Position numbers and translations under genes: made by a program. 64,000 bases of DNA. Source: Hyphomicrobiales bacterium (GTDB lineage: Bacteria > Pseudomonadota > Alphaproteobacteria > Parvibaculales > Parvibaculaceae). Below are positions 1-64,000 of the stretch, in pieces. Every line of letters begins with the position of its first letter. Position 1 is the first letter of the stretch. The notes under the pieces are model-generated. The model ran no database searches and was not told where the DNA came from. It saw only the letters and a list, made by a program, of their open reading frames with translations. The stretch is taken from the NCBI GenBank assembly GCA_016124805.1, contig WGND01000010.1, positions 1-64,000 on the forward strand. Reading direction: 5' to 3'.

Positions 1-304
1 TGTCGCCCTCGTTCCACAAGGCCGAGAGACCGTAGGGATTGGCGGCAGGCTCTTCCACGACACCATCCGTCATGGGGGCCTCTTCGCCCTCGCCCATCAT
101 CGCCGCATCACCACCCATCTCTGAACCGTCAGTCGCGGTGGCAGGTGTTGCGGCGTCATCCGACGTGGCAGCACCTGCAAGATTGTCGGTCGTTTCGGCA
201 GAGGGCGTGGTCGTTGATTCAGCTGATGCGGGTAACGCCGTCAAGTTGAGTGACATGACCGTTCCAAGCACAAGCAAAGGCAGCAATTTCACAAATCGTT
301 TCAT
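1..304 (-). CDS. exbB: ExbB, TonB-system energiser (partial, N-terminal part only)
   Basis: The minus strand from ATG at 304 encodes about 101 residues before the window ends. It starts with a signal peptide (MKRFVKLLPLLVLGTV, cleavage near ALPASAES), then a low-complexity Ala/Thr/Asp/Glu/Met-rich periplasmic stretch, then NPYGLSALWNEGD, the segment just before the first membrane helix in long ExbB proteins. ExbB with ExbD forms the proton channel that energises TonB. AAGGA lies about 10 bases upstream of the start. tonB lies 60 bases upstream on the same strand, so the two are probably cotranscribed, with exbD expected beyond the edge. The membrane helices are outside the window, so the call rests on the N-terminal signature and the neighbour. 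Confidence 0.8.
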   Translation of the reverse strand, partial: MKRFVKLLPLLVLGTVMSLNLTALPASAESTTTPSAETTDNLAGAATSDDAATPATATDGSEMGGDAAMMGEGEEAPMTDGVVEEPAANPYGLSALWNEGD

Positions 305-364
305 TTAGAACGTCCTTTTGTCTCTCAACATTGTTGGTTTTCTGCTCTCGTCATCATTCCGACT

Positions 365-982
365 TCAGTCATTCAGGCGAAATGTGACCGCAAACTTGAA
401 CCAGCTCGCAATTGCCTGGCCATTGCGCATCAAAGGTTTGAAACGCCAGTAACGGAGAGCTGTTTTGACTGCCGCCTCATCCAGCCGGTCATAGCCGCTG
501 GATTTGGCTACCTTTGCCTCACTCACGGCGCCGTCCGGCCCCACGAGCAGCATCAACATCACCGTGCCCTCTTCCTGCATACGTCTTGACGCCGAGGGAT
601 AGGATGGCTTCCTGTTTCCTGCGCTCGGATCAGGCTGCGCCATTTGAGGCGGGGGCGGTGGTGCTTTCTTTTCCGTCTGCACGGCCTGAATGGCCTTGGG
701 TGGGGGCGCCTCGGCCGGCTTGGCAATTTTCACTTCGGGGGGAGGAATAAATGCCTTCTTTACAGGAACAATTTCAGGGGGTGGCGGGGTCGGCTCAACC
801 GGCGGCTGTTCAACAGACCGGATGATCTGAACTTCCAGCGGACCCGTCACAACCTCAACCACGGTTTGAGCCAGCCCATTCATCAGCCCCCAAAGCAGAA
901 GGGCATGCAGCAGAACGACAAAAATGAATCCAAAGACTCGGCCATTGCTTGGCGGCGGATTTGTATATTCCACAGCACTCAT
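365..982 (-). CDS. tonB: TonB energy transducer
   Basis: This 205-residue protein has the TonB plan. A short cytoplasmic N-terminus leads into one membrane helix (about residues 15-35, FGFIFVVLLHALLLWGLM). A long proline-rich spacer follows (PTPPPPE, PPPEVKIAKPAEAPPPK, KKAPPPPPQ). The globular C-terminal domain (about residues 125-205) contains YPSASRRMQEEGTVMLMLLV, GPDGAVSEAKVAKSSGYDRLDEAA and a YWRFKPL motif. It passes proton-motive energy from ExbB/ExbD to outer-membrane receptors. It lies directly upstream of exbB and in the same locus as a siderophore receptor at 3888-6062, its likely client. A Fur-box-like site lies in the shared upstream region. Confidence 0.93.
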   Translation of the reverse strand: MSAVEYTNPPPSNGRVFGFIFVVLLHALLLWGLMNGLAQTVVEVVTGPLEVQIIRSVEQPPVEPTPPPPEIVPVKKAFIPPPEVKIAKPAEAPPPKAIQAVQTEKKAPPPPPQMAQPDPSAGNRKPSYPSASRRMQEEGTVMLMLLVGPDGAVSEAKVAKSSGYDRLDEAAVKTALRYWRFKPLMRNGQAIASWFKFAVTFRLND

Positions 983-1134
983 GCCCTATGCCTCCAGACC
1001 CGGATTTGAAACCGCACCAACTGAGGCAGGTGTCTGTATGAATTTCGTCCTATGCTCTTTCAAAAGTGGCATTTTCATCCCCTTCACCCGCGGCTCTGAT
1101 CAGCACGTGACATCACCAGAATATACGACTAGAT

Positions 1135-1154
1135 TGTATTTTCAATATCAAAAA
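1135..1154. promoter_or_regulatory. Fur-box-like operator, copy 1
   Basis: The sequence tgtattttcaatatcaaaaa occurs here and, with one change (t to c at the seventh base), at 6221-6240. Read on the minus strand it contains GATATT-GAAAAT, close to the GATAAT hexamer repeats of a Fur box. It sits between divergent tonB and the PepSY gene, 53-72 bases before the latter's ATG. Two almost identical 20-mers beside two iron-uptake promoters point to a shared iron regulator. Fur itself is an inference. Confidence 0.55.
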
Positions 1155-1206
1155 TTCTTTTTTGCTTAATGCGGGTTCCGCCACGCGCCGACAGGAGTTT
1201 GATGAC

Positions 1207-2253
1207 ATGCGCCCGAGTCTCGTCTGGCTTCACAAGCAAGCAGGGCTTTTTATCGGGGGCGCTTTGCTCCTCCAGGCGATGGCCGGAGTCGTCATTGTTT
1301 TCAAGCATGAACTCGAAGCGCCAAAGACCCTGCCCGTGTCAGATCACATCATCAGTATTGACGAGGCCTTTGCTTCGGCGACAGCCGCAAGTGACTTGCC
1401 GATCATCCGAATTGATTTTCCGGCCTCATCCAAAGATGTCTATCGCATGCGCATGATGGGTACCGATCAAGTTCCACATCTTCTCGAAGTCAGCGCGAGC
1501 GACGGGCATGTCGTCAGCCAGTCCCTGATGCTGGCGCACCCGCTTGAATTCATGCTGCATTTTCACCAGACATGGTTTGCCGACGGTCTCTCGACAGTCC
1601 TTTTGACCACAATTGGTCTTGTCGGCTTTTTCCTCTCCCTTTCAGGCCTTTATTTATGGTGGCCACGACAACATAAAATCCTGCAGGCGTTGAGGATACG
1701 CGGTCCTGTCTTCACCCCACCCTTCTGGTTCAGCTTTCATAAGAGCATCGGTGCCCTCGCCTGCCTGATCGTGGCAATGCTCTCGATCACGGGCGCCCTT
1801 TCGGCGCTACGTGGCACAGTTCAGCCGCTGATAAAACAGGCACCGGACATCGTCGCATTTGATCATGCGCCCGAAGATCAAGGCAGCCCGATATCCCTGG
1901 ACAGCATGGTGAAAACTGCGACGACAGCGGTGCATAATATGACGGCGACCGACATGCGCCTCTACAAGGACGTCACGCTTGTCGTGCTCAGAGGTGATGA
2001 CAGCTTTATCACCGGGCGCGTATGGATTGACACCTACAGCGGTGCCCTCATTCGCGCGCAGGATGCCCGCAACGCAACCTGGGATGTCGTTCTATATGAT
2101 TTCATTTTGCGGCTGCATGATGGAGATATCGCGGGACTGGGCGGACGGATTATCGTCGCGCTGGGCGGCTTGTCGCTCATCCTGCTCTTTCTCAGCGGCT
2201 TCTCTCTCTATCTTGGCCGCCGCCGCGCGGCCGTCAGGCGCAAGCCGCGTTAG
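1207..2253 (+). CDS. PepSY-associated TM protein (PiuB-like iron-regulated membrane protein)
   Basis: The protein has 348 residues from ATG 1207. That start was chosen over an upstream in-frame start at 1162 because AGGAG lies nine bases before it and MRPSLVWLHKQAGLFIGG is the usual N-terminus. It carries the four-helix PepSY_TM plan: helices near the N-terminus, near HFHQTWFADG and TTIGLVGFFLSLSGLYLWWPR, near SFHKSIGALACLIVAML, and at the C-terminus (GGLSLILLFLSGFSLYL). Histidines in HKQAG, HFHQTW and FHKS could serve haem or metal ligation. PiuB-type relatives accompany siderophore receptors and may act as inner-membrane ferric-siderophore reductases; that role is inferred. It converges with, and overlaps by four bases, the PKHD dioxygenase gene. 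Confidence 0.8.
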   Translation: MRPSLVWLHKQAGLFIGGALLLQAMAGVVIVFKHELEAPKTLPVSDHIISIDEAFASATAASDLPIIRIDFPASSKDVYRMRMMGTDQVPHLLEVSASDGHVVSQSLMLAHPLEFMLHFHQTWFADGLSTVLLTTIGLVGFFLSLSGLYLWWPRQHKILQALRIRGPVFTPPFWFSFHKSIGALACLIVAMLSITGALSALRGTVQPLIKQAPDIVAFDHAPEDQGSPISLDSMVKTATTAVHNMTATDMRLYKDVTLVVLRGDDSFITGRVWIDTYSGALIRAQDARNATWDVVLYDFILRLHDGDIAGLGGRIIVALGGLSLILLFLSGFSLYLGRRRAAVRRKPR

Positions 2254-2918
2254 AGTTCGGCTGACTGTCGGAGCAAATTGGCATAGGTCTTGGACAGCAG
2301 ATCAAAATCCGGCGTCTTGCCCTCGCGTGTGAAAAGTCTTTTCCGCACAGCATCCAGATCGAAAAGCATTTCACGAATTCTTGGATCCCGCACCAGGCTC
2401 TGAACCCAACCGGCGGCAACAAGACGCTGCCCTGACAACACTTTTTCAACTCTGTGAAGTGTTGTCGCCGGATAGAGCACCATTGAACCAGCCGGTAATT
2501 TCAGAGCCTGCTCCCCCTGCGCATCATCAATGACAAGCTCCCCCCCTTCATAGCTGTCTTCTTCGCTGATAAACAAGGTGAAGGCGAGGTCGGTACGGAG
2601 CATGGGATTTCCCATGAGAGCATTGTCGACGTGGGGACCATAGCCCATATCCCTGTCACTGCGGCTGATCAACAGGGGAGAAATAATCTTCGGCAAAGAG
2701 GCGCCTGCAAATATCTCATTTTGGTTGAGGGCAGCGAGAATGATCCGGCTGACTTCACTATGCTGCGGCTCAGCTGATGACAGTTGAAGGTTCTGTTTCA
2801 CCTCGCGCGCTGACCAGCCCGCCGTCTCATGGCCGGGTCGAAATTTTGCCCGCGCCAGAAGGGTGCGAATATGTGCCAGTTGATCGGGAGAGAGTATCTG
2901 TCCAATGCAGTAGATCAT
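2250..2918 (-). CDS. Fe(II)/2-oxoglutarate-dependent PKHD-type hydroxylase (PiuC-like)
   Basis: 222 residues from the internal ATG at 2918 (MIYCIGQILSPDQLAHIR). A start at 2951 would lie inside the preceding terminator-like hairpin, and GGGATGAGG precedes 2918. The double-stranded beta-helix dioxygenase signature is present: HVD in MGYGPHVDNALMG supplies two iron ligands, the distal His is in LYPATTLHRVEKV, and R in SGQRLVAAGWVQS fits the 2-oxoglutarate contact. EGGELVID is typical of the PKHD/PiuC branch. In other proteobacteria PiuC is encoded beside a catechol-siderophore receptor and is iron-repressed, as the context here suggests. The substrate is unknown. Confidence 0.85.
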   Translation of the reverse strand: MIYCIGQILSPDQLAHIRTLLARAKFRPGHETAGWSAREVKQNLQLSSAEPQHSEVSRIILAALNQNEIFAGASLPKIISPLLISRSDRDMGYGPHVDNALMGNPMLRTDLAFTLFISEEDSYEGGELVIDDAQGEQALKLPAGSMVLYPATTLHRVEKVLSGQRLVAAGWVQSLVRDPRIREMLFDLDAVRKRLFTREGKTPDFDLLSKTYANLLRQSAEL

Positions 2919-2944
2919 GTCCTCATCCCATCTCTTGAGACCAG

Positions 2945-2978
2945 AAAGCACCGATCAGATTTCTCTGACCGGTGCTTT
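2945..2978 (-). terminator. Hairpin terminator after the 3003-3662 gene
   Basis: A 14-bp inverted repeat (AAAGCACCGATCAG at 2945-2958, CTGACCGGTGCTTT at 2965-2978, one mismatch) has a six-base loop. It lies just downstream of the minus-strand gene ending at 3003 and before the PKHD gene. The minus-strand tail is only TTTCTGG, so termination may be partial. Confidence 0.55.
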
Positions 2979-3002
2979 GTAATCCGGCGAACCCGCTGAG
3001 AC

Positions 3003-3662
3003 TTAATGCTCTTCCTTTTTCAGGAAGACGTCCAGATTTTTACCCGGCACAAAGTCCTTGCCGCTGCCATAGGTTTTCGTGCCGTCACCGATCATCACAA
3101 ATTTCGTGACAAACGAAATGTAATAGCAGGCTTCACCATCTTCCGGGTGACCGCTATAGGCGGGCATGCAGACCTGACCATTTTTGATCGTATATTTGCC
3201 CTTCAGAGGGTAAACGGCTGATGTCCAGCATTCGCCATCTTCGATTTCGTGGTTGTCGCCAAGGGCGGTCGGACATTTGCTCATATCGGCCTTGTCCCAC
3301 TCGCGTTTCCAGCCGTCGACCATCCCATCTTCACCAAAGTAGATGGCAACTGCCTGGTCCTTGCGAATGGTGTTGCCCGGCAATGCCATGGCCAGCTGAG
3401 CGCTGGTCAATGCAGGAGACGTAAAGACAGGTCCGGAGGTAGTAAATCCGATACCGCCTTCGCCGCCTTCACCATCCAGAACCTTGTGCAGGGCTTTGGC
3501 GAAAGGCACATCGAGGGCGCCGGTCTTGCCAGGGAAGTTTTCAACATTTTCTGCGGCCTTGGCGGTGGTCACGAGGTGGTTGTTTCCGCCGCTGGCGCCG
3601 ATAGCGACGGCTGCAACAGCAACGGCCCCAGCGCTCAGCCAGATTTTACGCGTGATTTGCAT
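3003..3662 (-). CDS. Exported protein of unknown function in the iron-uptake locus
   Basis: 219 residues from ATG 3662 (MQITRKIWLSAGAVAVAAVA), with GGAG eleven bases upstream. A start at 3713 is possible but would put extra residues before an otherwise complete signal peptide. The mature part begins near AENVENFPGKTG. Four cysteines (SKCPT, GECWTS, GQVCMP, EACYYIS) may form disulfides in the periplasm. The C-terminus is lysine-rich (KNLDVFLKKEEH). I do not recognise the family. It lies between the siderophore receptor and the PKHD gene on the same strand, so a part in iron or haem acquisition is plausible but inferred from position only. Confidence 0.7.
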   Translation of the reverse strand: MQITRKIWLSAGAVAVAAVAIGASGGNNHLVTTAKAAENVENFPGKTGALDVPFAKALHKVLDGEGGEGGIGFTTSGPVFTSPALTSAQLAMALPGNTIRKDQAVAIYFGEDGMVDGWKREWDKADMSKCPTALGDNHEIEDGECWTSAVYPLKGKYTIKNGQVCMPAYSGHPEDGEACYYISFVTKFVMIGDGTKTYGSGKDFVPGKNLDVFLKKEEH

Positions 3663-3796
3663 GATACTTATTGCTCCTGTTGGACTTCTCGCGTTGCCCT
3701 GAGGCATGCGCATGGAAAGCGAATGAACACCTGAAAATGATGTACTTATTATATAAATAATGCAATTTCTTTTTTCATATTTCTCCTCCTTATACG

Positions 3797-3843
3797 GAAG
3801 AAAAAGCCGCCAGCTTCCTGTCCTGAAACAGAATGCTGGCGGC
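3797..3843 (-). terminator. Rho-independent terminator of the TonB receptor gene
   Basis: GCCGCCAGC (3806-3814) pairs with GCTGGCGGC (3835-3843), and a shorter inner pairing can form in the loop. On the minus strand the stem is followed by TTTTTC. It lies 45 bases past the receptor stop codon at 3888. Confidence 0.8.
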
Positions 3844-3887
3844 AGAGGAACACCAATCGGAGAGGACTTCGTCAGATCATTCTCAGT

Positions 3888-6062
3888 TTAGAACTCCGTC
3901 GTCACTGAGAACTTCGCATACATGGGAAGACCTTGGCCCAGAAGGCTTGAGCCGGTTGATTCCCAGTATTTTTCATCGGTCAGGTTTTCCGCATTCAAAC
4001 GGAAAGTGACAGGTTTGCTGTAAATCGGAGTCGTATAGCGGATGCCTGCCGAATAGGTCGTATAGCCATCAACAAAGAAGGTATTGGTGGCATTGATGGC
4101 GCGGCTGCCGACATGGAATGCACCGCCGGAAATCGCCAAACCTTCAACCATGGGCAAACGATATTCGAGATAAACAGACCCTGTAAATTTGGCCGAGTTT
4201 TCGACGCGCTTGCCGGCCAGATCTGTTGCGCCTGATTTGCCACTGAGTGCCTTCGCATCAAGAAAAAGCGCACTGGTGTAGATTGAGAGGTCCTTCGTGA
4301 TTTCGCCAGTCGCGCTCAGCTCCCAGCCTTTATATTTCTGAAGACCGCTGTTCACATATGTGTTGCTCGTGGAGTCCAGAAAGGAATTGGGGCGCTCAAT
4401 CGAGAAATAGGCCGCCGTAAGCAACAGATCCTTGATCGGCGAGACTTTTACGCCGAATTCCTTCTGCTTGGTCACACCGGCAGGCAATGTCTCACCTGCG
4501 TTGGTGGCGGCAGCGGGCGCAACGCCCCCAGATTCTAGGCCTTCAATGTAAGTTGCATAGACGCTCGCCCAATCAAAGGGCTTGAGAACAAGGCCAACGG
4601 AGGGAGAGTTTGCACTTTTCTCATAGGCGGATGTTTTGCTCACATCCGAATAGTCTGTATGACGGATGCCGAGCATCAGCGTCGCCCACTCATCATATTT
4701 GATGCTGTCGAAGACATAATATCCCTTGTCCACAATCTTGGATGGATTGGGAACCGTGCTGGAGGTGAGGGCCACCTCAGGCGGATCAATCGGATTGTAG
4801 AGATTGGTATTGTAGAAAGAGGATGCTGTGGTCGGCACGCGGCTGACGCGGTCATTTTGCGAATAGCCGAAGACGACCTCATGCTCAAATGGTCCTGTCT
4901 CCACAACGCCGGCCAGCTCACCACGATAGGTGATGTTCTGATAATAGTTGCCCGGTGTGCGCTCATAATAAACGCGGCCGTTGCCCGTGGCCTGCTGGGT
5001 CGCCGAATTGCCTTCCCAGTAGAAGGCGGAATAGCGGCGATCACGCTCCAGGACCGACAGGCCTGTATCAAACGACACCGACCAGGCCGATGTCAGGTTA
5101 TATTGGGTGTGGAGGAGCACGTTTGCCTCCTCGCCAACCGCATACATCCATTTGCCGCCAACATTGTGGCTGGAATCGAGTAGCTGCGGCAATGCTGTGG
5201 CTGTGGAACGCACCGAATATCCCGTCGGCTCAGTAATCTTCTTGTAGATATATTCGCCATCAACGGTCACGAAGAACTTGTCGTTGGGCTTCCAGTCAAA
5301 AGCGGCCGAGATGAAGTGCTTATGACCGTCGGTGCGATCGACGCCGATATCCACTTTCGAAATATTTTCATTGATCCGAAGACCGTAATTTCCCCAACTG
5401 CGGCTCCAGTCCACAGACTGGCCATATGCCCCATTGCTGTTGCCCAGCAATGTTACATTCGTGATCGGATTCTTGGTTGGTCGTTTCGTGGTCAGATTGA
5501 TGATGCCGGATGGCGTCGTAAACCCGTAATAGAGGGCTGATGCCCCCTTGAGCACCTCAACGCGGTCCTTGTTCTCGACCGGCATGTCGATGAGATTGAT
5601 GATCGGCAGCACGCCGTTCATGCGGTAGTTGCCGCGGTTTTCAACCACCAGGCCGCGAATGGCCATATTGTTGTAGATAGCTGAGTTGATCTGGGCCGAT
5701 GTCACACCTGCGGAATTGCGCAGTGCATCAAGCAGAGATGTCGCCTGCTGTGACTCCATAAGAGCCTGCGGAATGACACTGACGGTCAATGGCGTGTCGA
5801 TCACACGGGCGTTGCGGAATGTCCCCGCCTGCACATAGTCGGCGCCGAAACTGCTGGGCCGGTCGGCCGTCACGATAATCTGCGGCAGCACGACACCTTC
5901 ATCGACGACTTCAGCGTCATCAGAAGCTTTAGCTGACTCATCGGCAGGCGCCGGGTCGGCGGCCATGGCACTTGGCACCAGGGCAGTTGTTGAAAGAAGG
6001 AAGGTCAACAAGGCGGCTGTTAGTGGGCTTTTGCCGCTGCGCTTGGTCATGTAACTCATCAT
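3888..6062 (-). CDS. TonB-dependent siderophore receptor
   Basis: This 724-residue outer-membrane protein has a signal peptide (cleavage near PSAMAADP) and a probable TonB box in LPQIIVTADRP. The plug domain (about residues 75-190) has SVIPQALMESQQATSLLDAL, MAIRGLVVENRGNYRMNGV and RVEVLKGASALYYG. A long beta-barrel ends in VTTEF with the terminal aromatic residue needed for barrel assembly. Plug motifs match the FhuA/FhuE/FpvA-type ferric-siderophore family; the ligand cannot be told from sequence. tonB and exbB lie in the same locus. A Fur-box-like site lies about 160 bases upstream of the start, suggesting iron repression. Confidence 0.93.
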   Translation of the reverse strand: MMSYMTKRSGKSPLTAALLTFLLSTTALVPSAMAADPAPADESAKASDDAEVVDEGVVLPQIIVTADRPSSFGADYVQAGTFRNARVIDTPLTVSVIPQALMESQQATSLLDALRNSAGVTSAQINSAIYNNMAIRGLVVENRGNYRMNGVLPIINLIDMPVENKDRVEVLKGASALYYGFTTPSGIINLTTKRPTKNPITNVTLLGNSNGAYGQSVDWSRSWGNYGLRINENISKVDIGVDRTDGHKHFISAAFDWKPNDKFFVTVDGEYIYKKITEPTGYSVRSTATALPQLLDSSHNVGGKWMYAVGEEANVLLHTQYNLTSAWSVSFDTGLSVLERDRRYSAFYWEGNSATQQATGNGRVYYERTPGNYYQNITYRGELAGVVETGPFEHEVVFGYSQNDRVSRVPTTASSFYNTNLYNPIDPPEVALTSSTVPNPSKIVDKGYYVFDSIKYDEWATLMLGIRHTDYSDVSKTSAYEKSANSPSVGLVLKPFDWASVYATYIEGLESGGVAPAAATNAGETLPAGVTKQKEFGVKVSPIKDLLLTAAYFSIERPNSFLDSTSNTYVNSGLQKYKGWELSATGEITKDLSIYTSALFLDAKALSGKSGATDLAGKRVENSAKFTGSVYLEYRLPMVEGLAISGGAFHVGSRAINATNTFFVDGYTTYSAGIRYTTPIYSKPVTFRLNAENLTDEKYWESTGSSLLGQGLPMYAKFSVTTEF

Positions 6063-6220
6063 CAGATCCCCTAATAGCCTTGATACAAAGCTTCTGTCCG
6101 ATGAGATTGCCTTGATGTGCTTTCAATGCTGAAAGGTCATTTCAAGCGACACCAACATACCGATTTAATTGTCTGGCAACCCCCGATAACTCATCCGATC
6201 CGAGCCAATCCCCAATCGAA

Positions 6221-6240
6221 TGTATTCTCAATATCAAAAA
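6221..6240. promoter_or_regulatory. Fur-box-like operator, copy 2
   Basis: The sequence tgtattctcaatatcaaaaa matches 19 of 20 bases of the site at 1135-1154. Read towards the receptor gene it gives GATATTGAGAAT, which matches 10 of 12 positions of two Fur hexamers. It is upstream of the siderophore receptor, whose ATG is at 6062. The rest of the 6063-6372 gap holds no gene that I can see. Confidence 0.55.
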
Positions 6241-6296
6241 TGTAACATTGATCTTTTGTTATCGAAAGTACTAAAGACGATTTTATGAAACATGAG

Positions 6297-6324
6297 GGAA
6301 AAAGAGCCTGAAGCGTTGCCTCTT
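6297..6324 (-). terminator. Probable terminator of the peptide-importer operon
   Basis: On the minus strand, AAGAG (from 6324) and CTCTT (ending at 6302) form a short interrupted stem followed by TTTTTCCC. It sits about 50 bases after the stop of the ATPase gene at 6373. The stem is weak. Confidence 0.4.
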
Positions 6325-6372
6325 GGTCACATCTTCCGGTCGTCAGCGGCGAAAGAACCCAAACCGCATTCC

Positions 6373-8022
6373 TTATTGCTGCAGAGCGGGCGCCAGCTCG
6401 ACGCCCTTTCTGAGCAGATTGAGATCGACAGCCGGTGAGGCTTCGAGCAATGCGCGTGTATAGGCATGCTGAGGGCTATCAAAGATTGCATCTCTGCTGC
6501 CCTGCTCGACAATTTCACCGGACTGCATGACAACAACCCGATCAGCGATCTGCTCGACGACGGCCAGATCATGCGAAATGAAGAGGCAGGCAAACCCGTA
6601 TTGGCTCTGCAATTTCTGAAACAGCCCCAACACCTGCATCTGGATCGTCATGTCGAGCGCGGAGACCGGTTCATCGGCGACGACAAAGGCAGGGCGCCTG
6701 ATGACTGCTCGCGCAATAGCGATGCGCTGCCTTTGGCCACCTGAGAGTTCATGCGGATAGCGACCGACAAAATCCGACAGTCCGACCTCGGACAGAGTCT
6801 CGTAAACGCGGTCTTTCTTCTGCTTTGGCGTCATCTCCGGCATATGCCGCAAGGGCTCTGCAATGATTGCCTCTATCCGCATGCGGGGATCAAGCGAAGA
6901 ATAAGGATCCTGAAAGACAAGCTGACAGCCAAGTCGAAAAGCATGTCTGGCTTTACGCGAGTGAAATTTCACATCCATACCGTTAAAGTGAATGTCACCG
7001 GCTTCCGCCTCAATCAGACCAAGGATGCTGCGCCCAAGGGTGGTTTTGCCGCATCCACTCCCGCCAACGACTGCGACCGTTTCACCCTTGTAAATATCGA
7101 GATCGAGATTCTTGATCGCCGTGACCGGCGCTGATTGCCTGAAAAGGCGGCGGCGACCCGCGAAACGCACGCGCATGCCACGCACCGAAATAAGCGGTGG
7201 AGCGTCATCTTCAATCAAGGCCGGCGCGCGTGGTTCGCGGCGCGGCAAACAATCGACCAGGCGCTGCGTATAAGGATGCTGAGGTAAGGCGAGAATATTC
7301 GCCACACTGCCCGTTTCGACAAGGACACCCCGCTCCAACACCAGCGCCCGCGTGGCATAACGCGCGACAAGGCCGAGGTTGTGGGTGATGAGCATCACAG
7401 CGGTCCCGAAATCCTTGGCGAGTTCGACCATGAGATCGAGCACTTCACGCTGGCTCAACGTATCAAGTGCTGTTGTGGGTTCATCGGCAATCAGCAATTT
7501 CGGGCGCAACAGCATGACGGACGCCAGCATGATGCGCTGGCGCATGCCACCTGAAAATTCATGCGGATAGGCGGACAGGCAGGCTTCGGGGTTTTGGATG
7601 TGAACACGCCGAAGCATCTCGACCATGCGGCGAGCCATTTCTTCCTCGCTCAAGGACTCATGCAACCTCAGCCCTTCAGAAAGCTGGGCGCCAATTGTCA
7701 GGGCCGGGTTGAGCGAAACCATCGGTTCCTGGAAAACCATTCCGATCTCGCGGCCACGCAAGGCTCGAAGATCCGGGACGGACATGGTCGTGATGTCACG
7801 CCCCTCAAACATGATTGAGCCTGCGACACGCACCATCCCCTCGGGCAACAGGCGCATCAAAGCGCGGGCTGCCATGGTCTTACCACTACCGGACTCACCC
7901 ACAACGGCCAGAAATTCGCCAGCCTTTATCTCAAAGTCGAGCCCCTTCAGGGCAACGACCTTTCCATTGCCGGATTCAATGCGCAGACCTGAAACGGCAA
8001 GAAGGCGTGAGGTATCCGTCAT
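6373..8022 (-). CDS. Dipeptide/oligopeptide-type ABC importer, fused double ATPase (DppD-DppF arrangement)
   Basis: 549 residues containing two complete ABC ATPase domains, equal to DppD and DppF joined. The first (about residues 5-260) has Walker A GESGSGKT, signature SGGMRQR and Walker B LLIADEPTTALD. The second (about residues 285-540) has GGSGCGKTT, SGGQRQR and FVVADEPVSALD. The linker carries the DPYSSLDPRMR loop and the proline-rich end typical of peptide/nickel importers; GsiA and YejF have the same fusion. Its start overlaps the end of the permease gene by four bases (ATGA), so translation is coupled. It powers import through the two permeases encoded upstream. Confidence 0.92.
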   Translation of the reverse strand: MTDTSRLLAVSGLRIESGNGKVVALKGLDFEIKAGEFLAVVGESGSGKTMAARALMRLLPEGMVRVAGSIMFEGRDITTMSVPDLRALRGREIGMVFQEPMVSLNPALTIGAQLSEGLRLHESLSEEEMARRMVEMLRRVHIQNPEACLSAYPHEFSGGMRQRIMLASVMLLRPKLLIADEPTTALDTLSQREVLDLMVELAKDFGTAVMLITHNLGLVARYATRALVLERGVLVETGSVANILALPQHPYTQRLVDCLPRREPRAPALIEDDAPPLISVRGMRVRFAGRRRLFRQSAPVTAIKNLDLDIYKGETVAVVGGSGCGKTTLGRSILGLIEAEAGDIHFNGMDVKFHSRKARHAFRLGCQLVFQDPYSSLDPRMRIEAIIAEPLRHMPEMTPKQKKDRVYETLSEVGLSDFVGRYPHELSGGQRQRIAIARAVIRRPAFVVADEPVSALDMTIQMQVLGLFQKLQSQYGFACLFISHDLAVVEQIADRVVVMQSGEIVEQGSRDAIFDSPQHAYTRALLEASPAVDLNLLRKGVELAPALQQ

Positions 8023-8840
8023 GATCCATTCGTCCGGGGGTCGAGATAGTCGCGCAATGAATCACCCAGAAGATTAACCCCCAGCAGGGTCGCCGTAATA
8101 CAAATCCCAGGCACAATGCCGAGCCAAATCGCCGTCTCCATATAGGGACGGCTTGATGCCAGCATGTTGCCCCATGTGGGTGTGGGCGGTGAAACACCAA
8201 GCCCGAGAAAGCTCAGAGCACTTTCGGAGAGCAGCGCCCAACCAAACATGCTGGTTGCCAGCACGGCGATGGGGGCAATGGCATTGGGCAAGACATGACG
8301 CAGCATCGTGTAGAATTCGGAATTGCCGATGACGAGTGAGGCTTCGATAAATTCCTTCTCGCGAATGGAGAGGACAGCGCTTCGCACAACACGAATGACT
8401 GCCGGCATATAGGCAAGCCCCAAGGCGACGACGAGGCCAAACTGGCTTGCTCCCAGTACAACCATCAGACCCAATGCGAGCAGAACACCCGGAAAGGAGA
8501 GCAGTGCATCGGTCAGAGTCATCAGGGCGCGATCCGTCCAGCCGCGCAAATAACCCGCCAGCAGGCCCAATGTGGTGCCAAAGATGACGGCAATAATGAC
8601 AGTGAAAGACGAAATCAGGGCGCTGATGCGCGCACCAGTCATCGCCCTGCTGAAGACATCACGACCGAACTCATCCGTCCCTGCCCAATGCTCAATAGAT
8701 GGCGGCTTCAACCTCGAGGCGAGATCCAGACCCAACGGATCATAGGGGGTCCAGAAGAAACTGAGCGCAATAAGCAGCAGAAGACCGCCAATGAGCAGGC
8801 TTCCCAGAAATGTATTGGTTTGCGGCAGAGAGGTTTTCAT
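8019..8840 (-). CDS. Peptide-type ABC importer permease (DppC family)
   Basis: 273 residues from ATG 8840 (MKTSLPQTNTFLGSLLIGG), ten bases after the DppB-like gene. A start at 8900 would run into that gene. GTGAGGGTG precedes 8840. The protein has the OppC_N segment (FFWTPYDPLGLDLASRLKPP, HWAGTDEFGRDVFSRAMTGAR) followed by five membrane helices and the EAA loop region (EKEFIEASLVIGNSEFYTML, HVLPNAIAPIAV), where the ATPase docks. It pairs with the 8851-9798 permease in the inner membrane. Confidence 0.92.
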   Translation of the reverse strand: MKTSLPQTNTFLGSLLIGGLLLLIALSFFWTPYDPLGLDLASRLKPPSIEHWAGTDEFGRDVFSRAMTGARISALISSFTVIIAVIFGTTLGLLAGYLRGWTDRALMTLTDALLSFPGVLLALGLMVVLGASQFGLVVALGLAYMPAVIRVVRSAVLSIREKEFIEASLVIGNSEFYTMLRHVLPNAIAPIAVLATSMFGWALLSESALSFLGLGVSPPTPTWGNMLASSRPYMETAIWLGIVPGICITATLLGVNLLGDSLRDYLDPRTNGS

Positions 8841-8850
8841 CCCGACACCC

Positions 8851-9798
8851 TCACTCCGCCAATACGCGCGGGTCAAAGAGGGGATAGCAGAAATCGACAA
8901 TCAGATTGATGACCATGTAGATGGCGGCGGTGAAAAGAAGGCATCCCTGCACGACGGGATAGTCGCGTGCATATATGGAATCAACCAGCAGGCGGCCCAG
9001 CCCCGGAATGGTGAACACGGTTTCAATCACGGCAATCCCGCCCAACAGATGACCCATGATCAAACCGATCATTGTCCATGTCGGGGCAAAGGCATTGGGC
9101 AGAACATGGCGCATGAGAACTTTCGACTCTGCCAGGCCCTTCGCCCTCGCATGGGTCACATATTCAAGACGGAGGACCTCAATTGAACTTGCCCGCATCA
9201 TGCGCGTGAGAATGCCGCTTTCGGTCAACGTCAAGGTCAGCACGGGCAGGATCATATAGAGAAGGGCCTGACCCAGATTCTCACGCATGCTGATATAGCC
9301 AACCACTGGCAGCCAGCCGAGATTGAGGCCGAAGACAATGAGCAGGAGAAGGCCAAGCCAGAAGCTGGGAATGGAGAGCAGGATTGTCGCCATGCTGACA
9401 ATGCCGGTGTCGAGGGACCTGTTCTGCTTCCACGCCGCCGTGAGACCGGCCGGCACGGCGATCATGGTTGCCAGAATGACGGCCACCAGAACAATGGACG
9501 CGCTCACAGTGAAGCGCTGGAGAATGAGTGGAAGAACGGCAACGCCATTGGATATGGAGTGTCCAAAATCGCCTTCCGCCACATGGGAGAGCCAGTAGAA
9601 AAACTGGACCGGCACAGACTGGTCCAGCCCCAGTTGAGTGCGATAGAGCTCCGCCAGAGAAGGGTCCACCGCGTCTCCGAGCATGACCTGAACAGGGTCA
9701 CCCGGAATGAGACGAACCAGTGTGAAAACGGCAATGGCAACAAGCACGAAAGTCGGCACGGTCAAAACAAGTCGTCTTATTAGATAAGCAAGCATCAC
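8851..9798 (-). CDS. Peptide-type ABC importer permease (DppB family)
   Basis: 315 residues beginning MMLAYLIRRLVLTVPTFVLVAIAVFTLVRLIPGDP, the standard DppB/OppB N-terminus with a membrane helix and the conserved R-x-IPGDP. The EAA loop (YVTHARAKGLAESKVLMRH, LPNAFAPTWTM) and the GxFTIPGLGRL-like end (ETVFTIPGLGRLLVDSI) are present. It forms the translocation pore with the DppC-like partner. Its gene starts 40 bases after the binding-protein gene. Confidence 0.92.
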   Translation of the reverse strand: MMLAYLIRRLVLTVPTFVLVAIAVFTLVRLIPGDPVQVMLGDAVDPSLAELYRTQLGLDQSVPVQFFYWLSHVAEGDFGHSISNGVAVLPLILQRFTVSASIVLVAVILATMIAVPAGLTAAWKQNRSLDTGIVSMATILLSIPSFWLGLLLLIVFGLNLGWLPVVGYISMRENLGQALLYMILPVLTLTLTESGILTRMMRASSIEVLRLEYVTHARAKGLAESKVLMRHVLPNAFAPTWTMIGLIMGHLLGGIAVIETVFTIPGLGRLLVDSIYARDYPVVQGCLLFTAAIYMVINLIVDFCYPLFDPRVLAE

Positions 9799-9838
9799 AA
9801 AAGGTTCCTACGAATGACCGTGCTCTTGTTCCAATCGG

Positions 9839-11407
9839 TCAACGGATTTTCACGTTCCAGAAACGTTGCTGCACCGTCGGCCAACCCCTGAAACCTTCGA
9901 CATTGTTGCGTGTCGCGATGACATGAGCGGGATTATAGAGCACGATCAACGGCACCTGCTGCAACATCTTCGCATGCAGGGCGTCAAAGAGGGCCTGACG
10001 TTCTGCCTTATCCTGCGTTGTCATTGACTGGCGAAGCAGTTCCAGCGCTTCCGGATCATCCCAGACCTTGCGGGGTTGCAGGGCTTTGTCGCCCATAAAG
10101 GCCCCAAAACTCAGTGAGGGGTCCAGACGGGCCGAATAGGAGAAGGACATGGCCTGATAGCTGCCATCGCTGTAGCGGTCCAGTTCCGTTGCCCAGTCAA
10201 GCACCTCAAGATCAATCTTGATGCCGGCCTGCTGGGCCATCGCCTGAACCAGGATGGCGGCATCAAACATCTGCGGATAGCGCTTGTTTGCAATCAGCTT
10301 GATGGGCTCGCCCTTGTATCCGGCTTCCTTCAGCAGCTTTCTGGCCGCTGCGATATCTGCAGGTGCAACCGATTTTTCAACGGGGCCGTAGAATGGGCTG
10401 CTGACCGGCACGGCTGAGGTGTTGGCTGCGGCAATGCCCATTGAGACGGCATCTGCCAGTGCCGCCCTGTCGATAGAGAGGGCCAGCGCCTGACGAATTC
10501 TGACATCCTGCAACAAGGGATCCTTCGTCTGCAGCAGAATGGCATAAATGTCCATGAGCGCATGCTTATCAAGCGTGACGTCGTCGCGTCCCTTGAAGGC
10601 GGCCAGCTCGCTTGGCGTGACGCCATTGAGAACATCAATTGCACCGCTGAGAAGAGCGGCTCTCGCAGCTGAACTGTCAGGGATTACGAGAAACCGGACC
10701 TTATCGACTTCGGCTTTTTTACCGCCCGTGTTGCCGTCCATAGGTTCATCGCGGGAGGCATAGTCGTTGAAGGCATCGAGCTCAATGTAGTCACCCGTTT
10801 TCCAGATGCCGAACTTGAACGGGCCGGTGCCGATCGGCTTGTCCCATGATCCGTCCGGCTTGACTGAATCGGGATGCATGATGCCCGTGCCGCCGCAATC
10901 CTGACGGGCGAGCGTCGTCAGAAAGAGGGGGGACGGCGTATCCAGTTTGATCCGGACCGTCATCGCGTCCGGCGCGGTAACAGACAGAATTTTGGCAACA
11001 CCATTTCCGTCAAATTCAGGAAGGCAACGCCAATGGGTTTCGGGGTCGAGATATCTGTTGAGCGACCACAGCACTTCCTTGGAGGTAAGGAGTGCCCCAT
11101 TGTGAAAATGGACGCCATCACGGAGCGTGAATGTATAGGTCAGCCCGTCATCCGAGACCACAATCGATTTTGCAAGAAGCGGCCCGACACTTGTGTCCTC
11201 GCGGAAAGCCACCAGACCTTCCACCATATGCAGGACCACGCCATCGGTATTCTCATCCCGCTTGGTGCCCGGATCGGTCGATAGAATGTCAGAGTTGATC
11301 CGCGCCTTGAGCATGGTTTCAGCATGCGCAGCAGCACCCCCTTCGATGGAAAAGAGAAGCGACAGGGCGACAAGGAACGACTGGGCACAGGATTGCAGTT
11401 TCATCAT
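9839..11407 (-). CDS. Periplasmic substrate-binding protein, SBP family 5 (DppA/OppA type)
   Basis: About 522 residues from tandem ATGs at 11407/11404 with GGGGG just upstream. It has a signal peptide ending near GGAAAHAE. The family 5 hallmark is seen as LAKSIVVSDDGLTYTFTLRDGVHFHNGALLTSKEV. Later segments GTGPFKFGIWKTGDY, VRQALALSIDRAAL-like (VRIRQALALSIDRAALADAV) and AARKLLKEAGYKG are also typical. Family 5 proteins bind peptides but also glutathione, nickel and other amine compounds, so the ligand is open. It is encoded between the C45 hydrolase and the permeases in one minus-strand operon. Confidence 0.92.
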   Translation of the reverse strand: MMKLQSCAQSFLVALSLLFSIEGGAAAHAETMLKARINSDILSTDPGTKRDENTDGVVLHMVEGLVAFREDTSVGPLLAKSIVVSDDGLTYTFTLRDGVHFHNGALLTSKEVLWSLNRYLDPETHWRCLPEFDGNGVAKILSVTAPDAMTVRIKLDTPSPLFLTTLARQDCGGTGIMHPDSVKPDGSWDKPIGTGPFKFGIWKTGDYIELDAFNDYASRDEPMDGNTGGKKAEVDKVRFLVIPDSSAARAALLSGAIDVLNGVTPSELAAFKGRDDVTLDKHALMDIYAILLQTKDPLLQDVRIRQALALSIDRAALADAVSMGIAAANTSAVPVSSPFYGPVEKSVAPADIAAARKLLKEAGYKGEPIKLIANKRYPQMFDAAILVQAMAQQAGIKIDLEVLDWATELDRYSDGSYQAMSFSYSARLDPSLSFGAFMGDKALQPRKVWDDPEALELLRQSMTTQDKAERQALFDALHAKMLQQVPLIVLYNPAHVIATRNNVEGFRGWPTVQQRFWNVKIR

Positions 11408-11459
11408 TTTTCCCCCGAATGCATGCATCAGCACGCCAAGACAAGCTCGAAATTAAAGG

Positions 11460-12605
11460 TCAGATAGCAACGGACTGCTCGCGCATCGTGCTCTCAACAG
11501 TGAGTGAATATTCGACGAATGTTGGTTCAAGCGCCGGCAGCATGGCCACTTCCATAATGCCCTTTGCCGGCTGCATCACGATGGTTGCAACCGTCGCCGT
11601 CAGATTGTTGATCAGTGACGCGCGCGGCGGACGGCAGACCGACCAGGGCTCGGCAAATTTGTCGAGCAGCGCTGATTTGACGTCATCGACCGTAATATCG
11701 CCGAGACGCGGTGTGAGCAGATCGCGAATGCGCTGATGTCGATAGAGACTGCATGGCACAGATGCCAGGCCTGTATCGCGGAGTTTTGTCAGGGCGACAG
11801 GACTCAGCCAGTGATTGGAATGGGCAAGAATGTCATCTTCGGCCGCGACCAGAAATGTTTCATCCGGCGCGCATTCCATATTGATGGCAATATTTTCCGG
11901 ATGGCTGACAATGATATTATTGGAGCCTGATTTGGGCGTCACATAGACCGCGCGCAGCGCAAGGGCGAGATGCTGCTGCTCAAGCACCTTTCTGCGGATC
12001 AGGGCCAACGGCACACCGATCTGGGTATAGTCGCGATCTGATTCCAGATAATTCGCGGTAATTGCAACGCCGGTGGAATTGAACCCGAAGCGGCCCAGGG
12101 CACCGGCTTCGGTATAGGTGATATAATCGGGGCCGTCCTCGTTGCGGACGCGCAGGATGATGCAGGTCTCGGCGGCTTCCATCTTCCAGTCCCAATTATG
12201 GGCATGGATGATTTCGCCGTTGCGCGTCCCCTTGGGCATGACCAGCGCTGCCGTGCAGCCATCCGGCTCCACCGCGTCGTCGAATTTCTTCTTGAGATCG
12301 GGGCGCTCGGCCAGTTTCAGAATTTCCGTGCGCGCATTGAGAAGCACGACATCTTCAAAAGCCACCTCCGCGCCCTGCGCAATGCCCTGCATCTCCTCAA
12401 TGTAGCTCGCGTCGAAACTTTCAATGACCGGCAGGTAGTCACGAATGAGCGTCTTCAGTTCTGAGGACGATAGGTTCAGACCGGCAATTTGAGCCGCATA
12501 ATGTCCGGCGCCCTTGCGAATACGCGCAGCTGCCAGCATCCCGTGCTGCCTGCCCCTCTCATAAGGCTTTCCGGATACGTCGATTAGTGGACAGGGTTCG
12601 GTCAT
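11460..12605 (-). CDS. C45-family autoproteolytic acyltransferase/hydrolase
   Basis: 381 residues of the acyl-CoA:6-aminopenicillanic-acid acyltransferase (C45) family of N-terminal nucleophile hydrolases. GKPYERGRQHG near the N-terminus and the predicted self-cleavage/nucleophile site DGCTAA (Cys near residue 116) are visible. Next come HAHNWDW and the later NSTGVAITANYLES and HSNHWLSP motifs. Members cut or form amide bonds on small substrates. No signal peptide is seen, so it should act in the cytoplasm. It is the first gene of the peptide-importer operon and is divergent from an amine-oxidation operon. I infer that it hydrolyses an imported N-acyl or amide compound, freeing an amine for the oxidase. 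The substrate is unknown. Confidence 0.82.
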   Translation of the reverse strand: MTEPCPLIDVSGKPYERGRQHGMLAAARIRKGAGHYAAQIAGLNLSSSELKTLIRDYLPVIESFDASYIEEMQGIAQGAEVAFEDVVLLNARTEILKLAERPDLKKKFDDAVEPDGCTAALVMPKGTRNGEIIHAHNWDWKMEAAETCIILRVRNEDGPDYITYTEAGALGRFGFNSTGVAITANYLESDRDYTQIGVPLALIRRKVLEQQHLALALRAVYVTPKSGSNNIIVSHPENIAINMECAPDETFLVAAEDDILAHSNHWLSPVALTKLRDTGLASVPCSLYRHQRIRDLLTPRLGDITVDDVKSALLDKFAEPWSVCRPPRASLINNLTATVATIVMQPAKGIMEVAMLPALEPTFVEYSLTVESTMREQSVAI

Positions 12606-12647
12606 TCACAGGCTCCCTACTTGATGGGATAGGAGTTTAGTGTATTA

Positions 12648-12665
12648 TTGCTTTTTGTGAAGCAA
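12648..12665. promoter_or_regulatory. Inverted repeat in the divergent promoter region, candidate GntR operator
   Basis: TTGCTT (12648-12653) and AAGCAA (12660-12665) form a perfect 6-bp inverted repeat around a six-base centre. It lies between the divergent C45/importer operon and the oxidase operon. The GntR gene at 17051 is the obvious candidate regulator. Binding is inferred. Confidence 0.4.
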
Positions 12666-12760
12666 AAAAACAAAATTGAATTCCCGTGACCAGATATACC
12701 AAGCTAGACTGACACTGACAGACGCCGAAATCCCTCCCGCCTGCGCCGGTAAGAAGCCAA

Positions 12761-14104
12761 ATGATGCATCGTTCACGACCCGCTTTGAATAATAACTCCC
12801 TCTGGGCCGCGACCGCCGCGAACAATGTCGCGTTTCCTGCGCTGACCGAAGACATGACCGCCGACACCGTCATCATCGGCGCCGGCATGTCCGGCCTTTC
12901 AACAGCCCTTCATCTGGCAGAAACCAATCAGAACGTCGTGGTGCTGGAAGCCCGGACACCGGGCTTTGGCGCATCCGGGCAAAGTGGCGGACAGGTGATC
13001 GCCGGTTTGCGGCACTTCAAATCCGACCTCGCCAAAGTCTATGGCGAAGAAAAGGGAGCCCAAGCACATGCCTTCGGGGGGGCGGCGGCGCAGGCGACCT
13101 TCGATATCATCAAGCGCCACAATATTGATTGCGATGCCATCAACACGGGCTGGATTCAGGTTGCCGACAGCGATACCGCCCTCTCTGAGTCCGAGGCACG
13201 AGTCGCCGCGTGGCAACTGCTCGGGGCGCCCGTGCGTATGCTCTCCAGGGACGAAACAATCGCCCTGACCGGCACGCAGGATTATCTGGGTGGGTGGATC
13301 GATGAACGCGGCGGCAGTCTCCAGCCCCTGAGCTATACGCTGGGCCTGGCGCAAAGGGCCGCCGCTTTGGGCGCCAGGATTTTTACCAACTCCCCGGCCA
13401 TTTCCGTCCATCATGATGGGGTGATGTGGCAGGTCAAATCTGCGCATGGAATTGTCCGGGCCAAAAGCCTGCTGCTCGCCACCAATGCGCTATCGGACGG
13501 GCTGTGGCCCGGCTTGCGCCAGATGATCCTTCCAGTCTGGAGCTTTCAGATCGCCACAGCGCCTTTGAGTGAAAGCGACAGACAACACATTCTGCCCGGT
13601 CGGCAGGCGGTCTCAGACACACGCCGGGTGCTTCGATATTTCCGCGTTGATCGCGACCACCGCGTCATCGTTGGCGGCAAGGGCACAATGTTTGCGCCCA
13701 AAAATGCCGGTGATTTCCGTCTCCAGCAGACCATGCTCGAAAGGCTCTATCCGCAATTGGCGGATATGCCGATTGAATATCGTTGGGGCGGCGAAGTTGC
13801 CGTCACGATCGGTCGCCTGCCCCGTGTCTTACGGCTCGGCCCCAATGGCTATGCCAGCCTCGGTTGCAACGGCAAAGGCGTAGCCTGGTGCTCTGCACTT
13901 GGCGCCCCCCTCGCGGAAATGCTGACCACCGGCAATGAGGATGTACTGCCCATACCCGTGTCGCAGGTTGCCCCGATACCCTTTCACGCCTTGCGCAGCA
14001 TTTATGTGGCCATAGGCAGCAGCTGGCTGCGCCTGCGCGATGCCATGGACCACCCGTCCCTCCATGGCGGTGAGACCACTTCCAAAAGCAATAAAGGATC
14101 CTGA
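12761..14104 (+). CDS. FAD-dependent amine oxidoreductase (gamma-glutamylputrescine oxidase PuuB/OrdL type)
   Basis: 447 residues of the D-amino-acid-oxidase fold. An unstructured start (SLWAATAANNVAFPALTEDM) resembles PuuB. The FAD dinucleotide motif VIIGAGMSGLSTALHLAE lies around residue 37, then PGFGASGQSGGQVIAGLRH. Near the C-terminus are RWGGEVAVTIGRLPRV and LGCNGKGVAWCSALG, the second flavin-contact region. PuuB oxidises gamma-glutamylputrescine to the aldehyde. Here the next genes are an aminotransferase and an aldehyde dehydrogenase, so an amine-to-acid pathway fits. It is the first gene of the operon, and the TTG start of the next gene follows its stop within two bases. Confidence 0.85.
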   Translation: MMHRSRPALNNNSLWAATAANNVAFPALTEDMTADTVIIGAGMSGLSTALHLAETNQNVVVLEARTPGFGASGQSGGQVIAGLRHFKSDLAKVYGEEKGAQAHAFGGAAAQATFDIIKRHNIDCDAINTGWIQVADSDTALSESEARVAAWQLLGAPVRMLSRDETIALTGTQDYLGGWIDERGGSLQPLSYTLGLAQRAAALGARIFTNSPAISVHHDGVMWQVKSAHGIVRAKSLLLATNALSDGLWPGLRQMILPVWSFQIATAPLSESDRQHILPGRQAVSDTRRVLRYFRVDRDHRVIVGGKGTMFAPKNAGDFRLQQTMLERLYPQLADMPIEYRWGGEVAVTIGRLPRVLRLGPNGYASLGCNGKGVAWCSALGAPLAEMLTTGNEDVLPIPVSQVAPIPFHALRSIYVAIGSSWLRLRDAMDHPSLHGGETTSKSNKGS

Positions 14105-14106
14105 CT

Positions 14107-15435
14107 TTGACGACGCGCCCTATTGCAAATCGCAATGATTTGGAAGCCTTTTGGATGCCCTTCACACCCAATCGGCGCTTCAAGAACAATCCGAGGCTTT
14201 ATACCGGCGCGAGCGGCATGTATTACAAAACCTCGGACGGGAAAAATATACTTGATGGCATGGCCGGCCTCTGGTGCGTCAATGCCGGACATGGGCAACC
14301 TGAAATCACGCAGGCCATCCAGAAACAGGCCGCCGAGCTGGATTTTGTCTCGTCCTTTCAGATGGGCCATCCCGCCGCCTTTGAACTTGCCGACCGTCTG
14401 ACCGAGCTGGCGCCGGACGGAATCGATCATGTTTTCTTCTCCAATTCCGGCTCCGAGGCAGTGGATACAGCGCTCAAAATCGCCCGCGCCTATCATCGTG
14501 CACGCGGCGAAGGCGAGCGAACGCGCTTCATCAGCCGGGAACGCGCCTATCACGGCATGGGATGGGGCGGCTTGTCCGTTAGTGGAATCGGCCGACACCG
14601 CCGTGACTTCGGTCCGTTTCTGCCGGGCGTTGATCACCTTCCCCTGGGCTATGATCGCGCCATTTCAGGTTTTTCCAGGGGCCAGCCCAAACAGGGCGCT
14701 GAGTCTGCCGACGCGCTTCTCTCACTGATACAGCTGCATGATGCCTCCACAATTGCGGCTGTGATTGTGGAACCCGTCACCGGCTCAGGAGGTGTGCATC
14801 CTGCGCCGGTGGGCTATCTGAACCGGCTTCGGGAAATTTGTGACCAGCACGGCATCCTTCTTATCTTTGATGAGGTGATCACGGGATTTGGCCGCATCGG
14901 CGCGGCCTTTGGTGCCGAGCGATTTGGCGTCACACCTGACATCATGACCTGCGCCAAAGGCATGACAAATGGTGCAGTCCCCATGGGCGCGACATTTGTT
15001 TCCGCAGATGTCTATGAGGCCTTTCAAAAGGGGCCCGAAGAGCAAATCGACATCTTCCACGGCTATACTTATTCAGCACATCCGCTTGCCTGTGCAGCAG
15101 GCCTTGCGACGCTCAATGTCTATCGCGACCAGAATATTTTTGCGCGCGCCGCCCAGAGTGAAGCCCTTTGGGAAGAACAGGCACATTCACTGCGAGCAAG
15201 TGATGCTGTCATCGACATTCGAAATATCGGCCTTCTGGCGGCCGTTGATTTGATGCCGCATGCCGACAAGCCGGGGGCTCGGGCAGCCGAATGCGTTGAC
15301 TATTGTTATTCGAAAGGCCTGCTTGTCCGGCTCAGCGGCGACAGCATCGTTCTCTCCCCACCTCTCATCATCAGTAGTGATGAAATCAATTTTGTTTTCG
15401 ACACATTGCGTCAATCACTTGCGCTGACGGCTTGA
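14107..15435 (+). CDS. Class III omega-aminotransferase (omega-amino acid:pyruvate type)
   Basis: 442 residues starting at TTG 14107, supported by AAAGGA about eight bases upstream and by the conserved N-terminus LEAFWMPFTPNRRFKNNPR, which would be cut by any later ATG. PLP-site features are visible: the phosphate-binding SNSGSEAVDTALKIAR, the ring-stacking AYHG, the FDEVITGFGR aspartate and the Schiff-base lysine in CAKGMTNGAVPMG. The family transfers terminal amino groups of beta-alanine, GABA or polyamine derivatives to pyruvate. It is tightly packed between the oxidase and the aldehyde dehydrogenase (four-base overlap if the latter starts at 15432). Confidence 0.88.
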   Translation: MTTRPIANRNDLEAFWMPFTPNRRFKNNPRLYTGASGMYYKTSDGKNILDGMAGLWCVNAGHGQPEITQAIQKQAAELDFVSSFQMGHPAAFELADRLTELAPDGIDHVFFSNSGSEAVDTALKIARAYHRARGEGERTRFISRERAYHGMGWGGLSVSGIGRHRRDFGPFLPGVDHLPLGYDRAISGFSRGQPKQGAESADALLSLIQLHDASTIAAVIVEPVTGSGGVHPAPVGYLNRLREICDQHGILLIFDEVITGFGRIGAAFGAERFGVTPDIMTCAKGMTNGAVPMGATFVSADVYEAFQKGPEEQIDIFHGYTYSAHPLACAAGLATLNVYRDQNIFARAAQSEALWEEQAHSLRASDAVIDIRNIGLLAAVDLMPHADKPGARAAECVDYCYSKGLLVRLSGDSIVLSPPLIISSDEINFVFDTLRQSLALTA

Positions 15436-15458
15436 CGCCCCCGACCGGAGTATCCCTG

Positions 15459-16931
15459 ATGACGCGACAAATTGATCACGTCCCTGCCGACACACGCATG
15501 CCCGACTATGACCAGCTCTTTCTTTTCATTGATGGCGAATGGATTGATCGGGGAACACGTGACGGCCTTGATGTCTTCAACCCCGCCACGGGCGATGTCA
15601 TCGGCACGCTGCCGGTTGCAACAGAAGCCGATATTCAGAATGCGCTCAATGCCGCAGAGAAGGGGTTTCATGTTTGGCGGCAGATATCGCCATTTGAGCG
15701 GGGAAAGATTCTGCGCCAGGCTGCCACACTTATCCGCGAACGCAGCAGCGCAATTGCCATTCGGATGTCGCTTGAAGAGGGAAAGCCGGTTGCCGAGGCG
15801 CGCGGCGAGGTCAATGTTGCTGCTGACATGTTCGACTGGTTTGCAGAAGAAGGCCGCCGCAGCTATGGGCGGGTTATTCCGTCGCGGTCAGAAGGCACAC
15901 GCTATCTGGTGCTGCGCGAACCTGTCGGGCCGACAGCCGCCTTTTCGCCGTGGAATTTTCCGGCCACCTCGCCCGCGCGCAAAATTGCAGCTTCGCTGGG
16001 GGCAGGCTGCTCGTGCATTGTGAAGCCGGCCGAGGAAACACCCGCCACCTGTCTGGCCATTGCCCGGGCGCTCGCGGACGCGGGACTTCCCAAAGGCGTC
16101 CTCAATGTTCTCTATGGCTCACCGGAAGCCATTTCGTCACAGCTCATCAGCTCCCCCGTGATCCGTAAAATTTCTTTCACCGGTTCAACAGTCGTCGGGA
16201 AGAAGCTCGCCCATCTGGCCGCTGACGGCGTAAAGCGCATGACACTGGAACTGGGGGGGCACGCACCTGTTGTCATCTTCGAGGATGCGGACATTGAGAA
16301 GACGGCACAGCTGGCCGTCGCTGCCAAATTCCGGAATGCGGGTCAGGTTTGCATATCGCCCACCCGATTCTATGTGCATGAAAATGTGCACGACCAATTT
16401 GTCGACGCTTTTATCGCCAGCGCTCGTCTGCTGCGCATTGGCAGCGGCGTTGACCCGGAAACCCAGATGGGTCCGCTGGCTAATCCACGACGACTGGCCG
16501 CAATGACCCGGCTCGTTGAGGATGCCGTTGCTGTCGGCGGTGAGCTCAGGCTCGGCGGACACCGGATCGGCAATCAGGGCAATTTCTGGGAGCCGACCCT
16601 CCTGGTTGATGTACCGGAACATACCGCCATGATGAATGAGGAACCCTTTGGCCCCATCGCCATGACATCGCGCTTCAAGACATTTGACGAAGCTGTGACG
16701 GCCGCCAATCGCCTGCCCTTCGGTCTGGCCGCCTACGCCTTCACCCAGTCGGACAAAACGGCCATGGCCATCTCGAATGCGCTTGAAAGCGGGATGGTCG
16801 GGCTGAATACCTTTGCCATTTCCGTGCCCGAGACACCTTTCGGCGGTGTCAAGGAAAGTGGCTTTGGCAGCGAAGGCGGTATTGAGGGACTGGATGCCTA
16901 TCTCGCCACCAAATTTGTCAGTCAGGCCTAG
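15459..16931 (+). CDS. NAD(P)-dependent aldehyde dehydrogenase (succinate-semialdehyde dehydrogenase type)
   Basis: 490 residues from ATG 15459, preferred over 15432 because GGAG precedes it at good distance. ALDH superfamily motifs are in order: FNPATGDVIGTLP, FSPWNFPATSPARK for cofactor binding, FTGSTVVGK, catalytic Glu in ELGGHAPVVIFEDADIEK, catalytic Cys in NAGQVCISPTRFYVH, and NEEPFGPIAM. GabD/PuuC-type enzymes oxidise the aldehyde made by an upstream oxidase or aminotransferase to the acid. This is the third enzyme of the amine-catabolic operon. Confidence 0.9.
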   Translation: MTRQIDHVPADTRMPDYDQLFLFIDGEWIDRGTRDGLDVFNPATGDVIGTLPVATEADIQNALNAAEKGFHVWRQISPFERGKILRQAATLIRERSSAIAIRMSLEEGKPVAEARGEVNVAADMFDWFAEEGRRSYGRVIPSRSEGTRYLVLREPVGPTAAFSPWNFPATSPARKIAASLGAGCSCIVKPAEETPATCLAIARALADAGLPKGVLNVLYGSPEAISSQLISSPVIRKISFTGSTVVGKKLAHLAADGVKRMTLELGGHAPVVIFEDADIEKTAQLAVAAKFRNAGQVCISPTRFYVHENVHDQFVDAFIASARLLRIGSGVDPETQMGPLANPRRLAAMTRLVEDAVAVGGELRLGGHRIGNQGNFWEPTLLVDVPEHTAMMNEEPFGPIAMTSRFKTFDEAVTAANRLPFGLAAYAFTQSDKTAMAISNALESGMVGLNTFAISVPETPFGGVKESGFGSEGGIEGLDAYLATKFVSQA

Positions 16932-17050
16932 GGTTTCGCTGCCTCTTCTATGTACACATTTCCCCGATTATTGATATAAGGAGTACAATTAAAGTGATTA
17001 GCTCGCCTTTTTGATTCTTCCGAGCGCGAGCGAATAAAAAGGCCATCCTC

Positions 17051-17995
17051 ATGAGTCCGAAGGCTGCCAAAGCAAAAGAGCAGAAAAACTCACCCAGCCG
17101 ACTTCACGCCGAACTTGCCGGCAAAATTGTCGAGCGACTCAAGGAAGAAAAAGCAGGCGTCGGGCAACATCTTGTCGAGTTGGAGCTCTGCGATTATTTC
17201 GCCGTGTCGCGCACGCCCATCAGGGGAGCCCTCAAGCTTCTCGCCGCTCAAGGGCTTCTCGAAAGCCGGGCCAATCGCGGATTTGTGCTGGCGAAGCCCG
17301 TTGAGGGTTTCGGTGCCATTGCGCCGACAGCGGTCCGTGATGAAGAAGAAAAACTTCTTTTTGTCAAAATTGCCGAGGACCGACTGTCAGGTCGGCTGGA
17401 AGATGAGTGCACGCAGCAGGAACTGGTGCGCCGGTATAATGTGCGTGTCGCCGTTGTTGTCACGGTGCTGCGTCAACTCGCCGACCTCGGTGTTGTGGAA
17501 CGCAAACCCGGTAATGGCTGGATGTTTTTGCCGACCATGGATTCAAGCCTCGCGCAGGAAGAAAGCTATCAGCTGCGTATCGTTCTGGAGCCGGCTATCC
17601 TGCGGCAGGAAAAATTTGAACTTGATCTGAAATGGGCCCGGGAAACGCGCAAGCGTCACGAGTATTTTCGTAATGAACCCTGGCGCGACACCATGGCCGT
17701 TGAATTTTATGAGGTGAATGCCGATTTCCACGAGAAGCTGGCGCTGGCCTCCAACAATCGTTACATGCTCCACATCATGCAGCAGCAGAACAGTCTGCGG
17801 CGCTTCATGAATTATAGCTGGCAATATGGCGTCGAACGGGTGCAGGCCTCTATTGATGAACATCTGGCCATTCTGAGCGCCCTGGAAAAAAGCGAGAATG
17901 AAGTGGCGGCCGTGCTCATGCGGCGACACCTGGAAGACGCCAGCCAGACATATTTCGCGCCCAATGAGCAACATGAGTTGGATGTCGGCACCTGA
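17051..17995 (+). CDS. GntR-family regulator with two apparent winged-helix segments and an FCD-type C-terminal domain
   Basis: 314 residues. A lysine-rich start leads to a GntR winged helix (about residues 19-80: LHAELAGKIVERLKEEKAG, SRTPIRGALKLLAAQGLLES, NRGFVLAKP). A second segment (about residues 100-160: LFVKIAEDRLSGRLEDE, TQQELVRRYNVRVAVVV, LRQLADLGVVERKPGNGW) looks like a further divergent winged helix. The helical ligand domain follows (YQLRIVLEPAIL, NADFHEKLALASNN, EHLAILSALEKSENEVAAVLMRRHLEDA). It probably senses a catabolic intermediate and controls the flanking oxidase and importer operons. It lies 119 bases after the aldehyde dehydrogenase gene; that gap contains a TGTAC...GTACA pair (16951-16955, 16983-16987) of unknown meaning. 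Confidence 0.85.
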   Translation: MSPKAAKAKEQKNSPSRLHAELAGKIVERLKEEKAGVGQHLVELELCDYFAVSRTPIRGALKLLAAQGLLESRANRGFVLAKPVEGFGAIAPTAVRDEEEKLLFVKIAEDRLSGRLEDECTQQELVRRYNVRVAVVVTVLRQLADLGVVERKPGNGWMFLPTMDSSLAQEESYQLRIVLEPAILRQEKFELDLKWARETRKRHEYFRNEPWRDTMAVEFYEVNADFHEKLALASNNRYMLHIMQQQNSLRRFMNYSWQYGVERVQASIDEHLAILSALEKSENEVAAVLMRRHLEDASQTYFAPNEQHELDVGT

Positions 17996-18049
17996 CACCG
18001 CCTAATGACTGCCGACGCGTCAAGTGGGATCGGCCTGCGCCGCCGATAT

Positions 18050-19846
18050 CTAGTAGCTCAATGTAACGGCAACTGAGCCGCGACTGCCACGTTCCGCCGC
18101 GCCGGGCGCCTTTGTGAGCTGCCACCCATAATCGAAGCTGACATCGAGATAGCGGTCGACGCTGTAGCGGGCGCCGACGCCGACGCTCTGCAGTGTGGTG
18201 CTGCGGGGCTCGCCCGACTGGTCATGCAGATAGGAGACGTGGCCGACATCATAGAAGGCCAGAAGCTGTGCACTGTCCGCGACCGGTAAACCCATATGCG
18301 ACAACAGGCCGTAGCCGGGACTGCGCAACTCCGCGCTCAATAGCGCGCCCCGGCTGCCGCTGGCGGTACGCGTGTCATAACCACGCAGGCTGGACGATCC
18401 GCCAGCGCCCAGCTGCTCGCTTGGCAGCAATTCGGCGCTCGCCAGCTGTCCGTCAAATCGCATCACCGAAGTCATGCCCCAGGGAAGCTTGGTCAACCGC
18501 GTAATCTTGAGATTGTTATAGAGATAGTCTGCATCGGCGCCATTGACGCCGGAAGCACGAAACGCTGACGCGCTGTTGCTGTCCGAAAGCCCGCCGGGAC
18601 TGAAGACGAGCTGGTTTTCGACCGCCGTCTGCCCCCAGGCGTCAGGCAGCGTGCCTTGGTAGATCGCAAGGAATTGCTCGACATTTGTGGCACTGGCAAA
18701 GATGCTCGTGCCGCCGAAATCAAGATTGTTGTCAGTGCGCTTGTAGTCAAAGCCGAGCTTGATTTCCTGCGACAGCGAGTCTGCGGCCGGCAGACGTCGC
18801 CCGTACCGCAGACTCAGCTGCGTACTGTGGCCGACCTGGTCGAAGCTGGGTCCCAGATCAGGCACCTGCTCAACATAGCTGCCAAAAATGTTGAGTTCGT
18901 CGCCCCAGGGCAGCGGCGCCAGATAGCTCGCGGAATGCGCCATGAACCGCGGATTGTTGGAATGGCCAACGCCGCGATCGCGCTCGTGCCACAGATCGGA
19001 GCTGGTGATGAACTGATAGGAAAACTGCTGGTCCAGCCCCAACACATTGCCCCAATTGAAACCGGCGCTATAGCGGTCGCGTCCCGTCGACGGAAGGCCC
19101 TCATTGTCGAAGCCGGCAAAGACGCGAAACGGCCTCTGGTCCCGGACACGCAGGGCGAGGTCGACATTGCCGGATGTCTGGCTGCGTTCCAGAACAGCAT
19201 TGACGTTACGAAACGGATTGCGGTTCAGCCGGTTGAGATCGCCTTTCAACGTAGCGAAGTCGATCCGGTCGCCTGGCCGGACCTGCATCTCGTGCCGCAA
19301 CACATCGCTGGAAAACCACTGATTGCCGCTGACATCAACCTTGCCCAGGCGATAGACGGTGACAACACCCTGCACGGTGCCGCTGTTGATGTTCTGTTCG
19401 GGAAAGACAATATCGACCAGTATCAGATCATGGGCGCGGTACCAGTCGCGGACCATCTGAGAGATTGACGTCAGATCTCCGGCACGCAGCGGCCTGCCCA
19501 GAAAAGCCGAAAGCCTCGATTGAATTGCTGCATCTTCAAGCAGGGGTAGGCCTGCGCCGACACTGATGCCGGACTGCGACGCGCCACCGCGTTCCAGCGC
19601 CTTGATGCTGTCGACAAAGCGCAAACCTTTCAGCATCGGCAAGAGCAGCGGATTTGCGGTTGGCGCAGGTGCGACCGGCGTTTCGGGCGGCACCGTCACA
19701 GTGCCCGCCTTCTCCGACTTCGGTTCCTTCGGGGCAACCCGATCATAGGGCTGCGCAAAGGCAGAACCCGCGCCGACGATGAAACAAAACGTTGCCAACA
19801 ACACACGCGCCCGCACCGTTCTCTTCCTGGCATGGCCAAAAATCAT
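18050..19846 (-). CDS. Two-partner secretion outer-membrane transporter (TpsB, ShlB/FhaC/HecB family)
   Basis: 598 residues with a signal peptide (cleavage near GSAFAQPY) and a proline-rich linker. Two POTRA domains follow (about residues 100-175, ending VQGVVTVYRLGKV, and 176-250, VSGNQWFSSDVLRHEMQVRPG), then a 16-strand-type barrel ending VAVTLSY. The barrel signature around LRGYDTRTASGSRGALLSAEL carries the conserved V/L-R-G-[YF] of the pore loop. It exports the large protein encoded just upstream. Its ATG overlaps the partner's stop codon (ATGA), which indicates translational coupling. Confidence 0.92.
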   Translation of the reverse strand: MIFGHARKRTVRARVLLATFCFIVGAGSAFAQPYDRVAPKEPKSEKAGTVTVPPETPVAPAPTANPLLLPMLKGLRFVDSIKALERGGASQSGISVGAGLPLLEDAAIQSRLSAFLGRPLRAGDLTSISQMVRDWYRAHDLILVDIVFPEQNINSGTVQGVVTVYRLGKVDVSGNQWFSSDVLRHEMQVRPGDRIDFATLKGDLNRLNRNPFRNVNAVLERSQTSGNVDLALRVRDQRPFRVFAGFDNEGLPSTGRDRYSAGFNWGNVLGLDQQFSYQFITSSDLWHERDRGVGHSNNPRFMAHSASYLAPLPWGDELNIFGSYVEQVPDLGPSFDQVGHSTQLSLRYGRRLPAADSLSQEIKLGFDYKRTDNNLDFGGTSIFASATNVEQFLAIYQGTLPDAWGQTAVENQLVFSPGGLSDSNSASAFRASGVNGADADYLYNNLKITRLTKLPWGMTSVMRFDGQLASAELLPSEQLGAGGSSSLRGYDTRTASGSRGALLSAELRSPGYGLLSHMGLPVADSAQLLAFYDVGHVSYLHDQSGEPRSTTLQSVGVGARYSVDRYLDVSFDYGWQLTKAPGAAERGSRGSVAVTLSY

Positions 19847-22800
19847 GGTCCAACAGCCCCCATGCAGGATGTATTGGTGTCGCCAGCTCCTTCCGATGGG
19901 CAGCGCAACTGATCGTCGGTTTCTGTCGCGTTGGAATAATCACCCAGCGTGATCGCGTCGAAAGGCGAGACCGTGCCGGGCAGCCCGACCTGGAACAGCA
20001 GGGCGAGGCTGTCGCTGCCATCGATTGAGGCCGTGGTCACATTGTCGAAAGAGAACACACCGAAGTTCCCCGACAATGTGAAATCAGACAAGCTCTGCGT
20101 CCCGATATTCGTGCTGCCATTGCCCGGATCGGTGATGATCGGAGCAGAAGGCTGAGCAATCGTCAGAAGGCCTCCATAGTAGCTGATCGTGTAATTTGCC
20201 GCCGATGCGCCGAAGGGCACGATGTCATATTGCAGGCTATTGCCCGAGACCGGGAACAGACCATATTGCAGGCCGGACAGGACCGTGCTGGTCTCGCTAT
20301 TGACGAATCCGGAATAGCTTGATGTGAACTGCACGTTTGCCAGCGACGTCGCATCTACATCGCCGGCCGTGATTGAAAGCGATGCCGGATCGACCGTCAG
20401 CGTGCCGCTGTCGACGAAGTTGAGCGCATAGCCGTTGAGCAGGCTCATTGAACCGGCAGCCCCCGTGATGGCATAGGGGCTGCCTGCGACGTCGGCTGTC
20501 ATCACCGCGCCCGCCGAGGTCACGCTCGGCGTGCCGGAGTAAACGCTCGATGCCGTGTCGCCCAGATACACGCCTGTGATGCCGGTCTCATAGCCGCTGA
20601 TGGTATAGGCCGCGGCGACAGCAGACGTCGCATCATCGCCATAGGTCTTGCCCAAATCCGTCGTGGTGATCGTCAGCGTCGGCTGAGTGGCGAAGAGATA
20701 ACGGTTGCCGCTCTGCGTCACGCTCGCGGGCGGAAGCGTCGCATAGGCCTCATTCCATATGGCGGTATTACCGCTATCAAGGCCACCAAAGATATCGCTG
20801 CCCGGCGCGGCTGAATAGATCAGCCAGCGCCCCGTCGTCATAAGCGGCGAAGCACCGACATTGTTGACGAAGTTCTGATCTGCCGCGAGCACAATATCAC
20901 CGCCGCTGGTCTCTATCGACTTGTCGAGGCTGATGTTGCCGTTCGCATTGAGCGTGACTGCGCCGGTGCTGGTGATACCCGCTGTGGTCAGCACGGTACC
21001 GATGGTCAGATCGGTGTCGTTGGCAAAATCGATTGCACCGGAATCGGCGGCCAGCGTGCCGATGGCGTTTGCGCTGTTCGTCAACGTATAGTCGGCGCCG
21101 CTGCCCAGAAGCAGCAGATTGGCCGCGGTCAGCGCCGCGCTCTGCGTTACCGGACCGGTGGCGTCAAGGCTGATTGTTTCAGTGCCGACATTGAGCGCAG
21201 CGTCGATGGCAAACCCGGCCGTGTTGCCCGAGACAATGCCGAGCGAAGCGGTGCTGCTACCGCCATAGAAAAAGTCGCTGCCAGAATAGCTGCCTTGAGC
21301 CGTCGAAAGGCCGCTCAGCATCGCGCTTACGGTCGGCGCGTCGGAGATCATCCGCAGCCAGCCACCGTAAAGATCGGCACTGGTGTTGCCCGAGACGTCG
21401 GCGACATAGGTGTTGGCCGTGGTGCTGGCACCGTCAAGATAGGTGAGAAGCTGCTGGCTGCCACTGAGCGTGCCGTTCGGCATGAGGATATAATAGTAGC
21501 CGTTGGCGCCGGTGGTGGCAGAGCCGAGCGCCGCGCCATCGGCGAGCGCCGAAACGGTGGCCGCACCGGCCGAGCCGGAGGCGAGCGGCGTGACGCCTGC
21601 ATCGCTATAGATGACGCCTGTGATCGCTTGCGCGCCGTTCGGGAAGAACGTCGTCAGATAGGGGTAGAAACCGTCGCCCGTGCTCCACACCGAACTGTCG
21701 AAGCCGAGCGTGGCCAGCGAATCCGCCTGGAAGGTGGCCGTCGTCAGGCCGGTGCCGCCAGCACTCGAAGATTGCCCGCTGGTCTCGATGTCCCAATAGC
21801 CGTTCGTAACCGTATGGCCGGGCTTGTAACCCACCAGTCCGCCGACGTTGTTACGACCACTGACAGCACCGGTGGCATAAACATTGGTCACCGAGCCATA
21901 GGTTTCGCCGATCAACCCGCCAGTAAAATCTTTGCCATTGACTGCGCCGGTAGCGTAGGAATTGCTCACGGCGGAAGTGGCATCGGCAAAACCTATCAGA
22001 CCGCCGGAATCTTCACTGGTCGCCGTGACCGCGCCGGTAGCATAGCTTTTGGTCACCGTGCCGTAGCTCGCACCCATTAACCCGCCGACATACTCGACGC
22101 CATCGACCGTGCCGGTGGCATAGGTGTTGGTCACCGCGCTATTGGCCCTGCCGATCAGCCCGCCGACATAGCCGAGGCCGTTGACCGTCGCGGTGGCATA
22201 GGCATCACTCACACTGCTCCCGGCAAGGCCCACCAAGCTACCGACATAAATATTGCCCGTGACCGAACTGGCCACGATGCCGATATCGCGCAGCGGGCCG
22301 GAGGCATAGCCGAACAGCCCGGCATAGTTTTTGGAGCCGGTGTCGACGGTGAGATCGGAAACGATATGGCCGAGGCCGGTGAAGCTGCCAGAAAAGCCGT
22401 TGTTGCTGTTATAGAGATTGCCCGCACCATCGGTGCCAAGCGGCGTCCAATCGCCCCAGCTTGAAGCATCCAGCGAGGTGGCCAGAGCGTAGTTGTCTTG
22501 CAGGCCGCTGTCGGTGTTGATGCCCGCCAGATCGCTCAAGGAATAGAGCAACGTATAAGCGGCGCCGTTGATGGCAAGGCTTGCGCCGGAGCCGGACCCA
22601 CCGGTGAAATCGATGCTACCGGCAAAACCGTTGCTCATCAGACGGAAGGAAAGATTGGACCCGTCGCTATCGTCATAAGCCAGCGACACGGCGCCCGCGC
22701 CGCTCACGGTGATGGGCGCGTCGATAGTGAGCGTGCCGGCTGCATCCAGCGTCAACCCGTTGGCGTCCGGCAGCGTCAGCGCATAGGGCACGGCGATGTC

Positions 22801-25800
22801 GCCCAGGCTCTTTACATAAAGACCGTTCGAAAGCGTGAGGCTCTGATCGACCACGAAATCGCCGCTGGCGATGTAGCCGTAATTCGACAGACCCGTAGTG
22901 GGGTCGGCATAGCCACCGATAGCTGTCGAAATCAGCGCGGCATCTTGCGACTGCAACGTGGTGGCGCTGGCACCTGAGTAGGTCGTCTCGCTGGTCGGCG
23001 CGATCAAGGTGCCGCCCCAAATGTCGAAACCGGAAACATTCCCATTGCCGTCGAGCGCGTCGGCACCGGTATCAAGGCGGCTGCCGGGATTGCCGCCATC
23101 CGAAGAGGCGAGCACTGCCGTGGTGCCGCTCGTTACTGTGCCGGAGGGCAGCAGAATGTAATAATAGCCATTGGCGCCGGTCGTGGCTGAGCCGAGATCG
23201 AAGCCATCGGCCAGAAGCGAGACCGTTCCGCTGATGGCGAGGCTCACGCCCCCATCGGTATAGGCGGTGCCGGAGATCACCTGCGGCGTGCCGGAGAATT
23301 GCGCCGCCAGATAAGGGAAGGAACTACCGGGCACGATGGCCCAGCTGTCGGTGGGCCGGCCATTCCCACCGCCATTGAACCCGCTGGGCAGGCCGGATTG
23401 GAACTCAGCGGTGGTCAGCTCAACGACATTCTCAAGCTTGAAATCGGCGCCGACCGTCGTCTGGCCAGACGTTTCGGAGTTGAAATAGCTTTGTTTGATC
23501 GCGGAGACGGTGGAGATGTTCTTCCCCACCAGGCCGCCCAGGATGACGCTGGCGCAGGCGGTGCTGTCGGCACAGGTACTCGTGACCGCGCCGGTGCTGT
23601 AAGTCTCGGCGATGGTGCCGTTGCTGGAGTTGTAGCCCACAAAACCGCCAGCAATGGCCAGAAAGGTAAGCGGGCCGTCGCCGGTTGTCGCCGAGCCCGT
23701 TGCATAAGACTGGCTGATCGAACCATTGTTATGCCCGGCAAAGCCACCGACATACGAGGTCGCGCCGCCTGAGGCGGCGCCGGTTGCATAGGACAGCGTA
23801 ATGGTGGTGGCAGCGGTGTTGACGTAGCCGATAAAGCCGCCGCCATAGGAATTGGTCACCACCGTGGGCCCATAGGTGACGATGGCATCACCTGTCTCAA
23901 CCGCGCCGCTGGCGTGCGAGCCGGTGATCGTGCCGCCAGAGGCAAAGCCGACCAGACCGCCCGACATCCCCGCATCGCCGGTGGAAACCGCCCCGCTCGC
24001 ATAGGAGTCCGAAATGGTCCCTGAGTTGTAGCCAACGAGACCGCCGGCACGGCTGGTGTCCGGACTCGTGACCGCTCCGGTGGCATAAGATCCGTCGATG
24101 GTGCCGTGAGCGTACCCAACAAGGCCGCCCGCGAGAACCCGCGACTCTTGTTCTGTGGCATCGTCACTTACCGTGCCAGTGGCATAGGAATCGGTGATCG
24201 TGCCGCCATCATCCCCCGCCAGCCCACCCACATAGGCATGAAATCCGCCGCTGACCGACCCGGTCGCATAGGAATCCATGATCGTGGAGGCGCCGTTTGC
24301 CTGGCCGACCAGCCCGCCGCTGTAGCTGACCTGGTTGTCATTGCCGGCGCCACCGATCACATCGCCGCTTGCATGGGAGCCGGTGATGCTCGCGGCCAGA
24401 AGACGACCGGCAATGCCGCCTGCATAGGACGCCTTGCTGCTCGACGCATCGCCCTGCGTCACTGCAACCGCCGTGATCGTGTCCTTGATCGAGCCGCCAT
24501 TCACATATCCGGCAAGCCCGCCGACGATTGCGAAGTTGGAACCGCCAGCATCGCCGCCCTCGACCTGGCCCGAAGTCAGGACATTGGTGATCGCCGCCGT
24601 GCTGTGCCCGGCCAGAATGCCCACATAGGCGCCCGTACCCCCGGTGACATCAGCGCCGGTGACGGCAAGATCACGTACCGTGCCGTTCCCATAGCCAATC
24701 AGGCCGACATTGTTATTCCCGGACGTGTCGTTGATTGTCAGGTTGGAAATGGAATTGCCCAGACCGGTCAGCGTGCCCGGCAGGGTGTCGGCGATCGCAC
24801 TGGAATAGGTGCCTGCGGAGGAGGCATCGATTGTGGTCGCCAAGGCATAATGGCCGCTTCCGCCATTGATCCCCGCGACATCGTCCATCGTATAGAGCAG
24901 ACTGTAGGCCATGCTGTTGATACTGAGCGTACCGCCCAGATCGCTTGGCCCGAAATCAATGTTGCCGGCAAAGCCTGAATCGGTCAGGCCAAAATCGTAA
25001 ACGCCACCCGAGCCGCCTTGATTGGTTTTCAAAACCACGCCACCACCGCCCGTGAGCGTGATCGGCGCGTTGACGAAGATCGAATGATAGGCATCCAGGG
25101 TCAGCGTGGCGGTCGACCCCCAGCCAATCGCGCTGTCGATGTTGATATCGCCACTGCCCGAGGCATCAGCATTGCCCGGCCCGCTCGTGCTGGTGGCTGT
25201 GGTCTGCAAGGTGACGTCAGTGCCGCCATCCAGGCTGGTGCTGATCATTGCTGCGGCGCTGGAATCCACGGTCAAATCATAGGGATCGAGCAACCACAGG
25301 CCGCCCGCGCCGGCATCCACCGTGCTTCCACCGATGGCCAGACTATCGCCCGAGGTCTCGACAGTTCCGCCCTGTCCACCGGCGCCACCACGCGCCTTGA
25401 TCGTTCCGGTAAACAGCGTCTGATCTTTGGCGATAACCGAGACATCGCCACCATTCTTCTGCGCTTGCGTCGCCGAGGCATCGATGGAGCCGGAGACGCT
25501 AACGTCTTGACCGCGAACGGTCACTTCACCACCCGAGCCATCAGCGTTTTGCGCACTTAGCGTCCCTGATACGGTGGCGCTGCCGCCCGCCGTCAGCCAG
25601 ACATGGCCGTCGATGACTGACGTGCCCGTGGCCGAGACGATGCCGCCATTGTTCTGGACCAGCGCGTAGACATTGCCGCCCGCCGAGTCCAGCGCCGCCT
25701 GCGCCGCCTTCACTGTACCGGTATTGGTGACATCACCCTTGCCGCCGGAAATCGCAATATGTGAATTGCCATTCACTGGTTGCAGGATTATTTCGTTGCC

Positions 25801-26481
25801 AGCAGCCAGATCCGCCCGGCCCTCCGGCGCGTTGATCGTGCCCGAATTGACGACCGAACGGCCAACCAGGATCGCATCACCCGTTTTGGAGGTGATGGTG
25901 CCGGCGTTAACAACATCGCCGGTCGAGGTGCCTGAGGCGGTCATCGCCCCGCCAGCCATAAACTGGCCGTTCGGAATATCGCGGGTGGAGGCAACGAAGC
26001 TGCCATTCGTCACGATCTTGCCGCCGGGACCAACCACGACCCCCTGCGGATTGATCAGGTAAACCGAGCCGGTGGCGCTCAGAGAACCGTCGATTCTTGA
26101 GAGATCTCCGCCTGTTACCCGGTTGAGGGTGGCGCCACTCCCATTGTTGAACTGAACGCTGTTCGGAGAACCGATGGAGAAGCTCTGCCAGTTGATGATG
26201 CCGTGACTGGAGGCCTGGTCGATCGTCAGATCATTGCCGTTGCTTGCAATCGCGCCCTGACCCGCCGCAAACTGCCCGCCGGTCGGCAGCGTTCCTCCGG
26301 CATAGGCAGGCGCGCAGAGCACAAAAAGGGACGTTGCATACAGCAAGGCTGATAGCCCGGCCCGCCCGCGGCGGCCACCCCCTACCACATGTTCCCCACC
26401 CACTAGCGCGTCAGCGGATTCTCCGCTCAAAACCCCATACGCACTCTCGAGCCGCGGCTGTTGCCGTTTCGATCCCAACAC
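19843..26481 (-). CDS. Two-partner secretion exoprotein (TpsA), filamentous-haemagglutinin-like adhesin with GLUG repeats
   Basis: 2212 residues. An extended N-terminus precedes a signal peptide ending near APAYAGG. The TPS recognition domain (about residues 62-330) has GAIASNGNDLTIDQASSHGI, NWQSFSIGSPNSVQFNN, NRVTGGDLSRIDGSLSATG and NPQGVVVGPGGKI. Two long blocks of GLUG-type repeats (GGLVGYNSGTISDSYATGAV and similar) lie about residues 600-960 and 1380-1560. YDG/MBG-like modules (TTTDLGKTYGDD, SGYETGITGVYLGD) lie about residues 1930-2070. No toxin domain is visible at the C-terminus. Instead two cysteines, eleven residues apart, occur in the last 19 residues. It is cotranscribed with its transporter and is probably a surface adhesin. 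Confidence 0.92.
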   Translation of the reverse strand: MLGSKRQQPRLESAYGVLSGESADALVGGEHVVGGGRRGRAGLSALLYATSLFVLCAPAYAGGTLPTGGQFAAGQGAIASNGNDLTIDQASSHGIINWQSFSIGSPNSVQFNNGSGATLNRVTGGDLSRIDGSLSATGSVYLINPQGVVVGPGGKIVTNGSFVASTRDIPNGQFMAGGAMTASGTSTGDVVNAGTITSKTGDAILVGRSVVNSGTINAPEGRADLAAGNEIILQPVNGNSHIAISGGKGDVTNTGTVKAAQAALDSAGGNVYALVQNNGGIVSATGTSVIDGHVWLTAGGSATVSGTLSAQNADGSGGEVTVRGQDVSVSGSIDASATQAQKNGGDVSVIAKDQTLFTGTIKARGGAGGQGGTVETSGDSLAIGGSTVDAGAGGLWLLDPYDLTVDSSAAAMISTSLDGGTDVTLQTTATSTSGPGNADASGSGDINIDSAIGWGSTATLTLDAYHSIFVNAPITLTGGGGVVLKTNQGGSGGVYDFGLTDSGFAGNIDFGPSDLGGTLSINSMAYSLLYTMDDVAGINGGSGHYALATTIDASSAGTYSSAIADTLPGTLTGLGNSISNLTINDTSGNNNVGLIGYGNGTVRDLAVTGADVTGGTGAYVGILAGHSTAAITNVLTSGQVEGGDAGGSNFAIVGGLAGYVNGGSIKDTITAVAVTQGDASSSKASYAGGIAGRLLAASITGSHASGDVIGGAGNDNQVSYSGGLVGQANGASTIMDSYATGSVSGGFHAYVGGLAGDDGGTITDSYATGTVSDDATEQESRVLAGGLVGYAHGTIDGSYATGAVTSPDTSRAGGLVGYNSGTISDSYASGAVSTGDAGMSGGLVGFASGGTITGSHASGAVETGDAIVTYGPTVVTNSYGGGFIGYVNTAATTITLSYATGAASGGATSYVGGFAGHNNGSISQSYATGSATTGDGPLTFLAIAGGFVGYNSSNGTIAETYSTGAVTSTCADSTACASVILGGLVGKNISTVSAIKQSYFNSETSGQTTVGADFKLENVVELTTAEFQSGLPSGFNGGGNGRPTDSWAIVPGSSFPYLAAQFSGTPQVISGTAYTDGGVSLAISGTVSLLADGFDLGSATTGANGYYYILLPSGTVTSGTTAVLASSDGGNPGSRLDTGADALDGNGNVSGFDIWGGTLIAPTSETTYSGASATTLQSQDAALISTAIGGYADPTTGLSNYGYIASGDFVVDQSLTLSNGLYVKSLGDIAVPYALTLPDANGLTLDAAGTLTIDAPITVSGAGAVSLAYDDSDGSNLSFRLMSNGFAGSIDFTGGSGSGASLAINGAAYTLLYSLSDLAGINTDSGLQDNYALATSLDASSWGDWTPLGTDGAGNLYNSNNGFSGSFTGLGHIVSDLTVDTGSKNYAGLFGYASGPLRDIGIVASSVTGNIYVGSLVGLAGSSVSDAYATATVNGLGYVGGLIGRANSAVTNTYATGTVDGVEYVGGLMGASYGTVTKSYATGAVTATSEDSGGLIGFADATSAVSNSYATGAVNGKDFTGGLIGETYGSVTNVYATGAVSGRNNVGGLVGYKPGHTVTNGYWDIETSGQSSSAGGTGLTTATFQADSLATLGFDSSVWSTGDGFYPYLTTFFPNGAQAITGVIYSDAGVTPLASGSAGAATVSALADGAALGSATTGANGYYYILMPNGTLSGSQQLLTYLDGASTTANTYVADVSGNTSADLYGGWLRMISDAPTVSAMLSGLSTAQGSYSGSDFFYGGSSTASLGIVSGNTAGFAIDAALNVGTETISLDATGPVTQSAALTAANLLLLGSGADYTLTNSANAIGTLAADSGAIDFANDTDLTIGTVLTTAGITSTGAVTLNANGNISLDKSIETSGGDIVLAADQNFVNNVGASPLMTTGRWLIYSAAPGSDIFGGLDSGNTAIWNEAYATLPPASVTQSGNRYLFATQPTLTITTTDLGKTYGDDATSAVAAAYTISGYETGITGVYLGDTASSVYSGTPSVTSAGAVMTADVAGSPYAITGAAGSMSLLNGYALNFVDSGTLTVDPASLSITAGDVDATSLANVQFTSSYSGFVNSETSTVLSGLQYGLFPVSGNSLQYDIVPFGASAANYTISYYGGLLTIAQPSAPIITDPGNGSTNIGTQSLSDFTLSGNFGVFSFDNVTTASIDGSDSLALLFQVGLPGTVSPFDAITLGDYSNATETDDQLRCPSEGAGDTNTSCMGAVGP

Positions 26482-27291
26482 TCACCCACCCTGCACCCTT
26501 GCTGCGGGCGCCAATATTCTCCTCGGCGCGTCGTCGGATTGCCCCGAAACGCTACTCACAACAATGCGGTACAAAATTTGGATAGGGTCCGGTGCCCCAC
26601 AACACCACGCCAACCCGTCTCTTTGCCCCACGATTGAACACGCTTATCTTGATGCATCCACTATTTTTGCTCAAGTGCAAATTTTGTGAATGGTTAATAT
26701 GGGCGTCCCTGAATCAGGAAATGAGGCCGAAGCGGACCTGTTCCCGGCCCCTCGGAGAAATGCCCGCAAGTGAAGACCGACACACGCGAATGGGAGCACT
26801 CTTCTGTCGAATGTCGGCGCACAAATGCGACGCAAGTCCCCGCAACGTCGCTGCATTTGCGACGAGGTGCTGGGATCTTGAGGGCACGGGGAAGGATTGG
26901 TGATGTCTGCAGTCAGCCGACATGCTGCCTCTGCCGAAATTCCCTGTTAACAAGGAAAATACGTGGAATTTTGGCGACAACAGCCATGTTTGTCGTTTGA
27001 TCCCCGAAATTCACACGTAGTTACAGCACTTTAGTCTCATTTTCCCTAAAACTCGCAACAGGGAATATGTGGCGCCATAACAGCGAACTGATTGCTGTAA
27101 ACAGGGAATATTTCCTGGTCTCAAAAGACCCAAATTGGAGCCCAAACAAGCATCACATTCGGCTGCGATTGCGGAAGCCAAACCGCTTACCCCTCAATAA
27201 GGTCAACCATGGGCAACTCATTCATTGAGAGGAGGATAAACAAATTTTGCTGCTCCAGAGTGCAAACCAGTTCCATTCGGCCCTTTGCCCC
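26482..27291. other. Non-coding gap with dispersed AACAGGGAAT-type motifs
   Basis: No convincing gene is seen between the TpsA start and the efflux promoter. The stretch holds AACAGGGAATAT twice (27057-27068 and 27100-27111), the reverse form ATTCCCTGTT at 26939-26948 joined to an AACAAGGAAAAT, and AACAGCGAACT near 27080. The TpsA promoter should lie at its left end. Short ORFs here have no family features. Confidence 0.5.
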
Positions 27292-27319
27292 TTGATATAA
27301 ATGTAATGTATATTACATT
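27292..27319 (+). promoter_or_regulatory. Probable promoter of the RND efflux operon
   Basis: A -35-like TTGATA (27292-27297) and a -10-like TACATT (27314-27319) are separated by 16 bases. The palindromic operator overlaps the spacer and -10. Downstream, two leader hairpins (CGTCGC/GCGACG at 27325-27345 and GCCCG/CGGGC at 27346-27358) could affect mRNA stability or attenuation. Confidence 0.45.
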
Positions 27320-27322
27320 ACA
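27302..27322. promoter_or_regulatory. Palindromic operator of the efflux operon, candidate TetR site
   Basis: TGTAATGTA (27302-27310) and TACATTACA (27314-27322) are perfect 9-bp inverted arms around a three-base centre. The site overlaps the probable promoter of the efflux operon, whose last gene encodes a TetR repressor. TetR-family operators commonly have this form, so autoregulated repression is likely. Confidence 0.6.
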
Positions 27323-27451
27323 AACGTCGCAGAGATAATGCGACGGCCCGCCTCGGGCGGGTCATATAACCCGCAGTGTCTTCCTCCCCCTTTAATTCAA
27401 GGACACACCGAGACGGGTTCCTCCCGTCCCCCAGAAGGAGTGGTGTAAGTG

Positions 27452-28624
27452 ATGCGCGGCAACGGCATAAAATTTCTCAGCTTCACAATGATTGTTTTTC
27501 TTTCCACCCTGCTTTCGGGCTGCGATGGCCAAGAGGAAGAACCGCGACCCGCGCCACAGGTCGGCATTATTACAATTGAGCCGCAGCATTTTGAACTGGC
27601 GACAGAATTACCCGGCCGCACGACGGCCTTCCGCGTTGCGGAAATTCGCCCTCAAGTAACAGGCATCATCAAAAAGCGACTCTTTACAGAAGGGAGTGAG
27701 GTCGAGGAAGGCCAGCAACTCTATCAGATCGATGACACGCTTTATAAAGCGACGTTCGACTCTGCAAAGGCGGATCTCGCCAAGGCGCTCGCAACCGTTA
27801 AGAGCTCCCGGCTCAAAGCTTCACGCTACAAAGAACTCGTCGCGGCCAAGGCGGTCAGCCAGCAGGACTATGACGATGCCATGGCGACACTGGCCGAAGA
27901 TGAAGCCTCTGTTGCTGGCGCCAGGGCGAGTGTGGACACAGCGCAAGCCAATCTGGCCTACACAAAAGTCTTCTCCCCCATATCAGGACGCATCGGAAAA
28001 TCATCGGTGACCGAAGGTGCTCTTGTCACCGACAATCAGACGACATCTCTGACCACCGTGACACAGCTTGACCCGATTTATGTCGACCTGACCCAATCCA
28101 GCACCGACCTTTTGACGCTTCGCCGCGATATCGGGGACGGACGCGTGAAGGGCGTGGAAGGCGGGAAGGCAACCGTCACCCTGAAGCTGCTGGACAGCGA
28201 CGAACAATATGTCCAAGCCGGGCAGCTGCAATTTTCCGACGTAACGGTGTCGGAAGATACCGGCACCGTAAAATTGCGGGCCATCTTCCCCAATGCGCAT
28301 GAGGATTTGCTGCCTGGCCTGTTCGTACGCGCCATTGTCGCGGAAGGCAGTATCGATCAAGCGCTCCTCGTGCCGCAGCAAGCCCTGACGCGCAATCCGG
28401 ACGGCAGCGGTTCGGTCTGGCTAGTGGGAGACGATAACAAGGTCAAGCAGCAGACAGTCACGACCGCACAAGCGGTTGGCGACAAATGGCTGGTAACCGA
28501 GGGGCTTAAGGCAGGCGATCGCATCGTCATGGAAGGCCTGCAGAAAATAAGCGCAGATATGGTGGTAAACCCTATTGCTGCCAGCGAAAAGTCGAAGACC
28601 GAGCCGGGCTCACAAAATGAATAA
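27452..28624 (+). CDS. RND efflux periplasmic adaptor (AcrA/MexA family lipoprotein)
   Basis: About 390 residues from ATG 27452; an in-frame GTG at 27449 is also possible, and AAGGAG lies upstream. The lipobox LLSGC gives a lipidated Cys near residue 24. The membrane-fusion plan is clear: ELPGRTTAFRVAEIRPQVTGII (barrel-sandwich), EEGQQLYQIDDTLYKA, a coiled-coil hairpin with AKADLAKALATVKSSRLKASRY and KAVSQQDYDDAMATL, the returning lipoyl half (FSPISGRIGKSSVTEGALV), and LPGLFVRAIV in the membrane-proximal part. It links the inner-membrane pump to the outer-membrane factor in a tripartite drug-export complex. Confidence 0.93.
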   Translation: MRGNGIKFLSFTMIVFLSTLLSGCDGQEEEPRPAPQVGIITIEPQHFELATELPGRTTAFRVAEIRPQVTGIIKKRLFTEGSEVEEGQQLYQIDDTLYKATFDSAKADLAKALATVKSSRLKASRYKELVAAKAVSQQDYDDAMATLAEDEASVAGARASVDTAQANLAYTKVFSPISGRIGKSSVTEGALVTDNQTTSLTTVTQLDPIYVDLTQSSTDLLTLRRDIGDGRVKGVEGGKATVTLKLLDSDEQYVQAGQLQFSDVTVSEDTGTVKLRAIFPNAHEDLLPGLFVRAIVAEGSIDQALLVPQQALTRNPDGSGSVWLVGDDNKVKQQTVTTAQAVGDKWLVTEGLKAGDRIVMEGLQKISADMVVNPIAASEKSKTEPGSQNE

Positions 28625-28680
28625 TGCGATCCGAGCGATGATTGCCGGTTCCCTCAAGCGTAACAAAGTGTGCATTCCTC

Positions 28681-31600
28681 ATGGCTAATTTTTTTATCGA
28701 CCGCCCGGTATTTGCCTGGGTAATAGCAATCGTGATCATGCTTGCAGGCGCCATGTCCATCATGTCCCTGCCGATTGAACAATATCCAGACATTGCCCCG
28801 CCTTCCGTCACCGTGAGCGCGAGCTATCCCGGCGCGTCAGCCGAAACTCTGGAAAACACCGTCACACAGGTGATTGAGCAAAAGCTCAATGGTCTCGATA
28901 ACCTGCGCTATATTTCGTCGTCGAGCGACTCGGCTGGCAACGCAAGCATTCAGTTGACCTTCGAACCAGAGGCCGACCCCGATATTGCGCAGGTGCAGGT
29001 ACAGAACAAACTCCAGACCGCCATGAGCCTGCTGCCGGAAGAGGTCCAGTCGCAAGGCGTCACTGTGACAAAGGCCTCAAACAGCTTCGCGATGGTGATC
29101 GCTTTTGTCTCCAATGACGGCTCAATGGACGAGAACGCAATTGCAGACTATGTCGCCTCAAATGTGCAGGACCCGGTCAGTCGTGTGAGCGGCGTTGGCG
29201 ATGTCCAGACCTTCGGTCCGCAGCATGCGATGCGTATCTGGATTGATCCCGGCAAGCTCAATAAATACAAGATGACGATCACTGAACTGGTGACAGCCAT
29301 CAAGGCGCAAAACACCGAGATTTCAGCCGGTCAACTTGGTGGCAGACCGGCCGTCAAGGGCCAACAGCTTAATGCAACAATCGTTGCGCAGACCCGTCTC
29401 CAGACCACTGAACAATTCGGCAATATTCTGCTACGCGTCAATACAGACGGTTCGCAGGTCAAGCTGAAGGATGTTGCACGGATCGAGCTCGGCGCTGACA
29501 GTTACAGTGCCATAGCCCGCTTCAACGGCAAACCGGCTTCCGGCATAGCCGTCAAGCTTGCGACCGGCGCAAATGCACTTAATACAGCCGACGCCGTACG
29601 CGCCCGGGTCGCCGAGCTGTCAGCCTTTTTTCCAAAGGGCCTTGAAGTTAATTTTCCCTATGATTCAACACCTTTCGTACGCCTTTCAATCGAGGAAGTT
29701 GTCAAGACGCTCGCTGAAGCGATCGTGCTCGTTATCATCGTCATCTTTGTATTTCTGCAGAACATTCGGGCGACGCTCATTCCAGCCATCGCGGTTCCTG
29801 TCGTGCTGCTCGGCACTTTCGGCGTTCTTTCGGCTTTTGGTTATTCGATCAACACGCTGACCATGTTTGGCATGGTGTTGGCCATTGGCCTGCTCGTGGA
29901 TGATGCGATCGTTGTGGTTGAAAATGTCGAACGTGTGATGAATGAAGAGAACCTTTCACCACGTGCTGCCACGCGAAAATCTATGGAGCAAATTACGGGT
30001 GCATTGATCGGCATTGCCCTCGTCCTCTCTGCCGTTCTCATTCCAATGGCATTCTTTTCAGGGTCCACTGGCGCCATCTATCGTCAGTTCTCGCTGACAA
30101 TCGTTTCAGCCATGGTGCTCTCGGTCATGGTCGCCATCATATTGACGCCCGCCCTCTGCGCGACAATCCTGAGACCGACGAAAAATCATGGCGAAGAAAG
30201 TGGCGGTTTTTTCGGATGGTTCAATCGCAACTTCGCGACAGCAACGAACAAGTATGAAAGTGGCGTCAAAAACGTCATCACACATTCAGGTCGGTATTTC
30301 CTGATCTATGGTCTCGTTGTCATCGTCCTTGGCGTCCTGTTCATGCGTTTACCGACGTCTTTTTTGCCTGATGAAGACCAGGGCTCAATGATTGTCCAGG
30401 TATCGACGCCACCCGGCGCGACGGCAGATCGGACCCGTCAATCGATGGAGCAGGTCGAAGACTATTTTCTGCAAAATGAAAAAGACAGCGTCGATGCAAT
30501 CTTCACCGTTGTTGGGTTCAGTTTTGCCGGTAGCGGCCAAAACTCAGGCATGGGCTTCGTCAATCTGAAACCATTCGATGAACGCAGTTCTTCGTCGCAA
30601 TCCGCTTTCGCAGTTGCAGGCCGCGCCATGGGTTATTTTAGCCAGTTAAAGGACGCAACAGCCTTTGCCCTTATACCACCAGCGATCAGCTCACTGGGAA
30701 ACGCCTCCGGTTTCAGCATGGAACTTCTGGACCTTGGTGGTGCAGGACATGAAAAGCTAATGGCCGCACGTAACCAGCTTCTCGGTATGGCTGCTCAAGA
30801 TCCCATGCTTGCCTCCGTGCGCCCCAATGGCATGGAAGACACCTCGCAATTTCACGTCGACATTGATCAGGAAAAGGCAAGCGCTTTGGGGCTTGATCTA
30901 TCTGATATAAACAACACTCTGTCGGACGCCTTCGGCTCGGCTTATGTCAATGATTTCATCGACAAGGGACGCGTGAAGAAGGTCTACATTCAGGCAGATG
31001 CACCATACCGTATGGTGCCAAGCGATCTCGACAAATGGTACGTTCGCAACGCGACGGGCATGATGGTTCCTTTCTCTGCCTTCTCCACGGGCAACTGGAC
31101 CTATGGGCCACCCAAGCTGGAGCGTTTCAACGGCTCGGCATCTGTCGAAATTCAGGGCTCGCCCGCATCCGGCAAAAGTTCCGGTGATGCCATGACGGAA
31201 ATGGAATCACTTGTAAAAAAATTGCCGAAAGGCTTCGGCTATGCGTGGACAGGCCTCTCCTACGAAGAGCGTGCATCCGGAGAGCAAGCGCCGGCGCTCT
31301 ATGCAATATCACTCCTCTTTGTATTTCTCTGTCTTGCTGCTCTCTATGAAAGCTGGACCATTCCCGCCTCGGTCTTGATGGTTGTTCCATTGGGTATTTT
31401 TGGGGCTGTTCTGGCCACGACGCTCAGAGGCCTCGCCAATGACGTCTATTTTCAGGTCGGACTTCTGATCACCATTGGATTGTCTGCAAAAAATGCCATT
31501 CTTATCATCGAATTTGCAAAAGGCACTTATGAGCGTGGAGCCAACCTCACAGAAGCTGCGCTGCACGCTGCACGCCTTCGCTTGCGGCCGATCCTCATGA

Positions 31601-31812
31601 CATCATTGGCCTTCATTCTCGGCGTTCTCCCGCTCGCAACGAATTCCGGCGCCGGCTCGGGAAGCCAGAACGCTATTGGCATCGGCGTTGTTGGCGGCGT
31701 TTTGTCTGGCACCATTCTGGCCATTTTCTTCGTACCGCTCTTCTTTATCGCGGTGCAAAGGTTTTTCCCACGCAAGCTGCCTACCGACGAAATCTCAAGC
31801 GAGGAAGCGTAA
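28681..31812 (+). CDS. RND multidrug efflux pump, inner-membrane permease (AcrB/MexB family, HAE1)
   Basis: 1043 residues from ATG 28681 ([23 protein letters not shown]), the standard HAE1 start. The upstream in-frame start at 28642 would add atypical residues. Twelve membrane helices and two large periplasmic loops are evident. Proton-relay aspartates lie in TM4 ([21 protein letters not shown]) and the lysine in TM10 ([17 protein letters not shown]). [15 protein letters not shown] and [18 protein letters not shown] are also typical. It forms the proton-driven homotrimer that exports hydrophobic drugs. The gene sits between the adaptor and outer-membrane factor genes. Confidence 0.95.
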
Positions 31813-31817
31813 ACATC

Positions 31818-33281
31818 ATGAAGTCGCATAAATTCTCCGCTTTCACCCCTCAGGTCGTCACGCTTCTTGCTGCGCTTACACTCGGCGGATGTTCACTCGC
31901 ACCAGACTATGCCCGACCTGCATCTCCGATGTCACCAAGCTGGCCAACAGGTGCTGCCTATACAGTCCAGACAGACGACGAGGCGGGGTCCCTGGTATCC
32001 GACCTGGGCTGGCATGATTTCTTCCTGGGCGAACCGCTGCGCGGCTTGATTTCGGAGGCGCTTGCAAATAATCGCGACCTGCGCGTGGCTGTTCTCAACA
32101 TCGAAAAGGCGCGCGCGCAATATCGCATTCAGCGCGCCGATCTGTTCCCGTCCGTGACAGGCGACGGATCAATGACCCGCCAGCGGACACCGGGGACACT
32201 GAGCTCTTCAGGCCAGCCTTCAACCTCCACCCAATATAGTGTGGATGCTGGCATCACATCTTATGAGATCGACCTGTTCGGTCGCGTGCGGAACCTGAAA
32301 AATCAGGCGCTGGAGCAATATTTCTCGACCGAGGAAGCACGAAACGCCACCCAGATTTCGCTGATCGCCGAAGTCGCCAATGCCTATCTGACATGGGTGG
32401 CGGACACGGAACTCCTTGAGCTGACAAGTGAGACGCTGTCCACACAAGAAGATACTTACAAGATCAACAAATTAAGCTACGAGCATGGTCAGGCCACGGC
32501 GCTTGATCTGGCACAGGCACAATCCTCTGTTGAAACCGCGAAGGTCAATCTGGCGATCTATACGCGGCAAGTCGCACAGGACAGAAATGCCCTCACCCTT
32601 CTGGTTGGTGCGCCGATAGATGATGCCCAATTGACCCTGCCGAAAGACACAGACCAGCTGCTTGCCGAACCTCGGGCAGGTCTGCCCTCGGACCTGCTTC
32701 AGCGACGCCCCGACATTCGCGGAGCAGAACATGATCTGAAGGCCGCAGATGCAAATATTGGCGCTGCCCGTGCCGCCTTCTTCCCAAGCATCACACTCAG
32801 CGCAAGCGGTGGCACGTCAAGCGCTTCTCTTTCTAACCTGTTTGCTGCCGGCTCCGGTGCATGGACCTTCATGCCTCAAATAAGTCTGCCCATTTTTGAT
32901 GCGGGCAACAACCAGGCAAACCTCGACTCCGCCAAGGCCGAAAGAGACATCTATATCGCTCAGTATGAGAAAGCGGTTCAGAGCGCTTTCAGGGAGGTCT
33001 CGGATGCTCTCGCCGGTCGTGGCACCTATAATAGTCAGATCAGTGCGCAGGAAGCGCTTGTCGAGGCTACACGTAAAAGCTACGACCTTTCACGAATGAG
33101 ATATGAGCGTGGAATCGACAGCTATCTGAGCGTTCTTGACGCGCAACGCTCCCTTTATTCAGCGCAACAGAACCTGATTTCAGTACGCACCGAGAGGCTC
33201 AGCAATCTGGTTACTCTTTACAAGGTCCTTGGCGGCGGCATGAGTGAACAGGTCCCGGACCCGAAAAATGTTATCAACTGA
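31818..33281 (+). CDS. RND outer-membrane factor (NodT/OprM family lipoprotein)
   Basis: 487 residues starting five bases after the pump gene with GAGGAAG upstream. The lipobox [10 protein letters not shown] gives an N-terminal lipidated Cys. Two repeated OEP halves are visible (about residues 60-270 and 280-470) with family segments [59 protein letters not shown] and [20 protein letters not shown]. It is the outer-membrane duct of the tripartite pump. Confidence 0.93.
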
Positions 33282-33340
33282 TTGTCATAGCGCCATCCCG
33301 TTTGGTCGTCATATGCTCACCCCCGGGAGGCGAGGATGAA

Positions 33341-33982
33341 ATGCAAACAACGAAAAACGAGACCATTACTTCAGAGAACAAACTTAGCCGACGGGAAACG
33401 CGACGAAGCGCAATGCTTGCGGCCGCCAACACCCTGTTCATAGAAAAGGGATATGGTGCGACCAGCCTGACGGATGTGGTGAAAGAATCCGGAGGATCTC
33501 TGGCGACCCTCTACGACCTGTTCGGTGGAAAGGAAGGGCTCTTCCAAGAGGTCGTCGAAACACAATGCAGAAAATTTGCCCAAGTCCTGCACGAAGAAAA
33601 AGTTTCCGATAATTCTCTCGATGTCGCACTCAGAAAAATCGGTGAGCATTTTTTTCACGCCATACTGGCTGAGGAAGGTCTGTCATTTTTCAGGTTAGTT
33701 GTTTCTGAAATAAGGCAATTTCCAGAAATTGGCGCGAGCTTCTATGCCGCCGGACCGAACGCGGTGGACACAATACTCGCAGACTATCTCGCCAACCAGA
33801 CCAGGCGCGGTCGCCTGAATGTCGTCGACCCCATGGAGGCAGCACGGACGTTCATTTCACTCGTCATAGGACAATTCCAGACCATGCAACTTTGCGGCCT
33901 GCCAATTAAAATGACAGAACAACAAATCAAGAACCATCTTGACCGGTCGGTGGAAAGATTTATCACTATCTTTGGCGCGTGA
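33341..33982 (+). CDS. TetR/AcrR-family repressor, probably of the efflux operon
   Basis: 213 residues from ATG 33341 (MQTTKNETITSENKLSRRETR), preceded by GAGGATGA. The N-terminal helix-turn-helix (about residues 17-65) has AMLAAANTLFIEKGYGATSLTDVVKESGGSLATLYDLFGGKEGLF, shown here only to mark the usual TetR_N order. The C-terminal half is helical with an AcrR/AefR-type end (EQQIKNHLDRSVERFITIF). Encoded last in the efflux operon, it most likely binds the palindrome at 27302-27322, giving negative feedback. No strong terminator follows, only a short GCGTG-ACG-CACGC hairpin at the stop codon. Confidence 0.88.
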   Translation: MQTTKNETITSENKLSRRETRRSAMLAAANTLFIEKGYGATSLTDVVKESGGSLATLYDLFGGKEGLFQEVVETQCRKFAQVLHEEKVSDNSLDVALRKIGEHFFHAILAEEGLSFFRLVVSEIRQFPEIGASFYAAGPNAVDTILADYLANQTRRGRLNVVDPMEAARTFISLVIGQFQTMQLCGLPIKMTEQQIKNHLDRSVERFITIFGA

Positions 33983-34286
33983 CGCACGCTTCAATTTAAA
34001 GTTTGCGCGACATGGAAGAATTGTATTGGCATCGTTTGTTGCTGCTTCAACAATGTTTCCTTCATGCCAAAGAATTCGGGTGGCTTCTTCCTTAACTCCA
34101 GCGCGCACTGGCATGGGCCAAAACTGCCGCTGACAAATTTTGTCCTACCGGTGTCCGTCGTCAGAACATTTGGCGCAATTCTCGGCGTAAGTTAGAGGAG
34201 CATTGGGCTCGTCACGTCAAAGACGCAAGAACGATGGTTGAGAACGCTGCCGTTGGTGTTTTGCCAAATGAATGAGGGGAGCCTAT

Positions 34287-35165
34287 ATGGATATTAAGGG
34301 CCAAAATAACAAGTATTTAAGATTAGCAGGAAGCCAACCACATTCGCTCACAGAGGCTGAATTGTGTCTTTTCCGTGCAAATAAATTAAAGAATTCCGGC
34401 CGTCATAGGCAAAAGTCTATTGTGTTTTGCACCACCCACAAGTGTGCCAGTACTTTTGTTTCATCTTTCTTGCCGATGGTTGCCTTAGAAAAAGATATGC
34501 GCCATGTGGATTATGCGCGTTTAATTTATAGGAGCGGAAATAAACTGCGGCTTGGCGATGCTTATGAGTTTATGACCGAATTTAACTCGCTTCTTTTTTC
34601 AGACATTGGCGACATTTATGGCCCCATGCGAAAACCTTTTAGCCTGGATAATCCAGATTTATTCGAGCATGTATATTTTCTACGAGATCCCCGCGATGTT
34701 CTAATAAGCTCGTTTTTCTCGTTTGGATTTTCTCACGGAATTCCCCCTAATTCTGAGAGAGCTGCAATTTTTTTGAAAAACAGAGAGAAAATAAAAAGCG
34801 AAGGAATTGATCAATATTGCATCAGAGCGGCTCACGAGTGGATATTGCCAGTCTATTCGAAATACAGGGATCATCGAAATAAGTATGGGGGAACATTTTT
34901 AAAGTATGAAGATTTTGTCTACAACACTGAGCGTTTTTCTGAAGAGCTAATGAATGTCTTTAAATTAACCGCAGAGTCTAGCAGGAAACGAATTGGTCAA
35001 TTCCTCTTGCAAGAGGAGAAGACTTTTCAGTCTACTGGGGATATCAAGCACAAGAGATCAGGTAAAAAGGGACAGTTCCTGACGGAACTCAAATTGGAAA
35101 CCCAGAAGTATCTCGATGATGTGTTGAGAGAAGAAATTTTATATTGGCAGTTTGATAATCAGTGA
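34287..35165 (+). CDS. Sulfotransferase-domain protein
   Basis: 292 residues from ATG 34287, chosen because GAGGGGA lies just upstream of it. PAPS-binding motifs are visible: the 5'-phosphosulfate loop in FCTTHKCASTFVSSFLPM (about residues 45-62) and the 3'-phosphate motif in VYFLRDPRDVLISSFFSFG (about residues 130-148). A C-terminal HKRSGKKGQF resembles the KxGxxGxW-type loop. It probably transfers sulfate to a carbohydrate or surface molecule. Codon use is clearly more AT-rich than in the flanking genes, with many tta, aaa and aat codons, and no related genes surround it, which suggests horizontal acquisition. Confidence 0.75.
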   Translation: MDIKGQNNKYLRLAGSQPHSLTEAELCLFRANKLKNSGRHRQKSIVFCTTHKCASTFVSSFLPMVALEKDMRHVDYARLIYRSGNKLRLGDAYEFMTEFNSLLFSDIGDIYGPMRKPFSLDNPDLFEHVYFLRDPRDVLISSFFSFGFSHGIPPNSERAAIFLKNREKIKSEGIDQYCIRAAHEWILPVYSKYRDHRNKYGGTFLKYEDFVYNTERFSEELMNVFKLTAESSRKRIGQFLLQEEKTFQSTGDIKHKRSGKKGQFLTELKLETQKYLDDVLREEILYWQFDNQ

Positions 35166-35440
35166 CAAAAAATTCTGCTTAAAACAAAGGGTACGAGTAG
35201 GCAGAGGAAGACTTTTACGACACGGCCAAGCGCATTCAGACTTGCAAAGTACGAAACTGACAGCCGTTTTTCATCAACACTCGGTCGTTGTGACCTGAGC
35301 CCCAATTTTCATCCAGCTGAGAGCAGAGTCCTTTGATTGCGCAAATATTCCAGAACTGACTGACATTATTCACTGCACTGAGTATTATCGGCATACAAAT
35401 CTCTACCTTTAGACAAAAATGCTTGTTGAATTTTAAGCCA
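35166..35440. other. Gap before the tracrRNA gene, no gene seen
   Basis: AT-rich sequence between the sulfotransferase stop and the tracrRNA terminator. Short ORFs lack ribosome sites and family features. The approximately 300-base gap at 33983-34286, before the sulfotransferase, likewise shows nothing recognisable. Confidence 0.4.
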
Positions 35441-35569
35441 AAACAAAAGGGTGAGCCGTGGCTCACCCTTTGATTTTATGCCCTAAAGGCTTGTTAACGG
35501 CTGCTCGGCCCGGAGGCTTTCGCTGACGGTCCACGATTTCCTATCGGCTAAAACAAGATCGTATCGACA
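35441..35569 (-). ncRNA. tracrRNA of the type II-C CRISPR-Cas9 system
   Basis: On the minus strand, AGCCGATAGGAAATCGTGGA and the next two bases (35549 down to 35528) are complementary to the CRISPR repeat over 22 bp, with one G-U pair. After a short bulge, GCGA re-pairs with the repeat's 5' UUGC, giving the interrupted duplex that Cas9 recognises. The tail contains a possible nexus around AAGCCUUUAGGGC and ends in a 12-bp terminator stem (35446-35471) followed by TTTTGTTTT. The promoter below predicts a start near 35569, about 129 nt in all. It is transcribed away from cas9. It guides crRNA maturation with RNase III and Cas9 loading. Confidence 0.88.
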
Positions 35570-35575
35570 AGAACA

Positions 35576-35604
35576 AATATATGAGCAAAGCACAGGATAG
35601 GCAA
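35576..35604 (-). promoter_or_regulatory. Promoter of the tracrRNA gene
   Basis: On the minus strand, TTGCCT (35604-35599) and TATATT (35581-35576) are 17 bases apart. Predicted initiation is about 14-16 bases before the anti-repeat. Confidence 0.65.
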
Positions 35605-35664
35605 TTTGAATTTAGGGCAACATTCTATGCGTTGCAGTTGTTGATAGCATCCAATAAAAACGCT

Positions 35665-35700
35665 ACAAAAAAGGAGGGTTAGCTGCAACTAACCCTCCTT
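35665..35700 (-). terminator. Strong hairpin terminator upstream of the tracrRNA gene
   Basis: AAGGAGGGTTAG (35671-35682) and CTAACCCTCCTT (35689-35700) form a perfect 12-bp stem with a six-base loop. On the minus strand it is followed by TTTTTTG, a good terminator; the plus-strand tail is poorer. It would end a minus-strand transcript coming from the solitary-repeat region and insulate the tracrRNA promoter. Confidence 0.75.
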
Positions 35701-35872
35701 TCGTTTGATCAAAGTAATATCGCTACCGGAAGTTTATAGTCCGCCGCTTGGCAGACTCCAGAGGCCGTTCCGGCCCTGATTTTGAGCACTCAATCCTCCT
35801 TTCTGAGTCGGCACTCACAGGCCAACTCTGTATCCGGACAAATTATCCAAGAAGGCCCATCCTTCTTTTCAA

Positions 35873-35902
35873 ATTGGAGCGGCAAGAACTTGTCGCTCCA
35901 AT
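35873..35902. terminator. Hairpin beside the solitary degenerate repeat
   Basis: ATTGGAGCG (35873-35881) and CGCTCCAAT (35894-35902) form a 9-bp stem with an inner CAAG/CTTG pairing. On the minus strand it follows the degenerate repeat by about 15 bases and is trailed by TTTGAAAAG, so it could act as a weak terminator or as a 3' structure of that RNA. A second hairpin (AAGAAGG/CCTTCTT) lies at 35849-35867. Confidence 0.45.
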
Positions 35903-35917
35903 TACCTATTCTCCAGA

Positions 35918-35976
35918 GAGCAAACCGACAGGAAATCGCGGACCAGCCGCAACCACGTACTCTTCTTAAAAGGGTT
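35918..35976 (-). ncRNA. Candidate crRNA-like RNA: solitary degenerate repeat with guide-like 5' part
   Basis: The 36 bases at 35918-35953 match the array repeat at 29 positions, and 24 consecutive bases at the guide-proximal end are identical. The two changes inside the tracrRNA-paired part (A to G, C to U on the RNA) keep pairing as G-U wobbles, so the 22-bp duplex with tracrRNA is preserved. The promoter at 35983-36012 predicts a start at 35976/35975, placing a 22-23 nt guide-like stretch (to 35954) directly before the repeat. Nineteen bases of that stretch recur at 36034-36052, before cas9. It could be an autoregulatory guide or an array remnant; expression is not shown. Confidence 0.5.
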
Positions 35977-35982
35977 CGTTGC

Positions 35983-36012
35983 ATTAGAACCGATTCTGTG
36001 GCGGAATGTCAA
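35983..36012 (-). promoter_or_regulatory. Predicted promoter of the crRNA-like RNA
   Basis: On the minus strand, TTGACA (36012-36007, a perfect -35) and TCTAAT (35988-35983, five of six) are separated by 18 bases. Initiation 6-8 bases downstream falls at the start of the guide-like sequence. Confidence 0.55.
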
Positions 36013-36028
36013 AGAACCAGTATTTTGC

Positions 36029-36059
36029 TTGATACCCTTTTAAGAGAGTACGATAGGAT
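36029..36059 (+). promoter_or_regulatory. Probable cas9 promoter overlapping the guide-like match
   Basis: TTGATA (36029-36034) is a good -35. Possible -10 elements are GATAGG (36052-36057) or TAGGAT (36054-36059), neither strong. The sequence ACCCTTTTAAGAGAGTACG (36034-36052) fills the spacer and repeats, with one base deleted, the guide-like stretch encoded at 35956-35975 on the other strand. The leader to the cas9 start is about 90 bases. Confidence 0.4.
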
Positions 36060-36154
36060 AAAATATAAGTTAGAGCAGACAACTATGGGACAAAATCTCG
36101 ATTGGACTTCTAGATGCCTCTTGGTGGGCCTCTTATAAGTGAGAGAAAACACAT

Positions 36155-39100
36155 ATGCGTTACCGGCTCGGCCTAGACCTCGGCACCAATTCCATCGGCT
36201 GGTGGATGGTGGAACTCGATAAAGACGGTATCCCCTGCGGTTCCCTTGGCGGCGGCTCGCGCATCTTCAGTGATGGCCGTAATCCGAAAGACCAGTCGTC
36301 GCTTGCCGTTGAACGGCGTGTGCCGCGCGGCATGAGACGGCGACGGGACCGCTATCTTGACCGCCGTTCCGGCCTGATGGGTCTGCTCATTGCTTTTGGT
36401 CTGATGCCCGACGACGAAGCGGAGCGCAAGGCGCTGGAAGGGCTCGATCCCTATGCGCTTCGAGCCGCTGCGCTCGACCGCGGGCTCCGCCCGCATGAAC
36501 TTGGCCGCGCCTTGTTCCACCTCAATCAAAGACGCGGGTTTAAATCCAACCGCAAAACAGACAGCAGTGAGGACGATAAAGAGAGCGGTATCGTCAAGGA
36601 ACGCATCGGCGAATTGCATCGGCTGATGGAAAAAGCCAATGCCCGGACGCTTGGTGAATTCCTACACAAGCGCCACCTCAAAGGGCGCATGGTGCGGGCG
36701 CGGCCCGAAGCTGGCTTCTATCCCGACCGCAAAATGTATGAAGATGAATTCGATGCAATCCATACCACTCAGGGATCGCATCAGACACTGCGTCCAGAAC
36801 AGTGGGAGGCTTTGCGCGACATTATTTTTTATCAACGCCCGCTCAGGCCTGTCGATCCCGGCTGGTGCCTGCTGGAGGAAGGCAAGCCGCGTGCGCATCG
36901 CGCTTTGCCCATCACGCAAGAGTTTCGCATGGTGCAGGAGGCCAATAATCTGCGTGTGCAAAGCCCCGGCGAACCTGCGCGACGCCTCACCATGACCGAG
37001 CGCAACAAGGTGCTGGAGCACTTGCGCACCAAGAAGGAATTGAAACTTGAGGGTATGCTGAAGCTGCTCAAACTGCCATCGGGTTCGACCGTCAATCTTT
37101 TCGACGATCACCGGAGCCTGCTCAAAGGTGAAGAGACAGCCGCACGCCTGACGCATAAGGACATTTTCGGCAAAGCCTGGTTTGACCTCTCAATGGAGCG
37201 CCGCACGGAGATTGTGCGCAAACTGCTCGATATTGAAAAGCCCGAAGAAATCGAACGCATTGCGCAGGCCGAATGGGGGCTTGACGAAGCGGCCGCCAAA
37301 AAGCTCGCCGGCAAAGCCCTGCCCGATGGATATGCGCGATTGAGCGAAAAAGCCATTGCCCGCCTGTTGCCCATCATGGAAACGCAAGGCCTCAATTATG
37401 CCGAAGCTGTCGCTGAAGTGCCGGAATATGGCCACCACTCGGACTTCCGTCCGGATGAAGCACGCGACTTCCTGCCCTATTATGCCGAGGTGCTGTCACG
37501 GCATTGCGTAGGCGCCGATCCGTCAAAACCCAAGGAAGACGAAACAGCCCATTTCGGGCGGCTCGCCAATCCGACGGTGCATATCGGGCTCAACCAGATC
37601 CGTCGCGTCGTCAATCGCCTGATTAAGGTGCATGGCAAGCCTGAAGAGATTGTCGTGGAACTCGCCCGCGACCTCAAAATGAACAAAGAGCAGAAAGACG
37701 AAGCGCGCAGGAAGAACAGCGCCAATGAAACCGCCAACCGCGAACGCGAAGCAAAAATCCGCGCGGCAGGCGTCGCGCCTTCACCGCATCTGCTGCGCAA
37801 GCTCCGCCTCTGGGAGGAGCAAAAGGTTGGTACAGCGCATCTCTGTCCCTTCACCGGTGATGCCATTTCATTCGAGATGGCCATCGGCGCCGCGACTGAA
37901 ATCGAGCACATCCTGCCCTTCTCGCGCACACTGGATGATTCCATGGCCAACAAGGCGCTTTGCCTGCGCGAAGCAAACCGGGCCAAGCGGGACCGTGCGC
38001 CGCATGAAGCTTTTCAGAACAATCCAACAATCGGCGGACGGAAATATGTCTATGACGACATTCTGTTTCGCGCCGACAAACTGGATGGCAACAAACGCTG
38101 GCGCTTTCACGCCGATGCGATGGAGCGGTTTGAAAGCGAGGAAAGAGACTTCCTCGACCGCCAGCTCAACGAAACAAAATATCTTTCGCGTATTGCCCGC
38201 AGCTATCTGAGCCATCTTTATAATGAGAAGGCCGAAGGCCGTCTGCGCGTCCGCGCCATTCCCGGCAAGCTCACCGCCATGCTGCGCGGCAAATGGGGCC
38301 TTTCCGACCTGCTGCCTGGTCACAATCGCGCGCCTGCTCCTGACGCCCCACCGCGCAAGAACCGCGACGATCACCGCCATCACGCGCTGGATGCCTTTGT
38401 CATCGCCATGACGGACCAGCGCCTGTTGCAACTTATTTCCCAACTCAACGCGGATGCGGATCGAAAGAGGTTGATTGACGCCATTCCCGAACCCTGGGAA
38501 GAATTTGACCGAGAGGTTTTGCGCGAACAATTGGCGCGACTGACTGTCGCCCACAAAGCCGATCACGGCACGCCCGGGAAAATGGGAAAAACAACGGGCG
38601 CGCTGCATAATGATACTGCCTATGGCATTGTCGGACCCGGCAAGAAGGGCAACACTCAGGTTGTCTACCGTGTTCCACTGGCACGCTTTGCGACACCGGA
38701 TGCCCTGGACAAGAGCTTGCCTTCCATTCGAGATGTGGCGCTGCGGCACTCGCTCATCGCAGCATGGGAAGCATTCAAGGATAACCCGCCCGATCTAACA
38801 AACCCGGATGATCCAGACAGCCGGAAGAAGCCAAAGAACCTAGCAGTTGCCTTCACCGAAATGGTGGCGTCTGACGGCATTGAAATCGGCGGGCGCATCA
38901 CAAAGGTGCGACGCATCCGCATCTGCGATGAGCTGGGCGTCATCCCCATCAAAAATAAAAAAACCGGCGAGCCCTACAAGGCTTACAAACCGGATGGCAA
39001 TGAATTCGCTGAGGTCTGGGCACTGCCGGACGGATCATGGCGAACGGTCATTGTGCGGCGCTTTGATGCCAATCAACCGGGCTTTGACACAACAAACCTT

Positions 39101-39433
39101 CGTCACCACGACGATCCTGATCAACGGCTCCATCCCGCGGCCAGGAAGCTGATGCGACTTCACAATGGAGATATGGGCGCCATTGGTGAGGGGGCGGAAC
39201 GACGCATCGTGCGCGTCTGCAAGATGAGCACGGAGAACGGCAAGGAATACATTTATCTCGCCGACCACAACGAAGGCAATGTGGATGCTCGCGTGCGCGC
39301 CAAGGAACTCAAATACCTAAAGGAAAGTTGTGATGGCTTGCGCAAGAAGCAATTCCGCAAGGTGGGCGTCGATGAAATCGGTCGCCTGACCGACCCCGGA
39401 CCAAGGGCCTCCAGCGGCCCCCAAGCCGCATGA
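36155..39433 (+). CDS. cas9: Cas9 endonuclease, type II-C
   Basis: 1092 residues, a usual II-C length. RuvC-I is at the N-terminus (RLGLDLGTNSIGWW, catalytic Asp8) followed by the arginine-rich bridge helix (RRVPRGMRRRRDRYLDRR). RuvC-II is PEEIVVELARDLKMN with Glu502, HNH is ATEIEHILPFSRTLDD with His585, and RuvC-III is HRHHALDAFVIAMTD with His743 and Asp746. All catalytic residues are present, so it should be an active RNA-guided double-strand nuclease. The C-terminal part should hold the PAM-interacting domain; its PAM is unknown. Start ATG 36155 has only a weak GAGAG upstream. The stop overlaps the cas1 ATG. Confidence 0.97.
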   Translation: MRYRLGLDLGTNSIGWWMVELDKDGIPCGSLGGGSRIFSDGRNPKDQSSLAVERRVPRGMRRRRDRYLDRRSGLMGLLIAFGLMPDDEAERKALEGLDPYALRAAALDRGLRPHELGRALFHLNQRRGFKSNRKTDSSEDDKESGIVKERIGELHRLMEKANARTLGEFLHKRHLKGRMVRARPEAGFYPDRKMYEDEFDAIHTTQGSHQTLRPEQWEALRDIIFYQRPLRPVDPGWCLLEEGKPRAHRALPITQEFRMVQEANNLRVQSPGEPARRLTMTERNKVLEHLRTKKELKLEGMLKLLKLPSGSTVNLFDDHRSLLKGEETAARLTHKDIFGKAWFDLSMERRTEIVRKLLDIEKPEEIERIAQAEWGLDEAAAKKLAGKALPDGYARLSEKAIARLLPIMETQGLNYAEAVAEVPEYGHHSDFRPDEARDFLPYYAEVLSRHCVGADPSKPKEDETAHFGRLANPTVHIGLNQIRRVVNRLIKVHGKPEEIVVELARDLKMNKEQKDEARRKNSANETANREREAKIRAAGVAPSPHLLRKLRLWEEQKVGTAHLCPFTGDAISFEMAIGAATEIEHILPFSRTLDDSMANKALCLREANRAKRDRAPHEAFQNNPTIGGRKYVYDDILFRADKLDGNKRWRFHADAMERFESEERDFLDRQLNETKYLSRIARSYLSHLYNEKAEGRLRVRAIPGKLTAMLRGKWGLSDLLPGHNRAPAPDAPPRKNRDDHRHHALDAFVIAMTDQRLLQLISQLNADADRKRLIDAIPEPWEEFDREVLREQLARLTVAHKADHGTPGKMGKTTGALHNDTAYGIVGPGKKGNTQVVYRVPLARFATPDALDKSLPSIRDVALRHSLIAAWEAFKDNPPDLTNPDDPDSRKKPKNLAVAFTEMVASDGIEIGGRITKVRRIRICDELGVIPIKNKKTGEPYKAYKPDGNEFAEVWALPDGSWRTVIVRRFDANQPGFDTTNLRHHDDPDQRLHPAARKLMRLHNGDMGAIGEGAERRIVRVCKMSTENGKEYIYLADHNEGNVDARVRAKELKYLKESCDGLRKKQFRKVGVDEIGRLTDPGPRASSGPQAA

Positions 39434-40356
39434 TCGGGCGCGTCGTCGAAATCGCCAGCGACGACAGACACCTCGCGGTGTCACGGGGCTTTCTGATTGT
39501 GTCCAGCGACCGCGTGGAAGTCGCGCGCATACCACTTGATGATATCGGCGTCTTGCTCTGTCACGCGCATGGGCTGACCTATTCTAACAATCTTATGGTC
39601 GAGCTTGCCAAGCGCGGTGCTTGCGTTGTGCTTTGCGGGCCAAATCACATGCCCGTTGCCTGGCTCTGGCCGCTGGACGGACATCATGTACAAAGCCTGC
39701 GCATGCGGCATCAACTGGAAGCGGGCGCCCCACTCCGCAAGCGGCTGTGGCAAGCACTGGTGCGCGCCAAAATTGAACAGCAACAAGCCGTACTGGAAAG
39801 GCTCGGCAAACCTGACGGGGCTTTTGACTTGCTCGCGCGCAAGGTCAAATCAGGCGATCCTGAAAATGTAGAAGCCCAGGCCGCACGCCGATACTGGCCA
39901 CTCCTGATGGGCAGCTCATTTCGCCGCGACCGCGATGCGAGTGGCCCGAATGCCATGCTCAATTACGGCTATACCGTTTTGCGGGCTGGCGTTGCGCGCG
40001 CCGTCACTGCCGTCGGATTACATCCCTCCATCGGCCTGCATCACAGCAACCGCAACAATCCAATGTGCCTGGTTGATGATCTGATGGAGCCATTCCGTCC
40101 GGTCGTCGACTATCTGGTCACGCGCCTTGTGGCAAGTGGCGCGTCTGACGTGACGCCAGATGCCAAATCAGTTTTGGGACAAGTGCTGTCCTTTGACATG
40201 GCGACAGATCAGGGAACAACGCCCATCTCGACTTGCGCTGAAAGGTTGGCCTTTTCGCTCGCCCAGTCTTTCGAAACGGGGAAGCCTGATCTGTCTCTGC
40301 CTCGAACGCTCCTCCCCCTTGAAATGCCTGACATCAATGGGGTGCCTGAGGGATAA
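39430..40356 (+). CDS. cas1: Cas1 integrase of the CRISPR adaptation complex
   Basis: 308 residues overlapping the cas9 stop by four bases (ATGA). Family features are LLCHAHGLTYSNNLMVELAKRGA near residues 38-60, here only for position, and the conserved metal-site region with Glu in the AARRYWPLLMG area, His in GLHHSNRNN and acidic residues in LVDDLMEPFRPVVDYLV. With Cas2 it captures and integrates new spacers; in type II systems Cas9 and tracrRNA assist PAM selection. No cas4 or csn2 is present, which defines subtype II-C. Confidence 0.95.
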   Translation: MIGRVVEIASDDRHLAVSRGFLIVSSDRVEVARIPLDDIGVLLCHAHGLTYSNNLMVELAKRGACVVLCGPNHMPVAWLWPLDGHHVQSLRMRHQLEAGAPLRKRLWQALVRAKIEQQQAVLERLGKPDGAFDLLARKVKSGDPENVEAQAARRYWPLLMGSSFRRDRDASGPNAMLNYGYTVLRAGVARAVTAVGLHPSIGLHHSNRNNPMCLVDDLMEPFRPVVDYLVTRLVASGASDVTPDAKSVLGQVLSFDMATDQGTTPISTCAERLAFSLAQSFETGKPDLSLPRTLLPLEMPDINGVPEG

Positions 40357-40360
40357 GCCC

Positions 40361-40693
40361 ATGGCCACACTGACAGGGTATCGACTCATGTGGATGATGG
40401 TGATCTTTGATTTGCCTGTCGGAACAAAAAGGGAAAGACGGGCGGCAACACGATTCCGAAATGACTTGCTCGATCAAGGCTTCGAGATGAGCCAATTTTC
40501 GGTCTATATGCGCTTTTGCGGTGGTAAGGAACAGGTCGAGACCTATACCAAACGCATCGAAAAAGCCTTGCCCAAGACGGGATTGGTCCAGATTCTCTGT
40601 TTCACAGACCGGCAATATGAGACAATTGTGTCCTTCGATGGTCGAACCCGCGAGAAAGCCAAGGAAAATCCGAATCAATATGTGCTGCTCTAG
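40361..40693 (+). CDS. cas2: Cas2, structural partner of Cas1
   Basis: 110 residues from ATG 40361, with GAGGGAT upstream and four bases between the cas1 stop and this start. It has the Cas2 ferredoxin-like start WMMVIFDLPVGTKRERRAATRFRNDL, with the conserved Asp after the first strand, and the later FSVYMR and VQILCFTDRQYE strands. It dimerises between two Cas1 dimers during spacer integration. An upstream in-frame extension to 40160 overlaps cas1 and is not coding. Confidence 0.95.
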   Translation: MATLTGYRLMWMMVIFDLPVGTKRERRAATRFRNDLLDQGFEMSQFSVYMRFCGGKEQVETYTKRIEKALPKTGLVQILCFTDRQYETIVSFDGRTREKAKENPNQYVLL

Positions 40694-40722
40694 CGCCTCA
40701 GCCACCATTAATACTCAAATGA

Positions 40723-40763
40723 GTTGCGCCAAATCTCTTTTTGAATCAGAGACTTGGCACAAC
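40723..40763. repeat. Hairpin between cas2 and the leader-distal end of the array
   Basis: GTTGCGCCAAATCTCT (40723-40738) and AGAGACTTGGCACAAC (40748-40763) form a 16-bp stem with two positions that are G-U in one RNA strand. No U-tract follows on either strand. It may end or protect the cas mRNA, or the converging pre-crRNA. Confidence 0.5.
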
Positions 40764-40768
40764 ATCAA

Positions 40769-43700
40769 AGTTTAGCCGATAGGAAATCGCGGACCAGCCG
40801 CAACGGGCGCGCCATGCGACAAGCCCGACGCCGAAGTTTAGCCGATAGGAAATCGCGGACCAGCCGCAACCTGTTCAGGCCGATCCCGATTTGATGGAAG
40901 AGTTTAGCCGATAGGAAATCGCGGACCAGCCGCAACGTCTTGCATGGGCGGCATACTCAGACTTCGAGTTTAGCCGATAGGAAATCGCGGACCAGCCGCA
41001 ACCCGTTGGCGTGGCGGTGGGTGGCGGCACGGAGTTTAGCCGATAGGAAATCGCGGACCAGCCGCAACCATTCGCGGGCAGATGTGACAGCCGACCAAAG
41101 TTTAGCCGATAGGAAATCGCGGACCAGCCGCAACCAGCCCGGCCCGACACGCGTGCAGCCCCACAGTTTAGCCGATAGGAAATCGCGGACCAGCCGCAAC
41201 GGGGACAGCAGGCTGGCAGCGATGATATTGAGTTTAGCCGATAGGAAATCGCGGACCAGCCGCAACTGGAAGGCCGCGACAACCAGGAATTTCTGGAGTT
41301 TAGCCGATAGGAAATCGCGGACCAGCCGCAACGGAAACAGATGTGAAGAAAAAGACCTATGAAGTTTAGCCGATAGGAAATCGCGGACCAGCCGCAACAG
41401 GGCGCCGTGACGGTGACTTCAGCGCCCGAGTTTAGCCGATAGGAAATCGCGGACCAGCCGCAACCCCGCTGGGCCGCTGTAACAAGTGCTGGCAAGTTTA
41501 GCCGATAGGAAATCGCGGACCAGCCGCAACATGGCGACACACTTACCGCCATCACCCTGCAGTTTAGCCGATAGGAAATCGCGGACCAGCCGCAACATAT
41601 GCTTGCGAAGGGATCAGCCTCATTGCAGTTTAGCCGATAGGAAATCGCGGACCAGCCGCAACTGGCAGGCACTCAACCTGTTACCGCGCGGCAGTTTAGC
41701 CGATAGGAAATCGCGGACCAGCCGCAACTCGGCTTTGCGGCCAGACAGATTATCCCTAAGTTTAGCCGATAGGAAATCGCGGACCAGCCGCAACAGGTCC
41801 TGCGCGCGATCAACATCATCCGCCAGTTTAGCCGATAGGAAATCGCGGACCAGCCGCAACTCGCGGCGGGCGAATTCAGCGTGTGATAGTAGTTTAGCCG
41901 ATAGGAAATCGCGGACCAGCCGCAACTGCGGCGCTCGGTGGTGGCGGCATTCTTCGAGTTTAGCCGATAGGAAATCGCGGACCAGCCGCAACATGGTGTT
42001 TTCACGCCGATGGTCAGCGAAAAGTTTAGCCGATAGGAAATCGCGGACCAGCCGCAACTCATCCACCGGCAGACCGCCTGTGCCGGTCAGTTTAGCCGAT
42101 AGGAAATCGCGGACCAGCCGCAACGGATTCAACCGTCTCCAAAATGTTTATCGAAGTTTAGCCGATAGGAAATCGCGGACCAGCCGCAACTGCTTTGATG
42201 TGCTTGACCATGTAGGGGACAGTTTAGCCGATAGGAAATCGCGGACCAGCCGCAACAGAGCGTGGCAGCGGGCGGGGTGAGCGTGCAGTTTAGCCGATAG
42301 GAAATCGCGGACCAGCCGCAACAAAGCGTGCGGCCCAGCCCCTCAAGGGAGAAGTTTAGCCGATAGGAAATCGCGGACCAGCCGCAACCCCGGCCTCAGC
42401 CTATATGCCTGCCCTGCCAGTTTAGCCGATAGGAAATCGCGGACCAGCCGCAACCGCGCGCCCTTGTGGCGCGCGGTAAGGGTGAGTTTAGCCGATAGGA
42501 AATCGCGGACCAGCCGCAACCCCGCTGGGCCGCTGTAACAAGTGCTGGCAGTTTAGCCGATAGGAAATCGCGGACCAGCCGCAACCTGACAAGCGACATC
42601 ACCATTACCGAGCTGAGTTTAGCCGATAGGAAATCGCGGACCAGCCGCAACCTTGTTTGATGACGCGCTTTATCCCGCCACAGTTTAGCCGATAGGAAAT
42701 CGCGGACCAGCCGCAACATGACGCGGCGGCCAGCAGCGGGGAAGATAAGTTTAGCCGATAGGAAATCGCGGACCAGCCGCAACTGGCCCGCCAGCTCGGC
42801 GGGGGGCGGGATGAGTTTAGCCGATAGGAAATCGCGGACCAGCCGCAACTAAAGGCGCCGCGATGAAAAAACCGGATCGAGTTTAGCCGATAGGAAATCG
42901 CGGACCAGCCGCAACATGGCGTTTCGCGGGGCGTAAAATCCCAGAGTTTAGCCGATAGGAAATCGCGGACCAGCCGCAACTTGATTGTGTCCCAGTTTTT
43001 CCAGAGCAGAGTTTAGCCGATAGGAAATCGCGGACCAGCCGCAACTCGCGGCCTTCCATGGCCATGGCCTGCAAGAGTTTAGCCGATAGGAAATCGCGGA
43101 CCAGCCGCAACATATCGACAGCTATGGCGGCGTGGTCTCGGAGTTTAGCCGATAGGAAATCGCGGACCAGCCGCAACTCAGGCGTGGCCAACATGAGTGG
43201 TGCTGAAGTTTAGCCGATAGGAAATCGCGGACCAGCCGCAACTGGCCTGCAAGTGATCAACCACGAGCCCGGAGTTTAGCCGATAGGAAATCGCGGACCA
43301 GCCGCAACATGGCGACACACTTACCGCCATCACCCTGCAGTTTAGCCGATAGGAAATCGCGGACCAGCCGCAACACACCCGCGCGCTGGCATAACGCCGA
43401 GGCGAGTTTAGCCGATAGGAAATCGCGGACCAGCCGCAACCTGCTCAACAGCATCGCGCGCGATCCGCTGAGTTTAGCCGATAGGAAATCGCGGACCAGC
43501 CGCAACTCGTTGCGCTGTGTAGAGAATCAGGGCGAGAGTTTAGCCGATAGGAAATCGCGGACCAGCCGCAACAGGCTGTCGCGGCCGCCGCGAGCTTCGA
43601 CAAGTTTAGCCGATAGGAAATCGCGGACCAGCCGCAACTTCTCCTATATGCTTAGCGGGAAGCATGGAGTTTAGCCGATAGGAAATCGCGGACCAGCCGC

Positions 43701-45153
43701 AACCCGTCAAACATAGCGGGCATGCGCTACACAGTTTAGCCGATAGGAAATCGCGGACCAGCCGCAACATGGCGTCGTGAGCAGCACGAGTGGCAGCCAG
43801 TTTAGCCGATAGGAAATCGCGGACCAGCCGCAACCACGGCTTGACGCGGCCCGCGCCACGGCGGAGTTTAGCCGATAGGAAATCGCGGACCAGCCGCAAC
43901 AAGCCATTGCGGCGGCTGATCTGCCCGACGAGTTTAGCCGATAGGAAATCGCGGACCAGCCGCAACCCGTGACTGCCAGCCCCGGCAATGGTGATCAGTT
44001 TAGCCGATAGGAAATCGCGGACCAGCCGCAACGCGCTGTCTGCTGCGCCGCGACGATCTCCCAGTTTAGCCGATAGGAAATCGCGGACCAGCCGCAACCC
44101 ACACCCTGCGGCACCACCCGCTGCTCGCAGTTTAGCCGATAGGAAATCGCGGACCAGCCGCAACTGCCCCTTTTGCGGCGGTGACCGCAAGTCGAGTTTA
44201 GCCGATAGGAAATCGCGGACCAGCCGCAACTGGATTGGCACACTCGCCTTTTTGGCCACAGTTTAGCCGATAGGAAATCGCGGACCAGCCGCAACGTAAA
44301 GGGCATGGTCAGGTCGAGCCAGTTCAGTTTAGCCGATAGGAAATCGCGGACCAGCCGCAACTGCGGACCAACATGGGCTGTGCGGCGGCCAAGTTTAGCC
44401 GATAGGAAATCGCGGACCAGCCGCAACTGTTTGAAAAAGCAGGCCTTACGCTGCCCGAGTTTAGCCGATAGGAAATCGCGGACCAGCCGCAACATGAAGA
44501 GGGCGTTGCCTATCCCAGCAAGCAGTTTAGCCGATAGGAAATCGCGGACCAGCCGCAACAGGCCGACACGGCGATGATCGGTGCTGTTGAGTTTAGCCGA
44601 TAGGAAATCGCGGACCAGCCGCAACCAACCCCTCAAGCACGCGGGCAATGGTCTGAGTTTAGCCGATAGGAAATCGCGGACCAGCCGCAACTTGGGGTCC
44701 ATCTCGAAATCAAGCGCCAGCAGTTTAGCCGATAGGAAATCGCGGACCAGCCGCAACATGATCTTTTCGTCGTCCGTGAGCCTGACGAGTTTAGCCGATA
44801 GGAAATCGCGGACCAGCCGCAACCTGAGCTGGTATCGCTGCGCCGCGCTCAATAGTTTAGCCGATAGGAAATCGCGGACCAGCCGCAACACTGCCTTTGT
44901 TCAAGTCCCGAATTGGGCTAGTTTAGCCGATAGGAAATCGCGGACCAGCCGCAACCTCATTTTTCGGCGCCCAAATTCAATATCAAGTTTAGCCGATAGG
45001 AAATCGCGGACCAGCCGCAACGGCCCTAGACAACTCCGCGGTGAGGGCAAAAGTTTAGCCGATAGGAAATCGCGGACCAGCCGCAACGCGCCAGGCAGAC
45101 CTGTGCGCCATGAATGCAGTTTAGCCGATAGGAAATCGCGGACCAGCCGCAAC
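40769..45153 (-). CRISPR. CRISPR array, type II-C, 67 repeats and 66 spacers, read from the minus strand
   Basis: The 36-bp repeat begins AGTTTAGCCGATAGG and ends CCAGCCGCAAC on the plus strand and showed no variation at the start sites I checked. Stepping through every repeat start gives 59 spacers of 30 bp and seven of 29 bp. On the minus strand the repeat runs GTTGCGG...GGCTAAACT, the polarity of other II-C repeats, whose 3' ends carry a -10-like element. With the tracrRNA complementarity, this puts crRNA transcription towards the cas genes and the leader beyond 45153. Spacers 11 and 27 are the same apart from one terminal base, and spacers 12 and 39 are identical. Confidence 0.98.
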
Positions 45154-45473
45154 TCTATTACACAAGCAATGAGTCATCAGCAAACAGAAGACCTCTCCGG
45201 AGAGGTCCGCCAACAGCTCATGACTCATTGGCAGAGCGATTATTCATCTTTGAACTGATGAAATTTTGCGATGCAAATCCGATGCGCCAAAGATGCTCAT
45301 TTCCGTGAAGAGGTCTTTTTCAGGCCATCGGGGATAAAGGCGTTTAAGGGGCCATATTGCCCGCTCTCCAGTCCGCCAGAGACACGAACAAGATGCACAA
45401 CCGCCCGCAAACTCACGGGACAGTTTTATAGATTCCGGACGTATATAAAAATTTATAGATATTAAAGGAAAGA
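45154..45473. other. Probable CRISPR leader region
   Basis: About 320 bases between the last repeat and the island boundary, with no gene. On the minus strand it lies directly upstream of the first-transcribed repeat. It contains the nested palindrome at 45167-45230 and an AT-rich stretch (about 45425-45470). Confidence 0.55.
45167..45230. repeat. Nested palindromes in the CRISPR leader
   Basis: CAATGAGTCAT (45167-45177) and ATGACTCATTG (45220-45230) are perfect 11-bp inverted arms. Between them GACCTCTCCGGAGAGGTC (45190-45207) is a perfect 18-bp palindrome. The structure begins 13 bases from the outermost repeat. It could guide Cas1-Cas2 integration or bind a regulator; there is no U-tract. 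Confidence 0.7.
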
Positions 45474-45491
45474 TTGGTGGAGCCAGACGGA
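45474..45491. repeat. Left attachment site (attL) of the tRNA-Ala island
   Basis: TTGGTGGAGCCAGACGGA is identical to 58779-58796, the 3' end of tRNA-Ala(GGC). The bases on either side differ. No tRNA body accompanies this copy, as expected for the far end of an element integrated into a tRNA 3' end. Confidence 0.8.
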
Positions 45492-45720
45492 GAATGCTGA
45501 CACCACATAGAAGGCAATCAAATCAACACCTTAGCTTAGTGGGCCGATATGATTGTGTACCACGTGTGTGTTCCAAATTCCAGTTATAGGTGAACACGTG
45601 TGCCCGAGGTTTTAGGCCCTCCGGGTTCATGCGAGCTTGATCCCTATCTGCATTATTTCCCTTCTACTTTCCCAAATTTTCAACAATCATCTTTTGCGTT
45701 CATTCAGGTTCGGGGGGCTT

Positions 45721-46614
45721 ATGAACCGAAACACATTCACTGCGTCGGTATTCTCGCTCGTTGTCATTGCTGGCGTAGCTTTTGCTGCCTACTCCTTTGC
45801 TCGATTTACGAACGAGCCTGACCAATCTTTGGTCTTTAATGATGGCGGAGTAAGGCTTCAAATTTCGACGAATGAGGGTTTGGGAGGCGTTATAAAAGTC
45901 AACGGACTTACAGCCGCTATGATACCCGATGCATCGATCATGCTTCACTCCGCTATGCGTATAGAGGGCGGAATGCTGTTCCTTATCGAACTCGGATCAG
46001 GTGGTTCAGCGTGTCCTTCGTCCTTCCAGATTATCTTCGTCCCAAGCCAAGCCCCTGAGGGGGCATTTATTTCCTCAAGCTTCGGAAACTGTTCCGATGT
46101 TCCCTCAATCAGCAATTTATACACAAGCGTTCAAATTGCGTTTACGGGGCAAAGTCCCCTTCAATACGAGCTAAAAAATGGAACATTGTTTCAAAAAGGA
46201 AGTGAGAAGAGCGTCCCAATTCATCCAATTCCGGTCCCTGTTTTGAGCGGCATCGGAAACGTTACGTGTCAGTCTGATGATCTACGATTGAAGGCATATG
46301 GTGCGGTACAAGAAAAATTGATGCTTACACTGGGTGATGATGGAGCATTCATTGCCAAGAAGCAGGAGCCTGAATACGACACGATAACCGACGCTCCGGC
46401 GGAGATGTCACATGCACGAAAACAGGCACTTGTTGATATGGAAGCCAAGGCGGGTGTGACGTTGAACCCAGACGATATCCTCGTCTGTCAAACGCAAGTT
46501 GGTGTTGTCGTAATTGCTGTTAGAAATCCGGTTCAGCCGTCTTCATTTGGAGTAATAGTCGGAAATTTTGGCCTCAAGTCCGCTGCCTCTAAGGACGCTG
46601 GCTTTCTCAAATAG
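45721..46614 (+). CDS. Unrecognised exported or membrane-anchored protein
   Basis: 297 residues from ATG 45721, with a run of G upstream; an extension to 45637 adds no recognised sequence. One N-terminal hydrophobic segment (TASVFSLVVIAGVAFAAYSF) could be a signal anchor. The rest appears to be a periplasmic beta-rich domain with cysteines in GSACPSS, GNCSDV, VTCQSD and LVCQTQ that may pair. No family is recognised. It is the first gene inside the island's left end. Between the left attachment site and this gene, about 230 bases contain two CACGTG-centred stretches (45558-45570, 45592-45603). Confidence 0.6.
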   Translation: MNRNTFTASVFSLVVIAGVAFAAYSFARFTNEPDQSLVFNDGGVRLQISTNEGLGGVIKVNGLTAAMIPDASIMLHSAMRIEGGMLFLIELGSGGSACPSSFQIIFVPSQAPEGAFISSSFGNCSDVPSISNLYTSVQIAFTGQSPLQYELKNGTLFQKGSEKSVPIHPIPVPVLSGIGNVTCQSDDLRLKAYGAVQEKLMLTLGDDGAFIAKKQEPEYDTITDAPAEMSHARKQALVDMEAKAGVTLNPDDILVCQTQVGVVVIAVRNPVQPSSFGVIVGNFGLKSAASKDAGFLK

Positions 46615-46667
46615 GCAATTGAATGAAAGGTGTTTTTTTAACACTGGTTTCAAAATAGCTCGGCTAT

Positions 46668-47513
46668 CTATTCCACAATTTTCAGTGCTTTGTGGCGCGT
46701 GCGGTCATAGATCGCCATGCAAATAGGCTCTAGCACCACTGCATGTACATTTTCTTTCTTTTCTATCGGGCTATCGATGGTTGCTTCATCGTAATCCGTA
46801 GCTGTGACGGTAAACGGTGCAACCGGGCGACCGAAGACGAGAAGGCCTAAATTTTGTTTTGCTATAGAAGCGGCCTGTGGAGTGATCTCCACCTTCACAA
46901 CTTTTTCTTTGGGCCAATTTGGTGCAAAGCCAGTCTCGGCAATTGCAAATCCGTAGCTTTCTGATCGTGTCGAAGAAACACGAACAGCAACGCCAAAAGC
47001 ATTCTCTCCTACGTAGCTTCCACGGCTTTTTATTTTTTCTTCGGTCGTAACGACCTGTATTGGCGATGTATTTTCGTCCGGAATTATTCCTCCGGCCCCA
47101 ATGTAGGAATAATAGTCCTCACCAATTTTCATTTCCCGTTTATCAGCGTCGTAATCAATGAAAATAGAAGGTATGGAGACATCAAAAACATAGAGCGGAA
47201 CTTCAGACTTAACGCGCAATTGCTCCCCCAATGTGTCTGAGAATTTTTCCGCACGCCCGTTGAACTCCACGGTACTCTCAAATTCATTTTTCAAAGGCCT
47301 TTGGGTGACTGCAAGCTTCCAAGCTTCTTTCGCTGATATGGGTGAAAATTTAGCTGACAGCATACTTTTACATGTCTCTTCATATCTGGCGCGGGTGACG
47401 GTTGCCTCGTTTGCCGCCGCTATCCTCGACGCTTCGTATTGGGAGACTTGTGGTTTGGTATTTTGACACGCGGATAGGAGCAATACCGAGATAACAACAC
47501 TAAATTTCTTCAT
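46668..47513 (-). CDS. Unrecognised lipoprotein
   Basis: 281 residues from the internal ATG at 47513 (MKKFSVVISVLLLSACQNTK), a textbook type II signal peptide with lipobox LSAC. Two possible starts (47528 and 47513) differ by five residues. The mature part shows no family I know. Several strand-rich segments (PLYVFDVSIPSIFIDYDADK, VVKVEITPQAASIAKQ) suggest a periplasmic domain. It shares direction with the PH-domain protein gene 70 bases upstream and may form a unit with it. Confidence 0.65.
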   Translation of the reverse strand: MKKFSVVISVLLLSACQNTKPQVSQYEASRIAAANEATVTRARYEETCKSMLSAKFSPISAKEAWKLAVTQRPLKNEFESTVEFNGRAEKFSDTLGEQLRVKSEVPLYVFDVSIPSIFIDYDADKREMKIGEDYYSYIGAGGIIPDENTSPIQVVTTEEKIKSRGSYVGENAFGVAVRVSSTRSESYGFAIAETGFAPNWPKEKVVKVEITPQAASIAKQNLGLLVFGRPVAPFTVTATDYDEATIDSPIEKKENVHAVVLEPICMAIYDRTRHKALKIVE

Positions 47514-47581
47514 TTCGTCCTCTGTCACCTGAGAAACTCGTTCAAGCTTTTTTCGTTCACTTATTCATCTTGATCGAAATG

Positions 47582-48862
47582 TCATTCCACAGAGCGGGCG
47601 GTAAATATGAGGCCTTCGCTGTCCCAAACCTCTAACGAACCATTTTTTTTGATTATTAGATGCTCAGAAGGGGCATCATCTGCATGAACATCGAAGCGCC
47701 GCCCGCTTCCTGAATTGCGTTCTGTTAGACGTTGCGACATGAAACCCCCATCAGCGAATTTCCTAACAAGCACAAAACGTCCATCTTGCTTTTGGATTGT
47801 CATGACGGCCCGGACATAGGGTCGATCATCGCGCCATCGCCCAACAACGCTAGAGGCAGAAGATTTTGTCACCAACGCTGATACTTGTGATCGTTTGAGG
47901 CCCAAAATTTGAACCTTGAGGTCTGGGGTGAAATTTGTCGTCGCCCATGCTCCAGAGCCTTCCGTCATATCGGGGAGATAGTATTCGATGAAGGTTCTTT
48001 CATACTGAGGTTCGTCATTTTGCAGATGTGTCGCAATAGAAGTTAGCGTCGGTTCTTCCACCTCATTCTTCATACGTACAATGAGGGATCGGTTCGAGTA
48101 TCCAAGAGGTTTCGCCTCTACGACAGACAGCACGTTGTCGAATGCGGGGGTATGCTCAAATTCAATGGTTCGCGGGTATGCTAAATTAACGTCAGCTTGC
48201 TTTTCAGCGTTGTTTTCCGGTGCGGCGGGCATTTCCTTTTGGTCTGATGCAAGGTCGGGCCCCGATTGCTCATTTCCGGTGTTGTCTGACTTAGGCAGCA
48301 ATGACCCCATGACTGGTAGGAATGCTAATACGGCCACTGTGATGAATACAGGGTGCTGCCAGAAGGGGCGTTTCCCTAAGTCCCTCGTGTTTGCTGTGGG
48401 CTGCGAGAGAGTTGAATTCGTTTGGCTTGTTGATGTCTGGTTTTCATTGTCTGCACCGGAAGGTCGCTGACTGTTGCGGATAGCTCGCCCAAGGTCTGCT
48501 TCATCCGCTAGGAAGTGTGGCAGCATCAATTTGGTGCCTCCACTTCCGGTAACAGTAATTCGCTGCCCACTGTTTCTGATGCTTTCGACCTGACGCAGAT
48601 TGATTTCGTCGATCCGCGGTTTCCCCCACCCCCGCAAATAAATCAGGCGCTGATTTGTAACGACCACCTCTTGGTGCCGTCGCCCGCTATAAATTCCAAC
48701 AACTAGAACAATGATGACGAGCACAATGCCGGGCCCAGTCAAGACGCCAATGAACAGTCCGACAGCGACTGCTAACAATTCCCAAAAAGTGCGTAAGGCA
48801 CCAAATCGCGCCCGATAGACGATCCCTTCGCCGGGTTCGATAAGTTTTTCAATTTTCGTCAA
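47582..48862 (-). CDS. Bacterial PH-domain membrane protein with a C-terminal domain of unknown function
   Basis: 426 residues if started at TTG 48862, which has AGGGGGA upstream; a further TTG at 48910 lacks a ribosome site. The N-terminus (about residues 1-110) matches bacterial PH proteins of the YdbS/bPH_2 type: LIEPGEGIVYRARFG, two helices (LLAVAVGLFIGVL, GIVLVIIVLVVGIY), then VVVTNQRLIYLRGW and RQVESIRNSGQRITVTGSGG. A Ser/Thr/Gln-rich linker leads to another helix (PVFITVAVLAFLPVMGSLL) and a roughly 230-residue domain that I do not recognise. Membrane sensing or scaffolding is a guess. Confidence 0.65.
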   Translation of the reverse strand: MTKIEKLIEPGEGIVYRARFGALRTFWELLAVAVGLFIGVLTGPGIVLVIIVLVVGIYSGRRHQEVVVTNQRLIYLRGWGKPRIDEINLRQVESIRNSGQRITVTGSGGTKLMLPHFLADEADLGRAIRNSQRPSGADNENQTSTSQTNSTLSQPTANTRDLGKRPFWQHPVFITVAVLAFLPVMGSLLPKSDNTGNEQSGPDLASDQKEMPAAPENNAEKQADVNLAYPRTIEFEHTPAFDNVLSVVEAKPLGYSNRSLIVRMKNEVEEPTLTSIATHLQNDEPQYERTFIEYYLPDMTEGSGAWATTNFTPDLKVQILGLKRSQVSALVTKSSASSVVGRWRDDRPYVRAVMTIQKQDGRFVLVRKFADGGFMSQRLTERNSGSGRRFDVHADDAPSEHLIIKKNGSLEVWDSEGLIFTARSVE

Positions 48863-48949
48863 GTTTCCCCCTTGGCTTGGCCCGTCATCCCGCACACACC
48901 AAATCCGCAATTCAGGTTTGAGTATTCGTCTAAATGTTTGGAAATTCTA

Positions 48950-48969
48950 CGTATTTACCGGAAAACACG
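48950..48969. promoter_or_regulatory. Palindromic candidate operator for the XRE regulator
   Basis: CGTATTTACCGGAAAACACG pairs at eight of ten positions as an inverted repeat. It lies in the gap between the divergent PH-domain and XRE genes, 48 bases before the XRE ATG. Confidence 0.45.
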
Positions 48970-49016
48970 CAATATTAGTTCGTGGTGTGATCGCCAACCC
49001 GAAGTGAGATTTGGGC

Positions 49017-49355
49017 ATGAGCGATACACTCAAAAAGCATGTTGGGAAGCGGATAAGAGCCGCGCGGAAGGGCGCTGGCTTTACTCAAGAGCAGCTTGCT
49101 GCCTTGATTGAAAAGAGTGTCGAGACTGTTTCAAATCTCGAACGCGGGCACACAGCCCCCAGTCTTGAGACCCTTGCTCTCTTGGCAAGCGCACTTGGTT
49201 ATTCTGCTGACTGGTTCTTAGTTGGATACGCGGCAGCGCTGGGATCAAACGAAGAGGGAAGTTTGCGAACCGAAATTGAAACTCTATTGATCCAAATGAA
49301 CGAGAACCAACTTCAACAGGTTGCGGACATTGCTCGCATCATTAAGAAGGCCTAG
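49017..49355 (+). CDS. XRE-family transcriptional regulator
   Basis: 112 residues from ATG 49017; another ATG lies two codons earlier. A Cro/C1 helix-turn-helix occupies about residues 10-65: RIRAARKGAGFTQEQLAALI, EKSVETVSNLERGHTAPSLE, TLALLASALGYSADWFL. The remaining 40 residues are helical (TEIETLLIQMNENQLQQVAD) and may dimerise. It resembles phage- and island-type repressors and probably controls its own promoter and the divergent island genes. Confidence 0.85.
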   Translation: MSDTLKKHVGKRIRAARKGAGFTQEQLAALIEKSVETVSNLERGHTAPSLETLALLASALGYSADWFLVGYAAALGSNEEGSLRTEIETLLIQMNENQLQQVADIARIIKKA

Positions 49356-49375
49356 TTGCAATATGCAAACCTAGG

Positions 49376-50548
49376 TTAAGAGCGGGACCATCCTTCATTC
49401 AGTTTCTCAATAATCTTCGAGAACCAAGGTTCATACCAAAACCAGCTTTTTGCAACACTCACCCCATAGCCCTTCTTTGGATCGCGCGCACCTAGCTGCC
49501 GCGCAAGCAAAGTATGGTCATGCATGTTGAAGTTGGGATGATCAGCTTTTACGCGGCTGACAATTTGTGACGCAGTAAATTTCGGTTTCTCGGTCTCTTG
49601 CACTAACACCCGCTCCACATCGAGCGCTTCCGCAGAGCCTAGTTTAACAAATTCAATCGCCAAGTCGGCAGATTTTGGATTTCCCGAAATTTTAGGGACA
49701 AATGCAACCCGATATCGAAATTTGGGGTCTTGTTGTTCTTCGTCTGACAAAGCGTTCTGAAAGTTAGACATTGCTGTCGCAATATGCGCAGGAAGATCAA
49801 CACCTTTCAGCGACTCACGCTGTGAACTATCAAAAGTCACGAACTGCAATGCGAGAGGTAGTTGCTTTTCAAGACCAAATTGTTGACCAAACAATTTCTT
49901 AATTGCATCGTTAAAATTTATGCAGCAGGCCTGCAACTTGGCACCAAGTGCGTCGTCTATCCGATTTGTGCTGCGATGTTCGATTTCATGTCGTATTTCA
50001 AGCAAGAACTTCAGATTGTTCACAACGCCTTGCTCTAAAGGACATCTATCAAAAATAATACATTGTCCAAGCTCCCAATATTTCTCTGCACCTGATGGAG
50101 TGGTCTTAACTACACCTCTCTGTCGATACCGATAATCCACCCTTTCGCGTTTATAGTAAGCGTGGAGAAGATAGGTCCACGCGATGACAGCCGTGACAAT
50201 ATAAAGTTCAGATCGGAAAAATAGCCCTCCACCGTTGAAGGTTTGCACAGCGGCGATCATAGCTTCTCGCGCTTTCACCAACAGTTCGTCGCCACGTAAA
50301 TGAAGACCAGTATGTGGATCAACTTCGGGCCAGTCGGTTAGGAATGCATCTAATTCCTCCTCGGTGGCTGACTTGATAGTTTTGTGAAGCTTGCCCTCTC
50401 GAATTTGCGATATACGTGCCTGATTGATCGAACGAGTTGGGCGAGTAAAGTAAGCGTGGATATCCTGCGGCACTAATTTTCGCGCTAGCATTGCTTTCAC
50501 AATGCTGACTTCCCATTTTTCCAGCGTCTTATCGCGTCTTTTTGCCAT
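49376..50548 (-). CDS. DUF3644-like protein with an RHEIEH (HEPN-like) motif
   Basis: 390 residues. The N-terminal part (about residues 5-70) resembles a small helix-turn-helix unit (ARKLVPQDIHAYFTRPTRSINQARISQIREGK, described rather than matched). The middle (about residues 85-225) fits DUF3644: a helical region with FRSELYIVTAVIAWTYLLHAYY, then NLKFLLEIRHEIEHRST. R-H-E-I-E-H satisfies the Rx4H pattern of HEPN ribonucleases. The C-terminal part has a second DNA-binding-like segment (VSRVKADHPNFNMHDHTLLA). Proteins with this domain often occur in defence islands. Function here is unproven; it could be an abortive-infection RNase. Confidence 0.6.
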   Translation of the reverse strand: MAKRRDKTLEKWEVSIVKAMLARKLVPQDIHAYFTRPTRSINQARISQIREGKLHKTIKSATEEELDAFLTDWPEVDPHTGLHLRGDELLVKAREAMIAAVQTFNGGGLFFRSELYIVTAVIAWTYLLHAYYKRERVDYRYRQRGVVKTTPSGAEKYWELGQCIIFDRCPLEQGVVNNLKFLLEIRHEIEHRSTNRIDDALGAKLQACCINFNDAIKKLFGQQFGLEKQLPLALQFVTFDSSQRESLKGVDLPAHIATAMSNFQNALSDEEQQDPKFRYRVAFVPKISGNPKSADLAIEFVKLGSAEALDVERVLVQETEKPKFTASQIVSRVKADHPNFNMHDHTLLARQLGARDPKKGYGVSVAKSWFWYEPWFSKIIEKLNEGWSRS

Positions 50549-50596
50549 CTCGCGTCCTGAACTAGATTTGCTCTCAAGACGCAGAGCTTAATCGGG

Positions 50597-51649
50597 TCAA
50601 ATTAGCTTTGCCACCGCTGCATCCTCGAACAAGTCCGCATCGCGAACATATCTTGCTAGACTTGCGTCCGAACGATGCCCCGTAGTCTGACGTATCTTGT
50701 GGGAGGCTGCGCCAGCTTGTGCCGCTGAAGTAGCAAAACCAGCCCGGAGGGAGTGGCCCGAAAAGTATTTCGGCTCATACCCAGCTACCTTTAAGCGCCG
50801 TCTCAATATGTGGGTTACTGCTTCCGCCGAAATTCGAGAAGGCGCTATCTGCCCATGCCTGTTGACCGATAGGAAAATCGGCCCTGTAGAAATTGAAGCC
50901 GACGAAAGCCAGTTCTGCAACGCCGCGATTGGGCAATGTCTGGTTCTGCCAAAAGTTACCGCAATTGAGCGTCCCTTACCCTCTTGGTCGGTTTTGCTGC
51001 TTCGTAGTGTGATGAGCATCCCCCGCTCAACATACTGGATGTCCTCGAAGTCTAATGCCACTAGCTCGGCGCGGCGCATGGCGGTTGCAAATCCGACTAA
51101 AAGCAAGGCGCGATCTCGAATGTCCTTTGAGCAGTCCGTCAATTTGTCGAGCACGGCAAAGAGATCGTCCCTCAGCAATGGTCGAGCTTGCTTTTGGGTG
51201 ATGGTCAGACGACGACGAATACCCCTCATTGTCGCTCGGACAAGTTCATCCCTGCATGGGTTACTAGTTCCAGCCGAGGCATGAGCCTTTGAAATGGATG
51301 CCAAGTGTCTGCGGATCGTTGCCACCTTGTATGTCTCCGCCATTGCTGCGAGGTAATCCGCGACCAAGTGAGGCTCCGCCGGGATATTTCCACCCCATCC
51401 TAAGAAGTGGTTTAGGTCGGCGGCATATGCTCGGCGGGTGTTGAGCGATACACTCTCCCGAACATAATCTCGGGCGGTGAGCGGATATGCCACAGTGCTT
51501 TGGTTTTGAGCTGAAAAGTAGGAAGCTCCCGCATCCACCTGAACATCGCTGTTTGAACTTTCAAAAGCAGCTATTTGGGCATTGGAGAGAGCCCAAATTT
51601 CGTCAATTGTAGGTCGTGATAATTGAGAGTTATCCAAGGTTAGAGGCAC
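50597..51649 (-). CDS. Tyrosine recombinase (XerC/XerD-like integrase)
   Basis: 350 residues from GTG 51649, with GGAGAAG upstream. The N-terminal SAM-like core-binding domain (about residues 60-155) has DYVRESVSLNTRRAYAADLN. The catalytic domain (about 165-350) has Arg in GFATAMRRAELVALD, His-x-x-Arg in FSGHSLRAGFATSAA, the second His in TTGHRSDASLARYVR and the Tyr nucleophile there. Its start overlaps the end of the preceding unknown gene by 20 bases, so the two are translationally coupled. It is distinct from the integrase beside the tRNA and may act on another site, or be a relic of a nested element. Confidence 0.88.
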   Translation of the reverse strand: MPLTLDNSQLSRPTIDEIWALSNAQIAAFESSNSDVQVDAGASYFSAQNQSTVAYPLTARDYVRESVSLNTRRAYAADLNHFLGWGGNIPAEPHLVADYLAAMAETYKVATIRRHLASISKAHASAGTSNPCRDELVRATMRGIRRRLTITQKQARPLLRDDLFAVLDKLTDCSKDIRDRALLLVGFATAMRRAELVALDFEDIQYVERGMLITLRSSKTDQEGKGRSIAVTFGRTRHCPIAALQNWLSSASISTGPIFLSVNRHGQIAPSRISAEAVTHILRRRLKVAGYEPKYFSGHSLRAGFATSAAQAGAASHKIRQTTGHRSDASLARYVRDADLFEDAAVAKLI

Positions 51650-52706
51650 ACAGCTTCTCCCTTATGTGATTGAGTTTTGGAATTGCAGATCGCATCGCAA
51701 TCCGCAATTCGGCTACTAGTTGTTCGCGTTCGCTGTTAGAGGTGTTCGCATCGAGCGACGACAATTCCCGAGAGAAGTGGTCCGAAACTTCATGGACGCA
51801 AATGCCGCCTTCCACTGCGAAAAGTGTTTCGCCAAGAATGGTACTTTTCTGCCGGATGGATGGGATGCGAGATAAAAGATTTAGCAAGTCTCGATCCTCC
51901 TTGACCAATTGGCGAAGCGCCATGTGACCAAGGTAGGTGTTTCCGTCAAAGACGTATGAGGGCAAGCCGCCGATGATCCTCACCTCGGGCACTCCGCGCT
52001 CGATGATCGTTTGTGAGCCACCCATTGACCGCTTGGCTGCGAGGGTCAGAGGAAGTAGCACCGGCAGAATGCTTTGCGTTGTTCGACGCGCTTGCATACA
52101 GATTTCGATGAGCTTTCCGCTCACGATGTTGCGTTGTTCAATTTCCTTTAGAGCCGCGTCACATGCACTGGCTGAAATGGAGGTCATCGAGAGGTATTCA
52201 ATGTGCCTTTCGCACCGATGGACAATTCCTGTGGCGTGTTCAATCGTTTCGCGAAATAGCGGTGGTAATCGGTTCAGACTAGTGGTTCCTGTTGCCACCC
52301 CCCTTTGGGGGATGGAAGCTCGCCGCAGCTTTACAATTCGCCTGTCACAAGGGAGTTGAGTAAACTTCTCCAGTAGAAAAGAAGCTACGTGCCAATCTCC
52401 ACCAACTTTACGCCGCCACGTCTTGTTTGAGGCTGCTGCAACGATGGTCGCGAGAAGGTGTAAATCAGAAAGACCAAAATCCTTGAGAGCTATTGCGACC
52501 AATGGCTTCCAGAATTTTGCCGCGTCCACATCTAACAACCTCCATGCAGAGGCTATAGCGTACTGTTGGTCACCGCGACGCAAGGCTCGCCTTAGGCAGG
52601 CAACGAGAATGTGAGTGTCGGCGCATTCGACGGGCAGGTGCTGTGCGGGAGTATGCGTTTGAAGCGCTGCTGCAAGTCTATCTCGATAGCGGTCCAGTTC
52701 CGACAT
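51630..52706 (-). CDS. Unrecognised protein coupled to the tyrosine recombinase
   Basis: 358 residues. About residues 28-105 (THILVACLRRALRRGDQQYA, AIALKDFGLSDLHLLATIVA) recall the helical collar domain of RarA/MgsA-type clamp-loader-like ATPases, but no Walker motifs are present, so the resemblance may be only structural. The rest is mostly helical with an acidic-basic C-terminus. Its 20-base overlap with the recombinase suggests a partner role in DNA handling. No confident family. Confidence 0.5.
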   Translation of the reverse strand: MSELDRYRDRLAAALQTHTPAQHLPVECADTHILVACLRRALRRGDQQYAIASAWRLLDVDAAKFWKPLVAIALKDFGLSDLHLLATIVAAASNKTWRRKVGGDWHVASFLLEKFTQLPCDRRIVKLRRASIPQRGVATGTTSLNRLPPLFRETIEHATGIVHRCERHIEYLSMTSISASACDAALKEIEQRNIVSGKLIEICMQARRTTQSILPVLLPLTLAAKRSMGGSQTIIERGVPEVRIIGGLPSYVFDGNTYLGHMALRQLVKEDRDLLNLLSRIPSIRQKSTILGETLFAVEGGICVHEVSDHFSRELSSLDANTSNSEREQLVAELRIAMRSAIPKLNHIREKLCASNLG

Positions 52707-52840
52707 TCCATCCGTGGATTAGATTGGATGGAGCGGATCGTAAACAAAGAGACGTTAGAGAAAAGAGAATTGCGTCCGCGCTGTTGGGCATTCGTCCTGC
52801 TGTACGAAGAAAAATCTGCCCAATATCGCTCTAGAATACT

Positions 52841-53686
52841 TTAGAGCTTTGTGACAGTGAGAACACGAGGCCGTTTAGCTTTTGGCCATGCCAGCTTGGC
52901 CTGCAGCTCTTCGACGATCTCTGATGGATCAGGTGGAATTCCCTCTCTGAGGGCGTTCTGCACTTCATCCCATTCCGAATAAATAATGTTCGCGTTCTGC
53001 ATGGAATAGTTAGCGCCGACTTTCTTAATTGGATAAGAGAGCCAAGTGATTTCCGTGTTGCCTTGGGACGTTGAAGAAAAATTAGGCAGCGCATTGAAAA
53101 ATTGAGTGTCTACGACTACGAAGAATTTTTTACCCCAACGTCTGAAGACCGGAACCTTCAATTGAAGTTGTGGGATAAGTCGCTTTTGAGCTGATGATCG
53201 GAAATCCGGACGGCGATCTGAATTTTTGAGATCAAGATGGTCGTTTTCGAGAAAAAAATTCATTGGCGATCTAGTCTCTCCGCCGGAAAAATAGACCGCT
53301 TGGACTTCAACCGCAGCAAAGTCCACAACCTTCCCGTCAACGATACGACCGAGAATATAATCAACTTTCCCAATTTTGCGGTCAGGGGCCTCGTCTTCGC
53401 TCTCTATCTTTAGGATACGAACTTCCGGAAAAACACCGAACAACGCCCCTTCACCAAAAGCAATCCTCGCGGCATCATTAAAGATGCGATTGTCCTCGAC
53501 AAACCTCACTGGGCAGAGAGACGCTGCTTCTTGACCATCTGATATACTACAGATACCGATGGGATCAGATTTACTCGCCTTTGTGCAGGGAGAACTGCGA
53601 AAAGGGCAATGCTTTTCAATCCTAGCCTTCCGTGCAGTTGCTGATAAATCCTCTACGCCATATCCGAAGATTTCTGAAATTCGCAT
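52841..53686 (-). CDS. NotI-like type II restriction endonuclease
   Basis: 281 residues. The N-terminus resembles NotI: ISEIFGYGVEDLSATARKAR then cysteines in KHCPFRSSPCTK, IGICSI and SLCPVRF. In NotI four cysteines hold a structural iron or metal. A PD-(D/E)xK-type core is plausible around KVDYILGRIVDGKVVDFAAV and AVEVQAVYFSGG (Asp, Glu-x-Gln). NotI itself uses E-x-Q in this position, which agrees with VEVQ here. It is encoded 21 bases after a cytosine methyltransferase, completing a restriction-modification pair. Its recognition site is not deducible. Confidence 0.72.
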   Translation of the reverse strand: MRISEIFGYGVEDLSATARKARIEKHCPFRSSPCTKASKSDPIGICSISDGQEAASLCPVRFVEDNRIFNDAARIAFGEGALFGVFPEVRILKIESEDEAPDRKIGKVDYILGRIVDGKVVDFAAVEVQAVYFSGGETRSPMNFFLENDHLDLKNSDRRPDFRSSAQKRLIPQLQLKVPVFRRWGKKFFVVVDTQFFNALPNFSSTSQGNTEITWLSYPIKKVGANYSMQNANIIYSEWDEVQNALREGIPPDPSEIVEELQAKLAWPKAKRPRVLTVTKL

Positions 53687-53707
53687 TTGCGCTCCCTCAA
53701 TACGACT

Positions 53708-54856
53708 TTAGGCAGTCGCTACTTCGCGAGCATGTTCCTCGTCAAATTGCTCGCCAACAGTTGCGCGTTTTACAGCTTCAGCAATTTGACGACCGAGTAA
53801 CGGTGGCACTGCATTTCCGACCTGTACATATTGATCAGTTCGAGAGCCCTTAAATTCAAACCAATCGGGGAATGATTGCAAACGAGCGGCTTCACGCACA
53901 GTGATGCTGCGGTCTTGCTCGGGGTGGAGATAAGCTCCCCAATGTAAATCGCATTTGGTAAGAATTGTGCAGGCCAAACTATCCCAGGTCATCCGTCCAT
54001 AACGTTTCGTATGGTCGCATCGACGGGCTTTTTTCATGCCCTCTGGCAAAAGCTCGATGGGAATATCACGCCAGCTTCCACCCGGGGGAATATGTGCCAT
54101 GCGCTTAACATTGATTGGCGCAAGTCGAGGTGCAGCGTGGTTCAAAACTCTTCCGGACCCCTCGCGCATCATCCGCTGATATGCGGATTTAGCGGTTCGA
54201 CCATAGCGCGTTACGCCTCGATCTTCACCGTTCTCCAAATGCGGTAAATCAGAAATGGCGTCTCCAATAGTCACAAATGGCAGCTTTCCGGCGCCGTGTG
54301 TGATTTCTGGCCAAATGATAGGTAGCCCAAGTCTGTTTCCCAAAAAGACTACCCGTCGCCGCTCTTGCGGTACACCGTATTCTTCTGATTTTAACACTCG
54401 GTATTCAACTACATAACCAAGCTCATTTAATCGACTAATGATTGCCGAAACTGCCTCCCCGCCTCCAGCGGAGGTAATTCCAGTTACATTCTCCAGCACG
54501 ACCCAAGCCGGACGCAATCCATTCACAATACGCAAATAGTCCTTAAACAGATAACTGCGCTCGTCGTGCATTCCACGCTGGTGGTTATAAACACTGAACC
54601 CCTGACAAGGTGGCCCACCGACTAAGCAGTCCAACTCACCCTTGGCCAACCCAGCGACTTTCAAGAATTGTGGCGCTGTGATTTTCCCGATTGGGCCATT
54701 CAAAAAAGTGGCTTCTCGGTGCGTCACTTTAAATGTCTCTGCCGCCGCTTCATCAAAATCATTCCCTGCAAGCACGTGGAAACCCGCTTGCCGAAATCCC
54801 TCTGATAAGCCTCCTGCTCCGCAAAATAGGTCTATAGCTGTCCAGTTTTTGCTCAT
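53708..54856 (-). CDS. DNA (cytosine-5) methyltransferase
   Basis: 382 residues with m5C methyltransferase motifs in order: I TAIDLFCGAGGLSEGFRQAG (SAM binding), IV GGPPCQGFSVYNHQRG (catalytic Cys), VI ENVTGI, VIII EYGVPQERRRVVFLG, and X near the C-terminus (YVQVGNAVPPLLGRQIAEAV). The target-recognition region lies about residues 215-320. It should protect host DNA from the NotI-like nuclease encoded downstream. Its start overlaps the small upstream gene by four bases. Confidence 0.93.
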   Translation of the reverse strand: MSKNWTAIDLFCGAGGLSEGFRQAGFHVLAGNDFDEAAAETFKVTHREATFLNGPIGKITAPQFLKVAGLAKGELDCLVGGPPCQGFSVYNHQRGMHDERSYLFKDYLRIVNGLRPAWVVLENVTGITSAGGGEAVSAIISRLNELGYVVEYRVLKSEEYGVPQERRRVVFLGNRLGLPIIWPEITHGAGKLPFVTIGDAISDLPHLENGEDRGVTRYGRTAKSAYQRMMREGSGRVLNHAAPRLAPINVKRMAHIPPGGSWRDIPIELLPEGMKKARRCDHTKRYGRMTWDSLACTILTKCDLHWGAYLHPEQDRSITVREAARLQSFPDWFEFKGSRTDQYVQVGNAVPPLLGRQIAEAVKRATVGEQFDEEHAREVATA

Positions 54857-55050
54857 AAGCTGGCTTTTCCTTGCGCTGGAAGCTTCAGGGGGAGCTGCAT
54901 CTCTCCCCGCCCGTATCGTTCTAGAAATTCACCTACAGCTTGGCGAGTGAGCCAAGACAACGAAACATCATATTGCTCTGACAAGGCACACATTTCGTTG
55001 CGCTCACTATCTCCCAGAGTAATGGTAATCCGCGTCGTTTTTCCAACCAT
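54853..55050 (-). CDS. Small ribbon-helix-helix protein, probable regulator of the R-M genes
   Basis: 65 residues from ATG 55050 (MVGKTTRITITLGDSERNEM); a longer reading from 55092 is possible. A beta strand TTRITITLGD followed by two helices (SERNEMCALSEQYDV, SLSWLTRQAVGEFLERYG) fits the ribbon-helix-helix fold of CopG/Arc-type proteins. It overlaps the methyltransferase start (ATGA), so it is first in the R-M operon and could act like a controller protein, delaying nuclease expression. That role is inferred. Confidence 0.65.
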   Translation of the reverse strand: MVGKTTRITITLGDSERNEMCALSEQYDVSLSWLTRQAVGEFLERYGRGEMQLPLKLPAQGKASL

Positions 55051-55422
55051 TGTCCACCCAAGAGCCAACGCATTAAGAAGGGGATCGTGCATCGGAATGC
55101 ATCACCTTTCAACATACTTCATCAATGTGCATATCGCTCCTTATTTCATTGGCATTATATTTTGCAATTTGATTTTCGTATGTGCTTATCCAAGTCGGTG
55201 GGTTGCATCGCCGATGCCGTGAGCGTCCTCACTGAACCCCGCCAGCCACCCTCTAACTTATTAGAATTTATAGTCTTTTGAATGCCAGCCGTTGCTCAAC
55301 TGGGGTGTCCAAGAGCATGTCCCGGACAGCTAATTCTGAAGCCGTTGGACAGCGGGATTGAATTTCAGTCCATGCTCCCCGCGTGGGGTGGCTCAATTGG
55401 ACAATAGCAGCGCGACCATGAT

Positions 55423-55438
55423 TGTTCATTTTTGAACA
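55423..55438. promoter_or_regulatory. Palindrome TGTTCA-n4-TGAACA
   Basis: Perfect 6-bp arms around TTTT, followed by a further TGTTCA at 55445-55450. It lies in the divergent region between the R-M operon and the RT gene and may be an operator for an island regulator. Confidence 0.4.
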
Positions 55439-55454
55439 TTTATTTGTTCAAATT

Positions 55455-55468
55455 TGCACACGTGTGCA
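55455..55468. repeat. 14-bp perfect palindrome TGCACACGTGTGCA
   Basis: Its core ACACGTGTGC also appears at 45594-45603, near the island's left end, so it could be a site for an island-encoded protein. Confidence 0.35.
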
Positions 55469-55613
55469 GCTAAGTAGGAGAAATTGGCACACGGGCAAAG
55501 CTGGGCCATTATCGTTACGCCTATTCCGCAGCTTTACGTATTTCGATTTCGGACCTCTGCGAGCCAATAAATCGGGGTGCTATTCATAGTACAATCAAAT
55601 CTAGACCATTGAA

Positions 55614-56933
55614 ATGAAACAAAAAAAGCTCCTTAAACACGGTAAAATCGGCGGGATTTGGTTCGCTAAAAGCAACCTCGGGCCTCATGAGATTGCCGAT
55701 TTGCTTATGAAGCTCAAACTCTCAAGAAAGAAGGAGCGCAAACTTTACAAAAGCTTTGAACTTGCCGCCCAGACACAGGGGCTGGCTGCCATCCGTAAAG
55801 CCGCGACTGACTACTTCAACTCTGTCTATGCACGGTTCATAGCTGCTGTTGAAATGAACAAGAAGCGTGAGGTCACTGAAAAGCAGAACTTGGAGGAATG
55901 CTACGAAATAGCGCTTGGCTTGCAGGTTCACAAACCGATCACTGAAAAAGTCCGGGTCTTTTTCAAGCCAAAGAAATCTGGCGGGACAAGGCCCATTAGC
56001 GTCTTTGGTCCCCGGCATGGCACGGCTCAACGGCTGCTCAAGAGGCTTTTGCTCTCGTTTTATTCCCCCAAAATTTGGCAATACACGTCAAAAGGTCCTA
56101 AGGCCGCAGTAAAGGCCGCAAAGAAAATACCAATTGCTGAAGGTTCGGTGGCAGTTACTCTGGATATCAAGAATTTCTATGGAAGCTTTATTGACGAGGG
56201 GGTCACCAAACTTCTAAAATTCCTCCCGTCTGATGTGGTCGCTAATGTTGTTCTCGCGAATGATGTGACCCTGTCAGATATGGATTGGTCCCCCCTATGT
56301 GTGACTGATTTATCCATAGCCCGCTCAGGAGTACCACAAGGCTCGGCTGTTTCACCCTTAGTGGGGGAATTGGCAATTTCGCATCTTGATGTGGAGCTGC
56401 CTTCAGGGATTTGGTTTGCAAACTACGCAGATGATTTTCTGGTCATTGCTCCTACCGAGGATTTAGCTGAAATCGCCAAACTCGCCTTGAGTGCGGCAGT
56501 AGCCGCCCTCCCGAGCGGGCATTTTATTCTTGAAGAGCGCGAACGAGCGCCCATCAAGTCGGGTGTCACTTTCCTTGGTCATTCTCTCTTGTTGGAAGAT
56601 GGCAAGTTACTCGCACAGCCATCTTCTCATGCTAACTCTAAGTTTGCTGACAAGCTTGAAGAGCTGATGCATTTGGCTGGAAAAGCTAAACAGAACTACA
56701 CCAAATCCAAGTCACCCGAAGACCGCCAACACTTGGTTGTTGCGGTCGCTGCTATATATTGGTTCGGTTTAAACTGGCGGACTGCGTTTTCGGAATGTGA
56801 AAATATTTCCGTGGAAACGCTCTATCAAGAAGTCGTCTTCCAAGTCAAAAAGTATCTGGCGGGGACAGACATCAAGCACGATGAATTCAAGGCCGTTAAG
56901 CCCGAAATAGAGATTACGTTCTTATACGATTAG
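55614..56933 (+). CDS. Standalone reverse transcriptase, group uncertain, possibly defence-associated
   Basis: 439 residues. RT motifs are clear: KSGGTRPISVFGPRHGTAQR (motifs 1-2), VAVTLDIKNFYGSF (motif A, Asp184), RSGVPQGSAVSPLVGELAIS (motif B), WFANYADDFLVIA (motif C, YADD at 271-274) and SGVTFLGHSLLL (motif 7). The N-terminal 95 residues and the C-terminal 100 are helical without recognised domains. The retron VTG element is not seen; the FLGH form is closer to group II intron-like and unknown-group RTs. No intron structure, DGR repeats or Cas1 fusion accompany it. Its C-terminus overlaps the convergent integrase gene by 12 bases. Confidence 0.85.
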   Translation: MKQKKLLKHGKIGGIWFAKSNLGPHEIADLLMKLKLSRKKERKLYKSFELAAQTQGLAAIRKAATDYFNSVYARFIAAVEMNKKREVTEKQNLEECYEIALGLQVHKPITEKVRVFFKPKKSGGTRPISVFGPRHGTAQRLLKRLLLSFYSPKIWQYTSKGPKAAVKAAKKIPIAEGSVAVTLDIKNFYGSFIDEGVTKLLKFLPSDVVANVVLANDVTLSDMDWSPLCVTDLSIARSGVPQGSAVSPLVGELAISHLDVELPSGIWFANYADDFLVIAPTEDLAEIAKLALSAAVAALPSGHFILEERERAPIKSGVTFLGHSLLLEDGKLLAQPSSHANSKFADKLEELMHLAGKAKQNYTKSKSPEDRQHLVVAVAAIYWFGLNWRTAFSECENISVETLYQEVVFQVKKYLAGTDIKHDEFKAVKPEIEITFLYD

Positions 56934-58688
56934 CAACGTAGCCTTAGCTGTTGCTGATGGCACCACGTCAACGTGCAAATGTGACAGGTCCAGTCCCGGA
57001 TAGATTATACTTTCGACATATGGTTGAAGCTGATCCGGGGTATATCCCGATCCGTAGTTATCGCTCACGCCCTTTGACAGCGACCAGCCGCCAAGCTTTT
57101 GTAAAACCCAATCTGGGGCTTCAATTAGGCGCAACGCGTCGCGGAAGTTATGTCGGAAACTATGTAGGCCAATTTTACCGTCTTTTTCGATAATCGAGGG
57201 TAGAAAGGAGGCCGTGAACCAGTCCGCCAATGGTTGGGACATATAGCCATATTTACCGGCCTTTAATTCGGGAAAGAGTTTGACGTTTTTGATTTTCTCT
57301 AGCTGCTCGACGTAGTTCAAGAAACCCACTCGTACTAACTCGGGATGTATCGGAACACCACGCTTGCTTGTGGGCGTCTTCAACTTCTTCTCGCCACTGT
57401 CGTTAACATCAAAATATCGACAACCCTTCGCGGTGGTCTTCACATCAGCGACATCAAGTTGGCAAACTTCATTCGCTCGCATTCCAGAAAACAAACAAAT
57501 CAAGGGCACCCAAAAGCGAGCTCGGCGAATTACATTTGGCCCCGGCCTGGAGAAACCATGACCATCATCTCGGCAACCCGTATAGATTGGTGCCGTAAAA
57601 ATCGTCCGCAGTTCTTCGGATGTAAACGGTCGGCGTTTATCCGCATCATGCGTCTTTGTCGCCCACGGTTTCAGGTCTTCAGATGGCACCATCGGGAGCA
57701 ATCCCAATTTATGTCCAAGTCTTAGTACCGAAGTTAGCGTTCCAAGGTGCAACGACTGTGTGGTGTGCGAAAGACGTGTTCGCCCATCAGCGAGAGCTCT
57801 CTCAATGGCCATTGCTATCGACAGGTTCGGGTAATGCTTATGAACGTTCGTCGGCACTTGTGAGAGTGTGTCTCTAAAGGCCATGCATCGTTCAAGGTTG
57901 ATCTCTGAGACTAGCGCATCCTCTCCAATGATTTCTTTCATCAGCTCCAGCGAAGCTTTGATTTTGTCGATCCGCTTTTCCGCGACATTTTTGTATTCGG
58001 CATCCTTCTTGTATTGATCAAAATACAATCCGCACAACTCGCCAAATGTCTTCGTTGAGCTCTTGCTTGTCTTCGCACTCAGTGCTGATTGGCTAGCAAA
58101 AAGAACATCGAAAGACGATTTCGAAAAATCGTGTTTCAGTCGCGCAACTTCTCTTCGACTAAGCTCAAGCAAGGCGCGCCGGATAAGCTCTGCAAATTCA
58201 CTGTTGCTAAAAGTCTGGTTGTTAAACTGATATGCACTTCCATCGGTGATTTTCTGATGCGCGTGCCAAATTGCTCGATGCCCCTCTGGGTCGTCTGCTT
58301 CGCTCAGAAACCCACTTTCTTCAAATGCCTCCTTAAGCATTTCATGGCGTTCATCTTCCGACGCCGGAGGATCGTTTGCGAGCCTCTTTGCCCACTCGGC
58401 ATCGCGCTCTTCGACAAAGGCGCGAACTAAGCTAACGGCTAGAGCCTCCGTCATCAGCGGCATGGTTTTCGCGTCAGCAGCCTGCATTTCAGCAGAACGA
58501 AATGTCGCGTCCCATTCAACATCTTTGATGCTGCGCAACTGCGTAGCTTTCGAAAGATTGCCCGTCCCAAGCGAGACCTTGACGACCTTCTTTCCAAGCG
58601 CGTCCACCAGATGCGGCGGCACTCGCCGGTGATAGTAAAATGTATTGCCTCGCTTCAGCAGGCGATGTTTTTTGGGCACGTCTGACAT
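56922..58688 (-). CDS. Integrase of the tRNA-Ala island (tyrosine recombinase)
   Basis: 588 residues. The start HRLLKRGNTFYYHRRVPPHLVDAL is the arm-type/DUF6538-like N-terminus of many alphaproteobacterial island integrases. A core-binding domain follows around residues 220-340. The catalytic domain (about 365-570) has Arg in LFSGMRANEVCQLDVADV, H-x-x-R in GLHSFRHNFRDALRL, and the final LGGWSLSKGVSDNYGSGY with the Tyr nucleophile. It starts 91 bases from the tRNA 3' end, as expected for the enzyme that inserted the element there. Confidence 0.9.
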   Translation of the reverse strand: MSDVPKKHRLLKRGNTFYYHRRVPPHLVDALGKKVVKVSLGTGNLSKATQLRSIKDVEWDATFRSAEMQAADAKTMPLMTEALAVSLVRAFVEERDAEWAKRLANDPPASEDERHEMLKEAFEESGFLSEADDPEGHRAIWHAHQKITDGSAYQFNNQTFSNSEFAELIRRALLELSRREVARLKHDFSKSSFDVLFASQSALSAKTSKSSTKTFGELCGLYFDQYKKDAEYKNVAEKRIDKIKASLELMKEIIGEDALVSEINLERCMAFRDTLSQVPTNVHKHYPNLSIAMAIERALADGRTRLSHTTQSLHLGTLTSVLRLGHKLGLLPMVPSEDLKPWATKTHDADKRRPFTSEELRTIFTAPIYTGCRDDGHGFSRPGPNVIRRARFWVPLICLFSGMRANEVCQLDVADVKTTAKGCRYFDVNDSGEKKLKTPTSKRGVPIHPELVRVGFLNYVEQLEKIKNVKLFPELKAGKYGYMSQPLADWFTASFLPSIIEKDGKIGLHSFRHNFRDALRLIEAPDWVLQKLGGWSLSKGVSDNYGSGYTPDQLQPYVESIIYPGLDLSHLHVDVVPSATAKATLLIV

Positions 58689-58778
58689 TCCTCATGTGTA
58701 CCATTCTTGTGGCCCACACTGGAACTCTAAGCTGCTGATTTGATGGAAACTTCAGGCGCTCTGCGCTTTATCTGAAAT

Positions 58779-58855
<77 letters not shown>

Positions 58856-58963
58856 GCCGTTGTGACCGGCATGGGGTTGGGCCCCAAGCCAGCGGTGGCG
58901 GAACTTAGGTTTAGTTCCGCCAATGTTCAAGGAAAAACTTTGCGCCCTCAAAGAGGCTGTTTT

Positions 58964-59353
58964 TCAGTCGTCGTCTTTCTTGCCGCCGCGCACGATGCCG
59001 CTGACATCATCGTCCTCGTCATCATCGTCGGGCAGGAAGGCATCGTCATCGGAATCATCATCCGTGGCATCATCAATATCGAGATCATCATCGACATCGG
59101 CTGCCAGTTCCTCGTCCCGCATGGCGTCAAGCGAGACATTATCGTCATCATCATCGTCAGCCGTCGGCACCGGCTTCACGGCCTTTTCCTTCGGCTTCTC
59201 GGCAGGCTTTGCGGCCCGCTTCACTTTGGGCGCTACTTCTGGAACGAACTCATGTTTGCATTTGGGGCAAACAACGGGGTTCTTCTTCAGATCGTAGAAC
59301 TTCGCGCCGCAGCTCGGACAATCGCGCTTCGTTCCCAACTCCGGTTTCGACAA
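58964..59353 (-). CDS. FYDLN-acid (TIGR02300-type) family protein
   Basis: 129 residues started at TTG 59353, because SKPELGTKRDCPSCGAKFYD is the conserved N-terminus and GAGGGAG lies upstream. The first 35 residues hold C-x2-C and C-x2-C pairs (DCPSCGAKF, VVCPKCKHEF), a likely zinc ribbon, around the family motif FYDLKK. The rest is a lysine/proline linker and a very acidic Asp-rich tail. The family is essentially alphaproteobacterial and of unknown function. It commonly neighbours aroA, as here. Confidence 0.85.
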   Translation of the reverse strand: MSKPELGTKRDCPSCGAKFYDLKKNPVVCPKCKHEFVPEVAPKVKRAAKPAEKPKEKAVKPVPTADDDDDDNVSLDAMRDEELAADVDDDLDIDDATDDDSDDDAFLPDDDDEDDDVSGIVRGGKKDDD

Positions 59354-59527
59354 GCTGTCTCTCCCTCGCGCCAACGCACGAAAATCGCCTGATATCAGGC
59401 TTGATGTTTCTCTACTGATTTTCCCATTGCCACGATAAGGGGCTCCTGTCAAAACCTATTCGCGCATGGCGGGGTCCGCCGACAACATGACCCCGTCTTT
59501 CAATTCGTCATCCCAGCTGGAAGCGCC

Positions 59528-60871
59528 GTGGCCCATATATCGCCGACCTCACCCCAAAGCCTCTCTGCCCATGCTTCAAAGGGCCTGAACGGGCATGTCA
59601 GACTGCCGGGCGACAAGTCGATTTCGCACCGCGCCCTGATCTTCGGGGCACTGGCTGTGGGCGAGACCCGCATCACCGGCCTGCTGGAAGGTGAAGATGT
59701 GCTGGCAACGGCTGACGCCATGCGGCGGCTCGGGGCCGATGTCATCCGTCACGGCACCGGCGACTGGTCGGTTTTCGGTGTCGGCGTGGGGGGGCTGCAT
59801 GAGCCGTCCCAGCCTCTTGATTTCGGCAATTCAGGCACCGGCGCCCGCCTCGTCATGGGGCTTGTGGCAGGCCACCCCATCACAGCGACATTTGTGGGCG
59901 ATGAATCGCTGTCGCGACGCCCCATGGGCCGCGTCATCACCCCGCTGACCCAGATGGGGGCCGTCTTCCATGCCCGGGAAGGGGGCCGCCTGCCCCTGAC
60001 CCTGACGGGGGCCCGCCAGACCCTGGCGATGCGCTATGTCTCGCCCGTGGCCTCGGCACAGGTCAAGTCAGCCATCCTGCTGGCAGGCCTCAATGCCGCA
60101 GGCCAGACAAGCGTCATCGAAAAGACCCCGACCCGCGACCATACCGAGCGCATGCTGCGCGCTTTCGGGGCCGAGATAAGCACTGAAATCGATGCGGATG
60201 GCACCATGAGCGTGACGCTGACAGGCCAGCCTGAGCTCCATCCCTGCCCGGTCATTGTCCCGGGTGACCCCTCCTCTGCCGCCTTTCCGGTGGTTGCCGC
60301 GCTCATCACCCCGGGCTCCGACATTCTGGTGCAGGGCGTGATGATGAACCCGCATCGCGCCGGCCTCTACAAAACGCTCATGGAAATGGGGGGCGATATC
60401 GAAATCCTCAACCAGCGCGAGGAAGGCGGCGAGCCCGTCGCCGATCTGCGGGTGCGGTCAAGCGCGCTGACAGGCATTGACGTGCCGCCGGCGCGGGCCG
60501 CCTCCATGATTGACGAATATCCCGTGCTGGCGGTGGCCGCCGCCTTTGCCACGGGCGAGACCCGTATGCTCGGCATTCATGAGCTGCGGGTGAAGGAAAG
60601 CGACCGCATTGCCGCGACGGCGGCAGGTCTGCGGGCCAATGGCATCAAGCTGCGCGAACTGGAAGATGGCATGATTGTCGAGGGCCGTGCAGGCGAGGTT
60701 GATGGCGGCGGCCATGTCGTGACCCAGATGGATCATCGCATTGCCATGAGCTTCCTTGTCATGGGGCTGGCCAGCGCCATGCCCGTGCGCGTGGATGATG
60801 GCCGGATGATTGCGACCAGTTTCCCCGAATTTGTGCCCCTCATGCAGGGGCTCGGCGGGCATATCGCATGA
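59528..60871 (+). CDS. aroA: 3-phosphoshikimate 1-carboxyvinyltransferase (EPSP synthase)
   Basis: 447 residues from GTG 59528 ([10 protein letters not shown]). EPSPS motifs are present: [18 protein letters not shown] (substrate-binding Lys and Ser), [57 protein letters not shown] and [13 protein letters not shown]. The NSGTGARL form is that of class II-like enzymes with Gly-Thr-Gly-Ala. It joins shikimate-3-phosphate and PEP in aromatic amino-acid synthesis. It overlaps cmk by four bases. Confidence 0.95.
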
Positions 60872-61491
60872 TTATTGCGATTGATGGCCCCGCCGCCGCC
60901 GGAAAAGGCACGCTGGCCCGCGCCATTGCCCGCCATCTTGACTATGCCTATCTCGACACTGGCTCGCTCTACCGGGCGGTCGGGCATGCCGTGATGAAGG
61001 CGGGTTTTCCGCCTGAAAATGAGGCAGAAGCGCTCAAGGTGGCCCAAAATCTCGATGTGGCCGCCATCGACAAAGAGGCAATCCGAACCGCTGAGGCGGG
61101 CCATGCGGCGTCCGTTGTCGCCGCCATGCCCGCTGTCCGGGCCGCAATTCTGGATTTTCAGCGCCATTTTGCCCGGCAAAAACCCGGTGCGGTCCTGGAT
61201 GGCCGCGATATCGGAACCGTGGTCTGTCCGGATGCCGATGTGAAGTTTTTTGTCACAGCGCGACCGGAAATAAGGGCCCATCGGCGCTGGCTGGAACTCA
61301 AGGCCTCGGGGTCTGATGTCTCCGAAGCACAAGTTCTGGACGATGTGCGCCTGCGCGACCAGCGCGACAGCGAGCGCGCAACCAGTCCTTTGAAGCCCGC
61401 CAACGACGCACACTTGCTCGATACGTCTGATTTGAGTATAGAAGCCTCGTTCGGCGAAGCCGTCCGGATCATAGACAAGTCAATGCGTTAG
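60868..61491 (+). CDS. cmk: Cytidylate kinase
   Basis: 207 residues. The P-loop [17 protein letters not shown] is at the N-terminus, with [12 protein letters not shown] for CMP binding, [22 protein letters not shown], and the LID-region [17 protein letters not shown]. It phosphorylates CMP and dCMP. ATGA overlap with aroA shows operon coupling, and rpsA follows, a conserved bacterial order. Confidence 0.95.
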
Positions 61492-61685
61492 GCCACTTGA
61501 AGCCGTTTTGCGGCATTCAGGGGTTTTGCCATTGGCCTTTTCGTGTTTCCGGGATGTTTTGCCATTTTTTGAAACTCTAACCACTGCCCAACATCCACAT
61601 GCTCTCGGGCACCTTACGACCCAGAGAGAAGACCGCCGGATACAACCGTCGGCCGGATCAAAAGCACGATCAGGAGACTATCACT

Positions 61686-63401
61686 TTGGCCACCAGCATG
61701 GGCACTCAGCTCAACCCAACCCGCGAAGATTTCGCGGCCCTGCTCGAAGAATCATTCGCCGCAAACGACATGCAGGAAGGCGCCGTCATCAAAGGCACCG
61801 TCGTTGCGATTGAAAACGATCTCGCGATCGTTGATGTCGGCCTCAAAATGGAAGGCCGCGTTGCTCTCAAAGAATTCGCCGCTCCCGGCAAGCCGGCCAC
61901 AATCAAGGTCGGCGATCAGGTCGAGGTCTATCTCGAGCGTATCGAAAACTCGATGGGCGAAGCCGTTCTCTCGCGCGAAAAAGCCAAGCGCGAAGAAAGC
62001 TGGATCCGTCTGGAAGTTGCTTTCGAAAAGCAGGAACGTGTCGAAGGCCAGATCTTCGGCCGCGTCAAGGGCGGCTTCACGGTTGACCTCGATGGCGCCG
62101 TTGCTTTCCTTCCGGGCAGCCAGGTTGACATCCGCCCCGTGCGCGACGTCACCCCGCTGATGAATATTCCGCAGCCTTTCCAGATTCTGAAGATGGACAA
62201 GCGGCGCGGCAATATCGTTGTCTCGCGTCGTGCCGTCCTCGAAGAGACACGTGCCGAGCAGCGTCAGGAACTGGTCGAGAACCTCAAGGAAGGTCAGATC
62301 CTCGACGGCGTCGTCAAGAACATCACCGATTACGGTGCGTTTGTTGATCTCGGCGGCGTTGACGGCCTGCTCCATGTCACCGACATCGCATGGCGTCGCG
62401 TGAACCATCCGACCGAAGTGCTCTCGATCGGCCAGACTGTCAAAGTCCAGGTCATCAAGGTCAATCAGGACACACAGCGCATCTCGCTTGGCATGAAGCA
62501 GCTTGAAGCTGATCCATGGGAAGGCGTTGGCGCCAAATATCCGGTGGATGCCAAGCTCACGGGCCGCGTCACCAACATCACCGATTACGGTGCATTTGTT
62601 GAGCTGGAACCCGGCGTTGAAGGTCTTGTCCATGTCTCCGAAATGAGCTGGACCAAGAAGAACGTCCATCCCGGCAAGATCGTTTCCACTTCGCAGGAAG
62701 TTGAAGTGATGGTGCTGGAAGTCGATCCGGTGAAGCGTCGCATCTCGCTTGGTCTCAAGCAGTGCCTCGACAACCCCTGGACCACTTTCGCCGAGCGCTT
62801 CCCCGTGGGCACGCTCGTTGAAGGCGAGATCAAGAACATCACTGAATTCGGTCTCTTCATCGGTCTTGATGCCGATGTCGACGGCATGGTTCACATGTCC
62901 GATCTCGACTGGAACCGCCCGGGCGAAGAAGCCATGACGGATTACCAGAAGGGTCAGGTCGTCAAGGCGATCGTGCTCGACGTTGACACCGAAAAAGAAC
63001 GCATCTCGCTCGGCATCAAGCAGTTGTCGGGTGATCCGATGGAAGCGGCAGGCGATGCCATCCGCAAGGGTGCCGTTGTGACCTGCACGATCACGGCAGT
63101 CACAGAAAACGGTCTTGAGGTCACGGTTGGCGAAGAAGCCATCCCGTCCTTCATCCGTCGCGCTGAACTGGCCCGTGACCGCGGCGACCAGCGTCCGGAG
63201 CGTTTCTCGGTTGGCGACAAGATCGACGCTCGTGTCACGCAGTTCGACAAGTCGGCTCGCAAGATCCAGCTGTCGATCAAGGCGCTCGAAATCGCCGAAG
63301 AAAAAGAAGCTGTGGCTCAGTTCGGCTCGTCCGACTCGGGCGCTTCGCTTGGCGACATCCTCGGTGCAGCGCTCAAGGCACAGGACGGCGACAAGAAGTA
63401 A
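61686..63401 (+). CDS. rpsA: 30S ribosomal protein S1
   Basis: 571 residues started at TTG 61686, since CAGGAG lies nine bases upstream and MATSMGTQLNPTREDFAALL fits alphaproteobacterial S1. ATG 61698 is an alternative, and 61599 is too far upstream. Six S1 RNA-binding repeats can be followed, with repeated VKNITDYGAFVDLGGVDGLL, VTNITDYGAFVELEPGVEGL and IKNITEFGLFIGLDADVDGM segments, each ending in RISLG. It brings mRNA to the small ribosomal subunit. Its terminator lies inside the start of the next gene. Confidence 0.95.
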   Translation: MATSMGTQLNPTREDFAALLEESFAANDMQEGAVIKGTVVAIENDLAIVDVGLKMEGRVALKEFAAPGKPATIKVGDQVEVYLERIENSMGEAVLSREKAKREESWIRLEVAFEKQERVEGQIFGRVKGGFTVDLDGAVAFLPGSQVDIRPVRDVTPLMNIPQPFQILKMDKRRGNIVVSRRAVLEETRAEQRQELVENLKEGQILDGVVKNITDYGAFVDLGGVDGLLHVTDIAWRRVNHPTEVLSIGQTVKVQVIKVNQDTQRISLGMKQLEADPWEGVGAKYPVDAKLTGRVTNITDYGAFVELEPGVEGLVHVSEMSWTKKNVHPGKIVSTSQEVEVMVLEVDPVKRRISLGLKQCLDNPWTTFAERFPVGTLVEGEIKNITEFGLFIGLDADVDGMVHMSDLDWNRPGEEAMTDYQKGQVVKAIVLDVDTEKERISLGIKQLSGDPMEAAGDAIRKGAVVTCTITAVTENGLEVTVGEEAIPSFIRRAELARDRGDQRPERFSVGDKIDARVTQFDKSARKIQLSIKALEIAEEKEAVAQFGSSDSGASLGDILGAALKAQDGDKK

Positions 63402-63509
63402 GACATCTGCCGCCCGCAAGGGCCCGGCAATGAACTGGCAATCACGGGGCGACAATTGCGCCGGACCACGATAAGGTCATGATCCAGTTCACTTGTCCGG
63501 AGATGTCTC

Positions 63510-64000
63510 GTGTCAGTCGATGCGGAAACATTAGTGGACAGGCGGCGTCTAAAGCGCCGCCTGTTTTTTTGGCGGGGCGTTGCGATCATCGCGGCCTGCG
63601 CGGCCCTGATTGCGGTTTTTGCCACCACCGGTCTCTATCCGGCGGGCAATCACATCGCTCGCGTCACCATCAATGGCATCATCCTGGATGATCCGGCCCG
63701 TGACAAAATTCTGGACCAGATCGCCGAGGACAGCCGCGTCAAAGCGGTGATCCTGTCGATCGACAGTCCGGGCGGCTCCACGACGGGCGCTGAAGCGCTT
63801 TACGCCTCGGTGCGCAAGCTTGCCGCAAAAAAGCCCGTGGTCGCCGTGCTCGGCACGCTGGCCGCCTCTGGTGGCTATGTGGCGGCCATTTCCGCCGATC
63901 ACATTGTCTCGCGCGGCAACACGCTCACCGGCTCGATTGGCGTCATCTTCCAGTGGACGCAGCTGGAAGATCTGCTCGACAAGATCGGCGTGCAGGTGCG
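63510..64000 (+). CDS. sppA: Signal peptide peptidase SppA, 36K type (partial, N-terminal part)
   Basis: At least 163 residues run off the window from GTG 63510, with GGAG eight bases upstream. The N-terminus MSVDAETLVDRRRLKRRLFF has the arginine cluster and the start of the membrane anchor (VAIIAACAALIAVFATTGLY) typical of alphaproteobacterial SppA. The S49 protease core follows with SIDSPGGSTTGAEALYASV and the serine nucleophile in LAASGGYVAAISAD. It degrades leftover signal peptides in the membrane. The rpsA terminator hairpin lies within codons 10-21. Confidence 0.88.
   Translation, partial: MSVDAETLVDRRRLKRRLFFWRGVAIIAACAALIAVFATTGLYPAGNHIARVTINGIILDDPARDKILDQIAEDSRVKAVILSIDSPGGSTTGAEALYASVRKLAAKKPVVAVLGTLAASGGYVAAISADHIVSRGNTLTGSIGVIFQWTQLEDLLDKIGVQV
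63538..63570 (+). terminator. Rho-independent terminator of rpsA, inside the sppA reading frame
   Basis: ACAGGCGGCG (63538-63547) and CGCCGCCTGT (63555-63564) form a perfect 10-bp stem with a seven-base loop, followed by seven T (63564-63570). It lies 137 bases after the rpsA stop but within the first codons of sppA. Confidence 0.85.

Follow-up and report, generated by a model that had tools for sequence, protein, structure and literature searches.

A solitary CRISPR repeat between tracrRNA and cas9 in a type II-C locus, with a guide-like stretch resembling DNA upstream of cas9: a possible Cas9 autorepressor

The window, the whole 64,000-nucleotide stretch of DNA analysed here, comes from a Parvibaculum-like genome (G000); a relative of its cas9 at 83-84% has been deposited as Parvibaculum sp. 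The window holds an intact type II-C CRISPR-Cas locus (Table 1), consisting of cas9, cas1, cas2, a tracrRNA and an array, with no further adaptation gene. Only cas1 and cas2 lie between cas9 and the array, which is downstream of cas9-cas1-cas2 and is read on the minus strand. All 67 array repeats are identical, both ends included, and two spacers are each present twice (at 41465 and 42521, and at 41531 and 43309), which points to internal duplications of the array. On the far side of the tracrRNA, a gene for a sulfotransferase-domain protein (PF00685; 34272-35165) adjoins the tracrRNA terminator.

Table 1. Positions of the features discussed, in window coordinates except for the last row
Feature	Position	Strand	Remarks
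tracrRNA (approximate extent)	about 35565 to 35440	-	upstream of cas9
tracrRNA terminator	35446..35471	-	11-pair stem, then TGTTTTGG on minus
tracrRNA anti-repeat	35517..35552	-	complementary to array repeat; conserved in relatives
Predicted tracrRNA promoter, TTGCCT-17-TATATT	35576..35604	-	9/12 consensus; about as many expected by chance
Strong hairpin, then TTTTTTG	35667..35701	-	likely terminator; hairpin on both strands; unlisted by terminator scan
10-bp hairpin downstream of solitary repeat	35872..35903	-	weak T tail
Solitary degenerate repeat, 36 nt	35918..35953	- (crRNA sense)	alone between tracrRNA and cas9
Guide-like stretch, 23 nt	35954..35976	-	start depends on predicted promoter
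30-nt spacer equivalent of guide region	35954-35983	-	
Possible promoter of solitary-repeat RNA, TTGACA-18-TCTAAT	35983..36012	-	sequence call; missed by consensus scan
Possible cas9 promoter, TTGATA-19-TAGGAT	36029..36059	+	sequence only; missed by consensus scan
Target-like copy of guide stretch	36034..36052	+	local alignment, 0/3000 shuffles
Register-matched PAM-side flank, AGGATAAAAT	36055..36064	+	beside target copy
cas9	36155..39433	+	1092 aa, type II
cas1	39430..40356	+	TIGR03639, type II Cas1
cas2	40361..40693	+	TIGR01573; start chosen by hand
CRISPR array	40769..45153	-	67 identical 36-nt repeats, mostly 30-nt spacers
L039 solitary repeat	5775-5810		same side and same orientation as in the window; tracrRNA-distal end also altered

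The solitary repeat, which a sequence-only reading of the window had already picked out, differs from the 67 array repeats at seven positions, all of them within the tracrRNA-distal 12 nt, and its guide-side 24 nt are identical to the array repeat (a distribution with a chance of 9e-5 if the changes fell at random). That reading had also held that the changes preserve pairing with the tracrRNA through G-U, and duplex prediction agrees: the duplex is unbroken through two G-U pairs, at -47.7 kcal/mol compared with -53.4 kcal/mol for the array repeat. Genome-wide, the only copies of the repeat outside the array are the solitary repeat and the anti-repeat, and an Rfam search gave no match above the gathering score. 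The possibility of another degenerate repeat at 35983-36018, on the upstream side of the guide, which would have made the element a mini-array, was rejected; the 13/36 matches, with 8/13 at one end, are unconvincing after the offset had been chosen.

The guide-like stretch ACCCTTTTAAGAAGAGTACG (minus strand, 35956-35975) recurs, as had been proposed, as a near-match with a one-base bulge, ACCCTTTTAAGAGAGTACG, on the plus strand, 103-121 nt before the cas9 start. This similarity is beyond chance: the local score of 17 was reached by none of 3000 shuffles (mean 7.6, maximum 15), and the array spacers scored at most 10 at the same target. Both caveats attached to the original proposal are borne out by the alignment, as the bulge lies about 9 nt from the repeat and the last two guide nucleotides, adjoining the repeat (TG), mismatch the target (AT). 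With seed positions 1-2 mismatched and a bulge in addition, weak canonical Cas9 binding is expected. Elsewhere in the genome the guide core has one weak site only (at up to three mismatches), which speaks against a site for a general regulator, and searches of phages and viral contigs gave no convincing match to the guide.

The promoter calls, for the solitary-repeat RNA as for cas9, are tentative. The minus-strand promoter described earlier is present as written, but it fails the standard promoter scan because its -10 element is without the key A at the second position. The presumed cas9 promoter, between whose -35 and -10 elements the sequence-only reading placed the target, has an unusual spacing (19) and also fails the scan. 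Between the solitary repeat and the tracrRNA, the strong hairpin and T run (35701-35667) probably act as a terminator that separates the two RNAs, and make a separate RNA acting in trans the more likely arrangement in the window.

It had been suggested that relatives be aligned to look for joint changes in guide and target. None of the closer relatives has the element, so that an orthologous series in which to observe such covariation is lacking. In four loci of the same family (Cas9 76-84% identical), 83-250 nt separate the anti-repeat from cas9, without a solitary repeat, and more distant loci have the same compact tracrRNA-cas9 arrangement, with the exception of one, L039. Across the seven relatives without the element this distance is 73-250 nt, compared with 602 nt in the window and 299 nt in L039. 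A scan for inverted repeats in 44 cas9-upstream regions, which could miss strongly degenerate pairs, gave repeat:anti-repeat pairs for the window and L039 alone. In both, homology to the respective sister stops shortly past the anti-repeat, indicating that almost all of the DNA from there to cas9 has been replaced. Viral contigs yielded no Cas9 relatives.

L039 (PMKE01000139.1) belongs to an alphaproteobacterial metagenome-assembled genome, and its Cas9 is 64% identical to that of the window. The anatomy is alike and the guide is another one. The L039 solitary repeat pairs with its tracrRNA through a perfect 23-bp core, and the L039 guide has its match on the same strand, ahead of the L039 cas9: the last 12 guide nucleotides, CGGGACGTTGGT, align with plus-strand CGGGTCGTTGGT, about 129-140 nt before cas9, with one mismatch, directly at the guide 3' end. 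This seed match, found post hoc, was equalled by 2/2000 shuffles and by 0/108 control spacers. It is weakened by the motif CGTTGGT, further copies of which lie nearby, in part as an inverted repeat within the guide, so that the match may reflect local repetition. Outside the repeat, the window and L039 elements show no general homology beyond that of shuffles. A terminator scan between the L039 repeat and the tracrRNA scored no terminator-like site, and a joint guide-repeat-tracrRNA transcript is predicted to form a long stem between repeat and anti-repeat, as a natural single guide does; the L039 repeat and tracrRNA could yield such a guide, like tracr-L of S. pyogenes. The nearest sister found for L039 (G484; 87% over the first 492 residues) is without a solitary repeat. 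In that sister (L283, G484:C193), cas9 is broken by a stop after about 492 residues and the array begins about 1.2 kb further on, leaving too little room for cas1-cas2.

We put at about one half the probability that the window element is a natural guide directing Cas9 to its own promoter, a type II-C variant of the theme represented by tracr-L, scaRNA and CreR. For the element we infer transcription, loading, DNA binding, repression and a sensing role, as follows. A short minus-strand RNA would start just upstream of the guide-like stretch and carry about 23 guide nucleotides followed by the tracrRNA-compatible repeat. This RNA would pair with the tracrRNA, load into Cas9 and bring it to the DNA that immediately precedes cas9. 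There, the partial guide match may allow binding without effective cutting. Bound Cas9 would then lower transcription of cas9-cas1-cas2, and repression would ease whenever Cas9 is taken up by array crRNAs or anti-CRISPRs. An autoregulator would lead one to expect a further case in which another solitary repeat, placed independently, carries a guide of its own that fits the region before the local cas9, and in this respect L039 favours the crRNA-like autoregulator that the sequence-only reading put forward. However, the absence of the element from closer relatives and the mismatched seed nucleotides count against it.

Effector-guided repression of cas genes has documented precedents in tracr-L, which guides S. 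pyogenes Cas9 (type II-A), and in CreR (types I and V-A). The natural single guide tracr-L represses Pcas, and an 11-nt match suffices for this repression by SpyCas9 (PMC11417352). As with tracr-L, Cas9 and tracrRNA would here reach their own cas promoter through a partly matching guide, and in L039 the guide, repeat and tracrRNA could share one RNA. Unlike tracr-L, the present element is of type II-C and has a near-intact CRISPR repeat and a different match pattern (20 nt in the window with two PAM-side nucleotides mismatched; a 12-nt seed match in L039). In the window, moreover, the terminator-like hairpin stands between repeat and tracrRNA, so that guide and tracrRNA would share a transcript only by read-through, which is possible. 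scaRNA was described in Francisella novicida (II-B), is predicted widely in type II (PMC6199352) and occurs in N. meningitidis (II-C; PMC13431127). The window element resembles it in being a stray repeat near the tracrRNA, with a possible promoter of its own and pairing to the tracrRNA in trans (the pairing is predicted, the terminator hairpin was recognised by eye and the promoter is sub-consensus). However, known scaRNA targets are other genes, whereas the window match is upstream of cas9, and the predicted Neisseria scaRNA unit lies upstream of the array. CreRs are crRNA-like cas repressors of types I-B, I-E and V-A (PMC12737573, PMC13131331). They share with the window a CRISPR-like unit beside the cas genes whose guide partly matches the cas promoter, a likeness found at the level of sequence and with the promoter position predicted. 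The window element differs in being of type II-C and in requiring tracrRNA; the types named in the cited reviews are I and V-A alone. The account that fits best is an architecture that is scaRNA-like in the window and tracr-L-like in L039, with a CreR-like purpose. In the literature searched, outside which subscription papers lay, we found no type II-C system for which a crRNA-like cas9 autorepressor is reported.

The main rival is that the element is a relic: a spacer-repeat unit that has been left over, for instance as the degenerate end of an earlier array, with a spacer acquired from the region upstream of its own cas9, now decaying and functionless. Terminal CRISPR repeats commonly decay at one end, and all the changes in the solitary repeat are at that end. 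Furthermore, the guide-target homology stops within one spacer length, the seed and bulge mismatches resemble decay, and close relatives are without the element. However, 24/24 functional repeat nucleotides are intact although the flanking DNA is unrelated to that of the sisters, and in L039 the placement recurs, together with another guide for which a match is again present upstream of cas9 in that locus. On balance we regard a relic as rather unlikely.

Two further explanations appear improbable to us. In one, a scaRNA-like RNA acts on other genes or mRNAs, and the match upstream of cas9 is secondary. The wide prediction of scaRNAs in type II, II-C included (PMC6199352), is consistent with this, as is the N. 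meningitidis scaRNA, which acts on efeO mRNA and for which guided DNA binding is not evidenced (PMC13431127), but the genome is without a comparable second site for the guide core and the neighbouring target is much the best match. In the other, which we rate just as low, the inverted repeat serves as a hairpin in the mRNA or as an operator for a protein, and the CRISPR repeat is incidental. A plus-strand RNA spanning both arms does fold strongly (-40 kcal/mol, z -5.3). Yet cas9 mRNA from the presumed promoter would be without the first arm, a scan further upstream found no consensus plus-strand promoter, the motif is not repeated elsewhere in the genome, and one arm occupies the guide position of a repeat.

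If the autorepressor reading is correct, this crRNA-like version in type II-C would mean that Cas9 autoregulation arises repeatedly through different architectures. It would also provide a natural binding-without-cutting guide for a II-C Cas9, and the sensing of crRNA load or of anti-CRISPRs would become testable in II-C systems. More speculatively, and with the odds against it in our view, alphaproteobacterial II-C systems may repeatedly have gained a Cas9 autorepressor by replacement of the short tracrRNA-cas9 spacer with DNA containing one CRISPR repeat. It would take two forms: in the window a separate crRNA-like RNA that relies on the tracrRNA in trans, in L039 a fused natural single guide. 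The guide and the cas9-upstream target would change together.

The register-matched flanks on the PAM side are AGGATAAA in the window (at 36055) and GGGAAAGA in L039. Window array spacers had no match in phages, and a search of plasmids with the majority of the spacers from related arrays was likewise without a match. When 108 spacers from four related arrays were compared with 40 genomes of the family, and the window spacers with 385 genomes of the class, a single near-perfect protospacer outside an array was found. Here an array spacer of a relative matches, at 28/30 nt, an M15-peptidase gene that lies in a phage-like region of the genome carrying that array (G025:C7:749177-749206; L157). 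The flank of this protospacer, AGGACAAC, resembles that in the window and, less so, that in L039. The match is possibly a self-targeting spacer, and as the protospacer lies in the spacer's own genome, a working PAM may be absent. Partial protospacers of the window array in Mu-like phages have mixed flanks, without one like that in G025. The genome of the window also includes a 37-kb contig of a Mu-like phage or prophage (G000:C15; L154, L155), with a Mu transposase, a gpT head protein and Baseplate_J. Reversed array spacers had no match of 24 or more on this contig, which has mismatched copies (24-26/30) of at least six of the array spacers; the window array seems to be directed at Mu-like phages.
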